From Armatimonadota bacterium (GTDB lineage: Bacteria > Armatimonadota > Fimbriimonadia > Fimbriimonadales > Fimbriimonadaceae), in the NCBI GenBank assembly GCA_027451905.1, contig DAIDHV010000004.1, positions 124,001 through 188,000 on the forward strand: a DNA stretch of 64,000 nucleotides, written 5' to 3'. The position numbers and the translations under genes are program-made. Positions 1 to 64,000 of this stretch are shown piece after piece. Every line of letters starts with the position of its first letter. Positions within the stretch are counted from its first letter, which is position 1. The notes beneath the pieces are model-generated. The model ran no database searches and was not told the origin of the DNA. It saw only the letters and a list, made by a program, of their open reading frames with translations.

Positions 1-318
1 TGGCGGGATGTATCCTTTAAGGATTTTGCTGGCGCACGTCGTTTCCAGCCCCTTGGTTGAAATGTTATCTTTGACTGCTATCGGGACGCCGCAAAGCGCA
101 CCGCCTTCACCAGAATCAATAAGCTGCTGAGCCTCCTTGGTAGCAGACATGCATTCTTCTTGGTTGAGTGCCAAGAAACTGCCGATTTTTGCATCATGGG
201 CATTAATTCGATCCAAAAAAGCGGTTGTGACTTCTTGACACGAAACTTCCTTGGAACGGAGTTTGCGTCCAAGGTCAACCGCGCTCAGATCAACGAGCGA
301 CTCAAGGTGACTAGACAT
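1..318 (-). CDS. gatA: GatA, Asp/Glu-tRNA amidotransferase subunit A (N-terminal part, cut by window edge)
   Basis: The reading frame is open from an ATG at 318 to the window edge, giving the first 106 residues. GatA is the amidase subunit of GatCAB, which converts misacylated Glu-tRNA(Gln) and Asp-tRNA(Asn) to the correct aminoacyl-tRNAs using ammonia it releases from glutamine. The segment [10 protein letters not shown] followed by TTCASKIL is the amidase-signature N-terminal region and includes the first catalytic lysine (VKD). The Ser-cisSer-Lys core lies outside the window. The gene starts 11 bp after the gatC stop, so the two form an operon. Identification is firm; the rest cannot be judged here. 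Confidence 0.93.
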
Positions 319-329
319 CTTGGATTAGA

Positions 330-620
330 TTAGTCTTCAATGATAGTCGGCACAACAAACAGCCCAGCCTTCATAAGGGCTGCGTTTGAAAGAGCCTGCT
401 CTCTGGAGAAGTCAACCGACACCAGGTCTTCGTCCCACACGTTTGTGCTGTCTACTGCGTGAGTAGCAGGCGTCATGGAACTCATGTCAATCCCTTGGAT
501 GTCGGAAAAATGGCCAATTAGCGAATTCAATGCGCCTTGCAAAGCATAGACATCGTTATCATTGAGTTCAAGGCGAGCAAGCTTTGCCACGTGCCTCACT
601 TCGTCGAGGGAAATTGACAT
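330..620 (-). CDS. gatC: GatC, Asp/Glu-tRNA amidotransferase subunit C
   Basis: This 96-residue protein has the normal GatC length and the expected N-terminal helix (LDEVRHVAKLARLEL), followed by the linker that wraps around GatA and a C-terminal segment ending in VPTIIED. GatC stabilises GatA and tethers it to GatB in the transamidosome. It lies directly upstream of gatA in the same operon. The start is preceded by TAGACT at 628-633 with only 7 nt between box and ATG and no Shine-Dalgarno sequence, so the transcript is probably leaderless. No gatB is visible in the window. Confidence 0.95.
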   Translation of the reverse strand: MSISLDEVRHVAKLARLELNDNDVYALQGALNSLIGHFSDIQGIDMSSMTPATHAVDSTNVWDEDLVSVDFSREQALSNAALMKAGLFVVPTIIED

Positions 621-737
621 GATTTATAGTCTAGCACGAACTTTCCCAAATAGGACTTTTTTCGGCCCGCAATATTACTAGGTTTCGCGAATCCAAATTG
701 GAAATTGTAAAGAGTTGCCAGTAATTTTCCTTGCATA

Positions 738-2855
738 ATGAGTAACAGATTGCCTACTCGCACTCGCAGTCATTACCCGGTACTTACCTTCACTGTTGTG
801 ACCCTCGCCGTCTTTGGGCTGGTCAAGGTGATTCTTCACCCATACCTTCAGCCAGAAGCCATCAACGGCTTAAGTGGGCAAAGTGACTTGTTTTTGCAGC
901 AAGGAGCAACGGAGCCGATCGACTGGAAACTCATGTCTAAAGACGCTCTGGCAACAGCCAAGCGCCAAGATAAATTAATTTTGCTTTACTTTGGGGTGAC
1001 GTGGAGCACATCGGCAAAGAGAATTGACAAAGAGATCTTTCACGACAACTCTGTGGCCAAGTACCTTACAAGGAACTTTGTTTGCATTCGAGCCGACCTC
1101 GATGATCACCCCAATCTCTTCAGCCTCTATCTGCCTGTTAGCCGCGCTTCACAGAGCATTAACCCAATCTGTCAACTGTACATCCTGAGTCCCAACGGAA
1201 AACTGCTTGCACCTGTCGAAAAAAACTCGGCTTGGTCCATGGGAGACTATAGCCATTTTCTTAGCGAACTTATCCAAGAAGAACATCAATACCAGAAGGA
1301 CGAGGTAGCTGAGTTTGCGGGCAGAATTGTGGAAACCACGCCGGGATTAGATCAAGAAGTTGATTTTAATTCTCTTGTGAATCCAAATTTGCCTCCCGTT
1401 TCCAACCACCATTTGCTAGATTTAGCAAGTCAAAGTGTGCGGGCAGTCCAAACAGCACCTCAAACCAATATCCGCTATGAATATATTGCTCCTGAGGCAT
1501 GGCAATTTACTTGCCTGGCGGCGGGTTCAATTCAGGCACAAAATTTGATCAATTCACTTTTGACTAGCCCAACGGTGGACTGGATTGATGGAGGGTTCTT
1601 TTACGGCTCATCGGGTGATAGGTGGGCGACTCCTGTTTATGATGAACCGGCCGCGTCAAACGCAGAAATGGCACTGCTTTTGGCCGAGCTGTCGGTCTTG
1701 AACCATAGCTCGATTGATCGATATTTGGCAATGGCAACCATTCATGTGCTGCTCAAACAATTTCCAGGGCAAGACGGGTTACTAAGATCAGCAAGGATCG
1801 CCCAGCCTTCTTTCCGAACGTTTCGAAGCAAGCGGTATTCCATGACCCCCGAATTGCTACGCCAAGTCTTTCCGAACTTACAAGACCGGCAATGGGTTTG
1901 GAATAACTTAGGATTGCGGGTGGAAACCAATCCCGACATGATTCCCGAAGTCACAAATCTCAGCCTCATTGATACTGATCTTCCTCAACTTCAAAAATCA
2001 CTGTCCAAAATGCAAAGCCAAGCGTCGCCATCAAAGTTTGATGACTTGGAGACTTCAGGACTCAATGGAATATGCATCGAAAGCTTGATTAAAGCCACGC
2101 AAATTCTTAATGACCAAAGGGACAACCTTGTTGCAACTGACCTTTTTCAAAGACTTTTGGGCTTACGTACCCACAACCTCATTCTGCACAGGGAAGGCGA
2201 CGCGCAAGCAAGCCCTTATTTAGTGGACTACCTTGGATTTTCTGCAGCTGCCTTGGCCGATTTCGAGACAACGGGAAGTGTCAGCGCGTTGGTTGAAGGG
2301 GCTAAAGTTCTGCATTATGCCATGGCAACATTTCCAAAAAATACACTGTCCGGTCTTCCCGCCCCAGCAATGGCACCCCTTGATTACGGGTTAGTCGACG
2401 GAAACTGTCCGCAACTCTCCGATGATTCTAGTGAAAGCGATTCCGCACTTGTCATCCGACTGTGTCATGAATACGGAATCGCTCTTTCCCAGTCTCAGCC
2501 CACACAATTGCAAGAATGGGCTAGGAATTGGCGAACTCTAAGCATCAATCTTAGCAACCAAGTTACGCCAATTGCCTCAAAGTTGGGTATCCAAGGTGGC
2601 GGCGTTTTTCTTGCCCAGGCTCTCACCCAAGATGGCAGGTTTGCGGTTGCCGTGGGGCAGAATCCTGCCAATCAAGCCGACCTGCTCATGGAAAAAGCTC
2701 CTCAATTTCCTGTCTTTCCCGCTATTGGTCCCGTTTGGCCCTCAATGCAAGGGAAGAAGCTTGGCTACTATGTTTGGCGCAATGGGCAATTTACGGGTCC
2801 GCTAACCCTCAGCCAAGCAGCGGTCATCCTTAATGAACCTTTCAATCTGCCTTAA
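738..2855 (+). CDS. membrane-anchored degenerate YyaL/DUF255-type thioredoxin-fold protein with GYF-like tail
   Basis: A 705-residue protein with one N-terminal membrane anchor (about residues 15-37), then a thioredoxin-like domain (about 60-190; LLYFGVTWSTSAKRIDKEIF). In DUF255/YyaL proteins this site carries WCxxC, but here both cysteines are replaced (WSTS). The middle contains IDGGFFYGSSGDRW then PVYDEPAASNAEMALLLAEL, a recognisable but altered version of the YyaL motif DxxGGGFxRYSxDxxWxxPHFEKMLYDNAxL, suggesting the helical (alpha/alpha) toroid domain. The C-terminus (GYYVWRNGQFTGPLTLSQA) resembles a GYF_2/DUF4339 domain. The domain order is seen; loss of redox activity is inferred from the missing cysteines. 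Exact function is unknown. Confidence 0.7.
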   Translation: MSNRLPTRTRSHYPVLTFTVVTLAVFGLVKVILHPYLQPEAINGLSGQSDLFLQQGATEPIDWKLMSKDALATAKRQDKLILLYFGVTWSTSAKRIDKEIFHDNSVAKYLTRNFVCIRADLDDHPNLFSLYLPVSRASQSINPICQLYILSPNGKLLAPVEKNSAWSMGDYSHFLSELIQEEHQYQKDEVAEFAGRIVETTPGLDQEVDFNSLVNPNLPPVSNHHLLDLASQSVRAVQTAPQTNIRYEYIAPEAWQFTCLAAGSIQAQNLINSLLTSPTVDWIDGGFFYGSSGDRWATPVYDEPAASNAEMALLLAELSVLNHSSIDRYLAMATIHVLLKQFPGQDGLLRSARIAQPSFRTFRSKRYSMTPELLRQVFPNLQDRQWVWNNLGLRVETNPDMIPEVTNLSLIDTDLPQLQKSLSKMQSQASPSKFDDLETSGLNGICIESLIKATQILNDQRDNLVATDLFQRLLGLRTHNLILHREGDAQASPYLVDYLGFSAAALADFETTGSVSALVEGAKVLHYAMATFPKNTLSGLPAPAMAPLDYGLVDGNCPQLSDDSSESDSALVIRLCHEYGIALSQSQPTQLQEWARNWRTLSINLSNQVTPIASKLGIQGGGVFLAQALTQDGRFAVAVGQNPANQADLLMEKAPQFPVFPAIGPVWPSMQGKKLGYYVWRNGQFTGPLTLSQAAVILNEPFNLP

Positions 2856-2891
2856 CGGGGGCTTGCCACCGGCCAAATCAAGGGGATCGGC

Positions 2892-5051
2892 TTAAGCGCC
2901 GCGAGCTTTACCAAAGATGTTGGGGTTTCTAGGCGGAAAAGGACCAGATGACTCGGGCTCTGATTCCAAAGTCGATTCTGTCCATGGTTCGGCTTGGTAA
3001 TGCACGCCAGACTCTTCTAACTTCAAGCCTTCCGCAATCTCAAGCTTGTCTACTTGGTCGAGATGCTGCTCTAGCAACTGTCTGAATCCGTCAACAAATC
3101 TTTGCCTTTCAACCTGTGCATGCTTCAGCTCCCAATTCTCTTCGTTGATCCTTCTTTGCGCCCTTGCAATGATCTCATCGGCGTGCCGATTTGCGGCGCT
3201 GATGATCATTTCTTTTTCTCGGACCGCCGCGGACCGCAGTTCGTCTATGGCCCTTTGAGCATCTCTTAAGCTTCGCTGAGAGATTTCATCTTGCTGAGAT
3301 GATTGCCGAGCGCGTTCCATTTCGTGCTCTAAATCTAACAGTTTGGCGCGAAGCCGAGAGATTTCTGATTCCATGGTCTCTCGATCCCTAGCCGCTCTTT
3401 CTGAATCTTGAAGCAAAGATTTGTTGGCAGAGCGAAGGTCGGCTAGCTGGGCTTCAAATTCTGGGCTTGCCTGAGCATTGGCTAACTTTAAGCTAAGGTT
3501 CTCTTGCTCTAAGCTTGTCAGTTGAGCTTCCGATTCGGATAACCGGTTTGACAAGGCATCATTTCTGGACTTAAGGGACAAAATATCAGCTTCGATCGCG
3601 TGAAATCCGGCTTCTTTTTCTAAGACTTGCGCCTGAAGCTTTGAGAGTTGCTCTTTGAGTTCAAGTTCGATATGCTGGAAGTCGGTCTTGTCATCTTCAA
3701 TCCTCTGGATTGTTGAGCGCAAAACGTCTAAATTCGATTCTAAAGACGTCTTTTCTGTTATCCAAGCCGTCCTCTCAACTTCATGGGCGTTAGCAATTTC
3801 CGAAAATCGTAATTCCAGATCCGAAAGAGCCCTTAGCTTTTCTGAGTAATCATTTGAGTTGCTCTCAGCTTGTAAAAGTTTGGATTCAACTTCGGCTCGA
3901 TCCGCCACAAGGTTGGCGTTGCTGCTTGTGAGTGCGGCGACTTCTGATTCCAGCCGAGAGACCGCTTCTTGCAATGCGCCGACCTGAGAGTTAGCAGCTT
4001 CTGACGCTTGCCATGCCGATTCTTTTTCTGAATCCGCGTGGTGCAATCCTGCTTCTAGTTCTTGGATTCTCCTTTCAAGGTGGGATTTTTCGTCGTTGTG
4101 GCGATTCTTTTCATGCTCAATCTCATGAACCAGGGATTCCAACCACTGAATGTGCTCGGGGCTTGGAGCAGAATCCTTTGTTTGCTGCAGTTCGGACCTA
4201 GCCGAATCCAGTTCAATTTGTAGCGTCCGCCTCGCTACCTCAATTTGGGTGATTTGGTCTCCCTGACGCTGCACCTCAGCGGTCATAACTGCCGCATTCT
4301 GAAGCAAGACTTCATTTTGCCGAGCTAGCTCACTATTGAGGGTTTCTAATTCATAAATCCGCGCTTGAAGTTCGGCCGCGTCACCACCTTGTTGCGCAGT
4401 GTTGTTTTGAACTTGCTCGAGCTGCTGCCGCAACGATTCATTGATGGCTTCTAATTGGTGCTTTGCCTGCTCCAATTCAGATACGTTCTCTGCCTGTTCA
4501 TTGCCTTCCGCTGAGCCCCGAATCTGGGCTTGCAGCGCTTGATTCTGTGAATTTAGTTCCTGGTTGAGGTGCTCGTACTCAGTTTTAATGGCTTCGAGTT
4601 CAGCAATTTGTTTCAAATAATTGGACGCATCGGGGTGATCTCCAGAGATTTGGTTGAGTAAAGCTTGGTTCTGAGATTGAAGTTCTTGGTTCAGACCCTC
4701 GAGTTGAGTTTGTGACTCTTGAAGCCTCTCTAATTGGCCCGACAAGCGCTGAATATCTTCGGTAGGGCGTTCAATTTGCAAGAGAAGCCACTGGTTGCGG
4801 TCCGCCAGTTCAGATTTTTCTTTTTCAAGTTGGTTGATTTGCTCTTGGAGGGCAGATAGTTTCTGCTGTGTTTCTTTGATTTCCGCGGCAAGTTTCTCGT
4901 TTGCAGTTTGGTGATCCGTTAACTTCAGTTGAGTAGCGTTCAGTTTGTTCTTTAGGACAACTTTATCTCTGGTGAGTCCTTCCATGTAGGACTGGACTTC
5001 GCTTCTCTTGGCGCCAAATATAGACCAACGGATTCTTGGAGGCTGATTCAT
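2892..5051 (-). CDS. large DivIVA-like coiled-coil protein
   Basis: 719 residues, almost all heptad-rich coiled coil (repeats of the type LNQELQSQNQALL between about 40 and 600). The short N-terminal head (WSIFGAKRSEVQSYMEGLTRD) and the C-terminal block (MIISAANRHADEIIARAQRR, then a helix with RQRFVDGFRQLLEQHLDQVD) resemble the ends of DivIVA/GpsB-family proteins, which bind curved membrane and recruit division or polar factors. Ordinary DivIVA is 150-300 residues, so the central coil is hugely expanded. No membrane segment is visible. A tiny upstream frame overlaps its start codon (5048-5071). Alternatives are a filament-forming or cell-shape coiled coil; the DivIVA link rests on the two ends only. 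Confidence 0.6.
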   Translation of the reverse strand: MNQPPRIRWSIFGAKRSEVQSYMEGLTRDKVVLKNKLNATQLKLTDHQTANEKLAAEIKETQQKLSALQEQINQLEKEKSELADRNQWLLLQIERPTEDIQRLSGQLERLQESQTQLEGLNQELQSQNQALLNQISGDHPDASNYLKQIAELEAIKTEYEHLNQELNSQNQALQAQIRGSAEGNEQAENVSELEQAKHQLEAINESLRQQLEQVQNNTAQQGGDAAELQARIYELETLNSELARQNEVLLQNAAVMTAEVQRQGDQITQIEVARRTLQIELDSARSELQQTKDSAPSPEHIQWLESLVHEIEHEKNRHNDEKSHLERRIQELEAGLHHADSEKESAWQASEAANSQVGALQEAVSRLESEVAALTSSNANLVADRAEVESKLLQAESNSNDYSEKLRALSDLELRFSEIANAHEVERTAWITEKTSLESNLDVLRSTIQRIEDDKTDFQHIELELKEQLSKLQAQVLEKEAGFHAIEADILSLKSRNDALSNRLSESEAQLTSLEQENLSLKLANAQASPEFEAQLADLRSANKSLLQDSERAARDRETMESEISRLRAKLLDLEHEMERARQSSQQDEISQRSLRDAQRAIDELRSAAVREKEMIISAANRHADEIIARAQRRINEENWELKHAQVERQRFVDGFRQLLEQHLDQVDKLEIAEGLKLEESGVHYQAEPWTESTLESEPESSGPFPPRNPNIFGKARGA

Positions 5052-5071
5052 TGCAATTCAAAAAGAGCCAT
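5048..5071 (-). CDS. possible 7-codon leader peptide overlapping the DivIVA-like start
   Basis: An ATG at 5071 opens a frame of seven codons (MALFELQ) whose TGA overlaps the ATG of the coiled-coil gene as ATGA. A TAGATT box at 5078-5083 stands 6 nt before this upstream ATG, the same box-to-start spacing seen at about twenty other starts in this window. If transcription starts there, ribosomes would load on the leader and reach the main gene by termination-reinitiation. It is too short to test by composition, so this is an inference from signal placement. Confidence 0.35.
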   Translation of the reverse strand: MALFELQ

Positions 5072-5349
5072 GGGTTTAATCTAGACTCATAGAAAGTATT
5101 GGCATTTTTACCGGAAAGTGAGAGGCGATTCTGAAGTTTTGCAAAACAGCAGGATGCAATCCTTAGTTTGCCCTCATAAGGTCCAAGGATGATATGTCGA
5201 GTAGCCTAGCACCAATGAGATTCAGGCTCATGCTTAGGTTGTTTTAAGTTAAGTAGAAATCACAGGATTTTGGTCCCTTCATAACTTCTTCTTAACCAGA
5301 GTTGAAGCCAAAATGGAAAGGGAATTTAACCTTCCTAATTAAAAGAAAA

Positions 5350-6312
5350 ATGCTTACTTTTCTGGCACTTAGCCTAACAACTGCACTCACCCCAATGAAA
5401 TCTCCTTCGCAAGTGATGCTTACCGCTGGCAAAACGGTCGAACTGCCCCTTCCTGGCCGATTTGATTATATGAACTTCGACCCTTACAAGGGATACGTCT
5501 TGGCGTCTCACACCCAAGCTCACACCCTAACCGTTTATAACATCCACACCCATAAAGTGGTTGAACTTCCAACTGGCACCGTGAACGGTCAAGAAGTGGT
5601 CCATCAATGGAATCGCATTTACGCGGGAGGCGGTGGTGATGTTCTTTGTGAAATCAATGAATCCAATCTGAAGATCATCAAAAAGGTCAAGTTGGAAGGA
5701 CATGGTGACGCGCTTGCGGTTGACACTAGGCATCATTTGCTGTTCCAGTGCCACGATGACCACCACAACATTTGGGTTTTTGGTGCCAGGAACCTCAGTT
5801 ACAAGGGTTCCATCGATATCGGTGGGGTGCCCGAGTACCTCGTATTTGATCCCCGCACTGACCTCATTTATGTAAACATCAAGCACCACCGAGAGATCAA
5901 GGCGATCAATCCCGTCAGCATGAAGGTAGTCAAGACTTTCAGCACAGGGAAATTGGATACGCCCAGCGGATTAGTTTTTGATGCAGAACGAAACGTGTTG
6001 GTTTGTGCAGGAAGAAATGGCATAGCCGAGTCCTTTGACCCCAAGACTGGCAAGATGGTTGGCAAAGCCGAGATCACAGATGGCATTGACCAATCTGCCC
6101 TAGATCCCAGATGGCACGTGGTCTATTCGGACGGCCACGGATCCATCACTGCCGTTCAAATCACCAAAAAAGGATTAGTATCGGCCGGCAATACCACGGT
6201 TAATGTCGGTGCCCATACCTTGGCGGTGGATCCAAAGACTCACGACGTTTGGATTTGCTATGCAGACGCCACAAAGGCTTATCTGCAGGTCTACCACGTC
6301 ATGTCCATGTAA
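5350..6312 (+). CDS. exported YncE-like beta-propeller protein
   Basis: A secreted protein of about 320 residues: a hydrophobic signal segment (MLTFLALSLTTALT) and then about six repeats of the YVTN/YncE type, for example FDPYKGYVLASHTQ, VDTRHHLLFQCH, FDPRTDLIYVN and LDPRWHVVYSDG. Such propellers are structural or ligand-binding proteins outside the cytoplasm; no catalytic residues can be assigned. An in-frame TTG at 5302 would add 16 residues with a lysine-rich n-region (MKPKWKGNLTFLIKRK), so the true start is uncertain. The gene is followed by a strong intrinsic terminator at 6341-6378. Confidence 0.75.
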   Translation: MLTFLALSLTTALTPMKSPSQVMLTAGKTVELPLPGRFDYMNFDPYKGYVLASHTQAHTLTVYNIHTHKVVELPTGTVNGQEVVHQWNRIYAGGGGDVLCEINESNLKIIKKVKLEGHGDALAVDTRHHLLFQCHDDHHNIWVFGARNLSYKGSIDIGGVPEYLVFDPRTDLIYVNIKHHREIKAINPVSMKVVKTFSTGKLDTPSGLVFDAERNVLVCAGRNGIAESFDPKTGKMVGKAEITDGIDQSALDPRWHVVYSDGHGSITAVQITKKGLVSAGNTTVNVGAHTLAVDPKTHDVWICYADATKAYLQVYHVMSM

Positions 6313-6340
6313 TAAACCAAGCCTTTTGGAAACTTACCGC

Positions 6341-6378
6341 GTTGGCTGCACTCTGATCGGAGGCAGCCAACTTTTTTT
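6341..6378 (+). terminator. intrinsic terminator after the YncE-like gene
   Basis: A 9-bp stem (GTTGGCTGC at 6341-6349 with GCAGCCAAC at 6363-6371) closes a 13-nt loop and is followed immediately by seven T residues. It sits 28 bp after the stop of the propeller gene and separates it from pyrD. Confidence 0.85.
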
Positions 6379-6467
6379 GGCGACGACCAGAATAACAATA
6401 ATTGAATGGGGTGGTTGACTTAAGACCACCTGTTAACCAAAGACGGCAGAAGTTATAATTGTATCGG

Positions 6468-7502
6468 ATGGACCTTTACAAGGCGATTGTACGACCCCTA
6501 GCCTTTCGCCTTGATCCTGAATTTGCTCATCACTTGGCTATGATGGCGGTGAATTCTGGCCTCCTCCAAATCAAGCCGGTGACAGATATCCGGCTATCGC
6601 AGACCCTTATGGGGCTTCACTTTGCCAACCCAATTGGCCTTGCTGCTGGGTTTGACAAAAATGGAGTTGCTATAGATCACTGGCATAAGCTTGGGTTTGG
6701 CTTTGCCGAAATCGGGACAGTGACTTACATCGCTCAGCCAGGTAATCCGCGCCCGAGGCTATTTAGACTTCCTGACGAGAAGGCGCTCATCAATCGCATG
6801 GGATTCAATAATGATGGCGGGTTAGAGGTTGCTAGGCGGGTCAAGGCATCCAGTTCCATGATTCCGCTTGGAATCAACATCGGCAAGTCCAAAACTACCG
6901 ATCCAGCCGATGCTGCCGCTGAATACGAAGATACTGCCGCTCTCTTCGCGAACCTAGGCGACTATCTGGTGATCAATGTTTCGTCACCGAATACACCTGG
7001 TCTCAGGCTGCTTCAGGCTCCTGCCGAGGTCAAAAAAATTGTGGATTGTGTTCGCCAATCAAGCCCAAAACGCAAGCTATTTTTAAAACTATCGCCGGAC
7101 TTGGCTGATGAAGATCTTGATGAGCTTTCCGATTTATCTTTAGAATTGGCTCTTACCGGAATCATTGCAACCAACACTTCAACCGCAAGGGGCATGCTGG
7201 CAACTGATCCTCACCAGGAAGGCGGATTATCTGGCCGACCCTTGAAAGAGATGGCAAACGCGGCTTTAACCCGCATTGCTCGAAGAACCATGGGAAATTT
7301 GATGCTCATTGGAGTGGGTGGCATTGAAACTGGCGACGATGTTTACGAGAAAATAAGGCTTGGCGCCCATTTGGTGCAGGTGTACACGGGCTGGATTTAT
7401 GGCGGACCCTCCTTTTGCAGAAAGCTTAACTTGCGCCTCTTAGAATTGATGTATCAAGATCATGCAAAGAATTTAGACGCGGTAAGAGGGGCACTACTTT
7501 GA
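6468..7502 (+). CDS. pyrD: dihydroorotate dehydrogenase, quinone-dependent (class 2)
   Basis: 344 residues from the ATG at 6468. PyrD oxidises dihydroorotate to orotate in pyrimidine synthesis, passing electrons to quinone through FMN. The N-terminal helical extension (LYKAIVRPLAFRLDPEFAH) that docks class 2 enzymes to the membrane is present, followed by GLAAGFDKNG, NRMGFNNDG, NIGKSK, VINVSSPNTPGLR (catalytic Ser region) and the FMN-phosphate segment GVGGIETGDD. A TATAAT box at 6454-6459 lies 8 nt before the ATG with no Shine-Dalgarno sequence, suggesting leaderless expression; a TTG nine bases upstream is less likely because it overlaps the box. Confidence 0.95.
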   Translation: MDLYKAIVRPLAFRLDPEFAHHLAMMAVNSGLLQIKPVTDIRLSQTLMGLHFANPIGLAAGFDKNGVAIDHWHKLGFGFAEIGTVTYIAQPGNPRPRLFRLPDEKALINRMGFNNDGGLEVARRVKASSSMIPLGINIGKSKTTDPADAAAEYEDTAALFANLGDYLVINVSSPNTPGLRLLQAPAEVKKIVDCVRQSSPKRKLFLKLSPDLADEDLDELSDLSLELALTGIIATNTSTARGMLATDPHQEGGLSGRPLKEMANAALTRIARRTMGNLMLIGVGGIETGDDVYEKIRLGAHLVQVYTGWIYGGPSFCRKLNLRLLELMYQDHAKNLDAVRGALL

Positions 7503-7547
7503 AAAGGGTGCTTCTCAATTTATCAAATTCCGAGTAGATTTATCTTA

Positions 7548-8477
7548 ATGAAAGCAATCGTCTACGAGCAGCACGGAGAACCTGATCAACTTCATCTTGC
7601 CGAGGTACAAAAGCCAAAACCCGCAAGAGATGAGGTTTTGGTCAAGGTAGCCGGAGTTGGACTCAACCCAGTAGATCTCAAGATTCTTAAAGGTTTTTTT
7701 TCAACCCAGTTGCAATTTCCATTTATTCCCGGATCGGAATTTAGCGGAACGGTTGAAGAAGTGGGCGAAGGGGTTAATGATTTTGCGGTTGGAGATGCTG
7801 TTTTTGGTCTTGCCAAAAATACACTGGCTGAATACGTATGTGCAGGAGTTGAAAGCACGGCTAAGGCGCCAGCTTCTCTGGATTTGCCGACGGCAGGCGT
7901 TGTGCCGGTAGCCGCCATGACGGCTTGGCAAGATCTCCATGATCAGGCAGGAATCAAGGCGGGGGATCGGGTGTTGATCCATGCCGCTGCTGGCGGAGTT
8001 GGGACATTTGCAGTTCAGATTGCCAAAGAAACAGGAGCTTATGTTATTGGCACCGCAGGCCCCGAGAATCACCACTATTTGGAGCGGTTGGGGGCAGACG
8101 AAGTTATTGACTACCGCTCTGTTAAGTTTGAAGATGCGGTCTCAGATATTGATATCGTGCTTGATCTAATTGGTGGAGATGGGACTGTCAAGAACCTCAA
8201 GGTTATGAAGAAAGGTGCGATCTTAATTGGGGTCAACGGACCATTTGACACAGCCCCGTTCGAGAATGAAGGGAAGAGGGCAATATTCTGGAGCATGAAA
8301 CCCAACCGAAGGCAGTTGGATCACATTCGAGACATGATTGAAGATGTGAAGCTAAACGTAGTTGTATCGGACCAAGCTCATTTGGATCGAACAAGAGAAG
8401 GTTTTGAGGTCCTCGCAAAGGGCCATGTAAAAGGCAAATTGCTAGTTATCGTTGACCCCATCTTCTCCCCATCTTAA
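7548..8477 (+). CDS. zinc-independent medium-chain NAD(P)-dependent alcohol dehydrogenase/quinone oxidoreductase-like
   Basis: 309 residues of the MDR quinone-oxidoreductase type: N-terminal GroES-like domain (KAIVYEQHGEPDQLHLAEV), GSEFSGTVEEVGEGV, then a Rossmann fold with the nucleotide motif AAAGGVGTFAVQIAKETGA at about 146-165. The structural-zinc cysteine cluster is absent, as in the QOR subgroup. It probably reduces quinones or enones with NADPH; the substrate cannot be deduced. TAGATT at 7535-7540 is 7 nt before the ATG. It ends at a bidirectional terminator facing the Bax-inhibitor gene. Confidence 0.88.
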   Translation: MKAIVYEQHGEPDQLHLAEVQKPKPARDEVLVKVAGVGLNPVDLKILKGFFSTQLQFPFIPGSEFSGTVEEVGEGVNDFAVGDAVFGLAKNTLAEYVCAGVESTAKAPASLDLPTAGVVPVAAMTAWQDLHDQAGIKAGDRVLIHAAAGGVGTFAVQIAKETGAYVIGTAGPENHHYLERLGADEVIDYRSVKFEDAVSDIDIVLDLIGGDGTVKNLKVMKKGAILIGVNGPFDTAPFENEGKRAIFWSMKPNRRQLDHIRDMIEDVKLNVVVSDQAHLDRTREGFEVLAKGHVKGKLLVIVDPIFSPS

Positions 8478-8490
8478 GTCTGAAATGAGA

Positions 8491-8523
8491 AAAGGCGGAA
8501 TTGCAGTGAGTAATTCCGCCTTT
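8491..8523. terminator. bidirectional terminator between convergent genes
   Basis: A perfect 12-bp stem (AAAGGCGGAATT at 8491-8502 with AATTCCGCCTTT at 8512-8523) with a 9-nt loop. It has A-rich and T-rich ends, so it can act for the oxidoreductase on the plus strand and the Bax inhibitor-like gene on the minus strand. Confidence 0.85.
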
Positions 8524-8542
8524 GTTTGCTGAAAAGGGGTGG

Positions 8543-9307
8543 CTACCTTCTTAATTTAGCAAGCAGCCTGAGGATTTCAAGGTAAAGCCATACCAAGGTC
8601 ACCATGATCGAAAACGCACCGTACCATTCCATATACTTCGGTGCGCCTTCTGCAGTTCCTTGGGCAATGAAGTCAAAGTCCAAAATGAGGTTCATGCACG
8701 CGAGGCCAACAACAAACAAGGAAAAGGCAATTCCTAGCACCGTGGGGTGGGTAAGGAATTCAAAGTGGATTCCAAAAAACTGTCCAATGATGGCGAATAT
8801 ATAGAAAAAGAAGACGGACATTGTTGAAAAGATAACAATCCGTGTGAACATTGGAGTAACGCGTATGACTTGTGAGCGGTACAGCACAAGCATGGAGAGG
8901 GCAGCAAATAGGGTCAACCCAATTGCAGGCAACACAATGCCCGGGTAGCTTCTTTCAAAGAAGTAAGAGATGCCTCCAAGTAAAAAGCCCTCTAGCACAG
9001 CGTAAAGTGGTGCAGTAAATGTTGCCACTTGGGGCTTAAAAATGGTGACCATCGACGTGATGAATCCACCGATGAATGCTCCGATCATCACTGGAACCGC
9101 AATCTGCGGTGACGTATGAACAAGGGTGACTTCAATGCCAGCTGTTATCAATGCAAAGAAAACTAAAAGCAGACTCTTGGCAAGCGTGCCATCCACCGTC
9201 ATGCGGTCAACGCCAGTGTATGCCCTTGCCGAGGCTTGGAATGGATTATTGCGCAAGGCAGGATTGCCTCTTCTACCTCGCTGACCGGAACGTGATTGGT
9301 AAGACAT
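8543..9307 (-). CDS. Bax inhibitor-1/YccA family membrane protein
   Basis: 254 residues: a basic cytosolic N-terminus (RSGQRGRRGNPALRNNPF), the conserved NPAF/TVDGTL-like entry, then seven predicted hydrophobic segments (for example SLLLVFFALITAGIEVTLVH, PVMIGAFIGGFITSMVTIF, ILDFDFI near the end). The acidic residues in the last helices (LDFDFI) match the pore/pH-sensing region of BI-1 proteins, which conduct Ca2+ or protons across the inner membrane. The family match is clear; the physiological role in bacteria is poorly known. Confidence 0.88.
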   Translation of the reverse strand: MSYQSRSGQRGRRGNPALRNNPFQASARAYTGVDRMTVDGTLAKSLLLVFFALITAGIEVTLVHTSPQIAVPVMIGAFIGGFITSMVTIFKPQVATFTAPLYAVLEGFLLGGISYFFERSYPGIVLPAIGLTLFAALSMLVLYRSQVIRVTPMFTRIVIFSTMSVFFFYIFAIIGQFFGIHFEFLTHPTVLGIAFSLFVVGLACMNLILDFDFIAQGTAEGAPKYMEWYGAFSIMVTLVWLYLEILRLLAKLRR

Positions 9308-9360
9308 ATATCTTTAATAACATTTTACGTCCAAATTTGGTTTCTCGTGCAATGCCGGCA

Positions 9361-9389
9361 AAAAAAAGGGCCCCGGAAATTACCGGGGC
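9361..9389 (-). terminator. intrinsic terminator after the pgk-linked gene
   Basis: Read on the minus strand, GCCCCGG (9383-9389) pairs with CCGGGGC (9370-9376) around a 6-nt loop and is followed within two bases by a run of T residues (A-run at 9361-9367 on the plus strand). It lies downstream of the gene ending at 9504 and just upstream of the Bax-inhibitor start. Confidence 0.8.
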
Positions 9390-9503
9390 TTTATGAGGAC
9401 CAGACGCTCAGCCAATTGGGGGAGAGTTCCGAGCGATCTAGATATATGTTATGACGATTTTTTTTTGCCTAAGTTTCCTTTATTTCTTGGATAAAGCTAA
9501 ATT

Positions 9504-10181
9504 CTAGGGAGATTCCAAGATACGTCTAAATCCAGCCCCTTCACCTTCTACTTGGCGAAGGGTGCGGATTGGCATTTCGATGCTTTCCGCAAAGTTAATC
9601 AATCTCTGAAAGGACATGAGTTGCCGATCAACCATAGCGATGGCAGGAAGCTGGATTGCAAATGTTGCCGGCATGCGTCGGCTTGCATGGTCTCTTAAAA
9701 GGGTGCGCAAATCCTCGTCTAACACAGAAATCGTGCCAGACGCTTTCACCAGGTCCGAATCTACTGCCACCGTAAGCGGGAAGAATTTAGTGCGATGAGC
9801 GCCAGGATCGGTCTTGGCTGACAAAAACTTTGCTTCCGCAGGCAGTGATGCGTCTGATGGCCATTGGTCTCGATAAGCAACGCCCCTAAGCTCGTAGTCC
9901 GTTGCAAAAGATAGCTTTCTTGCCGCTTCAAACCCTTCTTCTGCCTTGCTGGGATCCAAGCATAACCAATCGAGGTCGTGTCCTTCTTGAAGAAGCGCAA
10001 CTATGAGCGAGGGAAACGCCCTGATGACCTGCTCAGTGGCAAAGAAGTGAAGCCTTGGCCCTAATTTCCTAACGACATCAAGCAGTCTGATAAACATAGC
10101 CGGCTCACTGTGGGGCAATTCACCCGGACCGCACGATTGCCAAGGAACGTAATCAAGATCAACTCGGACGCATAAGTACAC
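9504..10181 (-). CDS. polysaccharide-deacetylase-like protein lacking the metal site
   Basis: 225 residues starting at a GTG one base after the pgk stop, so translation is probably coupled to pgk. The pattern VRVDLDYVPW, then HFFATEQVIRAFPSLIVALL, then GHDLDWLCLD follows the order of NodB-type deacetylase motifs (aspartate strand, TFFxxG helix, GHEIxxH), but the HxxxH metal ligands are not there. The fold assignment is therefore moderate and catalysis is unlikely by the usual mechanism. A terminator follows at 9361-9389, making pgk plus this gene a two-gene unit. Confidence 0.5.
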   Translation of the reverse strand: MYLCVRVDLDYVPWQSCGPGELPHSEPAMFIRLLDVVRKLGPRLHFFATEQVIRAFPSLIVALLQEGHDLDWLCLDPSKAEEGFEAARKLSFATDYELRGVAYRDQWPSDASLPAEAKFLSAKTDPGAHRTKFFPLTVAVDSDLVKASGTISVLDEDLRTLLRDHASRRMPATFAIQLPAIAMVDRQLMSFQRLINFAESIEMPIRTLRQVEGEGAGFRRILESP

Positions 10182-10182
10182 G

Positions 10183-11358
10183 TTAGCCCTCTATCAAAGG
10201 AATCGCAACAATCCCTGGCAGAACCCTGCCCTCTAGGAATTCTAACGAGGCACCGCCCCCTGTGCTGATATGGGTTAATTGATCGGCAAACCCAAACTGT
10301 TCCACGGCAGCAGCAGAATCACCCCCGCCTACGATCGTCGTGCCAGAAGACTCTGCCATCGCCTTAGCCACTGCCTTGGTACCTGCCTCAAAAGGCTTCA
10401 TTTCAAAGACCCCCATCGGACCGTTCCAAAGCACGGTTTTAGCATCCAAGATGATCTTTGCGTAGTGCTGCGACGATTGGGGACCAATATCCAGCCCCAT
10501 CAAATCTTCGGGAATGCCGTTGTTGCTGCAGGTCACAGGAGTCGCTTCCGCAGAAAAGGCATTCGCGCAAACGTAGTCAGTCGGCAGTACCAACTTGGGG
10601 TTTTCCATGAGCTTTTTTGCGTAGTCCAAGCTTTCCGTATCGAGAAGGGACTTCCCAACCGAATGGCCCCTCGCTTTTTCAAATGTAAACGCCATAGCCC
10701 CTCCTACCAGCAATTGGTCAACTTTCGGAAGCAAGTTCTCGATCAACTGGATTTTGTCGTGGACTTTGGCGCCTCCTAAGATTGCGATGAACGGGTGACG
10801 GGGCTGGTCAACGGCGTCCCCAAGGAATTTCAGTTCTTTTTGGATGAGATAGCCAACTGCAGAAGGTAAGTAGGCTGCAATTCCAGCCGTAGAGGCGTGG
10901 GCTCGATGAGCGGTTCCAAAGGCATCGTTGATGTACAGGTCGCCCAAACTTGCCAGTTTGGCGGAAAAAACAGGATCATTGGCTTCTTCCTCAGGATGAA
11001 ATCTTACGTTCTCTAACAGGATCACTTGGCCTGGCTGAAGGCCTGCGCATAGCTTTTCAACTTCGCTTTCAACGCAGTCTGGAGCCAGGGTCACCGGTAA
11101 GTTCAGCAGGGCGCTTAGCCTTTCCGCAACTGGGCTTAGAGAAAATTTGGGGTCAACCCCCTTGGGTCTGCCAAGATGGCTCATCAAGATCGCACTGCCC
11201 CCTTTGTCAAGGATATAACGGAGGGTCGGGAGGGATTCAACGATTCTGCGATCGTCGGTAATGACTCCATTTTCCAAGGGGACATTGAAATCACATCGGA
11301 CAAGGACCTTTTGGCCAGAAATGGTTAAATCGGTAAGTGAGCGCCGCTTAAGGGCCAT
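10183..11358 (-). CDS. pgk: phosphoglycerate kinase
   Basis: 391 residues, the usual length. Pgk transfers phosphate between 1,3-bisphosphoglycerate and ADP in glycolysis. Diagnostic segments include VRCDFNVPLENG, SHLGRPKG, ENVRFHPEEE, NDAFGTAHRAHAS, LGGAKVHDKI, NGPMGVFE and the nucleotide-binding GGGDSAAAVEQFG near the C-terminus. TAACCT on the minus strand (11365-11370) lies 6 nt before the ATG, again consistent with a leaderless mRNA. It is followed directly by the GTG-initiated deacetylase-like gene. Confidence 0.97.
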   Translation of the reverse strand: MALKRRSLTDLTISGQKVLVRCDFNVPLENGVITDDRRIVESLPTLRYILDKGGSAILMSHLGRPKGVDPKFSLSPVAERLSALLNLPVTLAPDCVESEVEKLCAGLQPGQVILLENVRFHPEEEANDPVFSAKLASLGDLYINDAFGTAHRAHASTAGIAAYLPSAVGYLIQKELKFLGDAVDQPRHPFIAILGGAKVHDKIQLIENLLPKVDQLLVGGAMAFTFEKARGHSVGKSLLDTESLDYAKKLMENPKLVLPTDYVCANAFSAEATPVTCSNNGIPEDLMGLDIGPQSSQHYAKIILDAKTVLWNGPMGVFEMKPFEAGTKAVAKAMAESSGTTIVGGGDSAAAVEQFGFADQLTHISTGGGASLEFLEGRVLPGIVAIPLIEG

Positions 11359-11441
11359 CCATCTAGGTTACCAAAAGCAAGGTGACTTGACCACCGACGG
11401 CGAGACCGCCAGAAAGGCCTCAAAGGGCAACCTAAGCTGTG

Positions 11442-12572
11442 TTAGTGAGAAGAACCGGGATCTTTTTCAGTCGCCATAACCAGAATGTCTATGTTTCTCA
11501 ATTCTCCGGCAAGTTCCGCAATCAAAGAGCGCTTAAACCGCTGTTGGAGGGACGATCGGGTTGAATGACCGATAACGATTTGCGTGATCCCGTTCTCTCG
11601 CGCAAATTCAACAATCCGATCAGCAACTTGCCCTTCCAGTTGAATAATCTCAATTCCGAGGCGGTTTGCCAATCTGAAGTCGTCCTCAACCGTCAGCTTC
11701 TCTTCGGGAGACAGGGATCGTTCTTTGACATAGACGGCATAAACAGGGCACTGCATTCTCTGCGCGATTTTCCAACCACGGCGGATGATGCGCAAGCTCG
11801 ACGCGCTTGAGCCGATACAGATCATGATTCGCTCTTGCACCTGCCACGGTTTGCTGGGGCCGTGAGCCTTCCTCATGCCCTCGATATCTTCGTCAATGCG
11901 TCCTGCCGCTTCTCGCAAGGCAAGTTCCCTTAGGGCGGTTAGTCGCTCTTCAGTAAAGATAGCCTTGTAGGGGTGTTCGTAACCCTCAGGGAACATCTCG
12001 CCCCTTGCAAGCCTATTCATGGCCGCCTGAGGGGTCAGATCAACAAATTCGATTTCATCTGCCGAGTGAAGCACGGTATCTGGCACCGTATCCTTAACCA
12101 AAACGCCGGTTAAGATTGCAACCTTGTCGTTAAGGCTCTCTAAGCTGTAAACATTGAGGGTCGAGAGGACGCTAATGCCGTTCTGGAGCAGTTCTTGAAC
12201 ATCTTCCCACCGAAATTCATGTCGAGATCCGGGCGCATTTTTATGTGCCAAGTCATCAATCACAACCAGTTCTGGGTTTCGAGCAATGATGGCTTCAACG
12301 TCGATATCCTTGTTTTCTGCGTTGCTTGATTCACAGGCCTTAATGCTCTCAAAGCCAGGCAATAACTGCTCGGTGCCAATTCTTCCGTAAGTTTCCGCGC
12401 AAGCCAAAATCACCGATTGGCCTCTTTTAAGCCTACGGTGAGCTTCATCAAGCATGGCAAATGTTTTGCCGGTGCCAGGAGCATAGCCAAGGAAGATTTT
12501 GTGGAGACCTTTTTTGCGATCTGAACTAGAGCTGTCTGAAGGACTTGAACTGGTTTTTTGGTGTTGCGTCAT
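11442..12572 (-). CDS. stand-alone KdpD N-terminal protein (KdpD ATP-binding domain plus USP domain)
   Basis: 376 residues. After a serine-rich start, residues 29-37 form a Walker A loop (GYAPGTGKT), followed by a Walker B-like VVIDDLAHKN and GSRHEFRWEDVQELL, all typical of the N-terminal domain of KdpD potassium sensors (about 20-235). Residues about 245-376 are a universal-stress-type fold (ERIMICIGSS ... VIGHSTRSS). The KdpD transmembrane and histidine-kinase parts are missing. It follows the response regulator by 6 bp in an operon with a separate histidine kinase, so it may act in trans as a sensing or nucleotide-binding subunit. No kdpFABC genes are in the window. Confidence 0.85.
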   Translation of the reverse strand: MTQHQKTSSSPSDSSSSDRKKGLHKIFLGYAPGTGKTFAMLDEAHRRLKRGQSVILACAETYGRIGTEQLLPGFESIKACESSNAENKDIDVEAIIARNPELVVIDDLAHKNAPGSRHEFRWEDVQELLQNGISVLSTLNVYSLESLNDKVAILTGVLVKDTVPDTVLHSADEIEFVDLTPQAAMNRLARGEMFPEGYEHPYKAIFTEERLTALRELALREAAGRIDEDIEGMRKAHGPSKPWQVQERIMICIGSSASSLRIIRRGWKIAQRMQCPVYAVYVKERSLSPEEKLTVEDDFRLANRLGIEIIQLEGQVADRIVEFARENGITQIVIGHSTRSSLQQRFKRSLIAELAGELRNIDILVMATEKDPGSSH

Positions 12573-12578
12573 AAAAAA

Positions 12579-13331
12579 TTACTGCACGGACATAACGGAA
12601 TCGAGCCATCTTTGAAGGTGCAAATCAATATCTTGGACTTCTAAATGATTATCGGGTGGTAATTTGCCCTCCACATGAGAGTAGTGGGCAAGGGCTTCCT
12701 CGGCAAGCGCCGTCCAAAAACGCTCGTTTCCAGGCATCGCTTCACAGTCGGCAAGGGCCTTGGCTAACTCGATTGTGTAACGAGGCACAAATACGTTGAC
12801 GGAATTGGCACTGCCATCTGGCAATTGGACGTCAATATCAATTTGCCACTGCTTGCGCTTGTCGTCAAAATGGGATTCCACCACATTGAAAACAAGGCCG
12901 GTGGGGGTTGTGCGAGATATCGCATCCATGATGTCATCCGTGTTAACCGCGGTTGCCGGTTTGGGGACTTTAAGGAGCGCATCGGTGACGGCAAGCCTCA
13001 GTTGATCAGTTGAAAATGGCTTTCTTAAGATCGAAACAACCCCTGCCTTAATGGATTCTATGGCCACGTTGACGCTGCTATAGGCAGTGATGAGCAGTGC
13101 ACGAGTCTGCGGGCGCAGATTTCGCATTTTTGCAAAGACCTGAGTGCCCTCCTGATCGTTTGGCAGGCGCTGGTCTAGGACGATCAAGTCCCATTGACTG
13201 CCGTCACCAAACAATTCTAGGCCGGATTGTGCATCAGCCGCACTTTGGACTTCGTGCCCGACATTGGCAAGAGCAAGGTGAACCATGTCTCGCACATTCT
13301 TTTCATCATCAATTACTAAAATTTTTGCCAT
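12579..13331 (-). CDS. response regulator with unrecognised C-terminal output domain
   Basis: 250 residues. The receiver domain spans about 1-120: acidic pair D8-D9, phospho-acceptor D53 (IVLDQRLP), the conserved Thr (LLITAYSS) and Lys (LRKPFS). The C-terminal half (about 130-250) has no helix-turn-helix, GGDEF or other output motif that I recognise; it alternates strands (KQWQIDIDVQLPDG, VFVPRYTIELAKALADCE) with helices. It may act through protein contact rather than DNA binding. It lies 9 bp after the kinase gene and 6 bp before the KdpD-like gene, so all three are surely co-transcribed. Confidence 0.85.
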   Translation of the reverse strand: MAKILVIDDEKNVRDMVHLALANVGHEVQSAADAQSGLELFGDGSQWDLIVLDQRLPNDQEGTQVFAKMRNLRPQTRALLITAYSSVNVAIESIKAGVVSILRKPFSTDQLRLAVTDALLKVPKPATAVNTDDIMDAISRTTPTGLVFNVVESHFDDKRKQWQIDIDVQLPDGSANSVNVFVPRYTIELAKALADCEAMPGNERFWTALAEEALAHYSHVEGKLPPDNHLEVQDIDLHLQRWLDSVMSVQ

Positions 13332-13340
13332 TGCGATTCT

Positions 13341-15176
13341 TCAAATGGCTGGGCGGATCGGAATTGCAAAAGTAAACACGCTTCCTTGACCTTGTTGACT
13401 TTTCACCGAAATCCAACCCCCATGAGCTTCTACGATGCTCTTGGCAATAGATAGGCCGAGCCCCGCCCCTCCAGAAGTTGCCCCCGGGACTTGAACAAAC
13501 CGCTCAAAGATATTGTTGAGATATTTCTGAGGAATGCCTTTGCCCTCGTCTTCCACAGAAAATCGTACTTCATTCGCTTCTTTCCTTGCATGCACAACCA
13601 CCGATTTTCCGTGTGGAGAATGGCGCAAAGCATTTTCTAATAAGTTGGTTAGAACCTGAATGAGCTGAACACCATCCGCCTCAAAAGAGAAATCTTCAAC
13701 ATTTGTTACAAGAGCAATGTTTTGTTCTTGGGCAATTGATGCCACTGCCTCGATTGACTTATTGATAATGTCGGAAGCGGCAATTGGCTTGAATTCCGGC
13801 GTCTTTTGTTTGTATCCAAGCCTTGCCGCATCCAGAAGGTCCTTCATCATCTTTTGCAGCCTCCTCAGGTCTTGCAGCTGAGTTTCGATGAGCTGCGATT
13901 GTTTTTCGGTTAAGACTCCTGCCGCACCCTCTTTAAGCAGTTCAGTTGATAGCAGAAGGGAAGTCACCGGCGTGCGAAGCTCGTGAGAGGCAACTTCGAT
14001 GAAATTGTTTTTCATCTCATCAAGTTCACGCCAAGATGTGACGTCTTCCAGCACCGCTACTGCCCCTAAAATCTGGTCTCCCTTCAGAATGGGGTTGGCA
14101 TTGATGCGATAGTATCGAACCTGATCTCTCACCTTTAGCCTAACCGGCGTACTCGGCAGAGCATCGGCAGGCTCCAAAGCTTGTTGGCTTAAAGCATCAT
14201 GAAGTGAATCGGCAACAAAGGAATTTCCAATCGCTTCATCAATAGACTTTGAATGACCCTCAGCCAATGGGCCAAATAAAGATTGGGCCGCTTCATTCAT
14301 CATGACTACTTTTCCATTTGCGTCCGAAGTAATCACCGGCTCGGAAAGGGATTTTATGGATTCTCCCGCCATGAGCTTAGCCTGATTTAACCTTTCTGCT
14401 TCCAGTAGCCTCATTTCGTCAAGCCTGTGCTCTAACTGCCTTAGGCTAGCCTTGAGGTTTTGAAACTCAGGCAAAGTTGTGGTTAGTGCGGCTTTATTTG
14501 GGGTCGTTAGCTTTGGGTCTTGGCCGAGAGATTCCACGGCCCCGACAATCTCTCGGAGCGGCTTTAAGACAATGTTGACAATTCGATTGCTGAGCAGTAA
14601 AGCTACAAAAATTGCAGCAAACGTAACAATTATGCTTTTGACATAGGCTTTTCTTGCCACCTTTTGGGCCCTTGCACTGGCTCCAAAAATCGCCTTTTGG
14701 TTTCTTAAAGTTAGTCGGTGGATGGTGTCTGTGAGTTGAGAATAAACATGAACACTGTCATTGTAGGATTGCACCCATTGAGGGCTTTGAGGTGCTGCCG
14801 ACATCATTTCCGCAACTTCTTTATCTAAAGTCTTATGAAGTAAGGAAACCTGTCGAAGTTCTAGCCGATCCCTTGTCCCCAGCGATTTGCGATTCGCATC
14901 GCTTAAGTCTTCGGTAAAGGCTTCGTCACCAGAATCATAAAGAAGATTTCCTTGGTTAAGCTTTCCTGCCCCGATCAAGCCTAGCCCAGATCGCTGCTGA
15001 GAGAGGGCTTCCCTCATTCTTTGCGTGCTGTCGACTAAAGAAATCCGCTTGGTAAGAACGATATCAAAGCTGTCGGAAATGCTGAGGAGGTCGCCAGTTG
15101 CATCAACCATAACCAAGGCAACCAACAAAACCAAGAGAAGGTGACCTATAAGAAGCTGCACGCGGAGGCTTTGCAT
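13341..15176 (-). CDS. membrane sensor histidine kinase (HAMP-PAS-HisKA-HATPase)
   Basis: 611 residues: first membrane helix about 6-28 (LLIGHLLLVLLVALVMVDA), an extracytoplasmic helical sensor to about 180, second helix (VTFAAIFVALLLSNRIVNIVL), HAMP, a PAS domain (about 275-380; SEPVITSDANGKVVMMNEAA), the phospho-His near residue 398 (VASHELRTPVTSLLLS), the N-box (LLENALRHSP) and G-boxes (DEGKGIP, GGAGLGLSI). It is complete and probably active. It heads the operon with the response regulator and KdpD-like protein. The architecture resembles PhoR/VicK-type kinases; the signal is unknown. Confidence 0.9.
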   Translation of the reverse strand: MQSLRVQLLIGHLLLVLLVALVMVDATGDLLSISDSFDIVLTKRISLVDSTQRMREALSQQRSGLGLIGAGKLNQGNLLYDSGDEAFTEDLSDANRKSLGTRDRLELRQVSLLHKTLDKEVAEMMSAAPQSPQWVQSYNDSVHVYSQLTDTIHRLTLRNQKAIFGASARAQKVARKAYVKSIIVTFAAIFVALLLSNRIVNIVLKPLREIVGAVESLGQDPKLTTPNKAALTTTLPEFQNLKASLRQLEHRLDEMRLLEAERLNQAKLMAGESIKSLSEPVITSDANGKVVMMNEAAQSLFGPLAEGHSKSIDEAIGNSFVADSLHDALSQQALEPADALPSTPVRLKVRDQVRYYRINANPILKGDQILGAVAVLEDVTSWRELDEMKNNFIEVASHELRTPVTSLLLSTELLKEGAAGVLTEKQSQLIETQLQDLRRLQKMMKDLLDAARLGYKQKTPEFKPIAASDIINKSIEAVASIAQEQNIALVTNVEDFSFEADGVQLIQVLTNLLENALRHSPHGKSVVVHARKEANEVRFSVEDEGKGIPQKYLNNIFERFVQVPGATSGGAGLGLSIAKSIVEAHGGWISVKSQQGQGSVFTFAIPIRPAI

Positions 15177-15446
15177 TGCATTAAATTCGGCTGGCGACCT
15201 GTTCCTATTTGACCTTATTTTAGAGTTCTCGGCGCTTGGTGGAACCTAAAAATGACGAGTTCATCAAACTTTTCAGAGCTTATTCATCAAATGACAGTTC
15301 TTTGCACTCTTAATTTAGCAAGAAAGCGAAATGGCTAATTATAAGGAAGTGGTAGGAAGCAGATCTTCGGCATGAGAGGCAAGCATTTTATCCGCTAGGT
15401 TCCTTAGCCATACGTCATTACAGCAGATTCAGTTGATTTCCGCCAG

Positions 15447-15908
15447 TTAAAGTGGCAGTTTGGTTGTGTGCTTGGGAACGCCCATCACAAAAGAGGTTTG
15501 AATTTTGCCCACTCCTTTGACTCGGCTAAGTTTTTCCCTGATAAAGGCTTCATAGCTGCGAATATCTTTGACCAAGACTTTAAGCATAAAGTCAAATTCG
15601 CCGGAAATGTGATAGCACTCTAAGACCTCTGGCAGATCACCTATGCTTTTTCGAAACCTTTCAATGGCAAGGTCTTGGTGCAGTGCCAAAGCAATGAAAG
15701 TAAAGGCAGTCAACCTCAAACCTAGCTTTTCTGGATCCAGTTGGGCACTATATCCCTTGACAAATCCTGCTTTTTCTAAGGATCGAACCCGCTGAAGGGC
15801 AGAGGGCGCAGTCAGCCCAACGTGCTTGGCAAGGTCGGTATTGGTCATTCTTCCGTCCTTCTGAAGCAAGTTTAAAATCTGAACATCAACCTCATCCAAA
15901 TGTTTCAT
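15447..15908 (-). CDS. Lrp/AsnC family transcriptional regulator
   Basis: 153 residues: an N-terminal winged HTH (DVQILNLLQKDGRMTNTDLA, then SALQRVRSLEKAGFVKGY) and the C-terminal RAM ligand-binding domain (HISGEFDFMLKVLVKD). Such proteins form octamers that respond to amino acids or small metabolites. It is divergent from the oligoendopeptidase gene with an 82-bp gap, so it may regulate peptide use. TACACT (minus strand, 15917-15922) lies 8 nt before its ATG. The 270 bp upstream, up to the kinase gene start at 15176, show no further gene. Confidence 0.9.
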   Translation of the reverse strand: MKHLDEVDVQILNLLQKDGRMTNTDLAKHVGLTAPSALQRVRSLEKAGFVKGYSAQLDPEKLGLRLTAFTFIALALHQDLAIERFRKSIGDLPEVLECYHISGEFDFMLKVLVKDIRSYEAFIREKLSRVKGVGKIQTSFVMGVPKHTTKLPL

Positions 15909-15990
15909 TGATATAGAGTGTACGTCGGTGCCTTAAAAACTCTCGTCCAGAGGCTGCTTAACCTGGGGGGCAATGCCGTAAACTATTTCT

Positions 15991-17778
15991 ATGGCTCAAA
16001 CCAGTTCTAACCCAAAGTGGGATCTCACTCTTTACTTTCCCAACCCAGACGGAAAGGAAATTGCAGAAGAAGTTGAACACCTGATTCTGGAATCTGAAAA
16101 GCTCCTTCACTTCGTGCAGAATTCTGTCATTGCACATGATCTGGCGGTTCTTGAGCCAATATTGAGCCAAACCAACGGCTTGCTAGATCGAATGCGAAAG
16201 GCAAGATCCTATTTGTACTGCGCCGTGGCTGCCGATTCCAAACAGACTGCAGCCCAAAAGCTTCAGAGTCGGCTTCTTATTGCGGGGGCGTCCCTATCCA
16301 AAGCCAATAGTTTATTGACCAAGTGGGTTGGAGAGCATCAAGTTGAAGACGTAATCGGAAGCAGCGAAACATCGCAGGCTCATGCCTACTATTTACGACG
16401 ACTTCATTTTTCGGCAAGCCATCAAATGAGCATGCCAGAAGAAGAATTGGCAGCCGACCTTACCCCTTCTGCCCAATCGGCTTGGGCAAGGTTTTACGGA
16501 AACTATTCTAGCCAAATTAAAGTGGAAGTGCAAGGATTTGAGGAGCCAATCCCCATGAGCCAAGTGCGAACCTTAGCCAGTGATTCGGACCGAGCAGTAA
16601 GGAAGAACGCATATGATGCCGAACTTGAGGCTTGGGAATCTCATTCCACCGCCATCAGTGCGGCACTGAATGGAGTCAAAGGCTGGGCCTTGACAGTTGG
16701 CGGCAAACGAGGCTGGAAGAGTCCTCTTCAAGAAAGTTTGTTTCGCTCTGGCATAGACGAAGCCACTCTAGACGCAATGCTCGGTGCCGCCAGAGACGCG
16801 TTCCCTCAACTACGGCGATACCTGCATGCTAAGGCCAAGGCTATCGGAGTTACCGCATGTGCATTCTACGACCTCTTTGCCCCATTGCCCCTTAAAGACC
16901 CCAAAGTCTGGGAATACCCAGCAGCCTGCGAGTTTGTTCAAAAGCAGTTCCATGACTTTTCACCGGCGATGGGAAATCTGGCGCAACAATCCTACCAGGA
17001 GAACTGGATTGATGTGGACCCTAGGCCAGGGAAGCGAGACGGTGCCTTCTGCTCATCTACAATTCCTGGCAAATCCTTGGTTCTTATGAACTTTCGACCC
17101 ACCTACAACTCGGTTGGAACCTTGGCTCATGAATTAGGCCATGCCTATCACAACTATTGCTTGCGCAATCGAACAGACCTGCAGACCGGAATTCCCATGA
17201 CCCTTGCAGAAACGGCAAGCACATTCTGCGAGACGATTTGTCGCAAGGCGGCTATTGAATCTGGCAATGTTGAAGAGTCGCTTGCAATTCTAGAAGCTTC
17301 CTTGCAGGGCGCAACCCAAATTGTGCTAGATATTACAAGCCGATTCTTATTTGAATTCTCTCTTTTTGCGGGAAGGGAAAAAGGCGAATTGAGCAGTCAA
17401 GAATTGTGCGCGATGATGAAAGAAGCCCAAGTTGAAACCTATGGAGACGGGCTAACCGACGAGTTGCATCCCTATATGTGGGCGGCAAAACCTCACTACT
17501 ACGGGTCCAATTTCTACAACTTTCCTTACATGTTTGGGCTCTTGTTTTCTTTGGGCCTTTATGCCATCTATCAAGAGTCGGGACCAGATTTTGTGTCTAA
17601 GTATGATGACCTTCTTAGCAGGAGCGGAATGGCAAGCCCTGCTGAATTGGCGTCCGAATTTGGCTTCGATATCACAAAGGGTAAGTTTTGGCAGCAAAGC
17701 TTGCAGACGATTGTGGATGATGTTGATCAATTTGAAAAGCGGATTGAAACCGTCTTTAGCCTAGCGGCAGCCCATTAG
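15991..17778 (+). CDS. M3 family oligoendopeptidase (PepF-like)
   Basis: 595 residues, standard for M3B oligoendopeptidase F. The zinc motif HELGHAYHNY (HExxH, about residue 377) is present with the downstream glutamate helix (MTLAETASTFCETI). These cytosolic metallopeptidases cut short peptides left by protein breakdown. No signal peptide is visible. TAAACT at 15979-15984 is 6 nt before the ATG. The next gene, for an NFACT protein, starts 17 bp after the stop, which links peptide recycling with ribosome-rescue in one transcript. Confidence 0.93.
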   Translation: MAQTSSNPKWDLTLYFPNPDGKEIAEEVEHLILESEKLLHFVQNSVIAHDLAVLEPILSQTNGLLDRMRKARSYLYCAVAADSKQTAAQKLQSRLLIAGASLSKANSLLTKWVGEHQVEDVIGSSETSQAHAYYLRRLHFSASHQMSMPEEELAADLTPSAQSAWARFYGNYSSQIKVEVQGFEEPIPMSQVRTLASDSDRAVRKNAYDAELEAWESHSTAISAALNGVKGWALTVGGKRGWKSPLQESLFRSGIDEATLDAMLGAARDAFPQLRRYLHAKAKAIGVTACAFYDLFAPLPLKDPKVWEYPAACEFVQKQFHDFSPAMGNLAQQSYQENWIDVDPRPGKRDGAFCSSTIPGKSLVLMNFRPTYNSVGTLAHELGHAYHNYCLRNRTDLQTGIPMTLAETASTFCETICRKAAIESGNVEESLAILEASLQGATQIVLDITSRFLFEFSLFAGREKGELSSQELCAMMKEAQVETYGDGLTDELHPYMWAAKPHYYGSNFYNFPYMFGLLFSLGLYAIYQESGPDFVSKYDDLLSRSGMASPAELASEFGFDITKGKFWQQSLQTIVDDVDQFEKRIETVFSLAAAH

Positions 17779-17794
17779 GCTCAGCAGGGAACCA

Positions 17795-19348
17795 TTGAAG
17801 AGACTTCCGTTTGATTCACTAGCTATCAATTGCGTTGTTGAAGAACTGCAAACTTGGATTGGTTCCAAAATAGAAAGAGTTGTTGCTGTATCGGCTGAAT
17901 CGATTGCGATCCACCTTTATGGGGGGCCGAACCTTGGCGCGAAGTGGCTGGTTGTTAATTGGAACTCCCAATTTGGGAGATTTCATTTAGCGGATAGGGC
18001 CGTTCGTACCGAGGGCGTGAGCCTCAACAACATCGTCGAACTGCTGAGGGCAAGAGCCAAAGGGGGAAGGTTGTGGCAAATCGAGCAAATCCACGGCGAT
18101 CGGGTGGTGAAAATAGAAATCCAATCCCCGGTTGAAACCCTTAGCCTCTACTACGAGCTGGTGGGAAGAATGACAAACCTAGTGGTGGTTGATTCTAGCC
18201 AACGGGTTTTAGCGTGTGCGCGAGTTGTGACTCCCCTGCAGGGATCCCGGCCCGTCTCTCCTCATCACAAATACGTACCCATTTCACCGTCCGTGCCGCC
18301 AGGGCAGTTGAACCTGAGTCCGTTTTGCAAGGTTCAAATGGAGGCGTCCACGGAGTTTGCAAAGGCAGTTCTCAGCAAGCAGTGGCGCCCAGTTGCTTAC
18401 CCAGGATTAGGTTGCTACCCTCTTGCGGTTCCAACTATTTGCATGAGCCCCGTAACTTACCCATCGTTCAGTAGCGCCCTAGAAGAAAGCGGTTCTGTTG
18501 CGGAATTGGCCTCAGTGTTTTCGTCTCTGCAGAAAGAGCTACTAGCGATTTTAAGAAAAAGGATCGGTTCTCTTGATCATTCTTGTGATCAACTGCGCGC
18601 AACGGTTGCGCTGGGAGGCAGGGCCAGAAAGCTGCAAGAATGGGGAAACTTGATTTTGGCCCAACCCAATGTCCAGGAATCGGGCGTCCAATCGCTTCCT
18701 ATTTTTTCGGAATCGGGGCAAGAAGAATGGATTTCATTGAATCCAGAACTAACACTTTTGGAAAACGCCAAGGCTTACTTTGATCGTGCCAAGCGGGCTT
18801 TGGCACGGATGCCCATTGTCACATCGCAGCTGGCAATTTTAGAAGAGCGGCAGCGCCAAATGAGTAGGTGGATGCAACAGGTTGAAGATGCCGCATCAGT
18901 TGCGGACTTGGATCGGATCAAGTCTCAACTGATCCTGACTAAAGTGCCAAGCTTAGTCGGTGGCGAAACTGCTCGGTCAGCAACTGGCAAGCACAAGGTT
19001 CGGGAATACTCTGGACCTCACGGAGAAACAATCTACGTTGGAGAAAATGCAGAGGCCAATGATTTCTTGGTCACTCAACTTGGAAAGCCCAACGATTGGT
19101 GGCTTCATGTTCGGGGAGGGGTCTCTGCTCACGTTCTTATCAAAACCAACAATCAGCCCGAGAAAACTGATAGATCCACCCTGATCTATGCAGCAGAGCT
19201 TTCCGCAAGGAACTCCCCCAGCAAGCATTCGCGGCTAGTTTCGGTTGATTTCACTCTCAAAAAGTATGTTCGTCGCCCTAAAGGCGCCAAACCGGGACAA
19301 GTGATTTACACCCACGAAAAAACGATTTCGGTTGAGCTAAAGCCTTAG
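17795..19348 (+). CDS. NFACT-family RqcH-like ribosome quality control protein
   Basis: 517 residues starting at TTG with an AGGGA Shine-Dalgarno about 6 nt upstream (the first ATG would truncate the N-domain). The N-terminal NFACT-N domain begins with LPFDSLAINCVVEELQ. A coiled-coil middle follows (about 290-390), and the C-terminal NFACT-R/DUF814 domain contains NDWWLHVRGGVSAHVLIKTN and the tail KYVRRPKGAKPGQVIYTHEK. RqcH binds split 50S subunits and directs alanine tailing of stalled nascent chains. It is shorter than the 560-580 residues usual in Firmicutes. Its stop overlaps the tail of the facing GlnD-like gene by 4 bp. Confidence 0.88.
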   Translation: MKRLPFDSLAINCVVEELQTWIGSKIERVVAVSAESIAIHLYGGPNLGAKWLVVNWNSQFGRFHLADRAVRTEGVSLNNIVELLRARAKGGRLWQIEQIHGDRVVKIEIQSPVETLSLYYELVGRMTNLVVVDSSQRVLACARVVTPLQGSRPVSPHHKYVPISPSVPPGQLNLSPFCKVQMEASTEFAKAVLSKQWRPVAYPGLGCYPLAVPTICMSPVTYPSFSSALEESGSVAELASVFSSLQKELLAILRKRIGSLDHSCDQLRATVALGGRARKLQEWGNLILAQPNVQESGVQSLPIFSESGQEEWISLNPELTLLENAKAYFDRAKRALARMPIVTSQLAILEERQRQMSRWMQQVEDAASVADLDRIKSQLILTKVPSLVGGETARSATGKHKVREYSGPHGETIYVGENAEANDFLVTQLGKPNDWWLHVRGGVSAHVLIKTNNQPEKTDRSTLIYAAELSARNSPSKHSRLVSVDFTLKKYVRRPKGAKPGQVIYTHEKTISVELKP

Positions 19349-21747
19349 GTTTCGTTGGGTTTGGAGAACAGTTCCGTAATTGCGGATTCAATGTTAGCGC
19401 TTTCCTGGTTCGATTCTAAATAGAAGGCAGCGGCGGCAGTGCCGGCCCATTGGCCAACTCTAGCCCCCACAATATTCACACCCCGATCTGATAGCAGTCT
19501 AGAAAGCCTAAATGGCATTCCTTTGCCTCTTGGGCAATGGCATTCAAGGATGGCAGGAGGGCCGGGAAGAAATTTGAATCGAAGCACATTTTGCCTTCGA
19601 TGAGGGTCTTTGTCTCGCTTCATCAAGATTTCGTCGACTTTGTCCTTTTGATCGAGGACATTTTTCAGGCAAATCGAGACCTGCCTCAGGGTTCCAGTTG
19701 GTACTGGCTTGGCGCCAAAGGAAATGGCAAAAATATCAAGCGCGATCGGCGGGGTAGATTGGGTTGTAAACGCCTTGATGGAATCAATATTGAGGTCGAA
19801 CGCGTAAAAAACACCCAAGATTTCGCTGAGGAGTCCGGGCCGATCCTGGCAAGCAATCGTAACTTCGGTTGAATTAATTTCGGGCATGTGGACAAAATCC
19901 AAACTAGCCGATTCTTCCGTCGCTTGGCGGAACATGGCAACATGTTTTTGAACATCGGTGGAGGCTGTCCCGGTGAGGTATTGGGCCGGCAAGATTTGCA
20001 GCAAGGATTCAATCTCATCGGGATCTCGGTTGGATTTTGCAATCCTTTGGATCAGGCTTTTTCGGGCAAGTGGGTTATCGGGAAGAGCCGGCGAATCTCC
20101 TTCTAAAGCCTCATAGGTTCTGCTGACCAATTCCTTGAGAGAGGCCTCTTGTCCGGGTGTAAAGGAGCCTGGACCAACTGCACAAATATCAGCCCACGTG
20201 AGCAGCGCAAGCATATGGAGCTTTTCTTGGTTCTGAACGATGCCCGCAAACTCAATAATAGTTGAGGGGTTTTCAATGTCTCTTAGCCTCAAAAACAGAG
20301 ACATCGTTAAGTGCTCTCGAACAAGCCACACCACAATATGAGACGCGCTTTCATCAAGCCCAAGTCGGTTGCAGACGGCTTCTGCGATTTTTGCGCCTTC
20401 TTCACTGTGTCCGACCCCTGTTTTCATGGATTGTAGCTTGCCAACATCATGAAGAAGGGCAGCCAAATAGAGTGCGGCCCGCCTTGCAACGCCTTCGTAC
20501 AGCTCTCCAAAAAATGGCAAAGAACTGGCCTGATCCAATTGGCGCACGACCCTCAAAGTGTGTTCAAAGACGCTGTAGACATGGGAACTGTCGCCAGGCA
20601 AGAGGGTCCGGCACGCGGTTAGTTCGGGAAGGAGACCGTCTAAGATGCCGCACCGGTCAAAGTTGCGGATTGTCATCTCCCCTTGAGAGATCCCAAACAT
20701 CGCCGCCGGCCCATTCACGGAACTTGAAAACCGGGCAGGGAAGTTTGTGACGGCGATACCTAACTGGGTTGCAATTGCAATTCCAACCGCTGCGTCGCCA
20801 GGGTCAGAGTCAGGCAGAATACGGGCTTCGCCGCGAATCGTTTCTACTGAGGTGCTTAAGCTAAACCGAGACTCTAAAAGCTTCTCGTTGATTAAAGAAA
20901 ATTGCTCATTTCCTTCGAGAAGTGCGCCAAGCAACTCTTGCTGCAAAAGGTCTTGATCCAGATTCCAACGCTCGGCAATTTCTCCGGCTCTCTGGCGGGT
21001 CAACAAATCGTTTTTTCTTCCTGCCTCAATGTGGAGGAGGTTTCGAATCCTGATAAGGGTTTCATAGGCGTGCCCGCCTCTGAGGGGGCGTTCCCCAATT
21101 GCGGAGCGAACCCAGTTGGCGCACTGAAACGATCTCAGACCGCCAGCCCCTTCTTTAAGATGAGGCTCAACAACCAAAGGTGTATCGTTTGTCCTTGTTT
21201 CTGCTAGCTTTCGCTCAGAAATTTTTGCAAGCACAAATTCTCCGGTTGGCAAATCCCGCCAAAAGGCGTCCATAAGGGCGGTAAAGACCGTATTAGAACC
21301 AGCGACTAATCTTGCATCAAGGAGGCCAGTCCTTGTTGTTGGATCAAGGCCAGGGGTATCCGCTATCAGTCGGTAGGCGTATCCCAGTTCGTACCGCAGG
21401 GGTCCTCCTAAAGACTGATGTAGGGCCCGAAAAAGCGATCTCAAGGCTTCATCCAGGTAGGGAGAGTCTTCTTCGAGGGGCACTACCGTTAAATCGATGT
21501 CCGAATAAGGTGCCAGTTCGCTTCTGCCGTAACCACCTACCGCAATCACTGCAATTTTGGGGGTCTGAGGCAGTGCCCGCCTCAGCTTTGCATACAGTAA
21601 CTGGATCAAATGATCAACCAGTTGGGTGTGTTCATGGCACCAATCAAGCCCAAATTGATCGTAGCTAGTTGACTGCATCAAGGAAGTTCTTCTTGCGATG
21701 ATGTCATCAAGCTGGGACTGGATATCTTCTTCGACGAGGCTTATCAT
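19345..21747 (-). CDS. glnD: GlnD-like [protein-PII] uridylyltransferase/uridylyl-removing enzyme
   Basis: 800 residues with the full GlnD order: nucleotidyltransferase (GGYGRSELAPYSDIDLTVV, about 70-90), GlnE-like linker, HD domain (ALLHDVGKLQSMKTGVGHS, about 435-455) and two C-terminal ACT domains (ACQDRPGLLSEILGVFYAF and a second near 730-790). GlnD uridylylates PII in response to low glutamine and reverses this when glutamine is high. No PII, amtB or glnA lies nearby. Its ATG overlaps the stop of the preceding membrane-protein gene (ATGA), so translation is coupled within an ECF sigma-factor operon, which is unusual. Confidence 0.9.
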   Translation of the reverse strand: MISLVEEDIQSQLDDIIARRTSLMQSTSYDQFGLDWCHEHTQLVDHLIQLLYAKLRRALPQTPKIAVIAVGGYGRSELAPYSDIDLTVVPLEEDSPYLDEALRSLFRALHQSLGGPLRYELGYAYRLIADTPGLDPTTRTGLLDARLVAGSNTVFTALMDAFWRDLPTGEFVLAKISERKLAETRTNDTPLVVEPHLKEGAGGLRSFQCANWVRSAIGERPLRGGHAYETLIRIRNLLHIEAGRKNDLLTRQRAGEIAERWNLDQDLLQQELLGALLEGNEQFSLINEKLLESRFSLSTSVETIRGEARILPDSDPGDAAVGIAIATQLGIAVTNFPARFSSSVNGPAAMFGISQGEMTIRNFDRCGILDGLLPELTACRTLLPGDSSHVYSVFEHTLRVVRQLDQASSLPFFGELYEGVARRAALYLAALLHDVGKLQSMKTGVGHSEEGAKIAEAVCNRLGLDESASHIVVWLVREHLTMSLFLRLRDIENPSTIIEFAGIVQNQEKLHMLALLTWADICAVGPGSFTPGQEASLKELVSRTYEALEGDSPALPDNPLARKSLIQRIAKSNRDPDEIESLLQILPAQYLTGTASTDVQKHVAMFRQATEESASLDFVHMPEINSTEVTIACQDRPGLLSEILGVFYAFDLNIDSIKAFTTQSTPPIALDIFAISFGAKPVPTGTLRQVSICLKNVLDQKDKVDEILMKRDKDPHRRQNVLRFKFLPGPPAILECHCPRGKGMPFRLSRLLSDRGVNIVGARVGQWAGTAAAAFYLESNQESANIESAITELFSKPNET

Positions 21748-23318
21748 TTGATCAGATAGTAAAGTGGTTCGTTTGCAACCATATTATGCAGATTCGTCCT
21801 AACATGATTGTTTTCGTAGGCGCAAATCGGAGTTAAAATGACAGTTGCAATCAGCAAAGTCCACAGGGAGGATGCCGCAACAAGGGCAGCACCTTTGGTG
21901 AAGACGTAATAAGTTGGAATCCTTTGCGCAAAAGCCCACAGGCATGCGCTTACCAAAAGGGCAGCTAGGATCAGAGCGTAGGCTCCGGAAACAAGATACA
22001 CGGGAGCAATCGGACTGATGTGGAGCAATGCAAGGCCAGGCTTCGAGTTTAAAACGAAGAATGCTGAAGAGATGCACGCCCAGATGATGCCAAAGGTCAC
22101 CATTGTGTATCGAAAGAGGGGGCCAAGGTCTGCAGGCTTTTGTTTGCGATCATTTCGAGGGCTCTCGACGGCAAAAACCGCTGCTGTCATCAGGGTTAGC
22201 GCGGCACTTAACGGGACTAGAATGGCGGCAACCGCCGCCAAGATCAAAAGAAAAGCACCAATCCTTAATTTTCGATTGACCTCCGACTGACGATGGGGCA
22301 AGCTGAAGATGAGGGCTAGAAGCCCAAGGATAACCACAGTTGGAATGGCGGCCAGCATTGCGCCTGGGAGGCATGAGGAAACCGCAGCTGTTTTACTAAG
22401 GCGATCTTGCTCGGCAGCAATATCGGTTGAAGACGTTAATGCCGCTTCCGCGTCGTTTTCTCGATACATCCGGTCCACCGATAGGATATTGAGTGGGAAT
22501 TGATGCCGAATCGCGTCTGCAAATTGCAGCCTAGCAACCAGCATCGCATGGTAACCAGGGGGAACCACCGCATTGGGGGGCAGCAAAATGAGGCTGCACA
22601 GATTGATCCCCGTCTCCATTGCCCGAATGCTTTTGGCATGCTTTCGCATTTGGTAACCGTTCAGCAACGTGTTAAACCGGAACGCGGTTTGGGTATTTGG
22701 CTTTTGGTAGACCTTCTGCCAAAGTTTGATCGCGTTTTGGTTGATAAATTGGAATGCGGCTGGTGACCTTAATTGCAAGAGCTCGGCATAGACATAAGAA
22801 GGAACGTTGTCTTTTTGGGGAAACTGAGACAGCAAGTAAGTTGCCTGAAAATCTTGCCATGTGCTTGCATCGGCGCCAGATTGCCAGTCCTGCAGGGCAT
22901 CCTCGTTTTTGCCAAGTTCGACTTCAAATCCGGCTGCCATTTGGGGCCAAAAACCGTTGTCGGGTTGTTCTTGCTGGCCCATCTTTGCGATCTGAAGCCC
23001 GATTTTGGAAAATGGCTTGGCACTTCGATTGTCATGCATTGCTTCACGAGCGGCAATTCTCAGACCCGTTGCTCTGGACACCAAACTGTTTTGTTTGAGG
23101 CGAATAATCCCCTCTGATGCCATCTTGATGTGGGCTACTTGATGGTCCCAAGCCGATTCTGTCCAAGCTTCAAAAAAGAGTGGACGAGAAGACGGCATCA
23201 AGAGGTCAACAAAAATGGCTGCGCACAGAAAACTGAGGCCAAAAACGGCCCAGCGAGAAACACCGGACAGGTGAAAGTTGCCGATTAACAGGCGGCGCCA
23301 TTGAATTGCGCCCTTCAT
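21744..23318 (-). CDS. polytopic membrane protein with large extracytoplasmic helical domain, unknown function
   Basis: 524 residues that I do not recognise. After one N-terminal membrane helix (VFGLSFLCAAIFVDLLM), residues about 55-300 are soluble and helical with a TPR-like look (QIAKMGQQEQPDNGFWPQMA, then NEDALQDWQSGADAS). At least five hydrophobic helices follow from about 310 (AIPTVVILGLLALIFSLP, IGAFLLILAAVAAILVPLSA, YLVSGAYALILAALLVSA, ASSLWTLLIATVILTPICA). It lies 25 bp after the anti-sigma gene and overlaps glnD by 4 bp. A role in sensing for the sigma/anti-sigma pair is possible but only inferred. Confidence 0.7.
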   Translation of the reverse strand: MKGAIQWRRLLIGNFHLSGVSRWAVFGLSFLCAAIFVDLLMPSSRPLFFEAWTESAWDHQVAHIKMASEGIIRLKQNSLVSRATGLRIAAREAMHDNRSAKPFSKIGLQIAKMGQQEQPDNGFWPQMAAGFEVELGKNEDALQDWQSGADASTWQDFQATYLLSQFPQKDNVPSYVYAELLQLRSPAAFQFINQNAIKLWQKVYQKPNTQTAFRFNTLLNGYQMRKHAKSIRAMETGINLCSLILLPPNAVVPPGYHAMLVARLQFADAIRHQFPLNILSVDRMYRENDAEAALTSSTDIAAEQDRLSKTAAVSSCLPGAMLAAIPTVVILGLLALIFSLPHRQSEVNRKLRIGAFLLILAAVAAILVPLSAALTLMTAAVFAVESPRNDRKQKPADLGPLFRYTMVTFGIIWACISSAFFVLNSKPGLALLHISPIAPVYLVSGAYALILAALLVSACLWAFAQRIPTYYVFTKGAALVAASSLWTLLIATVILTPICAYENNHVRTNLHNMVANEPLYYLIK

Positions 23319-23343
23319 AGTGTAATTTTGCGTAGGTTGTTGT

Positions 23344-23781
23344 TTACCGATTGTATTCTCTGACGGTAGACAACGACCTCATGATTCCACTGGTATTATT
23401 TCGAGCTTCTTGGCCTCGGTAAAAGATGGGTTTGAAGCTTGCTGAACCAGAAACCAGCTGCATGGCGGCAAAGGCGGCTAAGGACGCAATCGCAGCTCCA
23501 AGGCCAGCTGGCCACCAGTAACCCCATGAGTCTCGCTTTTTCTGGACTCGCAGGTTTCGCACGACGGTTTCTTCGAAATTCGCAGAAATCTCAGTGGCAT
23601 CTACCGTGCAGGCAGATCCCCGAAGAAGATCAAGGCCGATGACTTGGGCTCGGTAAGCCATTCTGCAAGCCTGGCAAGACTTTTCATGATTGGCAACAAA
23701 ATCAGACTGAGACTCTGAGAGTTCTTCAGGCGCCCAGTCCACGGTAATAGATTCGAATTTTCGGCAGTCACTTGGCTTCAT
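23344..23781 (-). CDS. membrane-anchored anti-sigma factor with ZAS-type motif
   Basis: 145 residues. The N-terminal cytosolic part holds HEKSCQACRM, the HxxxCxxC zinc-binding motif of anti-sigma factors; one membrane helix follows (PAGLGAAIASLAAFAAMQLV, about 91-110), then a short outer tail. Its ATG overlaps the stop of the ECF sigma gene (23778-23781), the usual arrangement for a cognate pair held at the membrane until a signal releases the sigma factor. Confidence 0.82.
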   Translation of the reverse strand: MKPSDCRKFESITVDWAPEELSESQSDFVANHEKSCQACRMAYRAQVIGLDLLRGSACTVDATEISANFEETVVRNLRVQKKRDSWGYWWPAGLGAAIASLAAFAAMQLVSGSASFKPIFYRGQEARNNTSGIMRSLSTVREYNR

Positions 23782-24335
23782 AGCTGGCCCATTTCTCCTA
23801 AATATATCGTTCGGAATCGAAGTCGAGCAGAATGAAGTCGAGATCGAACCGTGCCCACTGGGACAGCCATGACTTCTGCGATTTCTTCGTAGCTCAATTG
23901 ATCCATTTCTCTTAAGACAAGGGTTGTCCTAAGGTCGTACGGCAAAAGCTCCAGCAACCGGTCAATCACTAATCGTGTGTCCACCGAATTGCTTTGATGA
24001 GGAACGGAAGGATCAAGCTCCGCCACTTCGGGCCGCTTTGATCTCAGCCGATCCATACAAAGCCGCACGCAAATCCTGTAGAGGAATCCGGGAAAGGCTC
24101 GATCGTCTCTTAACTTGTGAATGGTGCGGAACGCCTTAAGGAACGCTTCTTGGCTAACATCTTCTGCTTCGTATCGGTCTCTCAGCAGGTTGGTTGCGGT
24201 TCGGATTAATCGTAGCCGGTGCCGTTCGATAAGGGCACGAATTGCATATTCGTCCCCACGCTTCACCCTCTCAACCAGCTGACGCTCAATCGCGCTGATT
24301 TCAGAGGTAACGGCGGTGCTCACAAATTCGGACAT
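23778..24335 (-). CDS. ECF-type RNA polymerase sigma factor
   Basis: 185 residues with region 2 (YEAEDVSQEAFLKAFRTIHK) and region 4 (LPYDLRTTLVLREMDQLSYEEIAEVMAVPVGTVRSRLHSA, split here by the usual HTH). It directs RNA polymerase to stress or envelope promoters. It heads a four-gene unit: sigma, anti-sigma, membrane protein, GlnD-like. TATACT on the minus strand (24344-24349) is 8 nt before the ATG, suggesting a leaderless housekeeping promoter rather than strict autoregulation. Confidence 0.92.
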   Translation of the reverse strand: MSEFVSTAVTSEISAIERQLVERVKRGDEYAIRALIERHRLRLIRTATNLLRDRYEAEDVSQEAFLKAFRTIHKLRDDRAFPGFLYRICVRLCMDRLRSKRPEVAELDPSVPHQSNSVDTRLVIDRLLELLPYDLRTTLVLREMDQLSYEEIAEVMAVPVGTVRSRLHSARLRFRTIYLGEMGQL

Positions 24336-24525
24336 CTGCTAATAGTATATGACACCTTTGCAACCCCCAAAAGGTTCATAGGCAAAAAGGCTTCTGGTAA
24401 AGATGACGGTTAATTCCGAAAATCAGTCCTTATGATGGCTGGCAAAGGGAAATGATAGGCGGTGTCGATTCGTAATTAGAGCCTGTTTTAAGGGCTGCTA
24501 AGCTTCAAAGCGGTATCCTTGGGCG

Positions 24526-26148
24526 ATGGCGCTTTTTGGGTGGATCATTCGGTCTGCCATCGCCTGTGCTCCGTCGGATCGTCTTCTGAAGGATTCTCAC
24601 AAAAGGGGACAAAGCATTCACCCTGCTAAGGCTGGCCAAACTGCTTCTGAGCCAACTGAGTTAAATGCGATTAGAATTTTAAAAGGAAGACCAGTTTTTT
24701 CGGCGCTGCCGGTGCCAAAGTACGAACTGATTAACGGCGTTATCCTTTACGGCACAACCAGAGTTAGTGCCGAAAAAATCGAACTTTGGCCGGAAAAGCC
24801 ACTTGGTGCCAACCCTTCAAAAGCCTTTCGAGGCAGAGGGGAAGCCTCTGGGAACGTGGTTGTTAAAAATGGCTCGTTTTTGCTACGGTGCTTCAAATTT
24901 ACTTTTAATTGGAATTCAAAGTCTGGGAAGTCACTTCAGCCTAAAATCGTGATTCCAGACCTAAAAGTCGATGCTGATGAAGGGGACTATTCTTCTGGAA
25001 TTTTAACTTTTAAGAATGCATCAGTTGAACAAACCGGACCGTTATCCGCTCTGGGATTGCGGGCTAAAACCCTAGAAATCAAACCCAACGATTATATTTG
25101 GGCCCATCATGGTGGAATCTACAGCGGACACCATCTCATTTTTGGCTTCGATCAACATAGGGTGAGCCTCAAAAGTCAACTAACCGGATTTCACGCACCG
25201 TATCCCAGCTACAGCAGCCAATATGGCTTTGGCTTAACGTTTAACTCTGCCTTTAGAGTTGCCGAAAAGACAAACTTCGATCTTGGACTTGGTTCTGCCC
25301 AGAGAGCATTGCCGTATTACACTCTAGAGTTTAACCACGCCATGGAAGGAGATAGCGGAAGGACGCTATATGCACCCCGAACCGTCTTTGACAACCGGTT
25401 CTCCAATAGTTATTTTGATGATATTGAGTCTGAGACTCCTGCTAATGAGTTTCAGAACAGCGGAGCAACGAGGAATAGATTTGGCATTGGGTCTTTTTGG
25501 AACGAAGAGCCAAGCGACAGGATTACAACTAGCAGTTACTTTGCGCCAATTCAAGTTCAATATGAGGCGGGAAGAGGTTTTGGAAACGCATCCCTGCTTG
25601 CCGATTTTGTGGTGCAAGACATCTCCTTAGTTAGCCAAAAGGCAGCAGTTCGAACAGTGGGACTGCAAACCCTAGATTTGAAGCCGATGAACCTAGCTAG
25701 AAATTTAGAGCTAGTGAACCAATTCAATATGGCGGAATATGTGGGGTCATCCCATTACGGCTGGTTGCGGGCCCTCAGCGGCGCCGCATGGAGTCCCGAT
25801 CCTGTGTTCAGGCTGTCGGTAGGCGTTTATGATAGCTTGACAACGGGCCAACCTCAATTCCCCATGGATCAGCTTTATTCAAGTTCAGGAGGCATGTTAA
25901 GATTCGACGCTCACTTCCATTCAAGAGCAATTTCCGTACTTGCCAAGTATGATTTTGCCAAGAGAGACTGGTACGATACAGAAATTACGTTTTCTCAGGT
26001 TGCTGGCTTGTATGAACCCTATCTTGTTTTTAGAACTTTTCCCTCGACCTTAAAGTTTGGGCTTAAGCTAAGATTTAACTCAATTCTTAGTGGGGTGATG
26101 AAAGGTCAGGCTCAATCTCATGCCAAAAAGACGTCTTACAAATTGTGA
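24526..26148 (+). CDS. divergent LptD/OstA-like outer-membrane protein
   Basis: 540 residues. A short hydrophobic start (GWIIRSAIACA) may be a signal sequence. Residues about 60-190 resemble the OstA/LptA jellyroll (VSAEKIELWPE, then GRGEASGNVVVKNGSFLLRC, then LKVDADEGDYSSGILTFKNA), and the rest alternates aromatic-rich strands like a beta-barrel (QYGFGLTFNSAF, FDLGLGSAQRALPYYTLEF). This is the LptD order, the LPS-inserting channel, but shorter and diverged. TATCCT at 24514-24519 is 6 nt before the ATG. The debranching-enzyme gene follows by 34 bp. Assignment rests on pattern, not strong identity. Confidence 0.55.
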   Translation: MALFGWIIRSAIACAPSDRLLKDSHKRGQSIHPAKAGQTASEPTELNAIRILKGRPVFSALPVPKYELINGVILYGTTRVSAEKIELWPEKPLGANPSKAFRGRGEASGNVVVKNGSFLLRCFKFTFNWNSKSGKSLQPKIVIPDLKVDADEGDYSSGILTFKNASVEQTGPLSALGLRAKTLEIKPNDYIWAHHGGIYSGHHLIFGFDQHRVSLKSQLTGFHAPYPSYSSQYGFGLTFNSAFRVAEKTNFDLGLGSAQRALPYYTLEFNHAMEGDSGRTLYAPRTVFDNRFSNSYFDDIESETPANEFQNSGATRNRFGIGSFWNEEPSDRITTSSYFAPIQVQYEAGRGFGNASLLADFVVQDISLVSQKAAVRTVGLQTLDLKPMNLARNLELVNQFNMAEYVGSSHYGWLRALSGAAWSPDPVFRLSVGVYDSLTTGQPQFPMDQLYSSSGGMLRFDAHFHSRAISVLAKYDFAKRDWYDTEITFSQVAGLYEPYLVFRTFPSTLKFGLKLRFNSILSGVMKGQAQSHAKKTSYKL

Positions 26149-26182
26149 ATAATGAACTTGAAGTGACGACTGCAACCTGCCA

Positions 26183-28141
26183 ATGGAGCCAGACAAGATG
26201 AGCTTTGAGTTTTCTGAGGCTGATTGTCGCAACCTAGAGATTTCATGTCGACGCGAGTGGTTGCTTACCAACGGAATCGGTGGGTTTGCGATGTCGTCCA
26301 TCAGCGGCATAAATACGAGGCGCTATCATGGATTATTAGTTGCCGCCGTGCAGCCACCCGTCTCTAGGATGGTCTTGCTTGCTGCAATTGATGCTTCAAT
26401 TTCTACGGATGGAACCCCGGTCGGGATCTCTTCCAACCAATATCCTGGCACGGTTTACCCAGAGGGGTATCTGAATCTCACTGGCACTACGGTTGGCAAC
26501 TTTGTGAAGTCAACTTATTTAGTTCAAGACAGCAAAATTGAACGCATTGTGCAGATGCACGATCAAGTGAATGCAGTGACCATTCGGTACATCAATACCG
26601 GCAAAACCACCTTTCAGTTAAAGCTAAATCCTCTGGTTTGCCATAAGTTTTATCACAGCAACTTCACCGAGTTTGCGGGATATCCCCAAAGCGTTCAATT
26701 TACCGATGACTCCACCGTGGTGACCCAAGATGAGGTGAGCCTCTACCTTCACCACAAAAATGGCGTGCGAGAGGCGATCAACGGTTGGTACTTTCGGTTT
26801 GAGCACCAAAGGGAAATAGAACGTGGGCTTGACCCTCGTGATGATCTCTACTGCCCATGCGAATTAACCTATACTTTGCTGCCGGGGGAAGAAGCGGTTT
26901 TGGTGGCATCAACCGAGGCTGAAACAGCACCGTTGCCTGCCCCTGCCAAAGAAGAGAAGAAGTTTAGAGACTTTGAATCTCAGCTGAGGGCAGGAGCCGA
27001 GAAATTTGTTGTGGAAGGCGGTGGTCGCACCACGATCATTGCCGGCTATCCGTGGTTTACAGATTGGGGAAGAGACACCATGATTTCTCTTCCTGGCCTT
27101 TTGCTACACACAAATCGAACGAAGGCGGCGAGAAAGATTTTGCTGGACTATGCAACCCAAATGAGCCAGGGGCTCATCCCGAATCGATTTGTTGAACAAG
27201 GAGAAGAGCCAGCCTACAACACGGTTGACGCAACCCTTTGGTACGTGAACTCGATCTACCTCACCTTAGAAAAAGAGTGGAACCAAGAATTTGCCGAGCA
27301 AATCTTTCCTGTCCTTAAATCAATCTACGAGTGGCATATCAAGGGAACGTTTTTTGGCATCAAGGTGGATGAAGATGGGTTGCTGACTCAGGGGGAAGGG
27401 AATTTGCAGCTAACTTGGATGGATGCAAAAATCGGAGACTGGGTAGTCACTCCACGCCACGGTAAGCCGGTTGAAATCAATGGACTTTGGATCAACGCGC
27501 TGAGGATTATGGAGTGGATGGCAACGAAGCTTTCTTTGTCGGCAGTTGATTTTAAGAAGTCCGCCAAGCTTGCCGAACAAAGTTTTAGCAAGAAGTTTTG
27601 GCATCCGGGCTTAAAGTTTTACTTGGACACGGTTGATCCCGATGATGCGTCTTTACGCCCCAATCAGCTGATTGCAATGTCCCTACCCTTTGCTCCCGCT
27701 AAAGGAGACCATGCCAAGCAGGCCTTGGCTGCGGTTGAAAGGGACTTATTGACTCCGTTCGGCATCCGGAGCCTGAGCTGGCGAGACTCTGCCTACCAAG
27801 GAAGGTATGAAGGTCCGCTTCCAAACATGGATGCCTGTTATCATCAGGGCACCGTTTGGCCATGGCTATTTGGACCTTACATTTCTGCTTTAGTTAAGGT
27901 GAAAGGCAGTTCTGGTCCGGAGGCAGACGTGAAGGCTCGCAAAGAAGCAAGGGAGTTGTTGAAGCTGGCGTTTACAGGCGCCAACAACATGTTGAGAGAC
28001 TATGGGATTGGTGGTGTTGCCGAGGTTTACGATGGAGATGCTCCTCAGCGTCCAAACGGATGTCCTTTTCAGGCTTGGAGCGTGGCGGAAATCCTGAGAG
28101 CGTGGGTGGAGGACTGCACTCTGCCCAAATCGGCTAAGTAG
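26183..28141 (+). CDS. archaeal/bacterial-type glycogen debranching enzyme (amylo-alpha-1,6-glucosidase)
   Basis: 652 residues. The N-terminal GDE_N domain begins with CRREWLLTNGIGGFAMSS and NTRRYHGLLVAA; the C-terminal (alpha/alpha)6 glucosidase domain carries YPWFTDWGRDTMISLPGLLL, the catalytic-acid region of this family, and later YHQGTVWPWLFGPY. It hydrolyses alpha-1,6 branch points of glycogen after trimming. The start may be Met1 or Met6 (26198). The end is odd: after the TAG, the frame stays open for 22 more codons and ends with the same LPKSAK and TAG (see repeat 28121-28208). Confidence 0.92.
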   Translation: MEPDKMSFEFSEADCRNLEISCRREWLLTNGIGGFAMSSISGINTRRYHGLLVAAVQPPVSRMVLLAAIDASISTDGTPVGISSNQYPGTVYPEGYLNLTGTTVGNFVKSTYLVQDSKIERIVQMHDQVNAVTIRYINTGKTTFQLKLNPLVCHKFYHSNFTEFAGYPQSVQFTDDSTVVTQDEVSLYLHHKNGVREAINGWYFRFEHQREIERGLDPRDDLYCPCELTYTLLPGEEAVLVASTEAETAPLPAPAKEEKKFRDFESQLRAGAEKFVVEGGGRTTIIAGYPWFTDWGRDTMISLPGLLLHTNRTKAARKILLDYATQMSQGLIPNRFVEQGEEPAYNTVDATLWYVNSIYLTLEKEWNQEFAEQIFPVLKSIYEWHIKGTFFGIKVDEDGLLTQGEGNLQLTWMDAKIGDWVVTPRHGKPVEINGLWINALRIMEWMATKLSLSAVDFKKSAKLAEQSFSKKFWHPGLKFYLDTVDPDDASLRPNQLIAMSLPFAPAKGDHAKQALAAVERDLLTPFGIRSLSWRDSAYQGRYEGPLPNMDACYHQGTVWPWLFGPYISALVKVKGSSGPEADVKARKEARELLKLAFTGANNMLRDYGIGGVAEVYDGDAPQRPNGCPFQAWSVAEILRAWVEDCTLPKSAK

Positions 28142-28208
28142 GGTTCAGAAACATCGCACATGGATAACATCTCGATGAGCCTTCATCTGCCTAAATCAGC
28201 TAAGTAGG
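28121..28208 (+). repeat. imperfect direct repeat of the debranching-enzyme C-terminus
   Basis: 28121-28142 and 28187-28208 share 20 of 22 bases, each encoding LPKSAK followed by TAG. The 66-bp offset is a multiple of three, and the stretch between the two stops has no other stop in frame, so readthrough would add a 22-residue tail ending in the same motif. Confidence 0.7.
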
Positions 28209-28373
28209 CTCCAAACGCGGCCAAGTCCACAGCGCTGTCTCCAGGAAGCTTTTTAAGTCAATATTTGGGTCTAAGGTGAGCCATTCCGCTATTCAGGTAT
28301 TGACCGTCTCCCTATCCCTGATCGCCAATACTTGCTTTCGGAGTTAGGAATATAGTGGAGATTAAGCGGGAAG

Positions 28374-29450
28374 TTACATTTTCCAATTGGCGATAAAGAT
28401 GTTGGTTTCCATCGGGGCTTTTCCGAAGCGGTCAGAAACAAACGCCAGCTTCTTGCCATCTTTGCTGAACATGGGAAAGCAGTTGAAGTATCCGGTATGA
28501 GTGATCTGCTGCAGATGAGTGCCATCGGTATTGATCATAAAAAGATTGAACTTCTGATGGGTGGGATCACCGTAGTTGCTGCTGAAAATAACGTGCTGAT
28601 CGTCTGGTGCCATAAACGGAGCAAACGAGGCGGCTCCAAGGTGAGTTAGCTGCCTTTTGTGCTTCCCGTCGGAATCCATCATCCAAATCTCCAAAACGTC
28701 AGGGCGGATCAGGTGCTTTTTCAGCAATTTATAAAACTCGATGAGCTGGCTCTTATCTGTAAAGACGGAGCTTCGATAGACAATATATTTCCCATCCCAA
28801 GAGACAAATGGACCCCCGTTGTAGCCAGGCGTTCCAACCAGCATTTTGAGATGTCTTCCTTTTAAGTCCGTTCTGTAGATGTCTACATTTCCGTTTTTAT
28901 CTGAAGTAAAGGTCATGAATCTTCCATGAGGATCAACTGTTGTTTCGGCAACATAATGCCCTGGAAAGCTCACTAGCTTCTTGCGGTGGGTTCCATCGGG
29001 GCGGACCTGGTACATCACATAATTTGGATTCAACATCCATACGTAGCCTTGGCTCATATCAATTGGGGGCTGACCCTGAGGCTGGGTTGCGTAGGTTGAA
29101 CTGAACACAATGTGCTTGTCGCCAGGGAGGTAGTAAGTGCAGGTGCACCTGCCGGTCCCCGTGCTGATCAGCCGCTTTCGAGAGCCGTCCGTATGCATGG
29201 CAAAGGCCTGATCGTCGGGAAAGCCAGGGATTTTGGCCTGCCAGCTTAACCTCGTGCAAGTTGGGTCAAAATACGCTTCCGCATTTTCTCCTCCAAATGT
29301 CAGTTGTCGAAGTTTTGTAATGTGGACTTCTTGAGGATCAACCGGTACAACTTGGCTTTGGGGCCACGAAGCCATGGCAGGGGGCAATTCACCGGGCTTC
29401 GTTCCAACTTTGATCGTAAAAGAGGCAATAAGAAAGGGAAGGATCAGCAC
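28374..29450 (-). CDS. TolB/PD40-type beta-propeller protein
   Basis: 358 residues beginning at GTG with a hydrophobic N-terminus (LILPFLIASFTI) that could be a signal or anchor. Several PD40/WD40-like blades are visible: YFDPTCTRLSWQAK, TVDPHGRFMTFTSDKNGNVD, FVSWDGKYIVYRSS, MAPDDQHVIFSSNYGDP, MFSKDGKKLAFVSDR. Such proteins are periplasmic or attached to peptidases and envelope systems; no catalytic site is seen. TAGCTT (minus strand 29457-29462) precedes the GTG by 6 nt. Upstream, 29463-29582 is noncoding, then the structured repeat begins. Confidence 0.75.
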   Translation of the reverse strand: MLILPFLIASFTIKVGTKPGELPPAMASWPQSQVVPVDPQEVHITKLRQLTFGGENAEAYFDPTCTRLSWQAKIPGFPDDQAFAMHTDGSRKRLISTGTGRCTCTYYLPGDKHIVFSSTYATQPQGQPPIDMSQGYVWMLNPNYVMYQVRPDGTHRKKLVSFPGHYVAETTVDPHGRFMTFTSDKNGNVDIYRTDLKGRHLKMLVGTPGYNGGPFVSWDGKYIVYRSSVFTDKSQLIEFYKLLKKHLIRPDVLEIWMMDSDGKHKRQLTHLGAASFAPFMAPDDQHVIFSSNYGDPTHQKFNLFMINTDGTHLQQITHTGYFNCFPMFSKDGKKLAFVSDRFGKAPMETNIFIANWKM

Positions 29451-29582
29451 TTCTTAAAGCTACCTTTTTTGATCTAAATTGGCTGTTGACGGTCACCTTA
29501 TCGGGCCTAAATCCGCCTGAATCTGTCCGATACGGAGCGGCTGAACTAATGATCTCCAAATGTTCACCCTCAGGAGGGGGAT

Positions 29583-29735
29583 ATTGAACAATTGCCGATC
29601 CATGGCAGTTGTTAAAGGCGACCGTCTGAATTGTGCTGAAGTCAGACAGTTACAGACCATGTTCAGGTTCAAAAACTCTTCACATTGCGTCCCTGCTTCT
29701 GCCGGGGTCGGTGGGCTTTGAGTTCCTCAACACCC
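29583..29735 (-). repeat. structured repeat, copy A (inverted partner of 32405-32560)
   Basis: Read on the minus strand it starts right after the stop of the oxidase gene and contains three hairpins in the same order as copy B: I with TGGGT/GCCCA, II with GTCTGA at 29642-29647 pairing with TCAGAC at 29624-29629, and III with AACAATTGCC (29587-29596) and GGCAGTTGTT (29604-29613). The outer 25 bases (29583-29607) are identical to the reverse complement of 32536-32560. Base changes in stem I (U-G versus U-A) keep pairing, which suggests selection on RNA or DNA structure. No open frame is shared between the copies. Confidence 0.75.
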
Positions 29736-29737
29736 AT

Positions 29738-30994
29738 CTAGTCCTCAAAAAGCTCTTTCAAAAATGGATTTTGGAACTTCTTGTTTGGATCATACTTCTG
29801 GATCGTTTTCTTGAACTCTGATAATCCTGGATAGGATTGGGCTACTTGTTTGGGTTTCATAGCCCATAGCTTTCCCCAATGGGGCTTGGGTTGGTACTGG
29901 CTCAGAACAGATTCCACGAGAGGCAAAATTGCCTTGACCGAATGCCAATCTTTTTTCCATGTGAAGTGGATTCCCATTGCATCAACTGCACAAAATGGGC
30001 TCATGAGAGCAGAATCGGCGGCTATAGTTCTGATTTCACTTATCAAAAGATGCTTGTCAAAGGCACTTTGATGCGCATGCAGAGCCCGCAGGGCATCTTG
30101 GGCATAGGGTTGCGGTATCAAATATTCGGACTGAAGTTCCTCGCCATGGCTTGGGGTGAAGTCAAACTTAAAGTGCGGAAGCCGGTCAAAAGAGGGACCG
30201 GGGATATCCAATTGGTCAGTGCAGTTGACGGGATCCACATCAAGGATTGGATGGACCTTTTGCTGAGCCTTCGAAGCGCCGATTCCGTTCAAAAACCTGT
30301 CTGGTGAGGGCTCCGAGGGCAACCGCTTGACCCAAATTTGATCAAGGCAGTCCCCCTTCCACTGGGTAAAGAGGCTTACACTGTAGCCAAGACTCAGGAT
30401 TTCCATCAACTGGTTAACCGCAGATTCAAACTTTACATTCAGAAACACGGATTGAGCAATTTCAAAACGTGGCACTAGGGCCAGTTTCACCTCAACCAAG
30501 GCTCCAATCGCGCCGAGGTGAACCACGCACGCCTGAAAAAGCTCCGGATCGGCATGCTTGTCTACTTCTAACAATGAACCATCGGCAAGCACAAATTTAA
30601 GGGCTAACGCCTGGCTGCTCAGGCACTGATTTTGGAAGCCCGATCCATGGGTAGCCGTTGCAATAGCCCCCCCAACCGAAATATGAGGAAGCGAAGCCAT
30701 GTTCTTCAGGGCCAAGCCTTCTGAGTCTAAAACCAGAGAGAGTTCCCCGTACGTTATCCCTGCCTGAACCCATACTGAGCCCTCAATGCGGTCAATAGAC
30801 ACAACCCTAGAGAGGTTTCTCGAGCTAATAAAAACCTCGGTTGGTGATCCAATATGATTAAACGAATGACGAGTTCCAATCACCTTAACTGATGTGGCAC
30901 GGCTCACAAGATCCTGAACTTCTTCTGTTGAACTTGGCTGGTGAAAGTCAGTAGGGAAGTACTCAATATTGCCTGCCCAATTGGTGTTTGCCAT
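29738..30994 (-). CDS. FAD-binding oxidase of the alditol/aldonolactone oxidase type
   Basis: 418 residues from the ATG at 30994 (an upstream start at 31054 would add 20 unlike residues). The N-terminal FAD_binding_4 domain contains VIGTRHSFNHI, where the histidine is the expected covalent flavin site, plus SVGGAIATATHGSG and GAIGALVEVKLAL; the C-terminal part matches the ALO domain, ending with WAMKPKQVAQSYPGL-like residues. Relatives oxidise xylitol, sorbitol or sugar lactones with O2. It is divergent from a GH10 xylanase, which fits use of xylose-derived polyols, though the substrate is inferred. It lacks a signal peptide. Confidence 0.83.
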   Translation of the reverse strand: MANTNWAGNIEYFPTDFHQPSSTEEVQDLVSRATSVKVIGTRHSFNHIGSPTEVFISSRNLSRVVSIDRIEGSVWVQAGITYGELSLVLDSEGLALKNMASLPHISVGGAIATATHGSGFQNQCLSSQALALKFVLADGSLLEVDKHADPELFQACVVHLGAIGALVEVKLALVPRFEIAQSVFLNVKFESAVNQLMEILSLGYSVSLFTQWKGDCLDQIWVKRLPSEPSPDRFLNGIGASKAQQKVHPILDVDPVNCTDQLDIPGPSFDRLPHFKFDFTPSHGEELQSEYLIPQPYAQDALRALHAHQSAFDKHLLISEIRTIAADSALMSPFCAVDAMGIHFTWKKDWHSVKAILPLVESVLSQYQPKPHWGKLWAMKPKQVAQSYPGLSEFKKTIQKYDPNKKFQNPFLKELFED

Positions 30995-31159
30995 GGTGGA
31001 TTTCCATCCTAAGGTTACCGCTCTGTCTTCAGAGCCACAACAAAGAGAGGGCAAAAATCGAAAGTGATTTTTAAGGATTCGAGGAAGGCAATAAGGGGGC
31101 TTGAGTCTGATTTGTAAATCAAAGTGATGCCCTGTTATTAAATCATTTACAATGCGGTT

Positions 31160-32269
31160 ATGAACCGAAGATCGTTCATAACAAGTCTCGCCGCCGCTGC
31201 CATCGGGGCCCCCACCCTTTTGAAATCCTTAGCAGCCTTGCCAATAGAGTCCGATGAAGACCCTTCCAAAGGGCATCATACGATGACCCTCCGCCGCGCA
31301 GCCGCTAAGAGAGGATTGTTGTATGGTTCCGTTTTGTGGCCAGATTATCTTAAAAACCCCCTTCACGCCAAGCTATTTGAGACGCAGGTTGACATCGTCA
31401 CCAACACGGTCTATATGTCGGTGACTCAGCCAACTCGAGAAACTTGGTATCTCGATGACTTCAAAACTGTACGGAACTTCGTCCGCAAAGAGAAGTACCA
31501 CATGAGAGGCCATCCTTTGGTTTGGCATCAAGCCCTACCGCCTTGGGTCAATGATATCAGTTCGAAGGCAGATGCAGAATCTGTGATTACGGAGCGGATC
31601 AAAAAGCTGGTGGGATTGTATCCCGGTGAACTTCACTCTTGGGATGTTGTCAATGAAGCCATCGACACAAACTCCAAGGAAAAGCATCATCTAACCAAAT
31701 GTAAGTGGGCTGACCTGCTTGGCTTAGAGTATTTGGATTTGGCATTTGAAACGGCCTCGAAGGCCGATCCTATGGCCCTGCTGTCTTACAATGACTGGGG
31801 CACAGAGGATGATTCGGAAGGGTCTCAGCAAAAGAGGGATTACATCTATGAATTAGTTTCGGGAATGAAAAAGAGGGGCATTCCTGTTTCTGCTTTTGGA
31901 TTGCAGTCCCACATTTATCACGGCCAGACCTACAAGACATTGCCAGATTGGATCAAAAAAATGAAAGACCTTGGGCTTCATATTTTTCTTTCTGAATTGG
32001 ACGTGAATGATCAATCCCTGCCGGCAAACATCCACGAGCGTGACAAACTGGTAGCAGATTGTTACACAAGCTATTTAACCGCCGCGTTGAGTGTTCCGGG
32101 GGTGGAGGTGGTGCAAAACTGGGGACTTTCCGATGCCTTCTCTTGGTTGGAAACAATGCCATTTAGCAAAAGAAAAGATGGGTTGCCCGTACGTCCGCTG
32201 CCATTTGATGCTCACTTCCGGCCCACCGACGCATATTACGCAATGGAAAAAGTGTTTCTATCCAAATAG
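31160..32269 (+). CDS. GH10 endo-1,4-beta-xylanase with Tat signal
   Basis: 369 residues. The N-terminus NRRSFITSLAAAAIGA is a twin-arginine signal, so the folded enzyme is exported. The GH10 TIM barrel shows RGHPLVWHQALPPWV, the acid/base glutamate in WDVVNEAID, NDWGTEDDS, FGLQSHIYHG and the nucleophile in FLSELDVND, followed by VQNWGLSDAFSWL. It cleaves xylan backbones. TACAAT at 31148-31153 lies 6 nt before the ATG. The gene and the divergent oxidase are enclosed by inverted structured repeats at 29583-29735 and 32405-32560. Confidence 0.94.
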   Translation: MNRRSFITSLAAAAIGAPTLLKSLAALPIESDEDPSKGHHTMTLRRAAAKRGLLYGSVLWPDYLKNPLHAKLFETQVDIVTNTVYMSVTQPTRETWYLDDFKTVRNFVRKEKYHMRGHPLVWHQALPPWVNDISSKADAESVITERIKKLVGLYPGELHSWDVVNEAIDTNSKEKHHLTKCKWADLLGLEYLDLAFETASKADPMALLSYNDWGTEDDSEGSQQKRDYIYELVSGMKKRGIPVSAFGLQSHIYHGQTYKTLPDWIKKMKDLGLHIFLSELDVNDQSLPANIHERDKLVADCYTSYLTAALSVPGVEVVQNWGLSDAFSWLETMPFSKRKDGLPVRPLPFDAHFRPTDAYYAMEKVFLSK

Positions 32270-32298
32270 CGGTTTCTGATCACTCTCTAAGTGCCGAT

Positions 32299-32323
32299 AG
32301 GGCTGACTTCACAAGTCAGCCCT
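32299..32323 (+). terminator. perfect hairpin after the xylanase gene
   Basis: AGGGCTGACTT (32299-32309) pairs perfectly with AAGTCAGCCCT (32313-32323) around a 3-nt loop, 29 bp after the xylanase stop. There is no T-run, so it may be a stability hairpin or a non-canonical terminator. Confidence 0.6.
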
Positions 32324-32404
32324 GAAATGGCCTTGGCCCTCTCGACCAACTTAAGCCTTAGAATTCAACCTTAGAACTCGGCTGGTGGCTAGATCAACCG
32401 TTTA

Positions 32405-32560
32405 GGTGGGTGTTAAGGAACTCAAAACCCACTTAGCCCAACAAGAGCCGGGACCATACAGGAAAGTGCTGTACACCTGAACATCGGCGGTAACCGTCTG
32501 ATTTTAGCGCAAATCAGACTGTTAACTTGAACAATTGCCATGGATCGGCAATTGTTCAAT
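32405..32560 (+). repeat. structured repeat, copy B (inverted partner of 29583-29735)
   Basis: Three hairpins in order: I GTGGGT (32406-32411)/ACCCAC (32427-32432); II GTCTGA (32496-32501)/TCAGAC (32514-32519); III GAACAATTGCC (32529-32539)/GGCAATTGTTC (32547-32557) with a 7-nt loop. Between hairpins the sequence diverges more than in the stems, apart from shared blocks such as GGAACTCAAA and CTGAACAT. The outer end overlaps the stop codon of the facing aminopeptidase gene. The stretch 32324-32404 between the hairpin above and this repeat shows nothing further. Confidence 0.75.
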
Positions 32561-33800
32561 GCCCTTCTAGGGTCCACTCCCCATTTTTCATGAGGCTTAT
32601 TGTTCCTTGAGACTTGGTTTTGGCGGCCACGTCAATTTGAGATGACCCGATCATCCAATCCACATGGATTAGGCTATCGTTGGCACCATCTTCAAGTTGC
32701 TTCTCCTTAGATAAGTTTTCGAACCCTTCCATATTCTCGGAATAGCATCGGCCCAATGCGATATGCGAAGCCGCATTTTCATCATAGAGCGTATTGAAAA
32801 AGAGAGTCTTTGATTGAGAAACTAGGCAGCTATCTGGTACCAATGCCACCTCACCCAAGCGCCTTGCCCCGGGATCAGTTTCTATAAGCTTCAACAAAGT
32901 TTCTTCTCCTACCGAGGCAGAAGCTTTTGTAACCGCCCCGCTTTCAAACTCCATTTGGATCTTATCTATCAGTTGACCGCGCACGCTCAGAGGCTTTGTA
33001 CTTGAAACAACCCCGTTGACGTTTGACCTATGAGGCATCGTAAAAACTTCTTCCGTCGGGATATTGGGTCCGCATTTCACGCCATTTTTTGCATAGCCCC
33101 ATCCTCCTTGCCAAACTGCGTTGTTGGCAAGACCAACTGTTAAATCTGTTCCAGGACCGGTGAAGTGAAGCTCGGTAATCTGAAGTTTATTGAGTTCATC
33201 TTTCTTGGCCTCTAATGTATTGCAATGTTTATTCCAAGTTTCTAAGGGGTCCGATTCAAGGACCCGCGAGGTGTATAAAATGGAATGCCAAAGCTTATCC
33301 ATTGCTTCGTCAACTGGCAAATCGGGAAAGACCAATTTGGCCCAGCCAGGGCTTGGCGCCCCAATCAGGCTCCAATTTATTTTGAAACCGCTGATGACTT
33401 CTGAAACAGGCAGGGCCGCAATCCCTTGAGCTTTCGAAGACTTGGCGATCTTATCTGGTGAAACCGATTTCAGCAAATTGGGGTCATCACTAATGATCGC
33501 CAAGGATGCTGCGTTCTGATTGTAGGCTTCAGTCAATGCGTTATAGAGCCAACCCGGTGCGTACTCGATCGCCTCATCAGAGCCAAATTCATACCTCAGA
33601 AGCCCAACTTTTTCATCAACAAAAATGACTTGAACGTTTTTTGCTCCCGAGCGATAAGCCTCTTCAACAACGTACCGAACGAGGGGCAGATTTTGGATAT
33701 CTGATCTTAAAATCAGTTCTTGCCCCTTTGCCAAGCCAACTCCGCCATGGATGGCAAGTTTGGCATATAAAGCTAGATTTTCTTGGTGGCTTCTACTCAT
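32556..33800 (-). CDS. M29 family aminopeptidase
   Basis: 414 residues, the normal size for thermophilic-type aminopeptidases of family M29 (AmpS, PepS, aminopeptidase T). Features include KGQELILRSDIQNLPLVRYV near the start, LHFTGPGTDLTVGLA, the metal-binding NIPTEEVFTMPHR and VALVPDSCLVSQ. It releases N-terminal residues from peptides in the cytoplasm using two metal ions. TACACT (minus strand 33808-33813) precedes the ATG by 7 nt. The stop codon lies inside the outer end of structured repeat B. Confidence 0.93.
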   Translation of the reverse strand: MSRSHQENLALYAKLAIHGGVGLAKGQELILRSDIQNLPLVRYVVEEAYRSGAKNVQVIFVDEKVGLLRYEFGSDEAIEYAPGWLYNALTEAYNQNAASLAIISDDPNLLKSVSPDKIAKSSKAQGIAALPVSEVISGFKINWSLIGAPSPGWAKLVFPDLPVDEAMDKLWHSILYTSRVLESDPLETWNKHCNTLEAKKDELNKLQITELHFTGPGTDLTVGLANNAVWQGGWGYAKNGVKCGPNIPTEEVFTMPHRSNVNGVVSSTKPLSVRGQLIDKIQMEFESGAVTKASASVGEETLLKLIETDPGARRLGEVALVPDSCLVSQSKTLFFNTLYDENAASHIALGRCYSENMEGFENLSKEKQLEDGANDSLIHVDWMIGSSQIDVAAKTKSQGTISLMKNGEWTLEGH

Positions 33801-33884
33801 CCAAAGAAGTGTACTAAACTCACCGGCATCTCAACGGCGTGCGGTTCAGGGTGGAGCACAGGCTTTTGACTCGAGCCTAGCTCC

Positions 33885-34877
33885 TTATGGTTTAACTGCG
33901 CATCCGGAAATGGCACTTGCCTTTGCTGCGTCAATGATTCGGCAGGCATCTGCCGCAATTTTGGGGTCTAAAATACCTTCTGGTTTGCGGATGCCTTTCA
34001 AGCATTCGACAAAGTATTCAGCTGGATTGGAAGGTGAGACTTCTGGTGAAGGCAGTTCAAACGCTTCCGAACCCATGTTCAGTTTCAATTTGCCCTCAAA
34101 TACACTTAAGGTTCCGTTGGAACCGTGAATGACCGGATTACCGGAGGGATCCCATCCTTTTGTAGCCCAAGTCCCTTCTAAGACAGCAGAGCCAAATGGG
34201 TACTTCAGTAAACAAACCGCGTGATCATCAGGAACCTCGTAATCCTTGGTATAGTTGCCTCTCAGAGCATAGACCGACTCTGGCATTCCTAAAAGCCATC
34301 GAGAAACCACGGCTCCATATCCACAAAAATCAGCGATGGCGCCACCACCGTTGAGTTCTTCTTGGTACAGCCAGCCATAGAATTCGGGCCCGCAGCCAAT
34401 TTCCTTGGGACCGCTATGCCCCTGCCTCATCTTGAAATGGAAGATCTTGCCTAACTTTCCGGATTGGAGTTCATCGTGAATGCCGGTCAGCCACGGCGTC
34501 CACGCAATCGGCCAATTGATCATCAGGGTTTTGCCTGATTTTGAAGCGGCGGCAAGCATATCGTCAGCATCGGCAGAATTCCTAGCCATTGCCTTTTCAA
34601 CGATGCAAGGAATGCCTTGGCTGAGGGCTTGGATTGCAATTTGGCTTGAAGTTTTGTTATCGCTGGTTACGATGAGCCCATCTAGAGTTTCGGATTTCAG
34701 CATCTCTTGCCAGTCAGAGTACTTGTGCAAGTTCGGGTCTTCTAACTTTTGCAAGACCTCATCAGATTCAGCAGCGCATATTAACTGAATTTCGGGGTGC
34801 TGTTTAAATTTTTCGATTAACCCCCAAACGTGGCCGTGGGTTAAACCGGCAATCCCTATCTTGAACTGAGAACTCAT
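33885..34877 (-). CDS. Gfo/Idh/MocA family NAD(P)-dependent oxidoreductase
   Basis: 330 residues. The N-terminal Rossmann fold starts KIGIAGLTHGHVWGLIEKFK (glycine-rich loop altered to GLTHGH), includes SDNKTSSQIAIQALSQG and the EKAMARNSADADDML equivalent of the family EKPxA motif (here VEKAMA). The C-terminal alpha/beta domain is typical (MRQGHSGPKEIGCGPEFYGW, GGAIADFCGYG). Members act on sugars, inositols or bile pigments; the substrate is unknown. TAACTT (minus strand 34884-34889) lies 6 nt before the ATG. Confidence 0.87.
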   Translation of the reverse strand: MSSQFKIGIAGLTHGHVWGLIEKFKQHPEIQLICAAESDEVLQKLEDPNLHKYSDWQEMLKSETLDGLIVTSDNKTSSQIAIQALSQGIPCIVEKAMARNSADADDMLAAASKSGKTLMINWPIAWTPWLTGIHDELQSGKLGKIFHFKMRQGHSGPKEIGCGPEFYGWLYQEELNGGGAIADFCGYGAVVSRWLLGMPESVYALRGNYTKDYEVPDDHAVCLLKYPFGSAVLEGTWATKGWDPSGNPVIHGSNGTLSVFEGKLKLNMGSEAFELPSPEVSPSNPAEYFVECLKGIRKPEGILDPKIAADACRIIDAAKASAISGCAVKP

Positions 34878-34943
34878 CTTCTCAAGTTACCTACCTCGCT
34901 TGCCGATTCGCAGGGGCAGTTGGTTAAGAACCGGTGCAAAGAT

Positions 34944-36254
34944 CTATGAGTGACTTTCTAGCTGGATAGACCGAATTTTCACCCAATTTCCAGAATGCCC
35001 GGTTGGCTCAGGATCAAACCGAATTTGCCGAATGGCCTTGGAATTGGCAACTTTGATCGGCAGGGGAATTGTATAGACATGAAACAGTCCATCTTCATTT
35101 GCTTGGAAGGAGACCGACTTGGCATCCGAGAATCCTCCCAAGCCAAATTCTCGCCAATAAATGACGGCACTTGGATTGGCGGTATGGAACGCGGCGGTAA
35201 TTTGCACGGTTTGGAACTGGTTAGCTTTCCATAGTCCTACCGGGCCGATGAGCTGGGGATCATTTTGAGTTAGCCTAACATTCAGTAGCCCATTGATTGG
35301 CCAGCCAGAGTCTGAACAATGCACTTCGTACCAGTGCTGACGGTTATGGGAGAACGTCCATTTTGCAGGGCTTGAGATGTTTGCAAAACGGTAGGCATCT
35401 GTACGAATGCGCTTCAGGCTCCCCACAACCAATCGGCAGTCAAAGCTATAGGTAATGTTGTGGTCTAAGATTTCAACGTAGTTGGGTGCAATGTATCCAG
35501 TCGGGCTATCATGAGGGCCCCCAGCCCCGGGAGATCCAAAGAATCCACCAGACATGTGTTGACAGCCTGGCTCGATCACTCCAATCCCACGATTTTGACG
35601 GTCAAGCAAGGCGGTCCAACATTCAGTAGCTTGGATCGGCCTCCAGGGGAAGGTGCTTTTTGGGGGAGGGTTGGTTATTGTTGTGACTGGGCCCATGGTG
35701 AACGGCTGCGACCCAGTGTAACTCACCAATCGGTACCACGGACCATTGGTATAAATAGCGGGAAGTTCCTGACCTCTTGCCGGATACTGGGTGTGATCTC
35801 GACGGTTATTTTGGATTTCGGCGTGGACAATGGCTTGATGCCCCTTGAGCTGAATGTGAACCAAGAACTTACAATGAGCTGGTTCATTATTCAAGGGCCA
35901 ATGCATCGGCACGCATTCAACCGTCAAAGAAGTTTTTGTTTGATGAAAGGCGAGGACTTTTGATGGATGGTGGTAGTAGTCTCCGGTCTGAATTGGATTC
36001 CAACCGAGTCCGGCCCAACTTAGAGCTGGCTGCTTGCCGTCGGGCGCATAAGGCACCGGACCACTGTAAAAAGACAGTTGAATTTGCCTCCCGAGATCGG
36101 CACTGTTAATGATATTCTTCCCATGCTCGGAGGATAGGTACACAATTGCACCTCCCTTTTCAAGGTCTACCCCGAGGCGTATGACGCCATTGTCAATGTA
36201 TCGAACCATCGACTGGTGCCCCGAGGATAGGAAAGTGGGCAGAACATAGATCAT
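34944..36254 (-). CDS. uncharacterised protein, possible carbohydrate-active beta-sandwich
   Basis: 436 residues that I do not place in a named family. Visible blocks are MVRYIDNGVIRLGVDLEKGG, GRQIQLSFYSGPVPYAPDG, many tryptophans and short beta segments (HCKFLVHIQLKGHQAIVHAE), and a C-terminal part that looks like a second beta-sandwich (WKANQFQTVQITAAFH). The opening resembles galactose-mutarotase-like folds found in polysaccharide-degrading proteins. The N-terminus lacks a clear signal peptide. It sits near the Gfo/Idh/MocA gene, consistent with sugar metabolism, but that is inference. Confidence 0.6.
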   Translation of the reverse strand: MIYVLPTFLSSGHQSMVRYIDNGVIRLGVDLEKGGAIVYLSSEHGKNIINSADLGRQIQLSFYSGPVPYAPDGKQPALSWAGLGWNPIQTGDYYHHPSKVLAFHQTKTSLTVECVPMHWPLNNEPAHCKFLVHIQLKGHQAIVHAEIQNNRRDHTQYPARGQELPAIYTNGPWYRLVSYTGSQPFTMGPVTTITNPPPKSTFPWRPIQATECWTALLDRQNRGIGVIEPGCQHMSGGFFGSPGAGGPHDSPTGYIAPNYVEILDHNITYSFDCRLVVGSLKRIRTDAYRFANISSPAKWTFSHNRQHWYEVHCSDSGWPINGLLNVRLTQNDPQLIGPVGLWKANQFQTVQITAAFHTANPSAVIYWREFGLGGFSDAKSVSFQANEDGLFHVYTIPLPIKVANSKAIRQIRFDPEPTGHSGNWVKIRSIQLESHS

Positions 36255-36316
36255 AATCTTGGGCTTTTCTTAGGTATTGAATACCTTGGGCATTTCCGGC
36301 AATCCCTGCCAGTAAT

Positions 36317-36357
36317 AAGGATTGCTCTACAGGAAAAGAGGACGGTAGCCAATCCTT
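36317..36357 (-). terminator. hairpin after the 36377-36844 gene
   Basis: AAGGATTG (36317-36324) pairs with CAATCCTT (36350-36357), with weaker inner pairing (CTAC/GTAG). It stands 20 bp downstream of the stop of the small membrane-protein gene and upstream of the next gene. No T-run follows. Confidence 0.4.
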
Positions 36358-36376
36358 AATATCCTACTCCTATTTG

Positions 36377-36844
36377 TTAATAGCTAATGTAGGCTGACTT
36401 GGGAGCAGTTCTTGAGATTGACTCGGCGCACTGCATGCTCTTTTGCATATACCATGGTAGTTTGATTCGATCAAAATTGTTGAATTGGATATGTCCAGTT
36501 TTCCTTTTGCCGTTTTCTATCGGAACAACGATTTCGGTTATCATTTGAGTTTCAAAAACTCTTTTTGGCAAGAAGGGCCTTCGGAAAATGATTTGATTCT
36601 TTTCAAGTGTTATCGAGTATGCAAGTAACATGCTAATTGAACCTGGCGCAAACCCTCCTAAAAATCCAAAAGCGAACCTTGCAAACTCATGACCAAAACC
36701 ATGTAAAAACACTCTTTGCAAATCAAGAAGTCCAGGAAGAAAGGCTAGAGCAAATGCCAGCAATGGACTTTGCAATATTAACGGTGCGCACTGAAAAGTT
36801 GTTCCAGTTGGCTTTGATTTCTTCCTTTTCTTTAGGTTAAACAT
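36377..36844 (-). CDS. small membrane protein with PH-like tail, unknown function
   Basis: 155 residues. A basic N-terminus (NLKKRKKSK) precedes two hydrophobic segments (LLAFALAFLPGLLDL, RFAFGFLGGFAPGSISMLLA), followed by a beta-rich C-terminal half (ITLEKNQIIFRRPFLPKRVF, then TEIVVPIENGKRKTGHIQFN) that resembles bacterial PH-like (bPH) domains after a membrane anchor. The composition and layout look genuine, but no family is certain. Confidence 0.55.
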   Translation of the reverse strand: MFNLKKRKKSKPTGTTFQCAPLILQSPLLAFALAFLPGLLDLQRVFLHGFGHEFARFAFGFLGGFAPGSISMLLAYSITLEKNQIIFRRPFLPKRVFETQMITEIVVPIENGKRKTGHIQFNNFDRIKLPWYMQKSMQCAESISRTAPKSAYISY

Positions 36845-36944
36845 TGAACCCGTCAGTGAATATCAGAGTACACCGCTCCTTACTTTCTAATTCAATTATA
36901 GTTCAACATAAAAAATGGAGTTTGGCTAAATTCTTAGTTTCTAA

Positions 36945-38408
<1,464 letters not shown>

Positions 38409-38476
38409 AAGGCCGGCAAGCTCCTCAACGAAGTTTTATGGCTTCTACTGGAGCATCTTCATGAGGCAGCTTGCAA

Positions 38477-39331
38477 CTACAGTAAGAAAATGTCCAGATC
38501 ATTGGCAACCGTAATCTGACCGTTAAATCCGATGCTTTTGATTTCGGCAATGACGTCTTCGGCTGTTTCTGACTTGCAAAGCAAATGGTTGACAATAAGG
38601 TGTTTGGCTTCGGCTCGAGCCGCCAACATGCCAACTTCGTGGGTTGAAGTATGAAAATCCTTCATGTATTTGGGCCAATTCTCGCCTCCTGGTCGAGGTT
38701 CGGGTTGGGCGGCGGATAAGGCGTAAGCCTCGTGAACAAGGACATCCGCGCCTTTCGCCGCCAATTCAATGCCTTCGCACGGATTAGTATCTCCGGAAAA
38801 GACAATTTTCTTGTTTTGAAGAAAGAAGCTGAATCCAAAGGCGTGGGGCCAATTGCCATGATGAACAAGGAATGCCTCAACCCGCAGGTCAGCGTTCTTG
38901 AAGACTATTCCTGGCTTGATTTCGGAAACGATTGGCTTCAACTGCTGATCCGATGCCGATTCTAAGCCCGAAGTTCGCACAAAAATGTCTTCCTTAAAAG
39001 CGGCTAAGAGGTTGTTCACCAGTTGATGTGTTCCGGGTGGTCCAAAAATGTGGATGGGATCGGTTCTGCCAACAACCCAAGGTGCCAAGATGAGCCCAGG
39101 TAAGCCAAGGCAATGGTCTGAATGCAAGTGCGTCAAAAACAGATGCTGAAGACTGGTTGGTTTGAGTTCGGTGATGCCTTGCTGATAAGCTAGGGCCGTT
39201 TGGTGGACAGATCCGAGACCGCAATCGACAAGATAGGCTTTTTGGCTGTGGACTATTGCCTGGCAAGGACCTTTACGATTGGGATCAATCCGTGGAGTGC
39301 CTGATCCAAGGAAAACAAGTTTCGATTCCAC
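38477..39331 (-). CDS. metallo-beta-lactamase-fold hydrolase, RNase Z-like subgroup
   Basis: 284 residues starting at GTG with TATACT (minus strand 39338-39343) 6 nt upstream. The zinc motif THLHSDHCLGLPGL (HxHxDH), the later VFSGDTNPC and VHEAYAL aspartate/histidine sites, and a C-terminal LIVNHLL histidine match the RNase Z/arylsulfatase-like branch. It lacks the exosite arm typical of true tRNase Z, so it may act on another phosphodiester or sulfate ester. Cytoplasmic, no signal peptide. Confidence 0.83.
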   Translation of the reverse strand: MESKLVFLGSGTPRIDPNRKGPCQAIVHSQKAYLVDCGLGSVHQTALAYQQGITELKPTSLQHLFLTHLHSDHCLGLPGLILAPWVVGRTDPIHIFGPPGTHQLVNNLLAAFKEDIFVRTSGLESASDQQLKPIVSEIKPGIVFKNADLRVEAFLVHHGNWPHAFGFSFFLQNKKIVFSGDTNPCEGIELAAKGADVLVHEAYALSAAQPEPRPGGENWPKYMKDFHTSTHEVGMLAARAEAKHLIVNHLLCKSETAEDVIAEIKSIGFNGQITVANDLDIFLL

Positions 39332-39361
39332 TTTGTAAGTATAGTAAGCAGCCTAGCAAGT

Positions 39362-39796
39362 TCATTGACATCCTGATGACCAACCCGCCATTTCGATCAT
39401 TTTGACGATTTGACCGGTGTGATAGGCGATGTGAAGGAAGCGACAAGTTAGATCGGCAATACCCCACGGGCTCGCTTCAATTTTTTCAATCGGGACTTCT
39501 TGAAGATACTCATATAGACGATTGGCAGAGTCGACCACTTCTACTCTAGCTCGATTCCAAGCTTCTTTGGAAAGTGAAGACGGAAGTGGCGGCCAATTGC
39601 CCTCTATTGGGCGGGCTTTGGAGCCGGTCTCGATTCTTTCGATTATGTTGTCATTCCAAACGGCAACATGAAGGCAAATCTCCCAAATACATTTGGCTTC
39701 TGGACTGGGCTTCCATTTGGCTTGGTCTGCCGAGATCAAAGAAAGAGTTTCTTGCAGTTCTGGCACCCACTCGTCTTCTTGATAGGCGTAGTGCAT
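39362..39796 (-). CDS. DinB-family metalloenzyme-like protein
   Basis: 144 residues from the ATG at 39796; longer frames run into the C-terminus of the upstream DinB gene and lose family likeness. The four-helix DinB fold is suggested by YAYQEDEWVPELQETLSLIS, WEICLHVAVWND and the C-terminal FLHIAYHTGQIVKMIEMA, which place histidines at the usual divalent-metal triad. It overlaps nothing and follows the paralogous gene at 39831 by 34 bp. DinB/YfiT-like proteins include thiol-dependent transferases, but most are uncharacterised. Confidence 0.75.
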   Translation of the reverse strand: MHYAYQEDEWVPELQETLSLISADQAKWKPSPEAKCIWEICLHVAVWNDNIIERIETGSKARPIEGNWPPLPSSLSKEAWNRARVEVVDSANRLYEYLQEVPIEKIEASPWGIADLTCRFLHIAYHTGQIVKMIEMAGWSSGCQ

Positions 39797-39830
39797 TGTT
39801 GAAAGGAGAATTGCCCTGAGCTCAGAATTG

Positions 39831-40358
39831 TTAACCGTGTTGTCCTCTATTTTGCTTCTTCCACAGTTCGTGAAGGATAACGGCTTGTCCGCCATGATAA
39901 GAGTCGTGTTGGATGAGGTGTCCCAATATCCAGATGAGGCTAAACTCATGGTCTCGGAGAGTCATAACTTTGTCGGGATCAATGCCTTTAAGCACCTCAA
40001 ACGCCTGATGCCGAACAATTTTGTGCTGCTCAAAAAACCAGCCGATATCTTTTTTAGGTGGTGTGGGCCAAACGCCGCCATCAACATTAGTTTCCTTGCG
40101 CATGAACGTCTCTATTTGAGATTCCGTAATTTTAGTTTCCGCTATTGAACTGCACCAAAACAATTCGGCCCAAGCGCTGTGAAGCAAGATACCGCCTATG
40201 CTGTAGGATCCTGGTTCTGGCTGCCAAGTTATAGCCTCAATTGGAGGCTGCTCAAGTTCTCCTTGCCATTCTCGAGTGCTGTCTTCCGTAATGGCGAGAA
40301 GTAGGCCAATATCACTTCTGTAGCCTTCCAACGGCACGATTCTTCCAAAGTCTTGCAT
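39831..40358 (-). CDS. DinB-family protein
   Basis: 175 residues from the ATG at 40358 (an upstream start at 40376 adds six residues). Metal-ligand candidates are in GGILLHSAWAELFW and LGHLIQHDSYHGGQAVILHE, the strongly conserved HDxYHxGQ block of the DinB superfamily. It is the upstream member of a tandem DinB pair, which may have arisen by duplication, although the two proteins now differ considerably. Substrate and cofactor are unknown. Confidence 0.8.
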   Translation of the reverse strand: MQDFGRIVPLEGYRSDIGLLLAITEDSTREWQGELEQPPIEAITWQPEPGSYSIGGILLHSAWAELFWCSSIAETKITESQIETFMRKETNVDGGVWPTPPKKDIGWFFEQHKIVRHQAFEVLKGIDPDKVMTLRDHEFSLIWILGHLIQHDSYHGGQAVILHELWKKQNRGQHG

Positions 40359-40416
40359 ACTTCGCGAGCTTACCAAAACTGACTTGATGCCCTATTCTTA
40401 ATAGAGTCCCTAGACT

Positions 40417-41175
40417 TTAAAAGCGCAAGAGAGAAACAGATTCTTGTTTGAAGCCAAGGCGTTCATAAAAGCCGTGCTTGAAGGTGAAAAGGTAAACAAT
40501 TGCGCTTGGAGAGTGAGTCTTAATGAGCTTGATAGCGGCTTCTATCATCAGGGTCCCAATTCCTTGGTACTGCCACTCTGGCAAGACGGCGACGTCCCAA
40601 ATGCTAAACCAGCCCGGCGAATCTTCCATGATGCGCAGCACTCCAATCGGCCCCACATGCGGCAGGGAAGCGACAACCCCATTCCACGTGCCGGCCACAA
40701 GACGGGGCGACAAAGTTTTGTGGTTAAACAATTTCCCTGCGATTGATGCATACTCTTCCTGGCTGGGATTGCGAACTTCGATAGTGAGATCGTGGGGTGT
40801 TTTTTTGGATTTCTCGGTCGGTGGGGAGATTATCTGCGCAAATCTCAGATGGTATCCGTTGAGATCGCGAACCGTATATTCCCTCATCCCCCAGGGTTTA
40901 TCATCAAGTTCCGAAACAATGCGAGCCCCCTTGCTCTTATGGCTAAGATATAACTCGTTGATATTCTTTGTTTGAATCCAGTGCTGGTGCCCCTCAATAT
41001 GATCGGCAATTTCAGGCTGGAGGCAAAACATAAGGGTTACACCTTGACCGCTGACTGAACCAAATGTTGGTGGGTCACCGTACGTCCAAGAGTTTTCGAA
41101 TCCAAGAACCAGTTTGTAGAAGTCAACTGTCTTGCATATATCAGAACAAGCCAAAATGGCAGTTGAGCTAAGCAC
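40417..41175 (-). CDS. VOC (glyoxalase-fold) and GNAT acetyltransferase fusion
   Basis: 252 residues from a GTG at 41175; TATAAT (minus strand 41183-41188) is 7 nt upstream. Residues about 5-125 are a VOC domain (DICKTVDFYKLVLGFENSW, MREYTVRDLNGYHLRFA), the fold used by glyoxalases and antibiotic-resistance enzymes. Residues about 130-252 are a GNAT fold (IEVRNPSQEEYASIAGKLF, then VLPEWQYQGIGTLMIEAAIK, the acetyl-CoA loop, and FYERLGFKQES). Such a fusion could acetylate or sequester a small toxic molecule. Domain identities are good; the joint function is inferred. Confidence 0.78.
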   Translation of the reverse strand: MLSSTAILACSDICKTVDFYKLVLGFENSWTYGDPPTFGSVSGQGVTLMFCLQPEIADHIEGHQHWIQTKNINELYLSHKSKGARIVSELDDKPWGMREYTVRDLNGYHLRFAQIISPPTEKSKKTPHDLTIEVRNPSQEEYASIAGKLFNHKTLSPRLVAGTWNGVVASLPHVGPIGVLRIMEDSPGWFSIWDVAVLPEWQYQGIGTLMIEAAIKLIKTHSPSAIVYLFTFKHGFYERLGFKQESVSLLRF

Positions 41176-41317
41176 AAGTTGAATTATACAGATTGGGATT
41201 GCAACAACTAAATAGGTGGGGTGATGAACTCGACTCGGGGATCCTGGCAAGATGACATATTTTGTGAATTGACAAAGGGTGGACTTTTTTGTGTCGCCAA
41301 ACCAAAGAAGTTGCTAT

Positions 41318-41879
41318 TTACCAAAAACGCAAGTCTTTGCAGTTTGCCCGGATGTCTTCTGCAACTGACGCAGGCGGTGTTTCTGATTCCATTTGGCAAT
41401 CCTTTATCATTGCAATCTGTCTGGCATGATAGGCGTCATGTTGGTTCATCATTTGAATAATGGTTAGCGCGGACCTGTCGTTCTTCCAATAGGTTGGGCG
41501 CAACTCCTCTAAGTTTTGACAGTCTTTCCACGACTCCAGCCAACTTGATGACCGGTTACAAGATAGTCAAGTGCCGCATCCCAAGAGGGTTCAAATTTCT
41601 CGATTTGTTCATCGAGGTGATGCCACTTTAACGGTGCATCTCGAAAGCAAACTGACCCATTGATCCACTTACTGCAGGCGATATGGAGAACAATGCCGTA
41701 GATCTTGCCATCGGTATGGACATCCTCGTTGCTTGAGGGTTAAACCCACTAGCGAATACCCGAACTCCAGCTATGATCATTTCCTCACTTATCTTCTGGA
41801 TTCCGATTGACACTTGTGGCCATTCTTCAAGTAATGGGTCATATCCGTCTGAATGATACACATTGACAGAAGACTTTAT
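41318..41879 (-). pseudogene. composite remnant: YCII N-terminal half joined to a frameshifted DinB
   Basis: From about 41879 to 41710 the frame reads GYDPLLEEWPQVSIGIQKIS and IIAGVRVFASGFNPQAT, clearly paralogous to the intact YCII gene at 41993-42331 (GYDPTIEEGPGVHAEI, IKAGVRFFAGGLQPIAT) but with no proper start. The sequence then passes, in another frame, into DinB-like text (GKIYGIVLHIACSKWINGS, DAPLKWHHLDEQIEKFEPSW), and after one more frameshift near 41530 into SWLESWKDCQNLEELRP and MMNQHDAYHARQIAMIKDC. A deletion that fused two neighbouring genes, plus later decay, explains this best. Confidence 0.7.
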
Positions 41880-41992
41880 GGTGCTTAGGACCCTAAATTA
41901 CCAGCTATGACCGGTTCTTTGTGAAGTTGAAATTGCAACTGGAGTAAAAGCAGAAGATGCGGGGGTGCACAATGCGATGCTGGGGTAGATTC

Positions 41993-42331
41993 TTAATAAA
42001 ACGGTCGGACCTCAATTGTGTTTCGGCAAGCGTTTAATGCTTTTTTGCCCCACTCAATGGCCTCTTCGTGACTTGCCACGTCCACGATCCAAAAGCCTGC
42101 TAAGATTGGGTCAGATTTCAAGCAAGGTTCATTTGAAATGACGTCATCTCCACTAGCGGACCTGCTAATGGTGTGGGCGGTAGCAATAGGTTGCAATCCA
42201 CCTGCAAAGAAACGCACACCTGCTTTAATCATATCGTCATTGACTTTGTCTATCTCGGCATGGACGCCCGGTCCCTCTTCAATAGTTGGATCGTATCCTA
42301 TCGGATGATGAACAGCAATAAGGTACATCAT
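41993..42331 (-). CDS. YCII-related (DGPF-type) protein
   Basis: 112 residues (the second codon is also ATG). The YCII ferredoxin-like fold is suggested by YLIAVHHPIGYDP, a central His/Asp arrangement, and GFWIVDVASHEEAIEWGKKA at the end. Relatives are small proteins sometimes fused to ECF sigma factors, with a proposed His-Asp enzymatic pair. A decayed paralogue lies immediately downstream. Role unknown. Confidence 0.8.
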   Translation of the reverse strand: MMYLIAVHHPIGYDPTIEEGPGVHAEIDKVNDDMIKAGVRFFAGGLQPIATAHTISRSASGDDVISNEPCLKSDPILAGFWIVDVASHEEAIEWGKKALNACRNTIEVRPFY

Positions 42332-42430
42332 GGCGCTTCTGCACTTCTCATGTTACCGACTTGACTTGACCGTACACGATAAAAGCGAAGTAGAATAGCG
42401 GGAAAAGAACGGGCCTTTTGCTTGAAGTAC

Positions 42431-42472
42431 AAAAAGGAGCCTTCCGGACCGGAGGTCAAGAGGGCCCTTTGA
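42431..42472 (-). terminator. terminator-like hairpin after the PEP-CTERM gene
   Basis: On the minus strand an imperfect stem (AGGGCC with GGCTCCT, containing an inner CCGG-rich stem) is followed by a run of five T residues. It lies just beyond the stop at 42491. Confidence 0.45.
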
Positions 42473-42490
42473 TGTGAAAAGAACTTCGTC

Positions 42491-43270
42491 TTATTTACGT
42501 CGACGAGCCAAACCGAGTAGGGCAAGTCCAAGGCCCACAAATTCAGCGGGTTCTGGAACCGATTGAGGAACTATCGCGATGCTAGAACCATCTCCGATAT
42601 TAAGGTTGTTTGAGGAAATGGTTTGGTAAGTGGATCCGTTAATTTGGTCTAGATTCCCGTTGTAGTCAAACTCCCAATAGGAGTTGGTGCTGGCATCGTA
42701 GGTGACGCCTAGGTCATTGTGGTTTCCAGGAGAACCTAACAAGGTCAGTGCGCCATTGGTGGTGTTGACGCTATAAAGGTTGTTGACATCTGAAAGGACG
42801 AGTTGATTGGTGGTGGTGTTGAAGGTTAATCCTTCACCATAGGCTCCATTATTTCCAAGTAAAGTGAATGCGCCGGTGGCTGCGTCAACAGAACCGAAAG
42901 AGCCATTGGTGGTTCCACCAAAGAGGCTGTTCGTAGCATTATCGTACCCAAGAGCAAAGAGGTCATTTGTACCGTCGGACCCAACTAACGTGGCGGCACC
43001 AGTGGTTAGGTTCACTGTATAAAGGTTATTGTCTCCCCTTCCACCCGAGTAGTACATTGTGCTATTGGCGCTATCATACGTGAGGTCTCCAAATGTCATA
43101 TTAGACGCATCAATTCCCAGGGAGCCAATAAGCGTTGTTTGCATTGTGGTTGGATTAACACTGTAAAGTTCGTGGTTATTTGTGTCACTCACTACATAAA
43201 GCGTTCCTGAAGCGTGGGCAAAACTGATGATGCTAGCGCCGGCCACGAGTGAGAAAAGAAGTTTTTTCAT
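42491..43270 (-). CDS. PEP-CTERM-sorted beta-propeller-like surface protein
   Basis: 259 residues from the ATG at 43270 (an earlier ATG at 43294 adds eight). It has an N-terminal signal peptide (KKLLFSLVAGASIISFAHA), a set of repeated blades (LYSVNPTTMQTTLIGSLG, LYTVNLTTGAATLVGSDG, LYSVNTTNGALTLLGSPG) and a C-terminal sorting tail: VPEPAE, a hydrophobic helix and ARRRK. PEP-CTERM proteins are processed by exosortase and placed on the surface or in the matrix. No exosortase is in the window. The blades resemble DUF4394-type or YVTN-type repeats. Confidence 0.85.
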   Translation of the reverse strand: MKKLLFSLVAGASIISFAHASGTLYVVSDTNNHELYSVNPTTMQTTLIGSLGIDASNMTFGDLTYDSANSTMYYSGGRGDNNLYTVNLTTGAATLVGSDGTNDLFALGYDNATNSLFGGTTNGSFGSVDAATGAFTLLGNNGAYGEGLTFNTTTNQLVLSDVNNLYSVNTTNGALTLLGSPGNHNDLGVTYDASTNSYWEFDYNGNLDQINGSTYQTISSNNLNIGDGSSIAIVPQSVPEPAEFVGLGLALLGLARRRK

Positions 43271-43482
43271 GATGTTCAGCTTGGTTTGTTTCAAAAACCT
43301 GGTGCTATTTTACGACAAAAACCTACTTTGAAAGACAGATTTTAGCGATTTTTAAAAAAACTAGTAGAAATACCTGTCTCAATCCTGAAACCTTTCATAT
43401 TTTGAGCCCATCTTGCGGTGAATTTACTTAACGAAAGTGACATCTTTTTGGAAAAGTCGGTTGCCAAATAGTAAGGATAAGT

Positions 43483-43680
43483 ATGAAAATCAATATTGGT
43501 TCTATAGACAAGATCATGAGGCTAGCGATGGCAGTGGTCTTTTTCTCGCTGTATTTTGTGCTTTCGGGCAAGGCTCGATTCCTTGGCCTTATTGGGTTGA
43601 TTCCGTTAATGACGGCAATGATGGGTTTCTGCCCAATTTATGCCTTGTTTGGAATTTCTAGCTGTCACCGAAAATCGTAG
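43483..43680 (+). CDS. DUF2892 (YgaP-like) inner-membrane protein
   Basis: 65 residues with two membrane helices (IMRLAMAVVFFSLYFVLSG, FLGLIGLIPLMTAMMGF) and the DUF2892 end motif GFCPIYALFGISSC. In YgaP this module follows a rhodanese domain; here it stands alone. An AAGGAT Shine-Dalgarno lies 4-5 nt before the ATG, one of few clear ones in this region. Confidence 0.85.
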   Translation: MKINIGSIDKIMRLAMAVVFFSLYFVLSGKARFLGLIGLIPLMTAMMGFCPIYALFGISSCHRKS

Positions 43681-43745
43681 ATTGACATCTGCTAAAAGAT
43701 GAGTAACCGCCGGCCCAACCATGCTTGACGCGCTCGAAGCGTCTT

Positions 43746-44171
43746 CTAATTGGGCAAGCTCATCCTATACTTTATCTCTGAATAAAGTACGTCTAAATTG
43801 ATATCTTTCACCGATTTGAACTTGATGCAATAGCCACTCACGGTAGCCTTTCCGATGGAGCTACCCATTGCATTTTCTAGGTGCTTTTTGTCTGCTAACC
43901 CCATGATGTACACGGAGAGACCGGATTTATTACCGCTAATGCCAACTCTAAAAAACTCTTTGCTGGTGCCGTTTGCATACCTTATGGTATAGGCTCCATA
44001 GCCAATGCTTGGGTTGGAAACAACTTTGCCAGGATTGTCTTTACCGTCGTTGAACCAAACCTTGCATTGGGGAAACATGTGCAGGATTTGGCTATGCAGG
44101 GCTTGCAATTCCGCTTGCTTGGCCACCTCTTGGGTGGCAATATAGGCACCAATTTGATCTTCCGTTGTCAC
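43746..44171 (-). CDS. DUF1801 domain protein
   Basis: 141 residues starting at GTG, with TAGAAT (minus strand 44180-44185) 8 nt upstream. The family pattern appears as ELQALHSQILHMFPQCKVWF, YGAYTIRYANGTSKEFFRVG, SVYIMGL and GKATVSGYCIKFKSVKDIN. DUF1801/YdhG-like proteins adopt an iron-chaperone (frataxin-like YdhG/YyaL-type) fold and often occur near DinB and SRPBCC genes, as here. Function is not established. Confidence 0.8.
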   Translation of the reverse strand: MTTEDQIGAYIATQEVAKQAELQALHSQILHMFPQCKVWFNDGKDNPGKVVSNPSIGYGAYTIRYANGTSKEFFRVGISGNKSGLSVYIMGLADKKHLENAMGSSIGKATVSGYCIKFKSVKDINLDVLYSEIKYRMSLPN

Positions 44172-44209
44172 GTCTTATAATTCTAATGCGTTTTTGCCTT
44201 TTGGTGAGG

Positions 44210-44473
44210 CTACTTGGCTTGAGCGAAGAGAGAGAAGTCGGTTTCCGGAAAGTCAATTTCACCTCTGGCGCGGCAAAGGCCCCTTAGTTCACCGCGATGG
44301 TATGTGCCATGATTGACAACATGCCTGGCAATCACCCAAAGCGAGGTTGTAAATTGCTCGCCGGCTGTGCGGCAATAGATAATCGACCGATCGCTGTCCT
44401 CCGTAGCTAATACCTCCTTCCATTTTTTGTTCATCCTCTCCAGTGTTTCTGCATTCGCGGCTACTTTCGGCAT
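44210..44473 (-). CDS. DinB-family C-terminal half, probably a truncated gene
   Basis: 87 residues matching only the C-terminal half of DinB proteins: SLWVIARHVVNHGTYHRGEL has the last metal-histidine block. The N-terminal helices are absent and an in-frame stop lies four codons upstream of the ATG, so this is either a fragment or a very short relative. Of the three expected metal ligands at most two remain. Confidence 0.55.
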   Translation of the reverse strand: MPKVAANAETLERMNKKWKEVLATEDSDRSIIYCRTAGEQFTTSLWVIARHVVNHGTYHRGELRGLCRARGEIDFPETDFSLFAQAK

Positions 44474-44584
44474 TGCGGTTGGTGATTAAAAGCCAGCAAT
44501 TTTGCTTGGTTATTTTCTAGCAACCAGCTTTAATATCAACGCAAGAAAAATTTTCCAAGAAGGACAAAAGTGGCAGGACCCTAG

Positions 44585-44613
44585 TTGACTTTTTTTAAAT
44601 GGCATACTATACT
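44585..44613 (+). promoter_or_regulatory. sigma-70 type promoter of the ArsR-SRPBCC operon
   Basis: TTGACT (44585-44590) and TATACT (44608-44613) are separated by exactly 17 bp, and the ATG follows the -10 box by 7 nt. No room is left for a Shine-Dalgarno leader, so the predicted transcript starts at or next to the start codon. Confidence 0.8.
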
Positions 44614-44637
44614 GAACTGAATGGTTCAGTATAGTAT
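44604..44637 (+). promoter_or_regulatory. perfect 14-bp inverted-repeat operator spanning the -10 box and start codon
   Basis: ATACTATACTGAAC (44604-44617) and GTTCAGTATAGTAT (44624-44637) are exact reverse complements with a 6-bp spacer. The left arm includes the -10 box; the right arm is codons 2-6 of the regulator gene. This is what an autorepressor binding site should look like. Confidence 0.85.
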
Positions 44638-44962
44638 CTCCAATTTAGATGCCTCGTTCGGCGCTCTCGCAGACCCCACTCGTCGAGGCGTTCTGGAGCA
44701 GTTGGGACAAGCCGACGCATCCATCACAACGCTTGCAGAGATGTTTCAAATGACCCTCACCGGCATGAAAAAGCATGTCGGGGTTTTGGAGCAGGCTGGG
44801 CTTGTCTGCACAGAGAAGGTTGGCAGGGTAAGAACCTGCAAACTTGGATTGCGCGGGCTTGAAGAAGAAGCGGTTTGGATTGAGAGGCATCATCAGCTTT
44901 GGGCAACTCGCTTTAATGAACTAGACGCAATCCTTGAAGAATTGAAACAAAAGGAAAAATAA
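44621..44962 (+). CDS. ArsR-family HTH repressor
   Basis: 113 residues: a winged HTH with SFGALADPTRRGVLEQLGQAD, recognition helix region MTLTGMKKHVGVLEQAGLV and wing TEKVGRVRTCKLG. No metal-binding CxC motif is present, placing it in the SdpR-like branch that is usually paired with an SRPBCC (AHSA1) gene, as here. Its promoter and first codons lie within a perfect palindrome, so it probably represses its own operon. The SRPBCC gene begins one base after its stop. Confidence 0.93.
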   Translation: MVQYSISNLDASFGALADPTRRGVLEQLGQADASITTLAEMFQMTLTGMKKHVGVLEQAGLVCTEKVGRVRTCKLGLRGLEEEAVWIERHHQLWATRFNELDAILEELKQKEK

Positions 44963-44963
44963 A

Positions 44964-45452
44964 ATGGAAGAAAGCAAAGAAGTTGGGGCAAACCCCATGA
45001 ACAGCAACACATTTGTGGAGCGCAAGTCAGACCGCGAAGTTACCGTCACGCACAAATTCAATGCCCCTGCAAAGCTTGTGTATGAAGCATGGACAAATGC
45101 AGATCTTTTTAGAAGGTGGTGGGTGCCAAAGTCTTATGGACTTAACCTAATATCCTGCGAAATGGATGTTCGAGCGGGAGGTCGGTACTGTTTGGCATTT
45201 CGCCACGAGGGCTCAACGATGGAGTTTTTTGGCACATATTTGGAGGTGACACCCCATTCGCGCCTGGTTTGGACAAACGATGAGGGCGATGCGGGGCAAA
45301 CAATAACGACGGTGACCTTCGAAGAGGTCGGCGCCAAAACGGTGCTGGTAGTTCACGACTTGTATCCGTCGAAGGAGTTGGTTGACACGGGTTCAACGGG
45401 GGCAATGCCCGAGGTCCTTGCTCAACTTGAGGAGCTTTTGGCTAGTCTTTGA
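44964..45452 (+). CDS. SRPBCC (AHSA1-type) domain protein
   Basis: 162 residues, or 151 if translation starts at Met12 (44997). The START-like fold pattern is clear: VTHKFNAPAKLVYEAWTNAD, FRRWWVPKSYG, MDVRAGGRYCLAFR, TYLEVTPHSRLVWTND and a long C-terminal helix (EVLAQLEELLAS). These proteins bind hydrophobic ligands in a deep cavity. Co-transcribed with the ArsR repressor; the ligand might be the inducer, which is inference. Confidence 0.9.
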   Translation: MEESKEVGANPMNSNTFVERKSDREVTVTHKFNAPAKLVYEAWTNADLFRRWWVPKSYGLNLISCEMDVRAGGRYCLAFRHEGSTMEFFGTYLEVTPHSRLVWTNDEGDAGQTITTVTFEEVGAKTVLVVHDLYPSKELVDTGSTGAMPEVLAQLEELLASL

Positions 45453-45710
45453 GGCAACTTTGACAAATCCGTCGCATTGACTGGAGCCTCTCGAAGGCGG
45501 ATAGTCGGAAGGGGGAGATTTATTTTCGTCGGTAGGGAAATGATCTCCCTTCCTTTCATCGCGCAGCGTTGAGAGGAAGGGTCGGAGGTGGAGAGGATTC
45601 AATCTAAGTTAGGCAATAAATGTGCTCACTACGTCCCCGAACACCTGTTCACGATCGATCTGGTCTAATCAAATTTCGGCTCCGCCTCATGATTCAGACG
45701 CATCGCGGGT
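45453..45710. other. noncoding stretch with a large hairpin
   Basis: No convincing gene. GGAAGGGGGAGAT (45507-45519) pairs with ATCTCCCTTCC (45543-45553), leaving two unpaired G, and may end the ArsR-SRPBCC transcript. The rest, up to the tRNA fragment, shows nothing recognisable. Confidence 0.5.
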
Positions 45711-45755
45711 TGGTACTCCGAACGGGATTCGAACCCGCGATCTTTGCCGTGAGAG
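45711..45755 (-). repeat. 45-bp copy of the 3' half of tRNA-Glu (att-like)
   Basis: Identical over 45 bases to 45925-45969: the CCA end, acceptor 3' strand, T arm, variable region, 3' anticodon stem and the anticodon loop. Identity stops exactly at the 5' edge of the anticodon loop, and the sequence beyond no longer pairs as a tRNA. This is the footprint expected of integration into a tRNA anticodon loop. Confidence 0.8.
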
Positions 45756-45924
45756 ACTAATGCCTGTTTACTAAAGGTAAAGGTTGCCTATTAGGCAAGC
45801 TTGTCCCTTCACCTTTTAAGCAACCAATGACAGTTTTTTCCGCCGAAAGAGGCAAGACAATGTCACTACCAATGCTTAGTCGCGATGGGGGCGAGATTCA
45901 ATTCCGTGCCAATTAGCCGCGAAC
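45756..45924. other. 169-bp segment between the tRNA and its partial copy
   Basis: It contains a 15-bp palindrome around TTGCCTATTAGGCAA (near 45784-45798) and no gene or integrase. It may be all that is left of an excised or deleted element. Confidence 0.4.
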
Positions 45925-46001
45925 TGGTACTCCGAACGGGATTCGAACCCGCGATCTTTGCCGTGAGAGGGCAATGTCCTAAACCGCTAGACGACCGGAG
46001 C
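45925..46001 (-). tRNA. tRNA-Glu (anticodon CTC)
   Basis: A full cloverleaf of 77 nt with encoded CCA: acceptor GCTCCGG pairs with TCGGAGT (G-T pairs at both ends), D arm TCTAGCGGTTTAGGA, anticodon stem TTGCC/GGCAA around the loop CTCTCAC, and T arm CGGGTTCGAATCCCG. The anticodon CTC reads GAG. Its 3' half is duplicated at 45711-45755. Confidence 0.95.
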
Positions 46002-46038
46002 AACCGACAAAAATAGTACCAGAAAGTAGACTCAATGT

Positions 46039-46551
46039 CTACCAAATTTCCACGCCACGCCAAGGCTCCCAAAGATGAGCCTCTGCCCACTCCTCAGAAG
46101 GTTCGCACCCGGCGAGGCGAAGTGCAAGCAAAATTAACGCGGCATGATAGCCTTCGTGCCAGATCATGTGCTGGATCAGCAGCACCGGATTTTCGTACTG
46201 GGCAATTTTGGAACTATTGGGCATCATGAAGTCCGTAAAGGTTCCACCAATTGCGGCAGCGCTTAGCCGAAGCTGTCTGCGAATTTCATCGAGGTCCCCA
46301 ATCGGTTCATAATGATCACCCACCTTTTGAAAGACATCGCCAAGGTCGTCGAGTCGCTTCGAGCCGGTCGTTGATAGCCAGTCTTTTCGAACAAAGTTGA
46401 TATGGCAAAGTTGTTCATCTAATGCCATGCCGTCATCAGAGGGCTTCAGATGGCGTAAATCCTCGGTCACAAACTCGGCAAGGCCAGCAACCATGGCGGC
46501 TTGCCGATTCCAAGAATCCAAAACTAATTCCGCAGTTTTATCAAGGGCCAT
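46039..46551 (-). CDS. DinB-family protein
   Basis: 170 residues. Histidine positions in DEQLCHINFVRKDW and LLIQHMIWHEGYHAALILLAL match the DinB metal triad. TATGAT (minus strand 46558-46563) lies 6 nt before the ATG, inside the 18-bp gap after the penicillin-acylase-like gene, so it has its own leaderless promoter while also possibly being read through from upstream. The fifth DinB-type locus in 7 kb. Confidence 0.8.
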   Translation of the reverse strand: MALDKTAELVLDSWNRQAAMVAGLAEFVTEDLRHLKPSDDGMALDEQLCHINFVRKDWLSTTGSKRLDDLGDVFQKVGDHYEPIGDLDEIRRQLRLSAAAIGGTFTDFMMPNSSKIAQYENPVLLIQHMIWHEGYHAALILLALRLAGCEPSEEWAEAHLWEPWRGVEIW

Positions 46552-46569
46552 ACGTCAATCATAGTCCGA

Positions 46570-48732
46570 TCAAGGTTTCCATGTTGGCTTGAATTCCCAA
46601 GTTCTAGCCAGCGGAATTTGATCATAGGCATGCAGGCCAGTTTCTGATTCTCCAGGTGGCAAAACCGTCTCTAAACTCCAACGGCCAGTTGGATCGATCT
46701 CGGCAAGCTGGATGTAAGTGCCTCGATTCGAGTAAAGAACAGGGACATGCCCAGGATAAGTAACCGAATCGGCAGCAAATCTTCCACTAGGTTTTAGCGA
46801 CTTTAATACTGCATCAACAAGTTGGCTTCCACTTTGATTTCCAAGATAATGAAATCGAGTCTTTCCTTCCAAAGCATGCAACATCAGTGTCGGCTGGAGA
46901 ACCTCATCAAACAATCCCGTACCAAGAAAATTGCCGATGTCTTTCAGAAAAAGTTTCTGACGGATCGCTTCGAACGCGTCGGCCCATGCGGCCGCCCCGT
47001 AAGACCCCTGCACATTCCAACCGTTATAAGCTGCCACTTCAGAAGAATCAATCTTTGGCAAAAACTTCACAAAATAGGGGTAATTAGGGCTCCATCTGGC
47101 TAGGGCCCATGGCACATACTCAACATCCTGCGGAGTCAGAGTGCCAGAGGGAAGGGCAAGGCCAATCACGCTGCTTCTAAAGATTTGGCCCCACACCGGA
47201 GTGTCTCCATTGCTCCACCATGTTGCAGGCTTGGTGTTCCAGTTGTAAATAATCCCAGATTTTGGATTGAGGCAATGGGGCATTTGATCTGCGGAGATAA
47301 AGCCTCGCCAGTTGTTTTGAGGAGTTGCAGGTGTTGGTAAGCGAGGATCCAAGCCCTCAGCTCGAATGGGAACTCGGCCGCAAAATCTCCAGCCAATGTT
47401 TCCAGTTCGATCAGCAAGAAACAGATTGAACGACATGGGTTCCGTAGAGACGGCTTGGCTTGCTTCTGCTACTGTGTTTGCCGAATAAATCCCAAACAGG
47501 GAGGTCATCATATTCAACTCCCGTCCCCGATATGAGCTGCGAAGGGCAAAAATTCCGGCTCCTGTATTGAGAACTACCGGCCCAAAGTTTGTTCGATACT
47601 GAACTAGAGTGACAGGCGATTGCCCCTTGACCTGAATAACAAAAGTTTGCTTTTGCAGGCTGCGCTTGGCTCCGTTGTACTCATAGGTTCCTGGCGCCTT
47701 GGAGTGATAAGCAAATGTATCGACAAGGTCGGCAACACCACTTGTAATCCCCCAGGCAATGTGGCGAGTGGCTCCTATCGCGATTCCAGGAACTCCGGGG
47801 ATATCCATTCCGGCCACGGAAAGACCGGGAGCGTGGAGAGCGTCCTCATGATCAATGCTTGGGGATGTGAGTCCCATCTGAGGTCCAGAGAGCAAAATGG
47901 GTTTGCCGCTCTGGCTTCTTTTTTTGCCTACCACGATGCAGTAACTTCCGGTTCGATAGGGAACTCCCAGCTTCATTGCAAGCATTTTGGACGGCTTTTG
48001 CAAAGAAACATTGATTGCGGGAAGAAGCTGAAAAATGTTGGCAGCAGGAAGTTCCTTTAGCTGAGCTTGAGTTTGGGCGTCGGTGGGATTCGCAAAGTAA
48101 GGGTGAGGCAATTTGGCAAGATCGTCCTGATCGGAAACGGTAGTGGGTGATTTTGGATCGTTGATCCAGCCAATGTCATTAAAAACATCCAGCACGTGGC
48201 CTTTAAGAGCCGGCTGAAGGTGAAGATACTGCAATAGGGCCCAATCCCTGAGATTTGCGGCCCCGCCGGTTCCAAAAAGCTTGAACAGGTGGATGGCAAT
48301 TGCGGCAGAATCGTAGGGCGTCCAATCGGAGGGTCGAATTCCCACCTTTTTGAATTCATCTGGCATCAAGCTGGAGTCTGACTCTGCCTCTTTGATATAC
48401 ATGTTGACCCCTTGGCAATAGGCGGCAATATCGGCTTGAATTGAGGCAGGTTGATGGGCAATTTCGGCAAGAACCTCTGGCTTGGTGTATCCAGTTTTAT
48501 CAATCGACTCATCAGATTCAAGCGCGGACGGGCCCAAAATCGCTGCCAACCGACCCTCCGATAGGCGTCGGCTTAGCTCCATTTGCCACAGTCGGTCTTG
48601 AGCATCCGCATAACCCTGACCCTCAAATGCTTCGACTACAGTCGGCGCAGTGATGAGGGGAACCCCAAATGAATTCCGCTTAATTGAAAAAGGCTTTGTG
48701 GCTAAAGTGGCGGCGACAAGAAATGCCAACAT
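46570..48732 (-). CDS. exported penicillin acylase family hydrolase (Ntn type)
   Basis: 720 residues. A signal segment (MLAFLVAATLATKP) precedes the alpha-chain motif FEGQGYADAQDRLWQMELSR. The autoprocessing site should be at RTGSYCIVVG, where the serine would become the N-terminal nucleophile of the beta chain; relatives have GSN at this place, so Tyr replaces the usual Asn. The downstream LLSGPQMGL and GVPGIAIGATRHIAWGITSG are typical. Relatives cleave beta-lactams, acyl-homoserine lactones or lipid amides. TAAAAT (minus strand 48739-48744) is 6 nt before the ATG. Confidence 0.88.
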   Translation of the reverse strand: MLAFLVAATLATKPFSIKRNSFGVPLITAPTVVEAFEGQGYADAQDRLWQMELSRRLSEGRLAAILGPSALESDESIDKTGYTKPEVLAEIAHQPASIQADIAAYCQGVNMYIKEAESDSSLMPDEFKKVGIRPSDWTPYDSAAIAIHLFKLFGTGGAANLRDWALLQYLHLQPALKGHVLDVFNDIGWINDPKSPTTVSDQDDLAKLPHPYFANPTDAQTQAQLKELPAANIFQLLPAINVSLQKPSKMLAMKLGVPYRTGSYCIVVGKKRSQSGKPILLSGPQMGLTSPSIDHEDALHAPGLSVAGMDIPGVPGIAIGATRHIAWGITSGVADLVDTFAYHSKAPGTYEYNGAKRSLQKQTFVIQVKGQSPVTLVQYRTNFGPVVLNTGAGIFALRSSYRGRELNMMTSLFGIYSANTVAEASQAVSTEPMSFNLFLADRTGNIGWRFCGRVPIRAEGLDPRLPTPATPQNNWRGFISADQMPHCLNPKSGIIYNWNTKPATWWSNGDTPVWGQIFRSSVIGLALPSGTLTPQDVEYVPWALARWSPNYPYFVKFLPKIDSSEVAAYNGWNVQGSYGAAAWADAFEAIRQKLFLKDIGNFLGTGLFDEVLQPTLMLHALEGKTRFHYLGNQSGSQLVDAVLKSLKPSGRFAADSVTYPGHVPVLYSNRGTYIQLAEIDPTGRWSLETVLPPGESETGLHAYDQIPLARTWEFKPTWKP

Positions 48733-48806
48733 GACCTCATTTTACAACTGGAATGAGTTTGTTGGCATTGCTGGCATCAGCCGAATTCAGGGAGTACGGT
48801 GGTCCA

Positions 48807-49841
48807 TTATTTGAGGACTTGCCACCCTTTGTTTACTCCTCCTGGTTTGTCTGAATAGTAATAATCGCCCTGACCGTCGGTATAGAGGTGAGCATGCCAG
48901 TTTGGAAGCTTAATTTTTGTTCCATTCTTGGTTGTATAAGTATCCAGTCCTCGAATGTAGTCATCAAACTTTTCGTTCATATTGTCCATAACCCGAGACC
49001 GGTTTTGGTAGACGCTCATGATGTCCTTGGAAATGGCAGACTGATTGTGGGCAAGATGGCGACTGAGAGCCAAGGCGTTTTGAGAGCTATTGTAAGCGTT
49101 GGCGATGGCACCACGCTGAACCCGAAGGATCAAGCTAAAGTAATGAGGATCAATTTGGTAGGAAGCAATAGGAATAGAAAACAACTTTACGGCTGAAGGG
49201 AGTTTGTTAGCTGGCGCCGTCATCGCGGTTATGTTGCTTATCGTCCATTGCCCCTCAGATACCATCGCTGCGCCCAGGGGCTGAGTTTGGTATCCATCAA
49301 CGCGGGCAAACCCTTTGACCATCATCGGCTTGCCATTTTTTTCGAACGAGATTTTAACCGAACCCTCGTAGCTATAGGTATAAAATTGACCGGATTTAGA
49401 CTTGATCGGAGTTTGGCTCTTGTCAACAATTTTATAGCGGACACCCGGGTTTTCCCTTGCCCATAAGGAAGCTAAAAAGGCTCCAAAATCCTGAGGTGGC
49501 GGTATTCCGTTTCTGCCCATTGTGCTGCTTCCATAGTTTACGGAAAGAGCAGAAACTCGCTCTAGACTTTCTGTGCCGTCGGGGCTAGTTATCGTGGACT
49601 TGCCGATAACCGGGGTTCCATAGTTTAAGGGCATCCAATGGATTTCGTCTTTGACTTTCCAGCCAGCGGGCACCAGGTAATAGCCGGCCAGCATGTGGAC
49701 ATTGGGGTCGTACACTTTGTGCAGTTTCAGCTTGTAAACGGTACAAAAACTCACGGAGGCAAGCGTAAAAGAGCCCAATGCAAGGGTCAGTTTGAAAAGG
49801 GCAGGAATCGGGCGGATTTGATTTTTAGACAAAGCAATCAT
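48807..49841 (-). CDS. exported protein of unknown function
   Basis: 344 residues. The N-terminus has a signal or anchor helix (LFKLTLALGSFTLASVSFC). No family is recognised. The central part is beta-rich (FYTYSYEGSVKISFEKNGKP), and the C-terminal 80 residues (IMSVYQNRSRVMDNMNEKFD, then NWHAHLYTDGQGDYYYSDKP) resemble repeated tails seen in other secreted hypothetical proteins. AGAGGAAG is a clear Shine-Dalgarno 4 nt before the ATG, unlike most neighbours. A terminator stands between its start and the next upstream gene. Confidence 0.65.
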   Translation of the reverse strand: MIALSKNQIRPIPALFKLTLALGSFTLASVSFCTVYKLKLHKVYDPNVHMLAGYYLVPAGWKVKDEIHWMPLNYGTPVIGKSTITSPDGTESLERVSALSVNYGSSTMGRNGIPPPQDFGAFLASLWARENPGVRYKIVDKSQTPIKSKSGQFYTYSYEGSVKISFEKNGKPMMVKGFARVDGYQTQPLGAAMVSEGQWTISNITAMTAPANKLPSAVKLFSIPIASYQIDPHYFSLILRVQRGAIANAYNSSQNALALSRHLAHNQSAISKDIMSVYQNRSRVMDNMNEKFDDYIRGLDTYTTKNGTKIKLPNWHAHLYTDGQGDYYYSDKPGGVNKGWQVLK

Positions 49842-49954
49842 GTCTTCCTCTTAACTGTGATTATAAATAAGTTTCAAGATTATTGCAAGAGAAAGTCTAT
49901 GTAGGCTGAAAGCGATAGAGATCTAATCATCATTGGCCGGTGACCTCTAAAAAT

Positions 49955-50006
49955 CAGAAAACCGTATTGACACGCATACCTGCTTCGGTGTCAATACGGC
50001 TTTCTG
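49955..50006 (-). terminator. strong terminator for the small membrane gene
   Basis: CCGTATTGACAC (49962-49973) and GTGTCAATACGG (49988-49999) form a perfect 12-bp stem, flanked by CAGAAA/TTTCTG pairing. Read on the minus strand it is followed by T-rich sequence, 28 bp after the stop at 50034. Confidence 0.8.
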
Positions 50007-50033
50007 AATCGCTAACGCGGTTCTTAAAAAGAT

Positions 50034-50231
50034 TTATGGCAGAGTTCGCCTGCCACCAGAAAGGCTCTTGTTGGCGACTCGATACACCACATAAATCAGT
50101 GCGCTCAAAATCAGGAGCGGCATGAGTATGTGGAAGATTCCAAAAAGCATGATGAAGGCAATCTTGAGGGCAATTAAACCCACAAAGAGAACCACTAAAA
50201 TCGTCAGAATCCCTACAACCGGATTTTCCAT
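50034..50231 (-). CDS. small two-helix membrane protein
   Basis: 65 residues, nearly all hydrophobic: ILTILVVLFVGLIALKIAFI and HILMPLLILSALIYVVYRVA, ending in a basic tail (SGGRRTLP). A GAGG lies about 10 nt before the ATG. The strong hairpin just after its stop argues that this is a real, separately transcribed gene. Function unknown. Confidence 0.6.
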   Translation of the reverse strand: MENPVVGILTILVVLFVGLIALKIAFIMLFGIFHILMPLLILSALIYVVYRVANKSLSGGRRTLP

Positions 50232-50361
50232 TTCAACTTAACCTCGTTAAAGACTTTCGCCTTTGATCAATGATACGCCAAAGCGATAGATGTTGATTCA
50301 AATTTTTTATGAAGTCCTAGGCCTAAACCAAGAAATATTGAAATATCGTAGAGTAATTGGT

Positions 50362-51225
50362 ATGGCACTTCCGGTTTTCCGTCAAGAGAATCAATCCCAA
50401 GAATCTTGTAATCCCTTAGAAATAAACGCCAAGTTAGCGGTCCAGTGGCTTGTTCGGTTTCTGGTTGATGAGTGCAAGAATCGGAGGGGAGTCGATCACG
50501 CGATTCTTGGGCTCTCTGGAGGGGTTGATTCTGCGGTGGTGGCTTATCTTTGCGCGAGGGCCTTTGGTCCTCAAAATGTGCATGCCATCAGGATGCCTTA
50601 CAAAAAATCATCTCAAGAAAGCCTAGATCACGCCGATTTAGTTGCTCATGACCTCGGACTTTCGGTGACCACCATTCCCATTACGGCCATGGTTGATGGC
50701 TATTTAAGTTCAATTGAACCAGAGATTTCGGGGCAACGGTTGGGAAACGTGTGTGCAAGGTGCAGGATGATTGTCCTTTTTGATCAAGCCAGCAAGCTCA
50801 ATGGCCTTCCCATTGGGACCGGAAACAAGAGCGAGCGGTTGTTTGGCTACTTCACCTGGCACGCCGACGATTCTCCCCCGATCAATCCGTTAGGAGACCT
50901 CTTTAAAACCCAAGTTTGGGATATTGCCAGAGAGCTCGGGGTTCCTTCAGAAATTGTCAACAAAGCTCCTACTGCCGACCTTGTAGAGGGCCAAACCGAT
51001 GAGGGTGATTTTGGAATCTCTTATGCGGATGCCGATCAAATCCTGCATTATATGACGTCTGGATATCCCAAAGACAAGATTATTGCCTTGGGATTTTCTC
51101 CGGAACAGGTAGCCCTTGTATGGAAGAGGGTTAGCAGTACTCACTGGAAGCGCAGATTGCCAACCACTGCCATGATGAGCTACAGTGCGATCGGAGAGTA
51201 CTACTTGCGTCCGGTTGATTACTAA
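50362..51225 (+). CDS. nadE: NAD+ synthase, ammonia-dependent type
   Basis: 287 residues from the ATG at 50362 (a longer frame begins at 50290 without support). NadE amidates deamido-NAD+ to NAD+. The P-loop ILGLSGGVDSAVVAYL, RLGNVCARCRMIVLFDQAS and GTGNKSERLFGYFTWHAD are diagnostic. There is no glutaminase domain, so ammonia or an external subunit supplies nitrogen. TAGAGT at 50349-50354 is 7 nt before the chosen ATG, matching the leaderless pattern and supporting this start. A bidirectional terminator follows. Confidence 0.93.
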   Translation: MALPVFRQENQSQESCNPLEINAKLAVQWLVRFLVDECKNRRGVDHAILGLSGGVDSAVVAYLCARAFGPQNVHAIRMPYKKSSQESLDHADLVAHDLGLSVTTIPITAMVDGYLSSIEPEISGQRLGNVCARCRMIVLFDQASKLNGLPIGTGNKSERLFGYFTWHADDSPPINPLGDLFKTQVWDIARELGVPSEIVNKAPTADLVEGQTDEGDFGISYADADQILHYMTSGYPKDKIIALGFSPEQVALVWKRVSSTHWKRRLPTTAMMSYSAIGEYYLRPVDY

Positions 51226-51247
51226 GCTCCAACGTGCCATCAATGGA

Positions 51248-51280
51248 TAAGGGGATCAAGCCAATCGCTTGATCCCCTTA
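51248..51280. terminator. bidirectional terminator between nadE and the metalloprotease
   Basis: TAAGGGGATCAAG (51248-51260) pairs perfectly with CTTGATCCCCTTA (51268-51280), 7-nt loop, between convergent genes. The T-tract is short on both sides. Confidence 0.75.
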
Positions 51281-51311
51281 ATCTGCAGCCAGAAGATTAT
51301 TTCAGCCGGAG

Positions 51312-54044
51312 TTACTTGCCTAAGGCTCCTTTAATCAGGTTTGGAACATCGCCATACCCACAAATGTCGGGAGAGATGCCGCCGAGCAGGGAAGCTAAGT
51401 CAATACCAGGACCAACCGATGCCATTGGCTCGCCTTTCAGAATCTTTTTGATTTCTGCCTGATCCGCAATCAGATGGGCTTTTGTGGCGTCGTCTTGAAC
51501 ATGCTTAAGGCTAGAACCGATTGCATTTTGCAACCGCATGAGGCTTAGCATCGCAATCCCCTTGAGTTGAGTTTGAGTCGCCGAATCTCCGTTTAATCGG
51601 CTATTCATTGCCTTTAGGTACATGTCCTGCACATTGGCCTGGTAGAGGGAAATAACAGGATGGTTTTGATGAAGCTGGTTCCAAATGGCAGACTGCATCT
51701 GTGAAACCATAGAGGCAACTGTGTAAGCATTGGAGCCATTCATGGCTTGGTTATCAAACATGCGCTGTACGCGCCCTTCATTCAATAACCCATTGATAAT
51801 GATTCCCGCGCTTGCAACCGCGGTGCTGATGTTTCCGGTTTGCTGAATTTTATCCAGCACCAATGGGTTCATGAGAGCCTTGGGGAAATGAATTCCCTTC
51901 GACATCAAGAAGGCAACCGCAGCTTGCTGCCTTGCCTTTGATACCGGTCGGTAAACCACATTGACATGCCCGCCGAAGAAGTTATTCTCGTGAACGCCAC
52001 CAACTAGCTTCATTACGTGCAGAAGTTCTAGCATGCGTTGCTCGGTAAGAGCACCGTAAGCTTCGCTGAGCAATCGGAATGAGTGGCCGTAATGAATGGT
52101 GCCATCAAGCAGATAGTTTGATATCCGATCAATGTTTTTCAATCCATAGGTTGAAGACAGGATGGGATCGTTGCCAAGGTCTTCCGTCTCCATCTCAGGA
52201 TCAATCGGGTTAGAATTGCCAAACCGATCGTACTTATTGGTGACGTCTTGGGAAAGATAATGATCAAGGGCTGGTCTTTCTGCCTCTGGGGTGACCGCTA
52301 ATGGAGGCATATAGCCGTACTTAATTGCAAAATAGTCGTACGGGCCGATGATCGGAATTAGCCTTGCACCGTCTCCTGGCTGCGCAACGTAGTTGAATCG
52401 ACCGTAGTCCATGATCGAGGCTTCATCGCCGTACTTTGCAGTAAAAGAGGCGCTTCTTAGCATGGCGGTGGGATACTGCGCGCTTGCCTTGAAGTTATGG
52501 GCAAGACCCAAAGTATGACCAACTTCATGGGTCAGGATATAGGTGAGAATGGGTCCCAGAGTTGAGGGGCTCATCGGCAGCTTTCTTGCATTCGGATCGC
52601 AGGCGGCGGCTTGGGCAAAATACCAATCCTGAGCCAGCTTAAGCACGTTGTACCAAACAACCACTTTCCCGCTGAGGGTTTGGCCCGAACGTGGATCTTG
52701 AATGCTCTGGCCCTCTGCATTTTCAGTTGGAGTGGTAGCCCAGCGGATTACCGAGTACCGAACGTCTTCTGGACTCCATTTGGGGTCTTCTTTTTTGGTG
52801 GGAGCGTCTTTTACCTCTAGGGCATGGCTATAGCCTGCCGCTTCAAAAACAGGGTTCCACGCTAAAACCGCTTTGCGAACGTATGGCCTCCAAACCGCGG
52901 GGATCTCTCGACTCAAGTAAAAAACGATGGGCTTAACTGGATCACTCACCGCTTCATCGGGATGTTTTTTCACCAAATTGAATCGGTCTATGTAGGCTTG
53001 GTGAACAACCATATTGTCATTTGAGCCATAAAGGCTAAAGGGTTGGTCAAAAAAGCCAACTCGTGGATCGGCCAGCCTCGGTGTCATCGGAACTTTAGGA
53101 AGAAGGTCCAACGAATAATGAACAACTGTAGTTTTTGGCCCCGTGTCAAATAAAGCCGCCAAGGACGGCGGAATACGTCCCGAGCCTCCAAATGGAGATC
53201 CTCCTCCGCTGGAAAAGGTGAGCTGCACGCTTGCCTCAATGTTTTCGGGGAAGTCATCAACCGATAGAATTGTGCTTGCGGTTGGGTTGATTCCGCTGCC
53301 GAGCAACATAGACGCCATTCCGCTTGGTTCGGCAAGATAAAGCCGTGACACATTGATCACCATTGTATGAGCCTTCTTGTTGTAGGCTTCGATCGGAAAC
53401 GTATGAATGATCGGCATGACGTTGGTCAGGGCAACTCCAGCCGCTTCACCACTTTCAGGCTGACTTCGTACAGAGTAGTCCATCTTCCTTAGCCACAGAG
53501 AGTTTCCGTGCTTTTCAAACTTGATGACTTGTGAATCTAAGTTGAGGCCAGGGGCCGAGAAATCATTGGAGCCAGAAGCGACCTGAGACAGCATTAGATG
53601 CCACAAAAACTCTCTTCCCAGCATGTCATCCGGAATTTCCCAAAGAACTTTGTGGCCAATTTGGTGAACGGCAAAAACTCCTGTCTGGGATTTCGCCTTT
53701 TTGGTAATCACCTTATCATATGGCTCTGGCCCACCCATGTCCTCATCATCTGATGGGGGAGCGGGCGGCGTCGGTGGAGCCGGCTTTGTGACTGGCTTTT
53801 GAGGGGCTTTGCCCTTTTCTGGAGTTTTGCTTGGGGTCTTTTTGTTGGGACCTTTCTTTTGTTGAGGCTCTTTCTTTTTTTGCAAGCCAGAGGAAGCACC
53901 TTGTTGATAGGTATCCTGCTGGACTGCAGACTGAGCAGCTGAGTAGACGAAAATTGAGCTAACGACGGCGGCAAGCGCCATCCACTTAAGAGAAAAACGA
54001 TTCAAGAGATTGATCCTGCAGACCTGATTATCGGTCTTGAACAT
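51312..54044 (-). CDS. exported zinc-dependent metalloprotease (DUF5117/DUF4953 type)
   Basis: 910 residues: signal helix (WMALAAVVSSIFVYSAAQ), a Lys/Pro-rich linker (about 48-100: KKEPQQKKGPNKKTPSKTP then PAPPTPPAPP), a DUF5117-like beta domain, and the catalytic part with THEVGHTLGLAHNFKAS (HExxHxxGxxH, metzincin-like) near residue 510, then SIMDYGRFNYVAQPG, which contains the Met-turn. Related proteins are common in Bacteroidetes and Acidobacteria and act in the periplasm or outside the cell. The substrate is unknown. Confidence 0.87.
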   Translation of the reverse strand: MFKTDNQVCRINLLNRFSLKWMALAAVVSSIFVYSAAQSAVQQDTYQQGASSGLQKKKEPQQKKGPNKKTPSKTPEKGKAPQKPVTKPAPPTPPAPPSDDEDMGGPEPYDKVITKKAKSQTGVFAVHQIGHKVLWEIPDDMLGREFLWHLMLSQVASGSNDFSAPGLNLDSQVIKFEKHGNSLWLRKMDYSVRSQPESGEAAGVALTNVMPIIHTFPIEAYNKKAHTMVINVSRLYLAEPSGMASMLLGSGINPTASTILSVDDFPENIEASVQLTFSSGGGSPFGGSGRIPPSLAALFDTGPKTTVVHYSLDLLPKVPMTPRLADPRVGFFDQPFSLYGSNDNMVVHQAYIDRFNLVKKHPDEAVSDPVKPIVFYLSREIPAVWRPYVRKAVLAWNPVFEAAGYSHALEVKDAPTKKEDPKWSPEDVRYSVIRWATTPTENAEGQSIQDPRSGQTLSGKVVVWYNVLKLAQDWYFAQAAACDPNARKLPMSPSTLGPILTYILTHEVGHTLGLAHNFKASAQYPTAMLRSASFTAKYGDEASIMDYGRFNYVAQPGDGARLIPIIGPYDYFAIKYGYMPPLAVTPEAERPALDHYLSQDVTNKYDRFGNSNPIDPEMETEDLGNDPILSSTYGLKNIDRISNYLLDGTIHYGHSFRLLSEAYGALTEQRMLELLHVMKLVGGVHENNFFGGHVNVVYRPVSKARQQAAVAFLMSKGIHFPKALMNPLVLDKIQQTGNISTAVASAGIIINGLLNEGRVQRMFDNQAMNGSNAYTVASMVSQMQSAIWNQLHQNHPVISLYQANVQDMYLKAMNSRLNGDSATQTQLKGIAMLSLMRLQNAIGSSLKHVQDDATKAHLIADQAEIKKILKGEPMASVGPGIDLASLLGGISPDICGYGDVPNLIKGALGK

Positions 54045-54099
54045 TATCTACTTTATCCTTACTCTTTTGCATTCCCAAAGAAGAAGTCAATTTTTACTC

Positions 54100-54957
54100 T
54101 CAAAGCAGGTTCAGCAGAGATCTTGTCATTTCTGCAATCAGGTGCAAATTCTCGCTAAATCCAGCTGTAAAAACTGCCAAACCTAGGTTTCTGCCTTCAG
54201 GAAGCTTTACCCAGGCAACGTCGTGGCGGACTTCATCCGTCCAACCAGCTTTAGACCAAAGCCTAGCTCCAGATGGCAGCGCGCCTCCGATAAATTCCTT
54301 AGACTGGGAATCTGCATTTGTTGAATCGGCAGGAATTTGCCTATGCAGCAAATCTTTTGCAATCCCCAAAGATTGCTGGCTGAGAGGAAATTCCTCTTGC
54401 ATGACGGAGCTCAATAGCTCCAATGCCATCCGAGGGGTGACTTTATTGCAAAATTGGTTATCTAGCCCTCTTGCTTGTTTTTCTCTGCCGTAGGGACCCT
54501 CATTCCATGTTTTCTGGCAAACGATCAAACCTCGATATCCAAGGGATTCAAACCAACGGTCAATTTGCTTTCTGGAGTTAAACCATTTTTCTAGTTCACC
54601 TGAGCTGAGTTCTGGGCCACTGTAGGCAGACGAAAAGGCGTCAACCACAAGGCTAGTGGCGTCATTGCTACTGTCCCGAATCATGTCTTGGACTGCCCTT
54701 AACAGTTCGTCGGCCAGCGTAAGCTCTCCCAAATCAACAAGGTGAAGGGTGTAGATTAAGTGAAAGAGTTTGACGACGCTGGCGGGGTAATAAAATTCAG
54801 ATTCATGAAACCCGCCAAATTCAACGACTCCGCCTTGGTTTGGAAGACAAATGCAAACCGAAATCCGCCCCAAGTTAGCATCTAAATGGCGGTGGACAAC
54901 CTGTTCGATGCTCGATTGAATACTAGGTGAGGGGACCCAAGTTAATTTTAATGCCAC
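54100..54957 (-). CDS. class A beta-lactamase-like serine hydrolase
   Basis: 285 residues from a GTG; TATAAT (minus strand 54966-54971) lies 8 nt upstream. The penicillin-binding fold motifs are there: SVVK (SxxK) in YYPASVVKLFHLIY, SND in RDSSNDATSLVV (SDN-like), and KAG (KTG-like) in WSKAGWTDEV. No signal peptide is visible, which is odd for a beta-lactamase, and the Glu166-type omega loop cannot be placed with confidence. It may be a cytosolic or leaderless-secreted esterase or transpeptidase-like enzyme. Confidence 0.75.
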   Translation of the reverse strand: MALKLTWVPSPSIQSSIEQVVHRHLDANLGRISVCICLPNQGGVVEFGGFHESEFYYPASVVKLFHLIYTLHLVDLGELTLADELLRAVQDMIRDSSNDATSLVVDAFSSAYSGPELSSGELEKWFNSRKQIDRWFESLGYRGLIVCQKTWNEGPYGREKQARGLDNQFCNKVTPRMALELLSSVMQEEFPLSQQSLGIAKDLLHRQIPADSTNADSQSKEFIGGALPSGARLWSKAGWTDEVRHDVAWVKLPEGRNLGLAVFTAGFSENLHLIAEMTRSLLNLL

Positions 54958-55020
54958 TTGCCGGAATTATACAGATGTTGGCAAGTTTAGGAACGCTTCC
55001 GCCTTTGGAGCGGGCATTTC

Positions 55021-55998
55021 TTATGCCCCTTTTTCTGAATACGGGTTGGAATAGAAACCGGTGACCGCTTTTGCAGACGCCTTGCTGTTGTACATATCCG
55101 TGTCGGCGGTGGTCAAAAGCTTATCAAGGTCAATATCATCAGTTGTCACGGCTGCTAAACCGTAGCTAAAGGTAGCTTGCTGGCCCATGACAATCGAAGA
55201 TCGTTTGAATCGAATATGAGCTCGTTGAATTCTGGTTCTCGCTTCTTCAAGGTCTAATCCTTCAAAGACAATAACAAACTCATCACCACCTAACCTGGCA
55301 ACAAATCCACCTTCAGCAACCGCAGGGTCCAGGCAATGTTTGAGGGCCCGCAAAATGTTGTCACCAAAGCCATGGCCATAAACGTCGTTCAGCATCTTGA
55401 AGTCATTGAGGTCAATGACCCCTAACACGATAGCTTCATGGGTTTGACCACGCTCTTCAATCAGGCTCTTGATTGCGTTATTGAATCCAAATCGGTTTAA
55501 GGCGCCGGTTAAGGCATCGGTCTCGGCTTGATTTTGAACTTGGTGAAGTTTGTCGTTAAGGCTATGAGCCATAAGGGCTACGCTCAGCAATGCAAGGGCG
55601 TTAAAAGCCAATCCGGTGTAAAGTGCGGGAGGACCAATGAGTTTGTAATCGACTCCGGAGCAGATGATTGCGGCAGTCACCGCGGCAATAGAGCCTGGCA
55701 CAAATCCAACCCTTCTTGTCAGTCTAAAAATGGGGATGACAAACAAAAATTTGATACCAGCTTCTTTCCAAAAGAGAAGGCTTGCGATGGCAATGGTGGT
55801 AAAAAAGACCCCCTCTTGACCGTAGACGTCTCCATTTGGGATTTTTCTCAGTAAAGAAACTAACCTTTCCCAAACCGATTTCAGGGAATGTTCGTTTGCC
55901 AAAGCACCACCAATATGGCTTGCAATGGATGGACTGGGGATATCGTGTTTCTTTTTGAAATGAGAGGATCTCACATTGAAAATATCGGGAAACCTCAC
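55021..55998 (-). CDS. membrane diguanylate cyclase (GGDEF)
   Basis: 325 residues. Four or so membrane helices occupy about 60-145 (GVFFTTIAIASLLFWKEAGI, AAVTAAIICSGVDY, NALALLSVALMAHSL), followed by a short coil and a GGDEF domain with the intact signature ARLGGDEFVIVFEG and DALTGALNRFGF at its start. It should make c-di-GMP from two GTP. No RxxD inhibitory site precedes the signature. The start is uncertain: GTG at 55998 lies in a small hairpin, and a later GTG at 55974 is possible. Confidence 0.87.
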   Translation of the reverse strand: MRFPDIFNVRSSHFKKKHDIPSPSIASHIGGALANEHSLKSVWERLVSLLRKIPNGDVYGQEGVFFTTIAIASLLFWKEAGIKFLFVIPIFRLTRRVGFVPGSIAAVTAAIICSGVDYKLIGPPALYTGLAFNALALLSVALMAHSLNDKLHQVQNQAETDALTGALNRFGFNNAIKSLIEERGQTHEAIVLGVIDLNDFKMLNDVYGHGFGDNILRALKHCLDPAVAEGGFVARLGGDEFVIVFEGLDLEEARTRIQRAHIRFKRSSIVMGQQATFSYGLAAVTTDDIDLDKLLTTADTDMYNSKASAKAVTGFYSNPYSEKGA

Positions 55999-56102
55999 CC
56001 TCGTTTTGAGGGTTGAGAAGTGAAAAACTTCATTTACAGGATTAACTTAAGAAACTAAGGAACAATTTGGGGACGCAAGGCATTATCAATTAACAATTCA
56101 CC

Positions 56103-56777
56103 ATGAAAAACGCAATGAAAATCTCATTTGCAGCGACCGCATCGGCAGGGTTAGCGGCATTGATCTTGCTGGCAAATCATACTCAGGCGAGTCCCATTTC
56201 AAACACGGGGCGGGTAGGGATTCATCCGGGCGGAATCGGCCTCAGCCCAGATCCTGTTCACCTGAAACCAAAACCAGGGGACGAACTTGCCGCCTTTAGT
56301 GAAGGCTGTTTTTGGGGTTCGGAAAATACATTTCGGCACGTCAAAGGAGTCGTTGCCACCGCAGTTGGATTTACGGGGGGGAATGTGCCTCACCCAACTT
56401 ACGAAGAAGTGTGTACCCACACAACTGGCCACTGTGAAACAACCCTTGTTGAGTTTAATCCTAAAATTGTTAGCTACAAGCAGCTATTGTTCGTATTTTG
56501 GAACTCCCATGATCCAACCCAAACTGACGGCCAAGGACCAGACCTTGGGAACAACTACCGCTCCGCAATTTGGACCTTCGATAAATCGGAGTACGATCAA
56601 GCGATAAAGTCTCGGACCGCAGAGCAAAAGCAGTTGTCTTCTCCGATCACAACAACCATAATGCCGATCGGCATTTTTTGGATGGCAGAAAAGTATCACC
56701 AGCAGTACGATGAAAAGAACGGTGTAGCCGCTTGTCCAGTCTTTTTACGAAAACCATTGCCAATGAACGGTCACTAA
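56103..56777 (+). CDS. msrA: exported peptide methionine sulfoxide reductase A
   Basis: 224 residues with an N-terminal signal (AATASAGLAALILLANHTQA) before the MsrA domain. The catalytic motif EGCFWGSENTF, TGGNVPHPTYEEVCTHTTGHCE and FWNSHDPTQTDGQGPDLGNNYRSA (split) are complete. It reduces methionine-S-sulfoxide in proteins, here in the periplasm, which would need a membrane electron donor. A resolving cysteine is available near the C-terminus (VAACPVF). Two hairpins separate it from groEL. Confidence 0.94.
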   Translation: MKNAMKISFAATASAGLAALILLANHTQASPISNTGRVGIHPGGIGLSPDPVHLKPKPGDELAAFSEGCFWGSENTFRHVKGVVATAVGFTGGNVPHPTYEEVCTHTTGHCETTLVEFNPKIVSYKQLLFVFWNSHDPTQTDGQGPDLGNNYRSAIWTFDKSEYDQAIKSRTAEQKQLSSPITTTIMPIGIFWMAEKYHQQYDEKNGVAACPVFLRKPLPMNGH

Positions 56778-56786
56778 GGCAAGCTG

Positions 56787-56811
56787 TTTTTTGTTGCCAC
56801 GCAACAAAAAA
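56787..56811. terminator. A/T-ended perfect hairpin after msrA
   Basis: TTTTTTGTTGC (56787-56797) and GCAACAAAAAA (56801-56811) are exact reverse complements with a 3-nt loop, between the convergent msrA and groEL genes. Confidence 0.65.
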
Positions 56812-56840
56812 GGGGCGATTTCGGTACTCGAAATCGCCCC
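56812..56840. terminator. GC-rich perfect hairpin, terminator of groEL
   Basis: GGGGCGATTTCG (56812-56823) pairs with CGAAATCGCCCC (56829-56840), 5-nt loop. Read from groEL it is followed directly by six T residues supplied by the neighbouring hairpin, making a strong terminator. Confidence 0.85.
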
Positions 56841-56862
56841 CATCTCATTTTCAGCCTGAGGC

Positions 56863-58458
<1,596 letters not shown>

Positions 58459-58770
58459 TTAACGTGCTCCCGCCATTTCTTTGGCACCTTCCAGAACCGC
58501 AAGAATGTCTTCGGCTCTTAAAATAATGTAATCTTTGCCCTTAACGGTCACCTCAGTGCCGCTGTATTTGCCGTACAGTACTGTGTCGCCAACCTTCACG
58601 TCAATAGTTGCAATTTTGCCACTATCAAGCCGCTTGCCTGGCCCAACTGCAAGGACATGGCCCTTCTGGGGCTTTTCTTGAGCATTGTCGGGAAGCAAAA
58701 TACCGCTTGCAGTTTTTTCTTCTTTAGCGGCAGCTTCAATCACGATCCTATCGTGAAGAGGTTTGAGTTC
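58459..58770 (-). CDS. groES: co-chaperonin GroES
   Basis: 103 residues from the ATG at 58770, which has AAAGGAAA about 8 nt upstream; the earlier in-frame ATG at 58818 would place coding sequence within the CIRCE-like element. Motifs: [14 protein letters not shown], mobile loop [18 protein letters not shown], and [14 protein letters not shown]. It caps GroEL rings. Co-transcribed with groEL under the CIRCE-like site at 58818-58844. Confidence 0.96.
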
Positions 58771-58817
58771 CATAGTCGTGTTTCCTTTCCTTTTAGCGAT
58801 TCTTGAAACCGCTTTCA

Positions 58818-58844
58818 TTAGCAGTGTACCACCGAGAGTGCTAA
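58818..58844 (-). promoter_or_regulatory. CIRCE-like operator of groESL
   Basis: TTAGCAGTG-N9-GAGTGCTAA on the plus strand matches the HrcA operator TTAGCACTC-N9-GAGTGCTAA in 16 of 18 arm positions, with the right 9-bp spacer, 48 bp before the groES start. The two mismatches both fall in one arm. No hrcA gene is present in the window. Confidence 0.82.
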
Positions 58845-58876
58845 AAAGTTTGCAATCTGAACTTAAAAAATGTGCT

Positions 58877-59185
58877 TCAAATGAATTCGAAAAGAGAACA
58901 AGTCAGATCAACAACTTGATTCACGATAGGGATGCCTTCTTCTTTCAGCCTCTTTGCTTGGGCTTCTGCCAAGGCGGGATCTCGTTTGGAGAGGGGCAAG
59001 TCTCCATTGGCCCCGATCACCCTCCACCAAGGAACATCAGGCGGAGCTTGCGCCATCCATTTGCCAATCATAATGGCGGGGACTCGGCTGGGCAGAGCGC
59101 GTCCTAGTCGGCCATAGGTGGTCACGGAGCCGGCGGGAACAGACCGAACTAGGTTGTAAAGCTCGGTTCTCAGGGAATCTGCCAT
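58877..59185 (-). CDS. alkyltransferase-like (ATL) protein, MGMT family
   Basis: 102 residues from the ATG at 59185; a longer frame would run through the sepF terminator. The DNA-binding HTH and arginine-finger region of MGMT is present ([19 protein letters not shown]) and the active-site region reads [14 protein letters not shown], with Trp in place of the alkyl-acceptor cysteine of PCHRV. Such ATL proteins bind O6-alkylguanine and hand it to nucleotide excision repair instead of repairing it directly. Confidence 0.85.
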
Positions 59186-59239
59186 ATCGCAAGTATGGCA
59201 AATATGAAGAGTGGCCCCATTTTGTTGAATGGGATCAAT

Positions 59240-59277
59240 AAAAAAAGCGGCGGCACGGAAACACAACGTACCGCCGC
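59240..59277 (-). terminator. intrinsic terminator of sepF
   Basis: On the minus strand GCGGCGG (59271-59277) pairs with CCGCCGC (59247-59253), followed by seven T residues (59240-59246), 14 bp after the sepF stop. Confidence 0.88.
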
Positions 59278-59290
59278 GAGAGGAGAGGAG

Positions 59291-59698
59291 CTAGTTACGA
59301 AGACTGACCATTCTTGGCGATGCAGGAGCTACCTCTACGTAGCCCTCTTTTGGCACGATCAAATAGATATCCTTGCCAATTTCTTCCCAGGTTCCGTCCT
59401 GGGCATAGTTGACGCCAGCGATAAAATCGACAATTTTCCTTTTTGTCGCATCGTCGGCGCCTGTGAGGTTCAAAATTTGTTGATGTCCTACTTTGAGTCC
59501 ATTAGCGGCGGCAAGAGCGTCATCGAAGGCAGTTATGCCTTTGCGAATCGTAACCGTGTAGGAGGCTGTGAATCCTAGATCGTTTCCGGATGAGACGTTG
59601 TAGCCACCGTCCTCGCCATGAGCGTGGTTTTTCGGCTTAAGATAACGACCGATAGACGATAATAGTGCAAAAGGTTTTTCTTGGACTGCTTCTTCCAT
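59291..59698 (-). CDS. sepF: cell division protein SepF
   Basis: 135 residues. The C-terminal SepF domain is recognised by LNLTGADDATKRKIVDFIAG, NYAQDGTWEEIGKDIYLIVP and a closing EGYVEV strand. The N-terminal amphipathic membrane helix of classic SepF is represented by a short FALLSSIGRYLK segment, followed by a Gly/Asp/Asn linker. SepF anchors FtsZ filaments at mid-cell in Gram-positives, cyanobacteria and some deep lineages. Single-gene unit with its own terminator. ATG start without a strong Shine-Dalgarno. Confidence 0.82.
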   Translation of the reverse strand: MEEAVQEKPFALLSSIGRYLKPKNHAHGEDGGYNVSSGNDLGFTASYTVTIRKGITAFDDALAAANGLKVGHQQILNLTGADDATKRKIVDFIAGVNYAQDGTWEEIGKDIYLIVPKEGYVEVAPASPRMVSLRN

Positions 59699-60029
59699 GA
59701 TATTTTTCCAAATTTATTTTCAAGCGGATATCATCGCAAGCGGAAACAAGGCTCATCGTGAAACAAGTTTCCGTCTTGTCAATTTACAAATTCAAGATTG
59801 TTAACCTTTTCCTTTGCAAATTGCGCTTGAAAAGCAATTATAGTCGCCTCCTCGCAAAAATGCTGGGATTGAGACCCAATCCGCAGAAAAAAGTGAAAAA
59901 AATATCGAAAGTCTAGTAAATCTTTTTTATAAAGTAGACGCAATACTACATTACTGTATTGCTGGCCCAAGTCATTCCATGGCCTGAGTTCTTAATTCTT
60001 TCTAGGATTTCTAATTCTTCGTTGTGGCT
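59699..60029. other. 331-bp AT-rich intergenic region
   Basis: No gene is convincing. GCAATAC/GTATTGC (about 59939-59961) forms a 7-bp hairpin that might end the upp transcript, and GGATTG/CAATCC near 59867 a smaller one. It must also hold the sepF promoter. Confidence 0.5.
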
Positions 60030-60653
60030 TTAGATTTGAGTTCCGTAAAGTCGATCTCCAAAATCTCCAAGTCCTGGTGAGATGTACTTTTGAACTGTGA
60101 GTTCATCATCAATAGAGGCGGTGACAATGTCAACATCAGGATGCCGCTTTGAAATGAGTTCAACCCCTTCTGGAGCCGACACAATACTCAGAAGCTTGAT
60201 GCGTGTTGCCCTGTTTTCCTTCAAAAGACTTAAGGCATGACAGGCGGATCCTCCGGTTGCTAGCATTGGATCAAGGAGAAACGTAATCTTGTTGTGCAAA
60301 GAAGGGACTTTGCAGTAGTAGCTGTGAGCAATTGCGGTTTGTTCATCACGCTCTAATCCGATATAGCCTACAGCCACATCTGGAAAAGCTTCTAAAAAGG
60401 CGTCTAGCATCCCCAAGCCAGCCCTCAAAATCGGAACCGCGGCAAGGGAAGCACTTAACATTTTGCACGTTGCAGGTTTTATTGGAGTTTGCACTTGCAC
60501 TGGGACGGTGGGCAAATCTTGGGTAGCTTGGATAGCAAGAAGCAAGGAGATGGTTTTGCAGTGACGGCGGAAGGTTTCTGGCGGAGTAGACCGGTCTCTT
60601 AGGTTTCCCAGCACATGACTGGCTAAAGGATGGTCAAGCAAGATCACGCCCAT
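60030..60653 (-). CDS. upp: uracil phosphoribosyltransferase
   Basis: 207 residues, full length. It salvages uracil to UMP with PRPP. The PRPP loop LLDPMLATGGSACHAL, the uracil-binding GLGDFGDRLYGTQ and PILRAGLGMLDAF are typical. It is convergently placed to no one; the next gene upstream (glmU) is divergent with a 78-bp gap. Fits with prs nearby, which makes its co-substrate. Confidence 0.96.
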   Translation of the reverse strand: MGVILLDHPLASHVLGNLRDRSTPPETFRRHCKTISLLLAIQATQDLPTVPVQVQTPIKPATCKMLSASLAAVPILRAGLGMLDAFLEAFPDVAVGYIGLERDEQTAIAHSYYCKVPSLHNKITFLLDPMLATGGSACHALSLLKENRATRIKLLSIVSAPEGVELISKRHPDVDIVTASIDDELTVQKYISPGLGDFGDRLYGTQI

Positions 60654-60731
60654 TTCTCCCTCTATTTTAGTAGGATTGATGTTCGTCCTTGTTTGTTAAG
60701 AAGAAAACTGCCAAAATAGAAGGGACATTTC

Positions 60732-62189
60732 ATGGCATCCAACCACTTTTGCGGACTTGTACTTGCGGCAGGGAAAGGGACAAGGATGAATTCTGGCTTG
60801 CCAAAGTGTTTGCATAAGGTTTCTGGAGTCTCAATGGCAGCTCATGCTTTGCGGGCTTTGAAAGGGGCAGGGGCCAGTTCGATGGCGATCATTTTGGGTC
60901 ACGGGGGAGAACTGCTTCAAGCCTCGTTGGAAGAAACCGCACAAATTGTTTGGCAAAAAGAGCAGCTAGGCACGGGCCACGCTGTGATGCAGTCCAAGAA
61001 GTTTTTAGAGTCCTGCCAAGGTCCGGTTGTGATATTGCCCGGAGACGCCCCTTTAATCGAAAGTGAATCGGTGCGCACTCTTGTTCAGGCACATAGGGAT
61101 GCCAAAGCTACGGCAACGGTGGCTTGTGTTAGCCTTTCTGATCCTACTGGCTACGGAAGAATCGTCAGGGGCGCGAACGGTGAGTTTCAGAAAATCATAG
61201 AAGAAAAAGATGCCTCGGCCGAAGTCAGGGCCATTTCGGAAGTTGGAGTCAGCGTTTACTGCTTCGAGCCAACTGCCTTATTAGAATATCTGCCAAAGCT
61301 CAAAAACAATAATTCTCAAAGTGAGTATTACTTGGTTGACGTTTTGTCTATGATCCTTGCTGGCAAGGGCATGGTTCACGTCCATAACTTTGCCAATAGC
61401 GAGGAGTTTGAAGGAGTCAACGATCGCTGGCAGCTGGCATTAGCTCAGTCAAAAATGAATACGCGAATCCTGAAAAGGTTGGCAGGAACTGGAGTCACTT
61501 TAGTCAATTGGCAGACCATCAGCGTTGATGCAGACTGCGAGGTCAGCCCAGATGTAACCCTTTTCGAGGGAACAAGTTTAAAAGGGAAGACGAAATTGGG
61601 TTCAGGCTGCAAAATTGGACCCTACAGCCTTGTTCAAGACTCAAACATTGGTGAAAATTGCAAGATCGTGATGAGCCACTTGGTGAACTGCAAAGTCGCG
61701 GATCGGGTTGCAGTTGGGCCGTTCGCTAATGTGCGCCCTCACTCGGATATTAGTTCGGACTGCAAGATTGGTAACTTTGTCGAGATCAAAAACGCCCAAC
61801 TATCCAGCCACGTTTCCGCGTCTCATCTATCCTACATTGGGGATGCTGAAATAGGTGAAAACACCAATATAGGTGCGGGCACAATCTTTTGTAACTATAA
61901 TGGATTCAGTAAGAATCGTGTTTCGGTGGGAAAGGAAGTCTTTGTAGGTTCCAACAGTACATTGGTCGCACCTATTACCATCGGAGAAGGAGCAATGGTA
62001 GCGGCGGGAAGCGTCGTGACGGTGGACGTTCCCGGGCAAGCGGCTGCCTTTGGGCGCGCGAGAACGGAAATAAAAGCTGGTTGGGCAACAGAATGGCGAC
62101 AACGGATGAGAGAGCGAAAAGAGGAAGCACGGCGGCAATCGGAGGAAGTAACCACCGAAACAACTCCTATGAGGAAGTCATGGGATTGA
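60732..62189 (+). CDS. glmU: bifunctional GlmU (GlcN-1-P acetyltransferase/GlcNAc-1-P uridyltransferase)
   Basis: 485 residues. The N-terminal pyrophosphorylase begins with GLVLAAGKGTRMNSGLPKCL; the C-terminal left-handed beta-helix shows hexapeptide repeats (LGSGCKIGPYSLVQDSNIG) and NIGAGTIFCNYNGFSKN, the acetyltransferase active site. It makes UDP-GlcNAc for peptidoglycan and LPS. The C-terminal tail is basic and acidic (RMRERKEEARRQ). AGAAGGG is a Shine-Dalgarno about 8 nt upstream. Its end overlaps prs by 10 bp. Confidence 0.96.
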   Translation: MASNHFCGLVLAAGKGTRMNSGLPKCLHKVSGVSMAAHALRALKGAGASSMAIILGHGGELLQASLEETAQIVWQKEQLGTGHAVMQSKKFLESCQGPVVILPGDAPLIESESVRTLVQAHRDAKATATVACVSLSDPTGYGRIVRGANGEFQKIIEEKDASAEVRAISEVGVSVYCFEPTALLEYLPKLKNNNSQSEYYLVDVLSMILAGKGMVHVHNFANSEEFEGVNDRWQLALAQSKMNTRILKRLAGTGVTLVNWQTISVDADCEVSPDVTLFEGTSLKGKTKLGSGCKIGPYSLVQDSNIGENCKIVMSHLVNCKVADRVAVGPFANVRPHSDISSDCKIGNFVEIKNAQLSSHVSASHLSYIGDAEIGENTNIGAGTIFCNYNGFSKNRVSVGKEVFVGSNSTLVAPITIGEGAMVAAGSVVTVDVPGQAAAFGRARTEIKAGWATEWRQRMRERKEEARRQSEEVTTETTPMRKSWD

Positions 62190-63130
62190 AACTATTTTGC
62201 GGAAACGCTCACCCCGAACTTGCTTATCGAGTGGCTGACCATCTTGGGATTGAAGTTGGCGCCATGACCAGCACCAAGTTTGCCGACGGTGAAATCCGCC
62301 TCATGGTCGAAGAAAGCGCACGAGGAAACGAAGTCTACTTACTTCAATCAACCTGTGCACCGGTTAATGACAACTGCATGGAGTTGTTTATCATGCTAGA
62401 TGCGTTTCGAAGGGCTTCGGCAAGAAGGATTACGGTGGTCATGCCTTACTACGGTTATGCACGGCAAGACAAAAAAGTAAAGCCCCGCGAGCCAATCACG
62501 GCGAAAATGGTCGCGGGATTTATAGAGAAGTCTGGCGCCGACCGTGTTGTAGCGGTCGATCTTCACGCCGAGCAAATCCAAGGGTTTTTTGATATTCCGG
62601 TTGACCATCTTTATGGGTTTCCAATTATCGGCAGACACCTCGTCGAACGCGGGTTTAGGAATCGAGATGACGTTGTAGTGGTAAGTCCAGACGTTGCTGG
62701 TGTCAGCAGGGCAAGCAAACTGGCTGAAATGTTGGGGGTGCCTTTTATCGTCATTGCGAAGCGGCGCCCGATGCCGAACCAAGTTGAAATTTTAGAAATT
62801 GTTGGTGATTTTAGGAACAAGACCTGCGTTATGATTGACGACATGATTGACACTGGTGGGTCCATCATCAACGGTGCTCAGGCCTTGATTGATCGGGGTG
62901 CCAAAGAGGTCATTGCCACTTGCAGCCACCCTGTTTTTTCCAACAATGCGGCCCAAAGGCTGCAAGAAAGCTTTATTAAAGAAATCATCTGCTTAGACAC
63001 CATTCCGCTTCAGGAATCTCAAATTATTCCAAAACTAACCATTTTGCCTTCTGCACCTTTGATTGCGGAAGCCATCAGCAGAATCCACCGGAATGAATCG
63101 GTGAGTTCGCTATTTTCAGATTGGCGTTAA
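62180..63130 (+). CDS. prs: ribose-phosphate pyrophosphokinase
   Basis: 316 residues from the ATG at 62180, preceded by a good GAGGAAG; an upstream in-frame start (62081) would lie deep inside glmU and adds no family sequence. Prs makes PRPP from ribose-5-phosphate and ATP. Key segments are LKLFCGNAHPELA, FADGEIRLMVEES, YYGYARQDKKVKPREPI, the flexible loop region and VMIDDMIDTGGSIING (PRPP loop). glmU-prs is a common operon order in several bacterial phyla. Confidence 0.97.
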   Translation: MGLKLFCGNAHPELAYRVADHLGIEVGAMTSTKFADGEIRLMVEESARGNEVYLLQSTCAPVNDNCMELFIMLDAFRRASARRITVVMPYYGYARQDKKVKPREPITAKMVAGFIEKSGADRVVAVDLHAEQIQGFFDIPVDHLYGFPIIGRHLVERGFRNRDDVVVVSPDVAGVSRASKLAEMLGVPFIVIAKRRPMPNQVEILEIVGDFRNKTCVMIDDMIDTGGSIINGAQALIDRGAKEVIATCSHPVFSNNAAQRLQESFIKEIICLDTIPLQESQIIPKLTILPSAPLIAEAISRIHRNESVSSLFSDWR

Positions 63131-63148
63131 TTCAATCAGCAACCGGGC

Positions 63149-63568
63149 ATGACTATTCAGTGGAATCTCAGACCGAGCCAGTTGAATCCAGCCAAAGGCT
63201 GGGTTATAGGTTTAGTGGGGATTTGTGCATTTTGCCTCGGGACGTTTGCCTTCGGTGGCTTGGCAATGGGAGCCGCAGGGGCGGCAATAGTCTTTGGCAG
63301 TTGCGCCGAGTACTGGCTAGGAACCAAATACCAAGTGGACTCCAAAGGTGCCAGAAGGCAGGTCGGAGTCAGCGTGACAGAAATGACGTGGGATAAGGTG
63401 AAGCGCATCGAAGTTAAACCCAATGGGGTCTTGATTTCACCCCTGACTAAGGATTCAACCCTTGGTCCATTTCGAGGCGTTTTCTTGCAGTTTGGCAAGG
63501 AAAATCGTGATCAGATTCTTGAAGCTATTCGATCGTTTGGGGGTGACTATGTTCAAGGAATGGTATGA
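63149..63568 (+). CDS. small membrane protein, unknown function
   Basis: 139 residues with two membrane helices (GWVIGLVGICAFCLGTFAFG, LAMGAAGAAIVFGS) then a soluble beta-rich tail (YQVDSKGARRQVGVSVTEMT, KRIEVKPNGVLISPL) with a PH-like look and an ending amphipathic helix. It lies 18 bp after prs and overlaps the next gene by 20 bp, so it belongs to the same operon. Confidence 0.7.
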   Translation: MTIQWNLRPSQLNPAKGWVIGLVGICAFCLGTFAFGGLAMGAAGAAIVFGSCAEYWLGTKYQVDSKGARRQVGVSVTEMTWDKVKRIEVKPNGVLISPLTKDSTLGPFRGVFLQFGKENRDQILEAIRSFGGDYVQGMV

Positions 63569-63857
63569 GCCTATGGCGGAAGAAGAAAGAGACGCCCTTT
63601 TAGAAAAACTTGCCAACATCATCATTAAGCGCAAACTAGAAGCGCCCGCGGTACTTTTCTTAGAGAGCCATCGTCCCCTTTCTTTTATAGGATCGCAAGC
63701 CGGAATTGCATTTTCTCCCTTTCTCGTGCCCTTTTTGGGCTATGACAACGTCAAAGACTATACGCGTTTGATGCAAGACAGAACTAACATTGACCGATTG
63801 ATAGATTTGATTGCCGCGCCGGAGCCCAAAACAACTGTCCAAAAGGAGCTGGGCTAA
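63549..63857 (+). CDS. small helical protein, unknown function
   Basis: 102 residues from the ATG at 63549, overlapping the previous gene by 20 bp; an earlier start at 63462 would lie in the other frame of that gene. It is rich in acidic and basic residues at the start (EPMAEEERDALLEKLANIII) and has one hydrophobic middle (FIGSQAGIAFSPFLVPFLG). Similar small proteins follow membrane genes elsewhere, but no family is certain. Confidence 0.65.
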   Translation: MFKEWYEPMAEEERDALLEKLANIIIKRKLEAPAVLFLESHRPLSFIGSQAGIAFSPFLVPFLGYDNVKDYTRLMQDRTNIDRLIDLIAAPEPKTTVQKELG

Positions 63858-63860
63858 CCG

Positions 63861-64000
63861 TTGAACATTCTCATTGCAGCTGATTGGGGAAACCAGTACA
63901 CCGATACAGGTTGGTTTGGAATTTTTGTGACCCTGACCGTGTGCACGTTTATCTTGGTTAACATATTTAGGTCTAACCAGCGGACCGCAAAAGGAGGCCA
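63861..64000 (+). CDS. membrane protein, cut by window edge
   Basis: A frame opening at TTG 63861, three bases after the previous stop, and running to the window end (46 codons): NILIAADWGNQYTDTGWFGI followed by a membrane helix (VTLTVCTFILVNIF) and a basic stretch. GGAG lies about 14 nt upstream. The tight spacing supports operon membership. Confidence 0.55.
   Translation, partial: MNILIAADWGNQYTDTGWFGIFVTLTVCTFILVNIFRSNQRTAKGG

Follow-up and report, generated by a model that had tools for sequence, protein, structure and literature searches.

The two inverted repeats, A and B, that flank a xylanase/oxidase gene pair in the DNA studied here (a stretch of 64,000 nucleotides, hereafter the window) are very probably members of a dispersed family of non-autonomous MITEs, moved in trans by an IS5_4/IS1182-like transposase and since decayed. 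The first-pass annotation had seen in them either a module moved by its ends or a structured RNA placed after each gene, neither of a form known to it. The form is in fact a known one, that of a MITE, and only the lineage-specific family is new. The idea of a mobile xylanase module or of a new RNA can thus be set aside as a false lead, and the gain is a MITE family with a candidate IS parent type.

Copies A and B and their family in the host genome

The features of the locus are listed below; window coordinates are positions on contig C4 minus 124000.

29573..29741, + strand: MITE copy A (alignment row L022), full length, C4:153573-153741, covariance model E 2.1e-38
29738..29740, - strand: oxidase stop codon TAG, composed of the boundary TA and the first base of copy A (its inner end)
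29738..31054, - strand: FAD sugar/aldonolactone (ALO)-type oxidase, a neighbour outside the element, PF01565 and PF04030
31160..32269, + strand: GH10 xylanase, a neighbour outside the element, PF00331, E 2.8e-67
32402..32570, - strand: MITE copy B (alignment row L001), full length, C4:156402-156570, covariance model E 1.5e-40
32556..32558, - strand: aminopeptidase stop codon TGA, within copy B; the reading frame enters the element by a few codons
32556..33800, - strand: M29 aminopeptidase, a neighbour, PF02073

Much of the original description holds. The two repeats are opposite to each other, the first 25 reported bases (ATTGAACAATTGCCGATCCATGGCA) are identical in both, exactly one divergent gene pair lies between them, with the Pfam domains expected of a GH10 xylanase and a FAD oxidase, no transposase is found there, and the stop codon of the aminopeptidase does fall within copy B. 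The oxidase stop codon is likewise supplied by a repeat, at the inner end of copy A, a point absent from the first-pass annotation. The limits first given, 29583-29735 and 32405-32560, are widened by the genome-wide alignment to those listed above. In the family alignment, copy A has lost its left target TA (now GGA) and ends in CTAG on the right, and copy B, read on the minus strand, starts with CTAG (32570-32567) and ends with CTAA (32405-32402).

The repeat recurs in the host genome well beyond what chance would give. A blastn search with copy B returned 24 matches at E < 1e-20, itself included. A covariance model built from 24 copies found 26 full-length copies in the 2.87-Mb genome (E about 1e-34 or lower) as well as several short forms. 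The full copies are dispersed over 9 contigs; the element is about 165 bp long, and contains no ORF, conserved or otherwise, and no transposase. Thus it is short (<500 bp), non-coding, multi-copy and dispersed, as MITEs are. The family alignment is nearly gapless over its 169 columns; mean pairwise identity is 81%, and the copies diverge in a star-like manner from a single consensus, to which they are 72-97% identical (84-97% for the main type, i.e., without the variant copies L025 and L026, which stand at 72-76%). These two variants (G000:C9:100935-101103 and G000:C1:15405-15573, respectively) form a subfamily, in which hairpins two, three and the last differ in sequence and yet pair.

A and B are 72.8% identical in the family alignment, and by pairwise identities B is nearer to L002 (84%) and A to L009 (82%). 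Since each is nearer to copies elsewhere, B did not arise by local duplication of A, and the local inversion-duplication that the first-pass annotation had considered does not account for the pair.

The covariance-model search of host and relatives proposed at the outset gave no copies in 100 relatives, and blastn gave none in 60. An exact core pattern was absent from 11.3 million public genome contigs, another core pattern had no match in viral contigs, and blastn with the consensus none in plasmids and phages; these public collections may omit records very near the host genome. Absence from related genomes had been named as an outcome that would speak against the repeat, yet the host holds many copies, and for this reason we regard the feature as real and lineage-specific, in the sense that it is absent from the other genera searched, among which there was no genome of the same genus.

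Element ends and candidate parent elements

Each copy begins with CTA-nGAGGGTGTTGA, and the inverse, CTA-GGTGGGTGTTGA, stands at the other end; in full, the ends are (C)TA-nGAGGGTGTTGAACAA and, from the opposite side, (C)TA-GGTGGGTGTTGAGGAA. The terminal inverted repeats expected of a MITE are present, with CTAGGAGGGTGTTGA and CTAGGTGGGTGTTGA matching at 14/15 positions in the consensus. At the left boundary, C is found in 20/24, T in 21/24 and A in 24/24 copies, and at the right boundary TA(G) in 21/24, 20/24 and 18/24, whereas the first base of the element on the left is unusually variable. TA is therefore conserved at both ends across copies, as a YTA(R) boundary, which would fit a TA target duplication.

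The exact end pattern was searched in 150 relatives and had two matches outside the host genome. One (L098) lies within a histidine-kinase-like gene and was taken as chance. The other (L100, in genome G116 of the same bacterial family) sits where an IS5-type element ends, some 165 bp past a decayed DDE transposase gene, and it was this match that led to the parent type: a search with the linked transposase returned four more elements, in G012, G022, G119 and G121. In all, five best-class IS5_4 elements (L110/L123, L111/L122, L112/L121, L113/L119 and L114/L120) have matching TA-flanked ends, so that in these five relatives the ends of the MITE are also those of transposase-encoding elements. 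Examples of these ends are ACTA-GGAGGGTGTTGAGTAATCC and CCTA-GCAGGGTGCTGAAAAAG, and, given as pairs, CTTA-GGAGGCTGTTGAGCAAC / ACTA-AGAGCTTGTTGAGGAATC, AATA-AGAGTTTGTTGTCCAACC / TTTA-TGAGACTGTTGACGAACC, ACTA-ACAGGGTGCTGAAGAAGC / CCTA-GCAGGGTGCTGAAAAAGG and CCTA-GCAGGGTGCGGAAAAAGC / TCTA-GCAGGGTGCGGAGAAAGG. They, too, vary at the first base, as the MITE does. In a shuffled-motif control covering 28 IS loci, all five best-class elements scored p 0-0.02; the 23 weaker loci mostly gave p > 0.1, and only three gave p <= 0.025, one of these being a relic that shares its genome with L119.

The four intact transposases contain PF05598 and PF01609 domains and score above the cut-off of NCBIfam IS5_4 (NF033581) and below that of IS1182. 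Their elements (L111-L114) share with the MITE the TA-flanked ends of type nGAGGGTGTTGAnnAA, the variable first base and, in two cases, insertion at a stop codon. They differ from it in length (1.27-1.33 kb) and in carrying a transposase gene; the likeness is confined to the terminal ~15 bp, and the interior of the MITE bears no resemblance to them.

No PF01609 (DDE_Tnp_1), PF01797 (Y1), PF13358 (IS630-type DDE_3) or NF033581 match was found in the host genome, so no helper of these types stands beside the element today. The possibility that the element is itself an autonomous IS5_4/IS1182-like one was discarded on the same grounds, with no ORF inside and neither PF01609 nor NF033581 in the genome. 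Weak end-motif matches in the host (L150-L158) do not form paired ends around a transposase-sized gap. We infer that the family was mobilised in trans by an IS5_4/IS1182-like transposase and that the helper was later lost. Such a DDE transposase would act in trans and cut the element at its ends; insertion would take place at YTA(R) sites, mostly at or just behind stop codons and in either orientation; and, after amplification, the copies would decay independently, with the transposase no longer detectable in the assembly.

Palindromes, clear hairpins and intergenic position are also the marks of REP/BIME-type repeats moved by a RAYT (Y1 transposase), and the genome contains two solo palindromes of 35 bp that would suit such an origin. 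Y1_Tnp (PF01797) is, however, absent from the genome, and the ends match TA-flanked IS5-type inverted repeats, which REPs lack; we consider this origin extremely improbable. The solo palindromes (L096, G000:C8:29922-29956, and L097, G000:C3, about 104656) are near-perfect, each being no more than the element's two ends joined by a short loop; both lie at gene 3' ends, and the one on C3 forms a TAG stop. Integron attC sites were considered and dropped as a candidate: the copies are dispersed singly and form no array.

Gene ends, the enclosed gene pair and related systems

A gene end lies within 60 bp of, or inside, 17 of the 26 copies, and in nine of the 26 the boundary TA and the next base make up the stop codon of the neighbour; the surrounding genes were called by ORF scoring and not from curated annotation, so that both counts are approximate. 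Only 12-13% of non-disruptive CTAG or YTAR sites in the window coincide with stop codons, which gives a binomial P of ~0.004 for nine in 26. Likewise, of the four intact IS elements of the parent type, two sit on a neighbour's stop codon with their right ends (L111 and L113, where TA and the first IS base form TAA or TAG). The stop-codon preference common to the MITE and the two IS elements is clear and gives a testable detail of the way in which IS5/IS1182-type transposases come to settle at harmless sites at gene ends. The 3'-end bias can be explained by selection against harmful insertions or by a true preference of the transposase, either of which suffices.

A and B would then be two independent insertions, A at the oxidase gene's 3' end and B where the xylanase and aminopeptidase genes converge. 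As they are only two of ~26 scattered copies favouring gene ends, their bracketing of the xylanase/oxidase pair is most likely a coincidence. One may suppose instead that A and B acted jointly as ends and moved the pair as a composite module. The repeats are inverted around it, and the oxidase is patchy, being present in 1 of 60 relatives, where (L149) no GH10 gene adjoins it. Against this, the 24 other full copies stand alone, without xylanase or oxidase genes; A and B are not closest kin; with 26 copies in a 2.87-Mb genome, chance alone would place about 0.6 pairs of neighbours within 2.7 kb of each other; GC stays level from A to B; A is decayed at its left end; and the host genome has none of the transposases looked for. 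A composite module is thus highly improbable, and the idea of movement by the ends applies to each repeat singly, not to the gene pair. Orthologous aminopeptidase loci were sought in public genome contigs, and none was confirmed.

Comparable elements are described in other bacteria. Correia elements, the MITEs of Neisseria, duplicate a TA target, and we know of no sequence relation between them and the host family. They resemble it in size (100-200 bp), in being multi-copy and non-coding, and in having terminal inverted repeats and possible RNA hairpins, but lie mainly upstream of genes (PMC10969869), whereas the host family favours gene 3' ends. QMITE2 of Coxiella burnetii, a MITE of 150-190 bp, is closer in position: most copies lie in 3' untranslated regions, where they may provide a gene with codons or its stop, and there are long and short (REP-like) forms. 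Its direct repeats vary in sequence and measure 7-11 bp (PMC5896051), where the host MITE has YTA(R) ends. IS1272/TnSha1 of staphylococci (IS1182 family) has a distantly related type of transposase and the same preference in place, as it aims at the terminator hairpins behind genes; it replaces the target stem-loop without duplication and without preference for primary sequence (PMC5678879, PMC4923244). Replacement of the IS1272 type would fit the 3'-end bias of the host MITE, although conservation of the YTA(R) boundary points to some preference for sequence. We would give a small chance to a helper that aimed, IS1182-like, at gene ends (stop codon and terminator hairpin), with the hairpin body serving as a replacement terminator or insulator and the solo palindromes of two terminal repeats as the minimal mobile form; insertions behind genes would then be tolerated or even useful.

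Hairpins and the structured-RNA reading

The hairpins described as common to A and B are borne out by the family consensus, although their number is five, not three. Selection for a structured RNA behind genes, or for a 3'-UTR element such as a terminator or a hairpin that stabilises RNA, could account for them, and the proximity of gene ends noted above would agree with it. Copies B and L002 fold far better than shuffled sequences (z -5.7 and -8.4), the alignment has 16 covarying pairs vs 7.9 in column shuffles (0/500), and the variants L025 and L026 retain their hairpins via paired changes. These two copies, however, contribute most of the paired changes (17/28 cells). The 22 main-type copies show 11 compensated pairs, with 5.0 +/- 2.2 expected by shuffling, vs 138 broken ones; conservation of stem columns (0.896) barely differs from that of unpaired columns (0.870), and copy A folds hardly better than its shuffles (z -1.9). 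Stems are not kept in each copy by compensation, and as broken pairs far exceed compensated ones in single copies, a maintained structured RNA is not supported. In addition, copies behind genes occur in both orientations, the consensus has no T-tract after the last hairpin, and an Rfam scan of the window matched a tRNA at 45928-46001 only and not the element. Of the suggestion of an RNA after each gene, the position at gene 3' ends is retained, and the RNA itself appears very unlikely. The decay of stems in the copies indicates that the hairpins belonged to the active element and its variants, and that single copies drift.

Template switching in palindromes may account for some of the excess compensated changes. 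In L011 (G000:C5:181155-181189), unlike every other copy, the last hairpin runs the opposite way, which points to hairpin flipping or template switching.

Two further loci are rearranged. At L006/L027 (G000:C2:449660-449897) a copy has its first hairpin twice, and the two halves are set apart by ~45 bp of foreign sequence. L095 (G000:C5:106700-107050) holds two variant pieces, a shortened element and a fragment, and the same ~100-bp flank follows both; this is a tandem duplication that takes in the element end.
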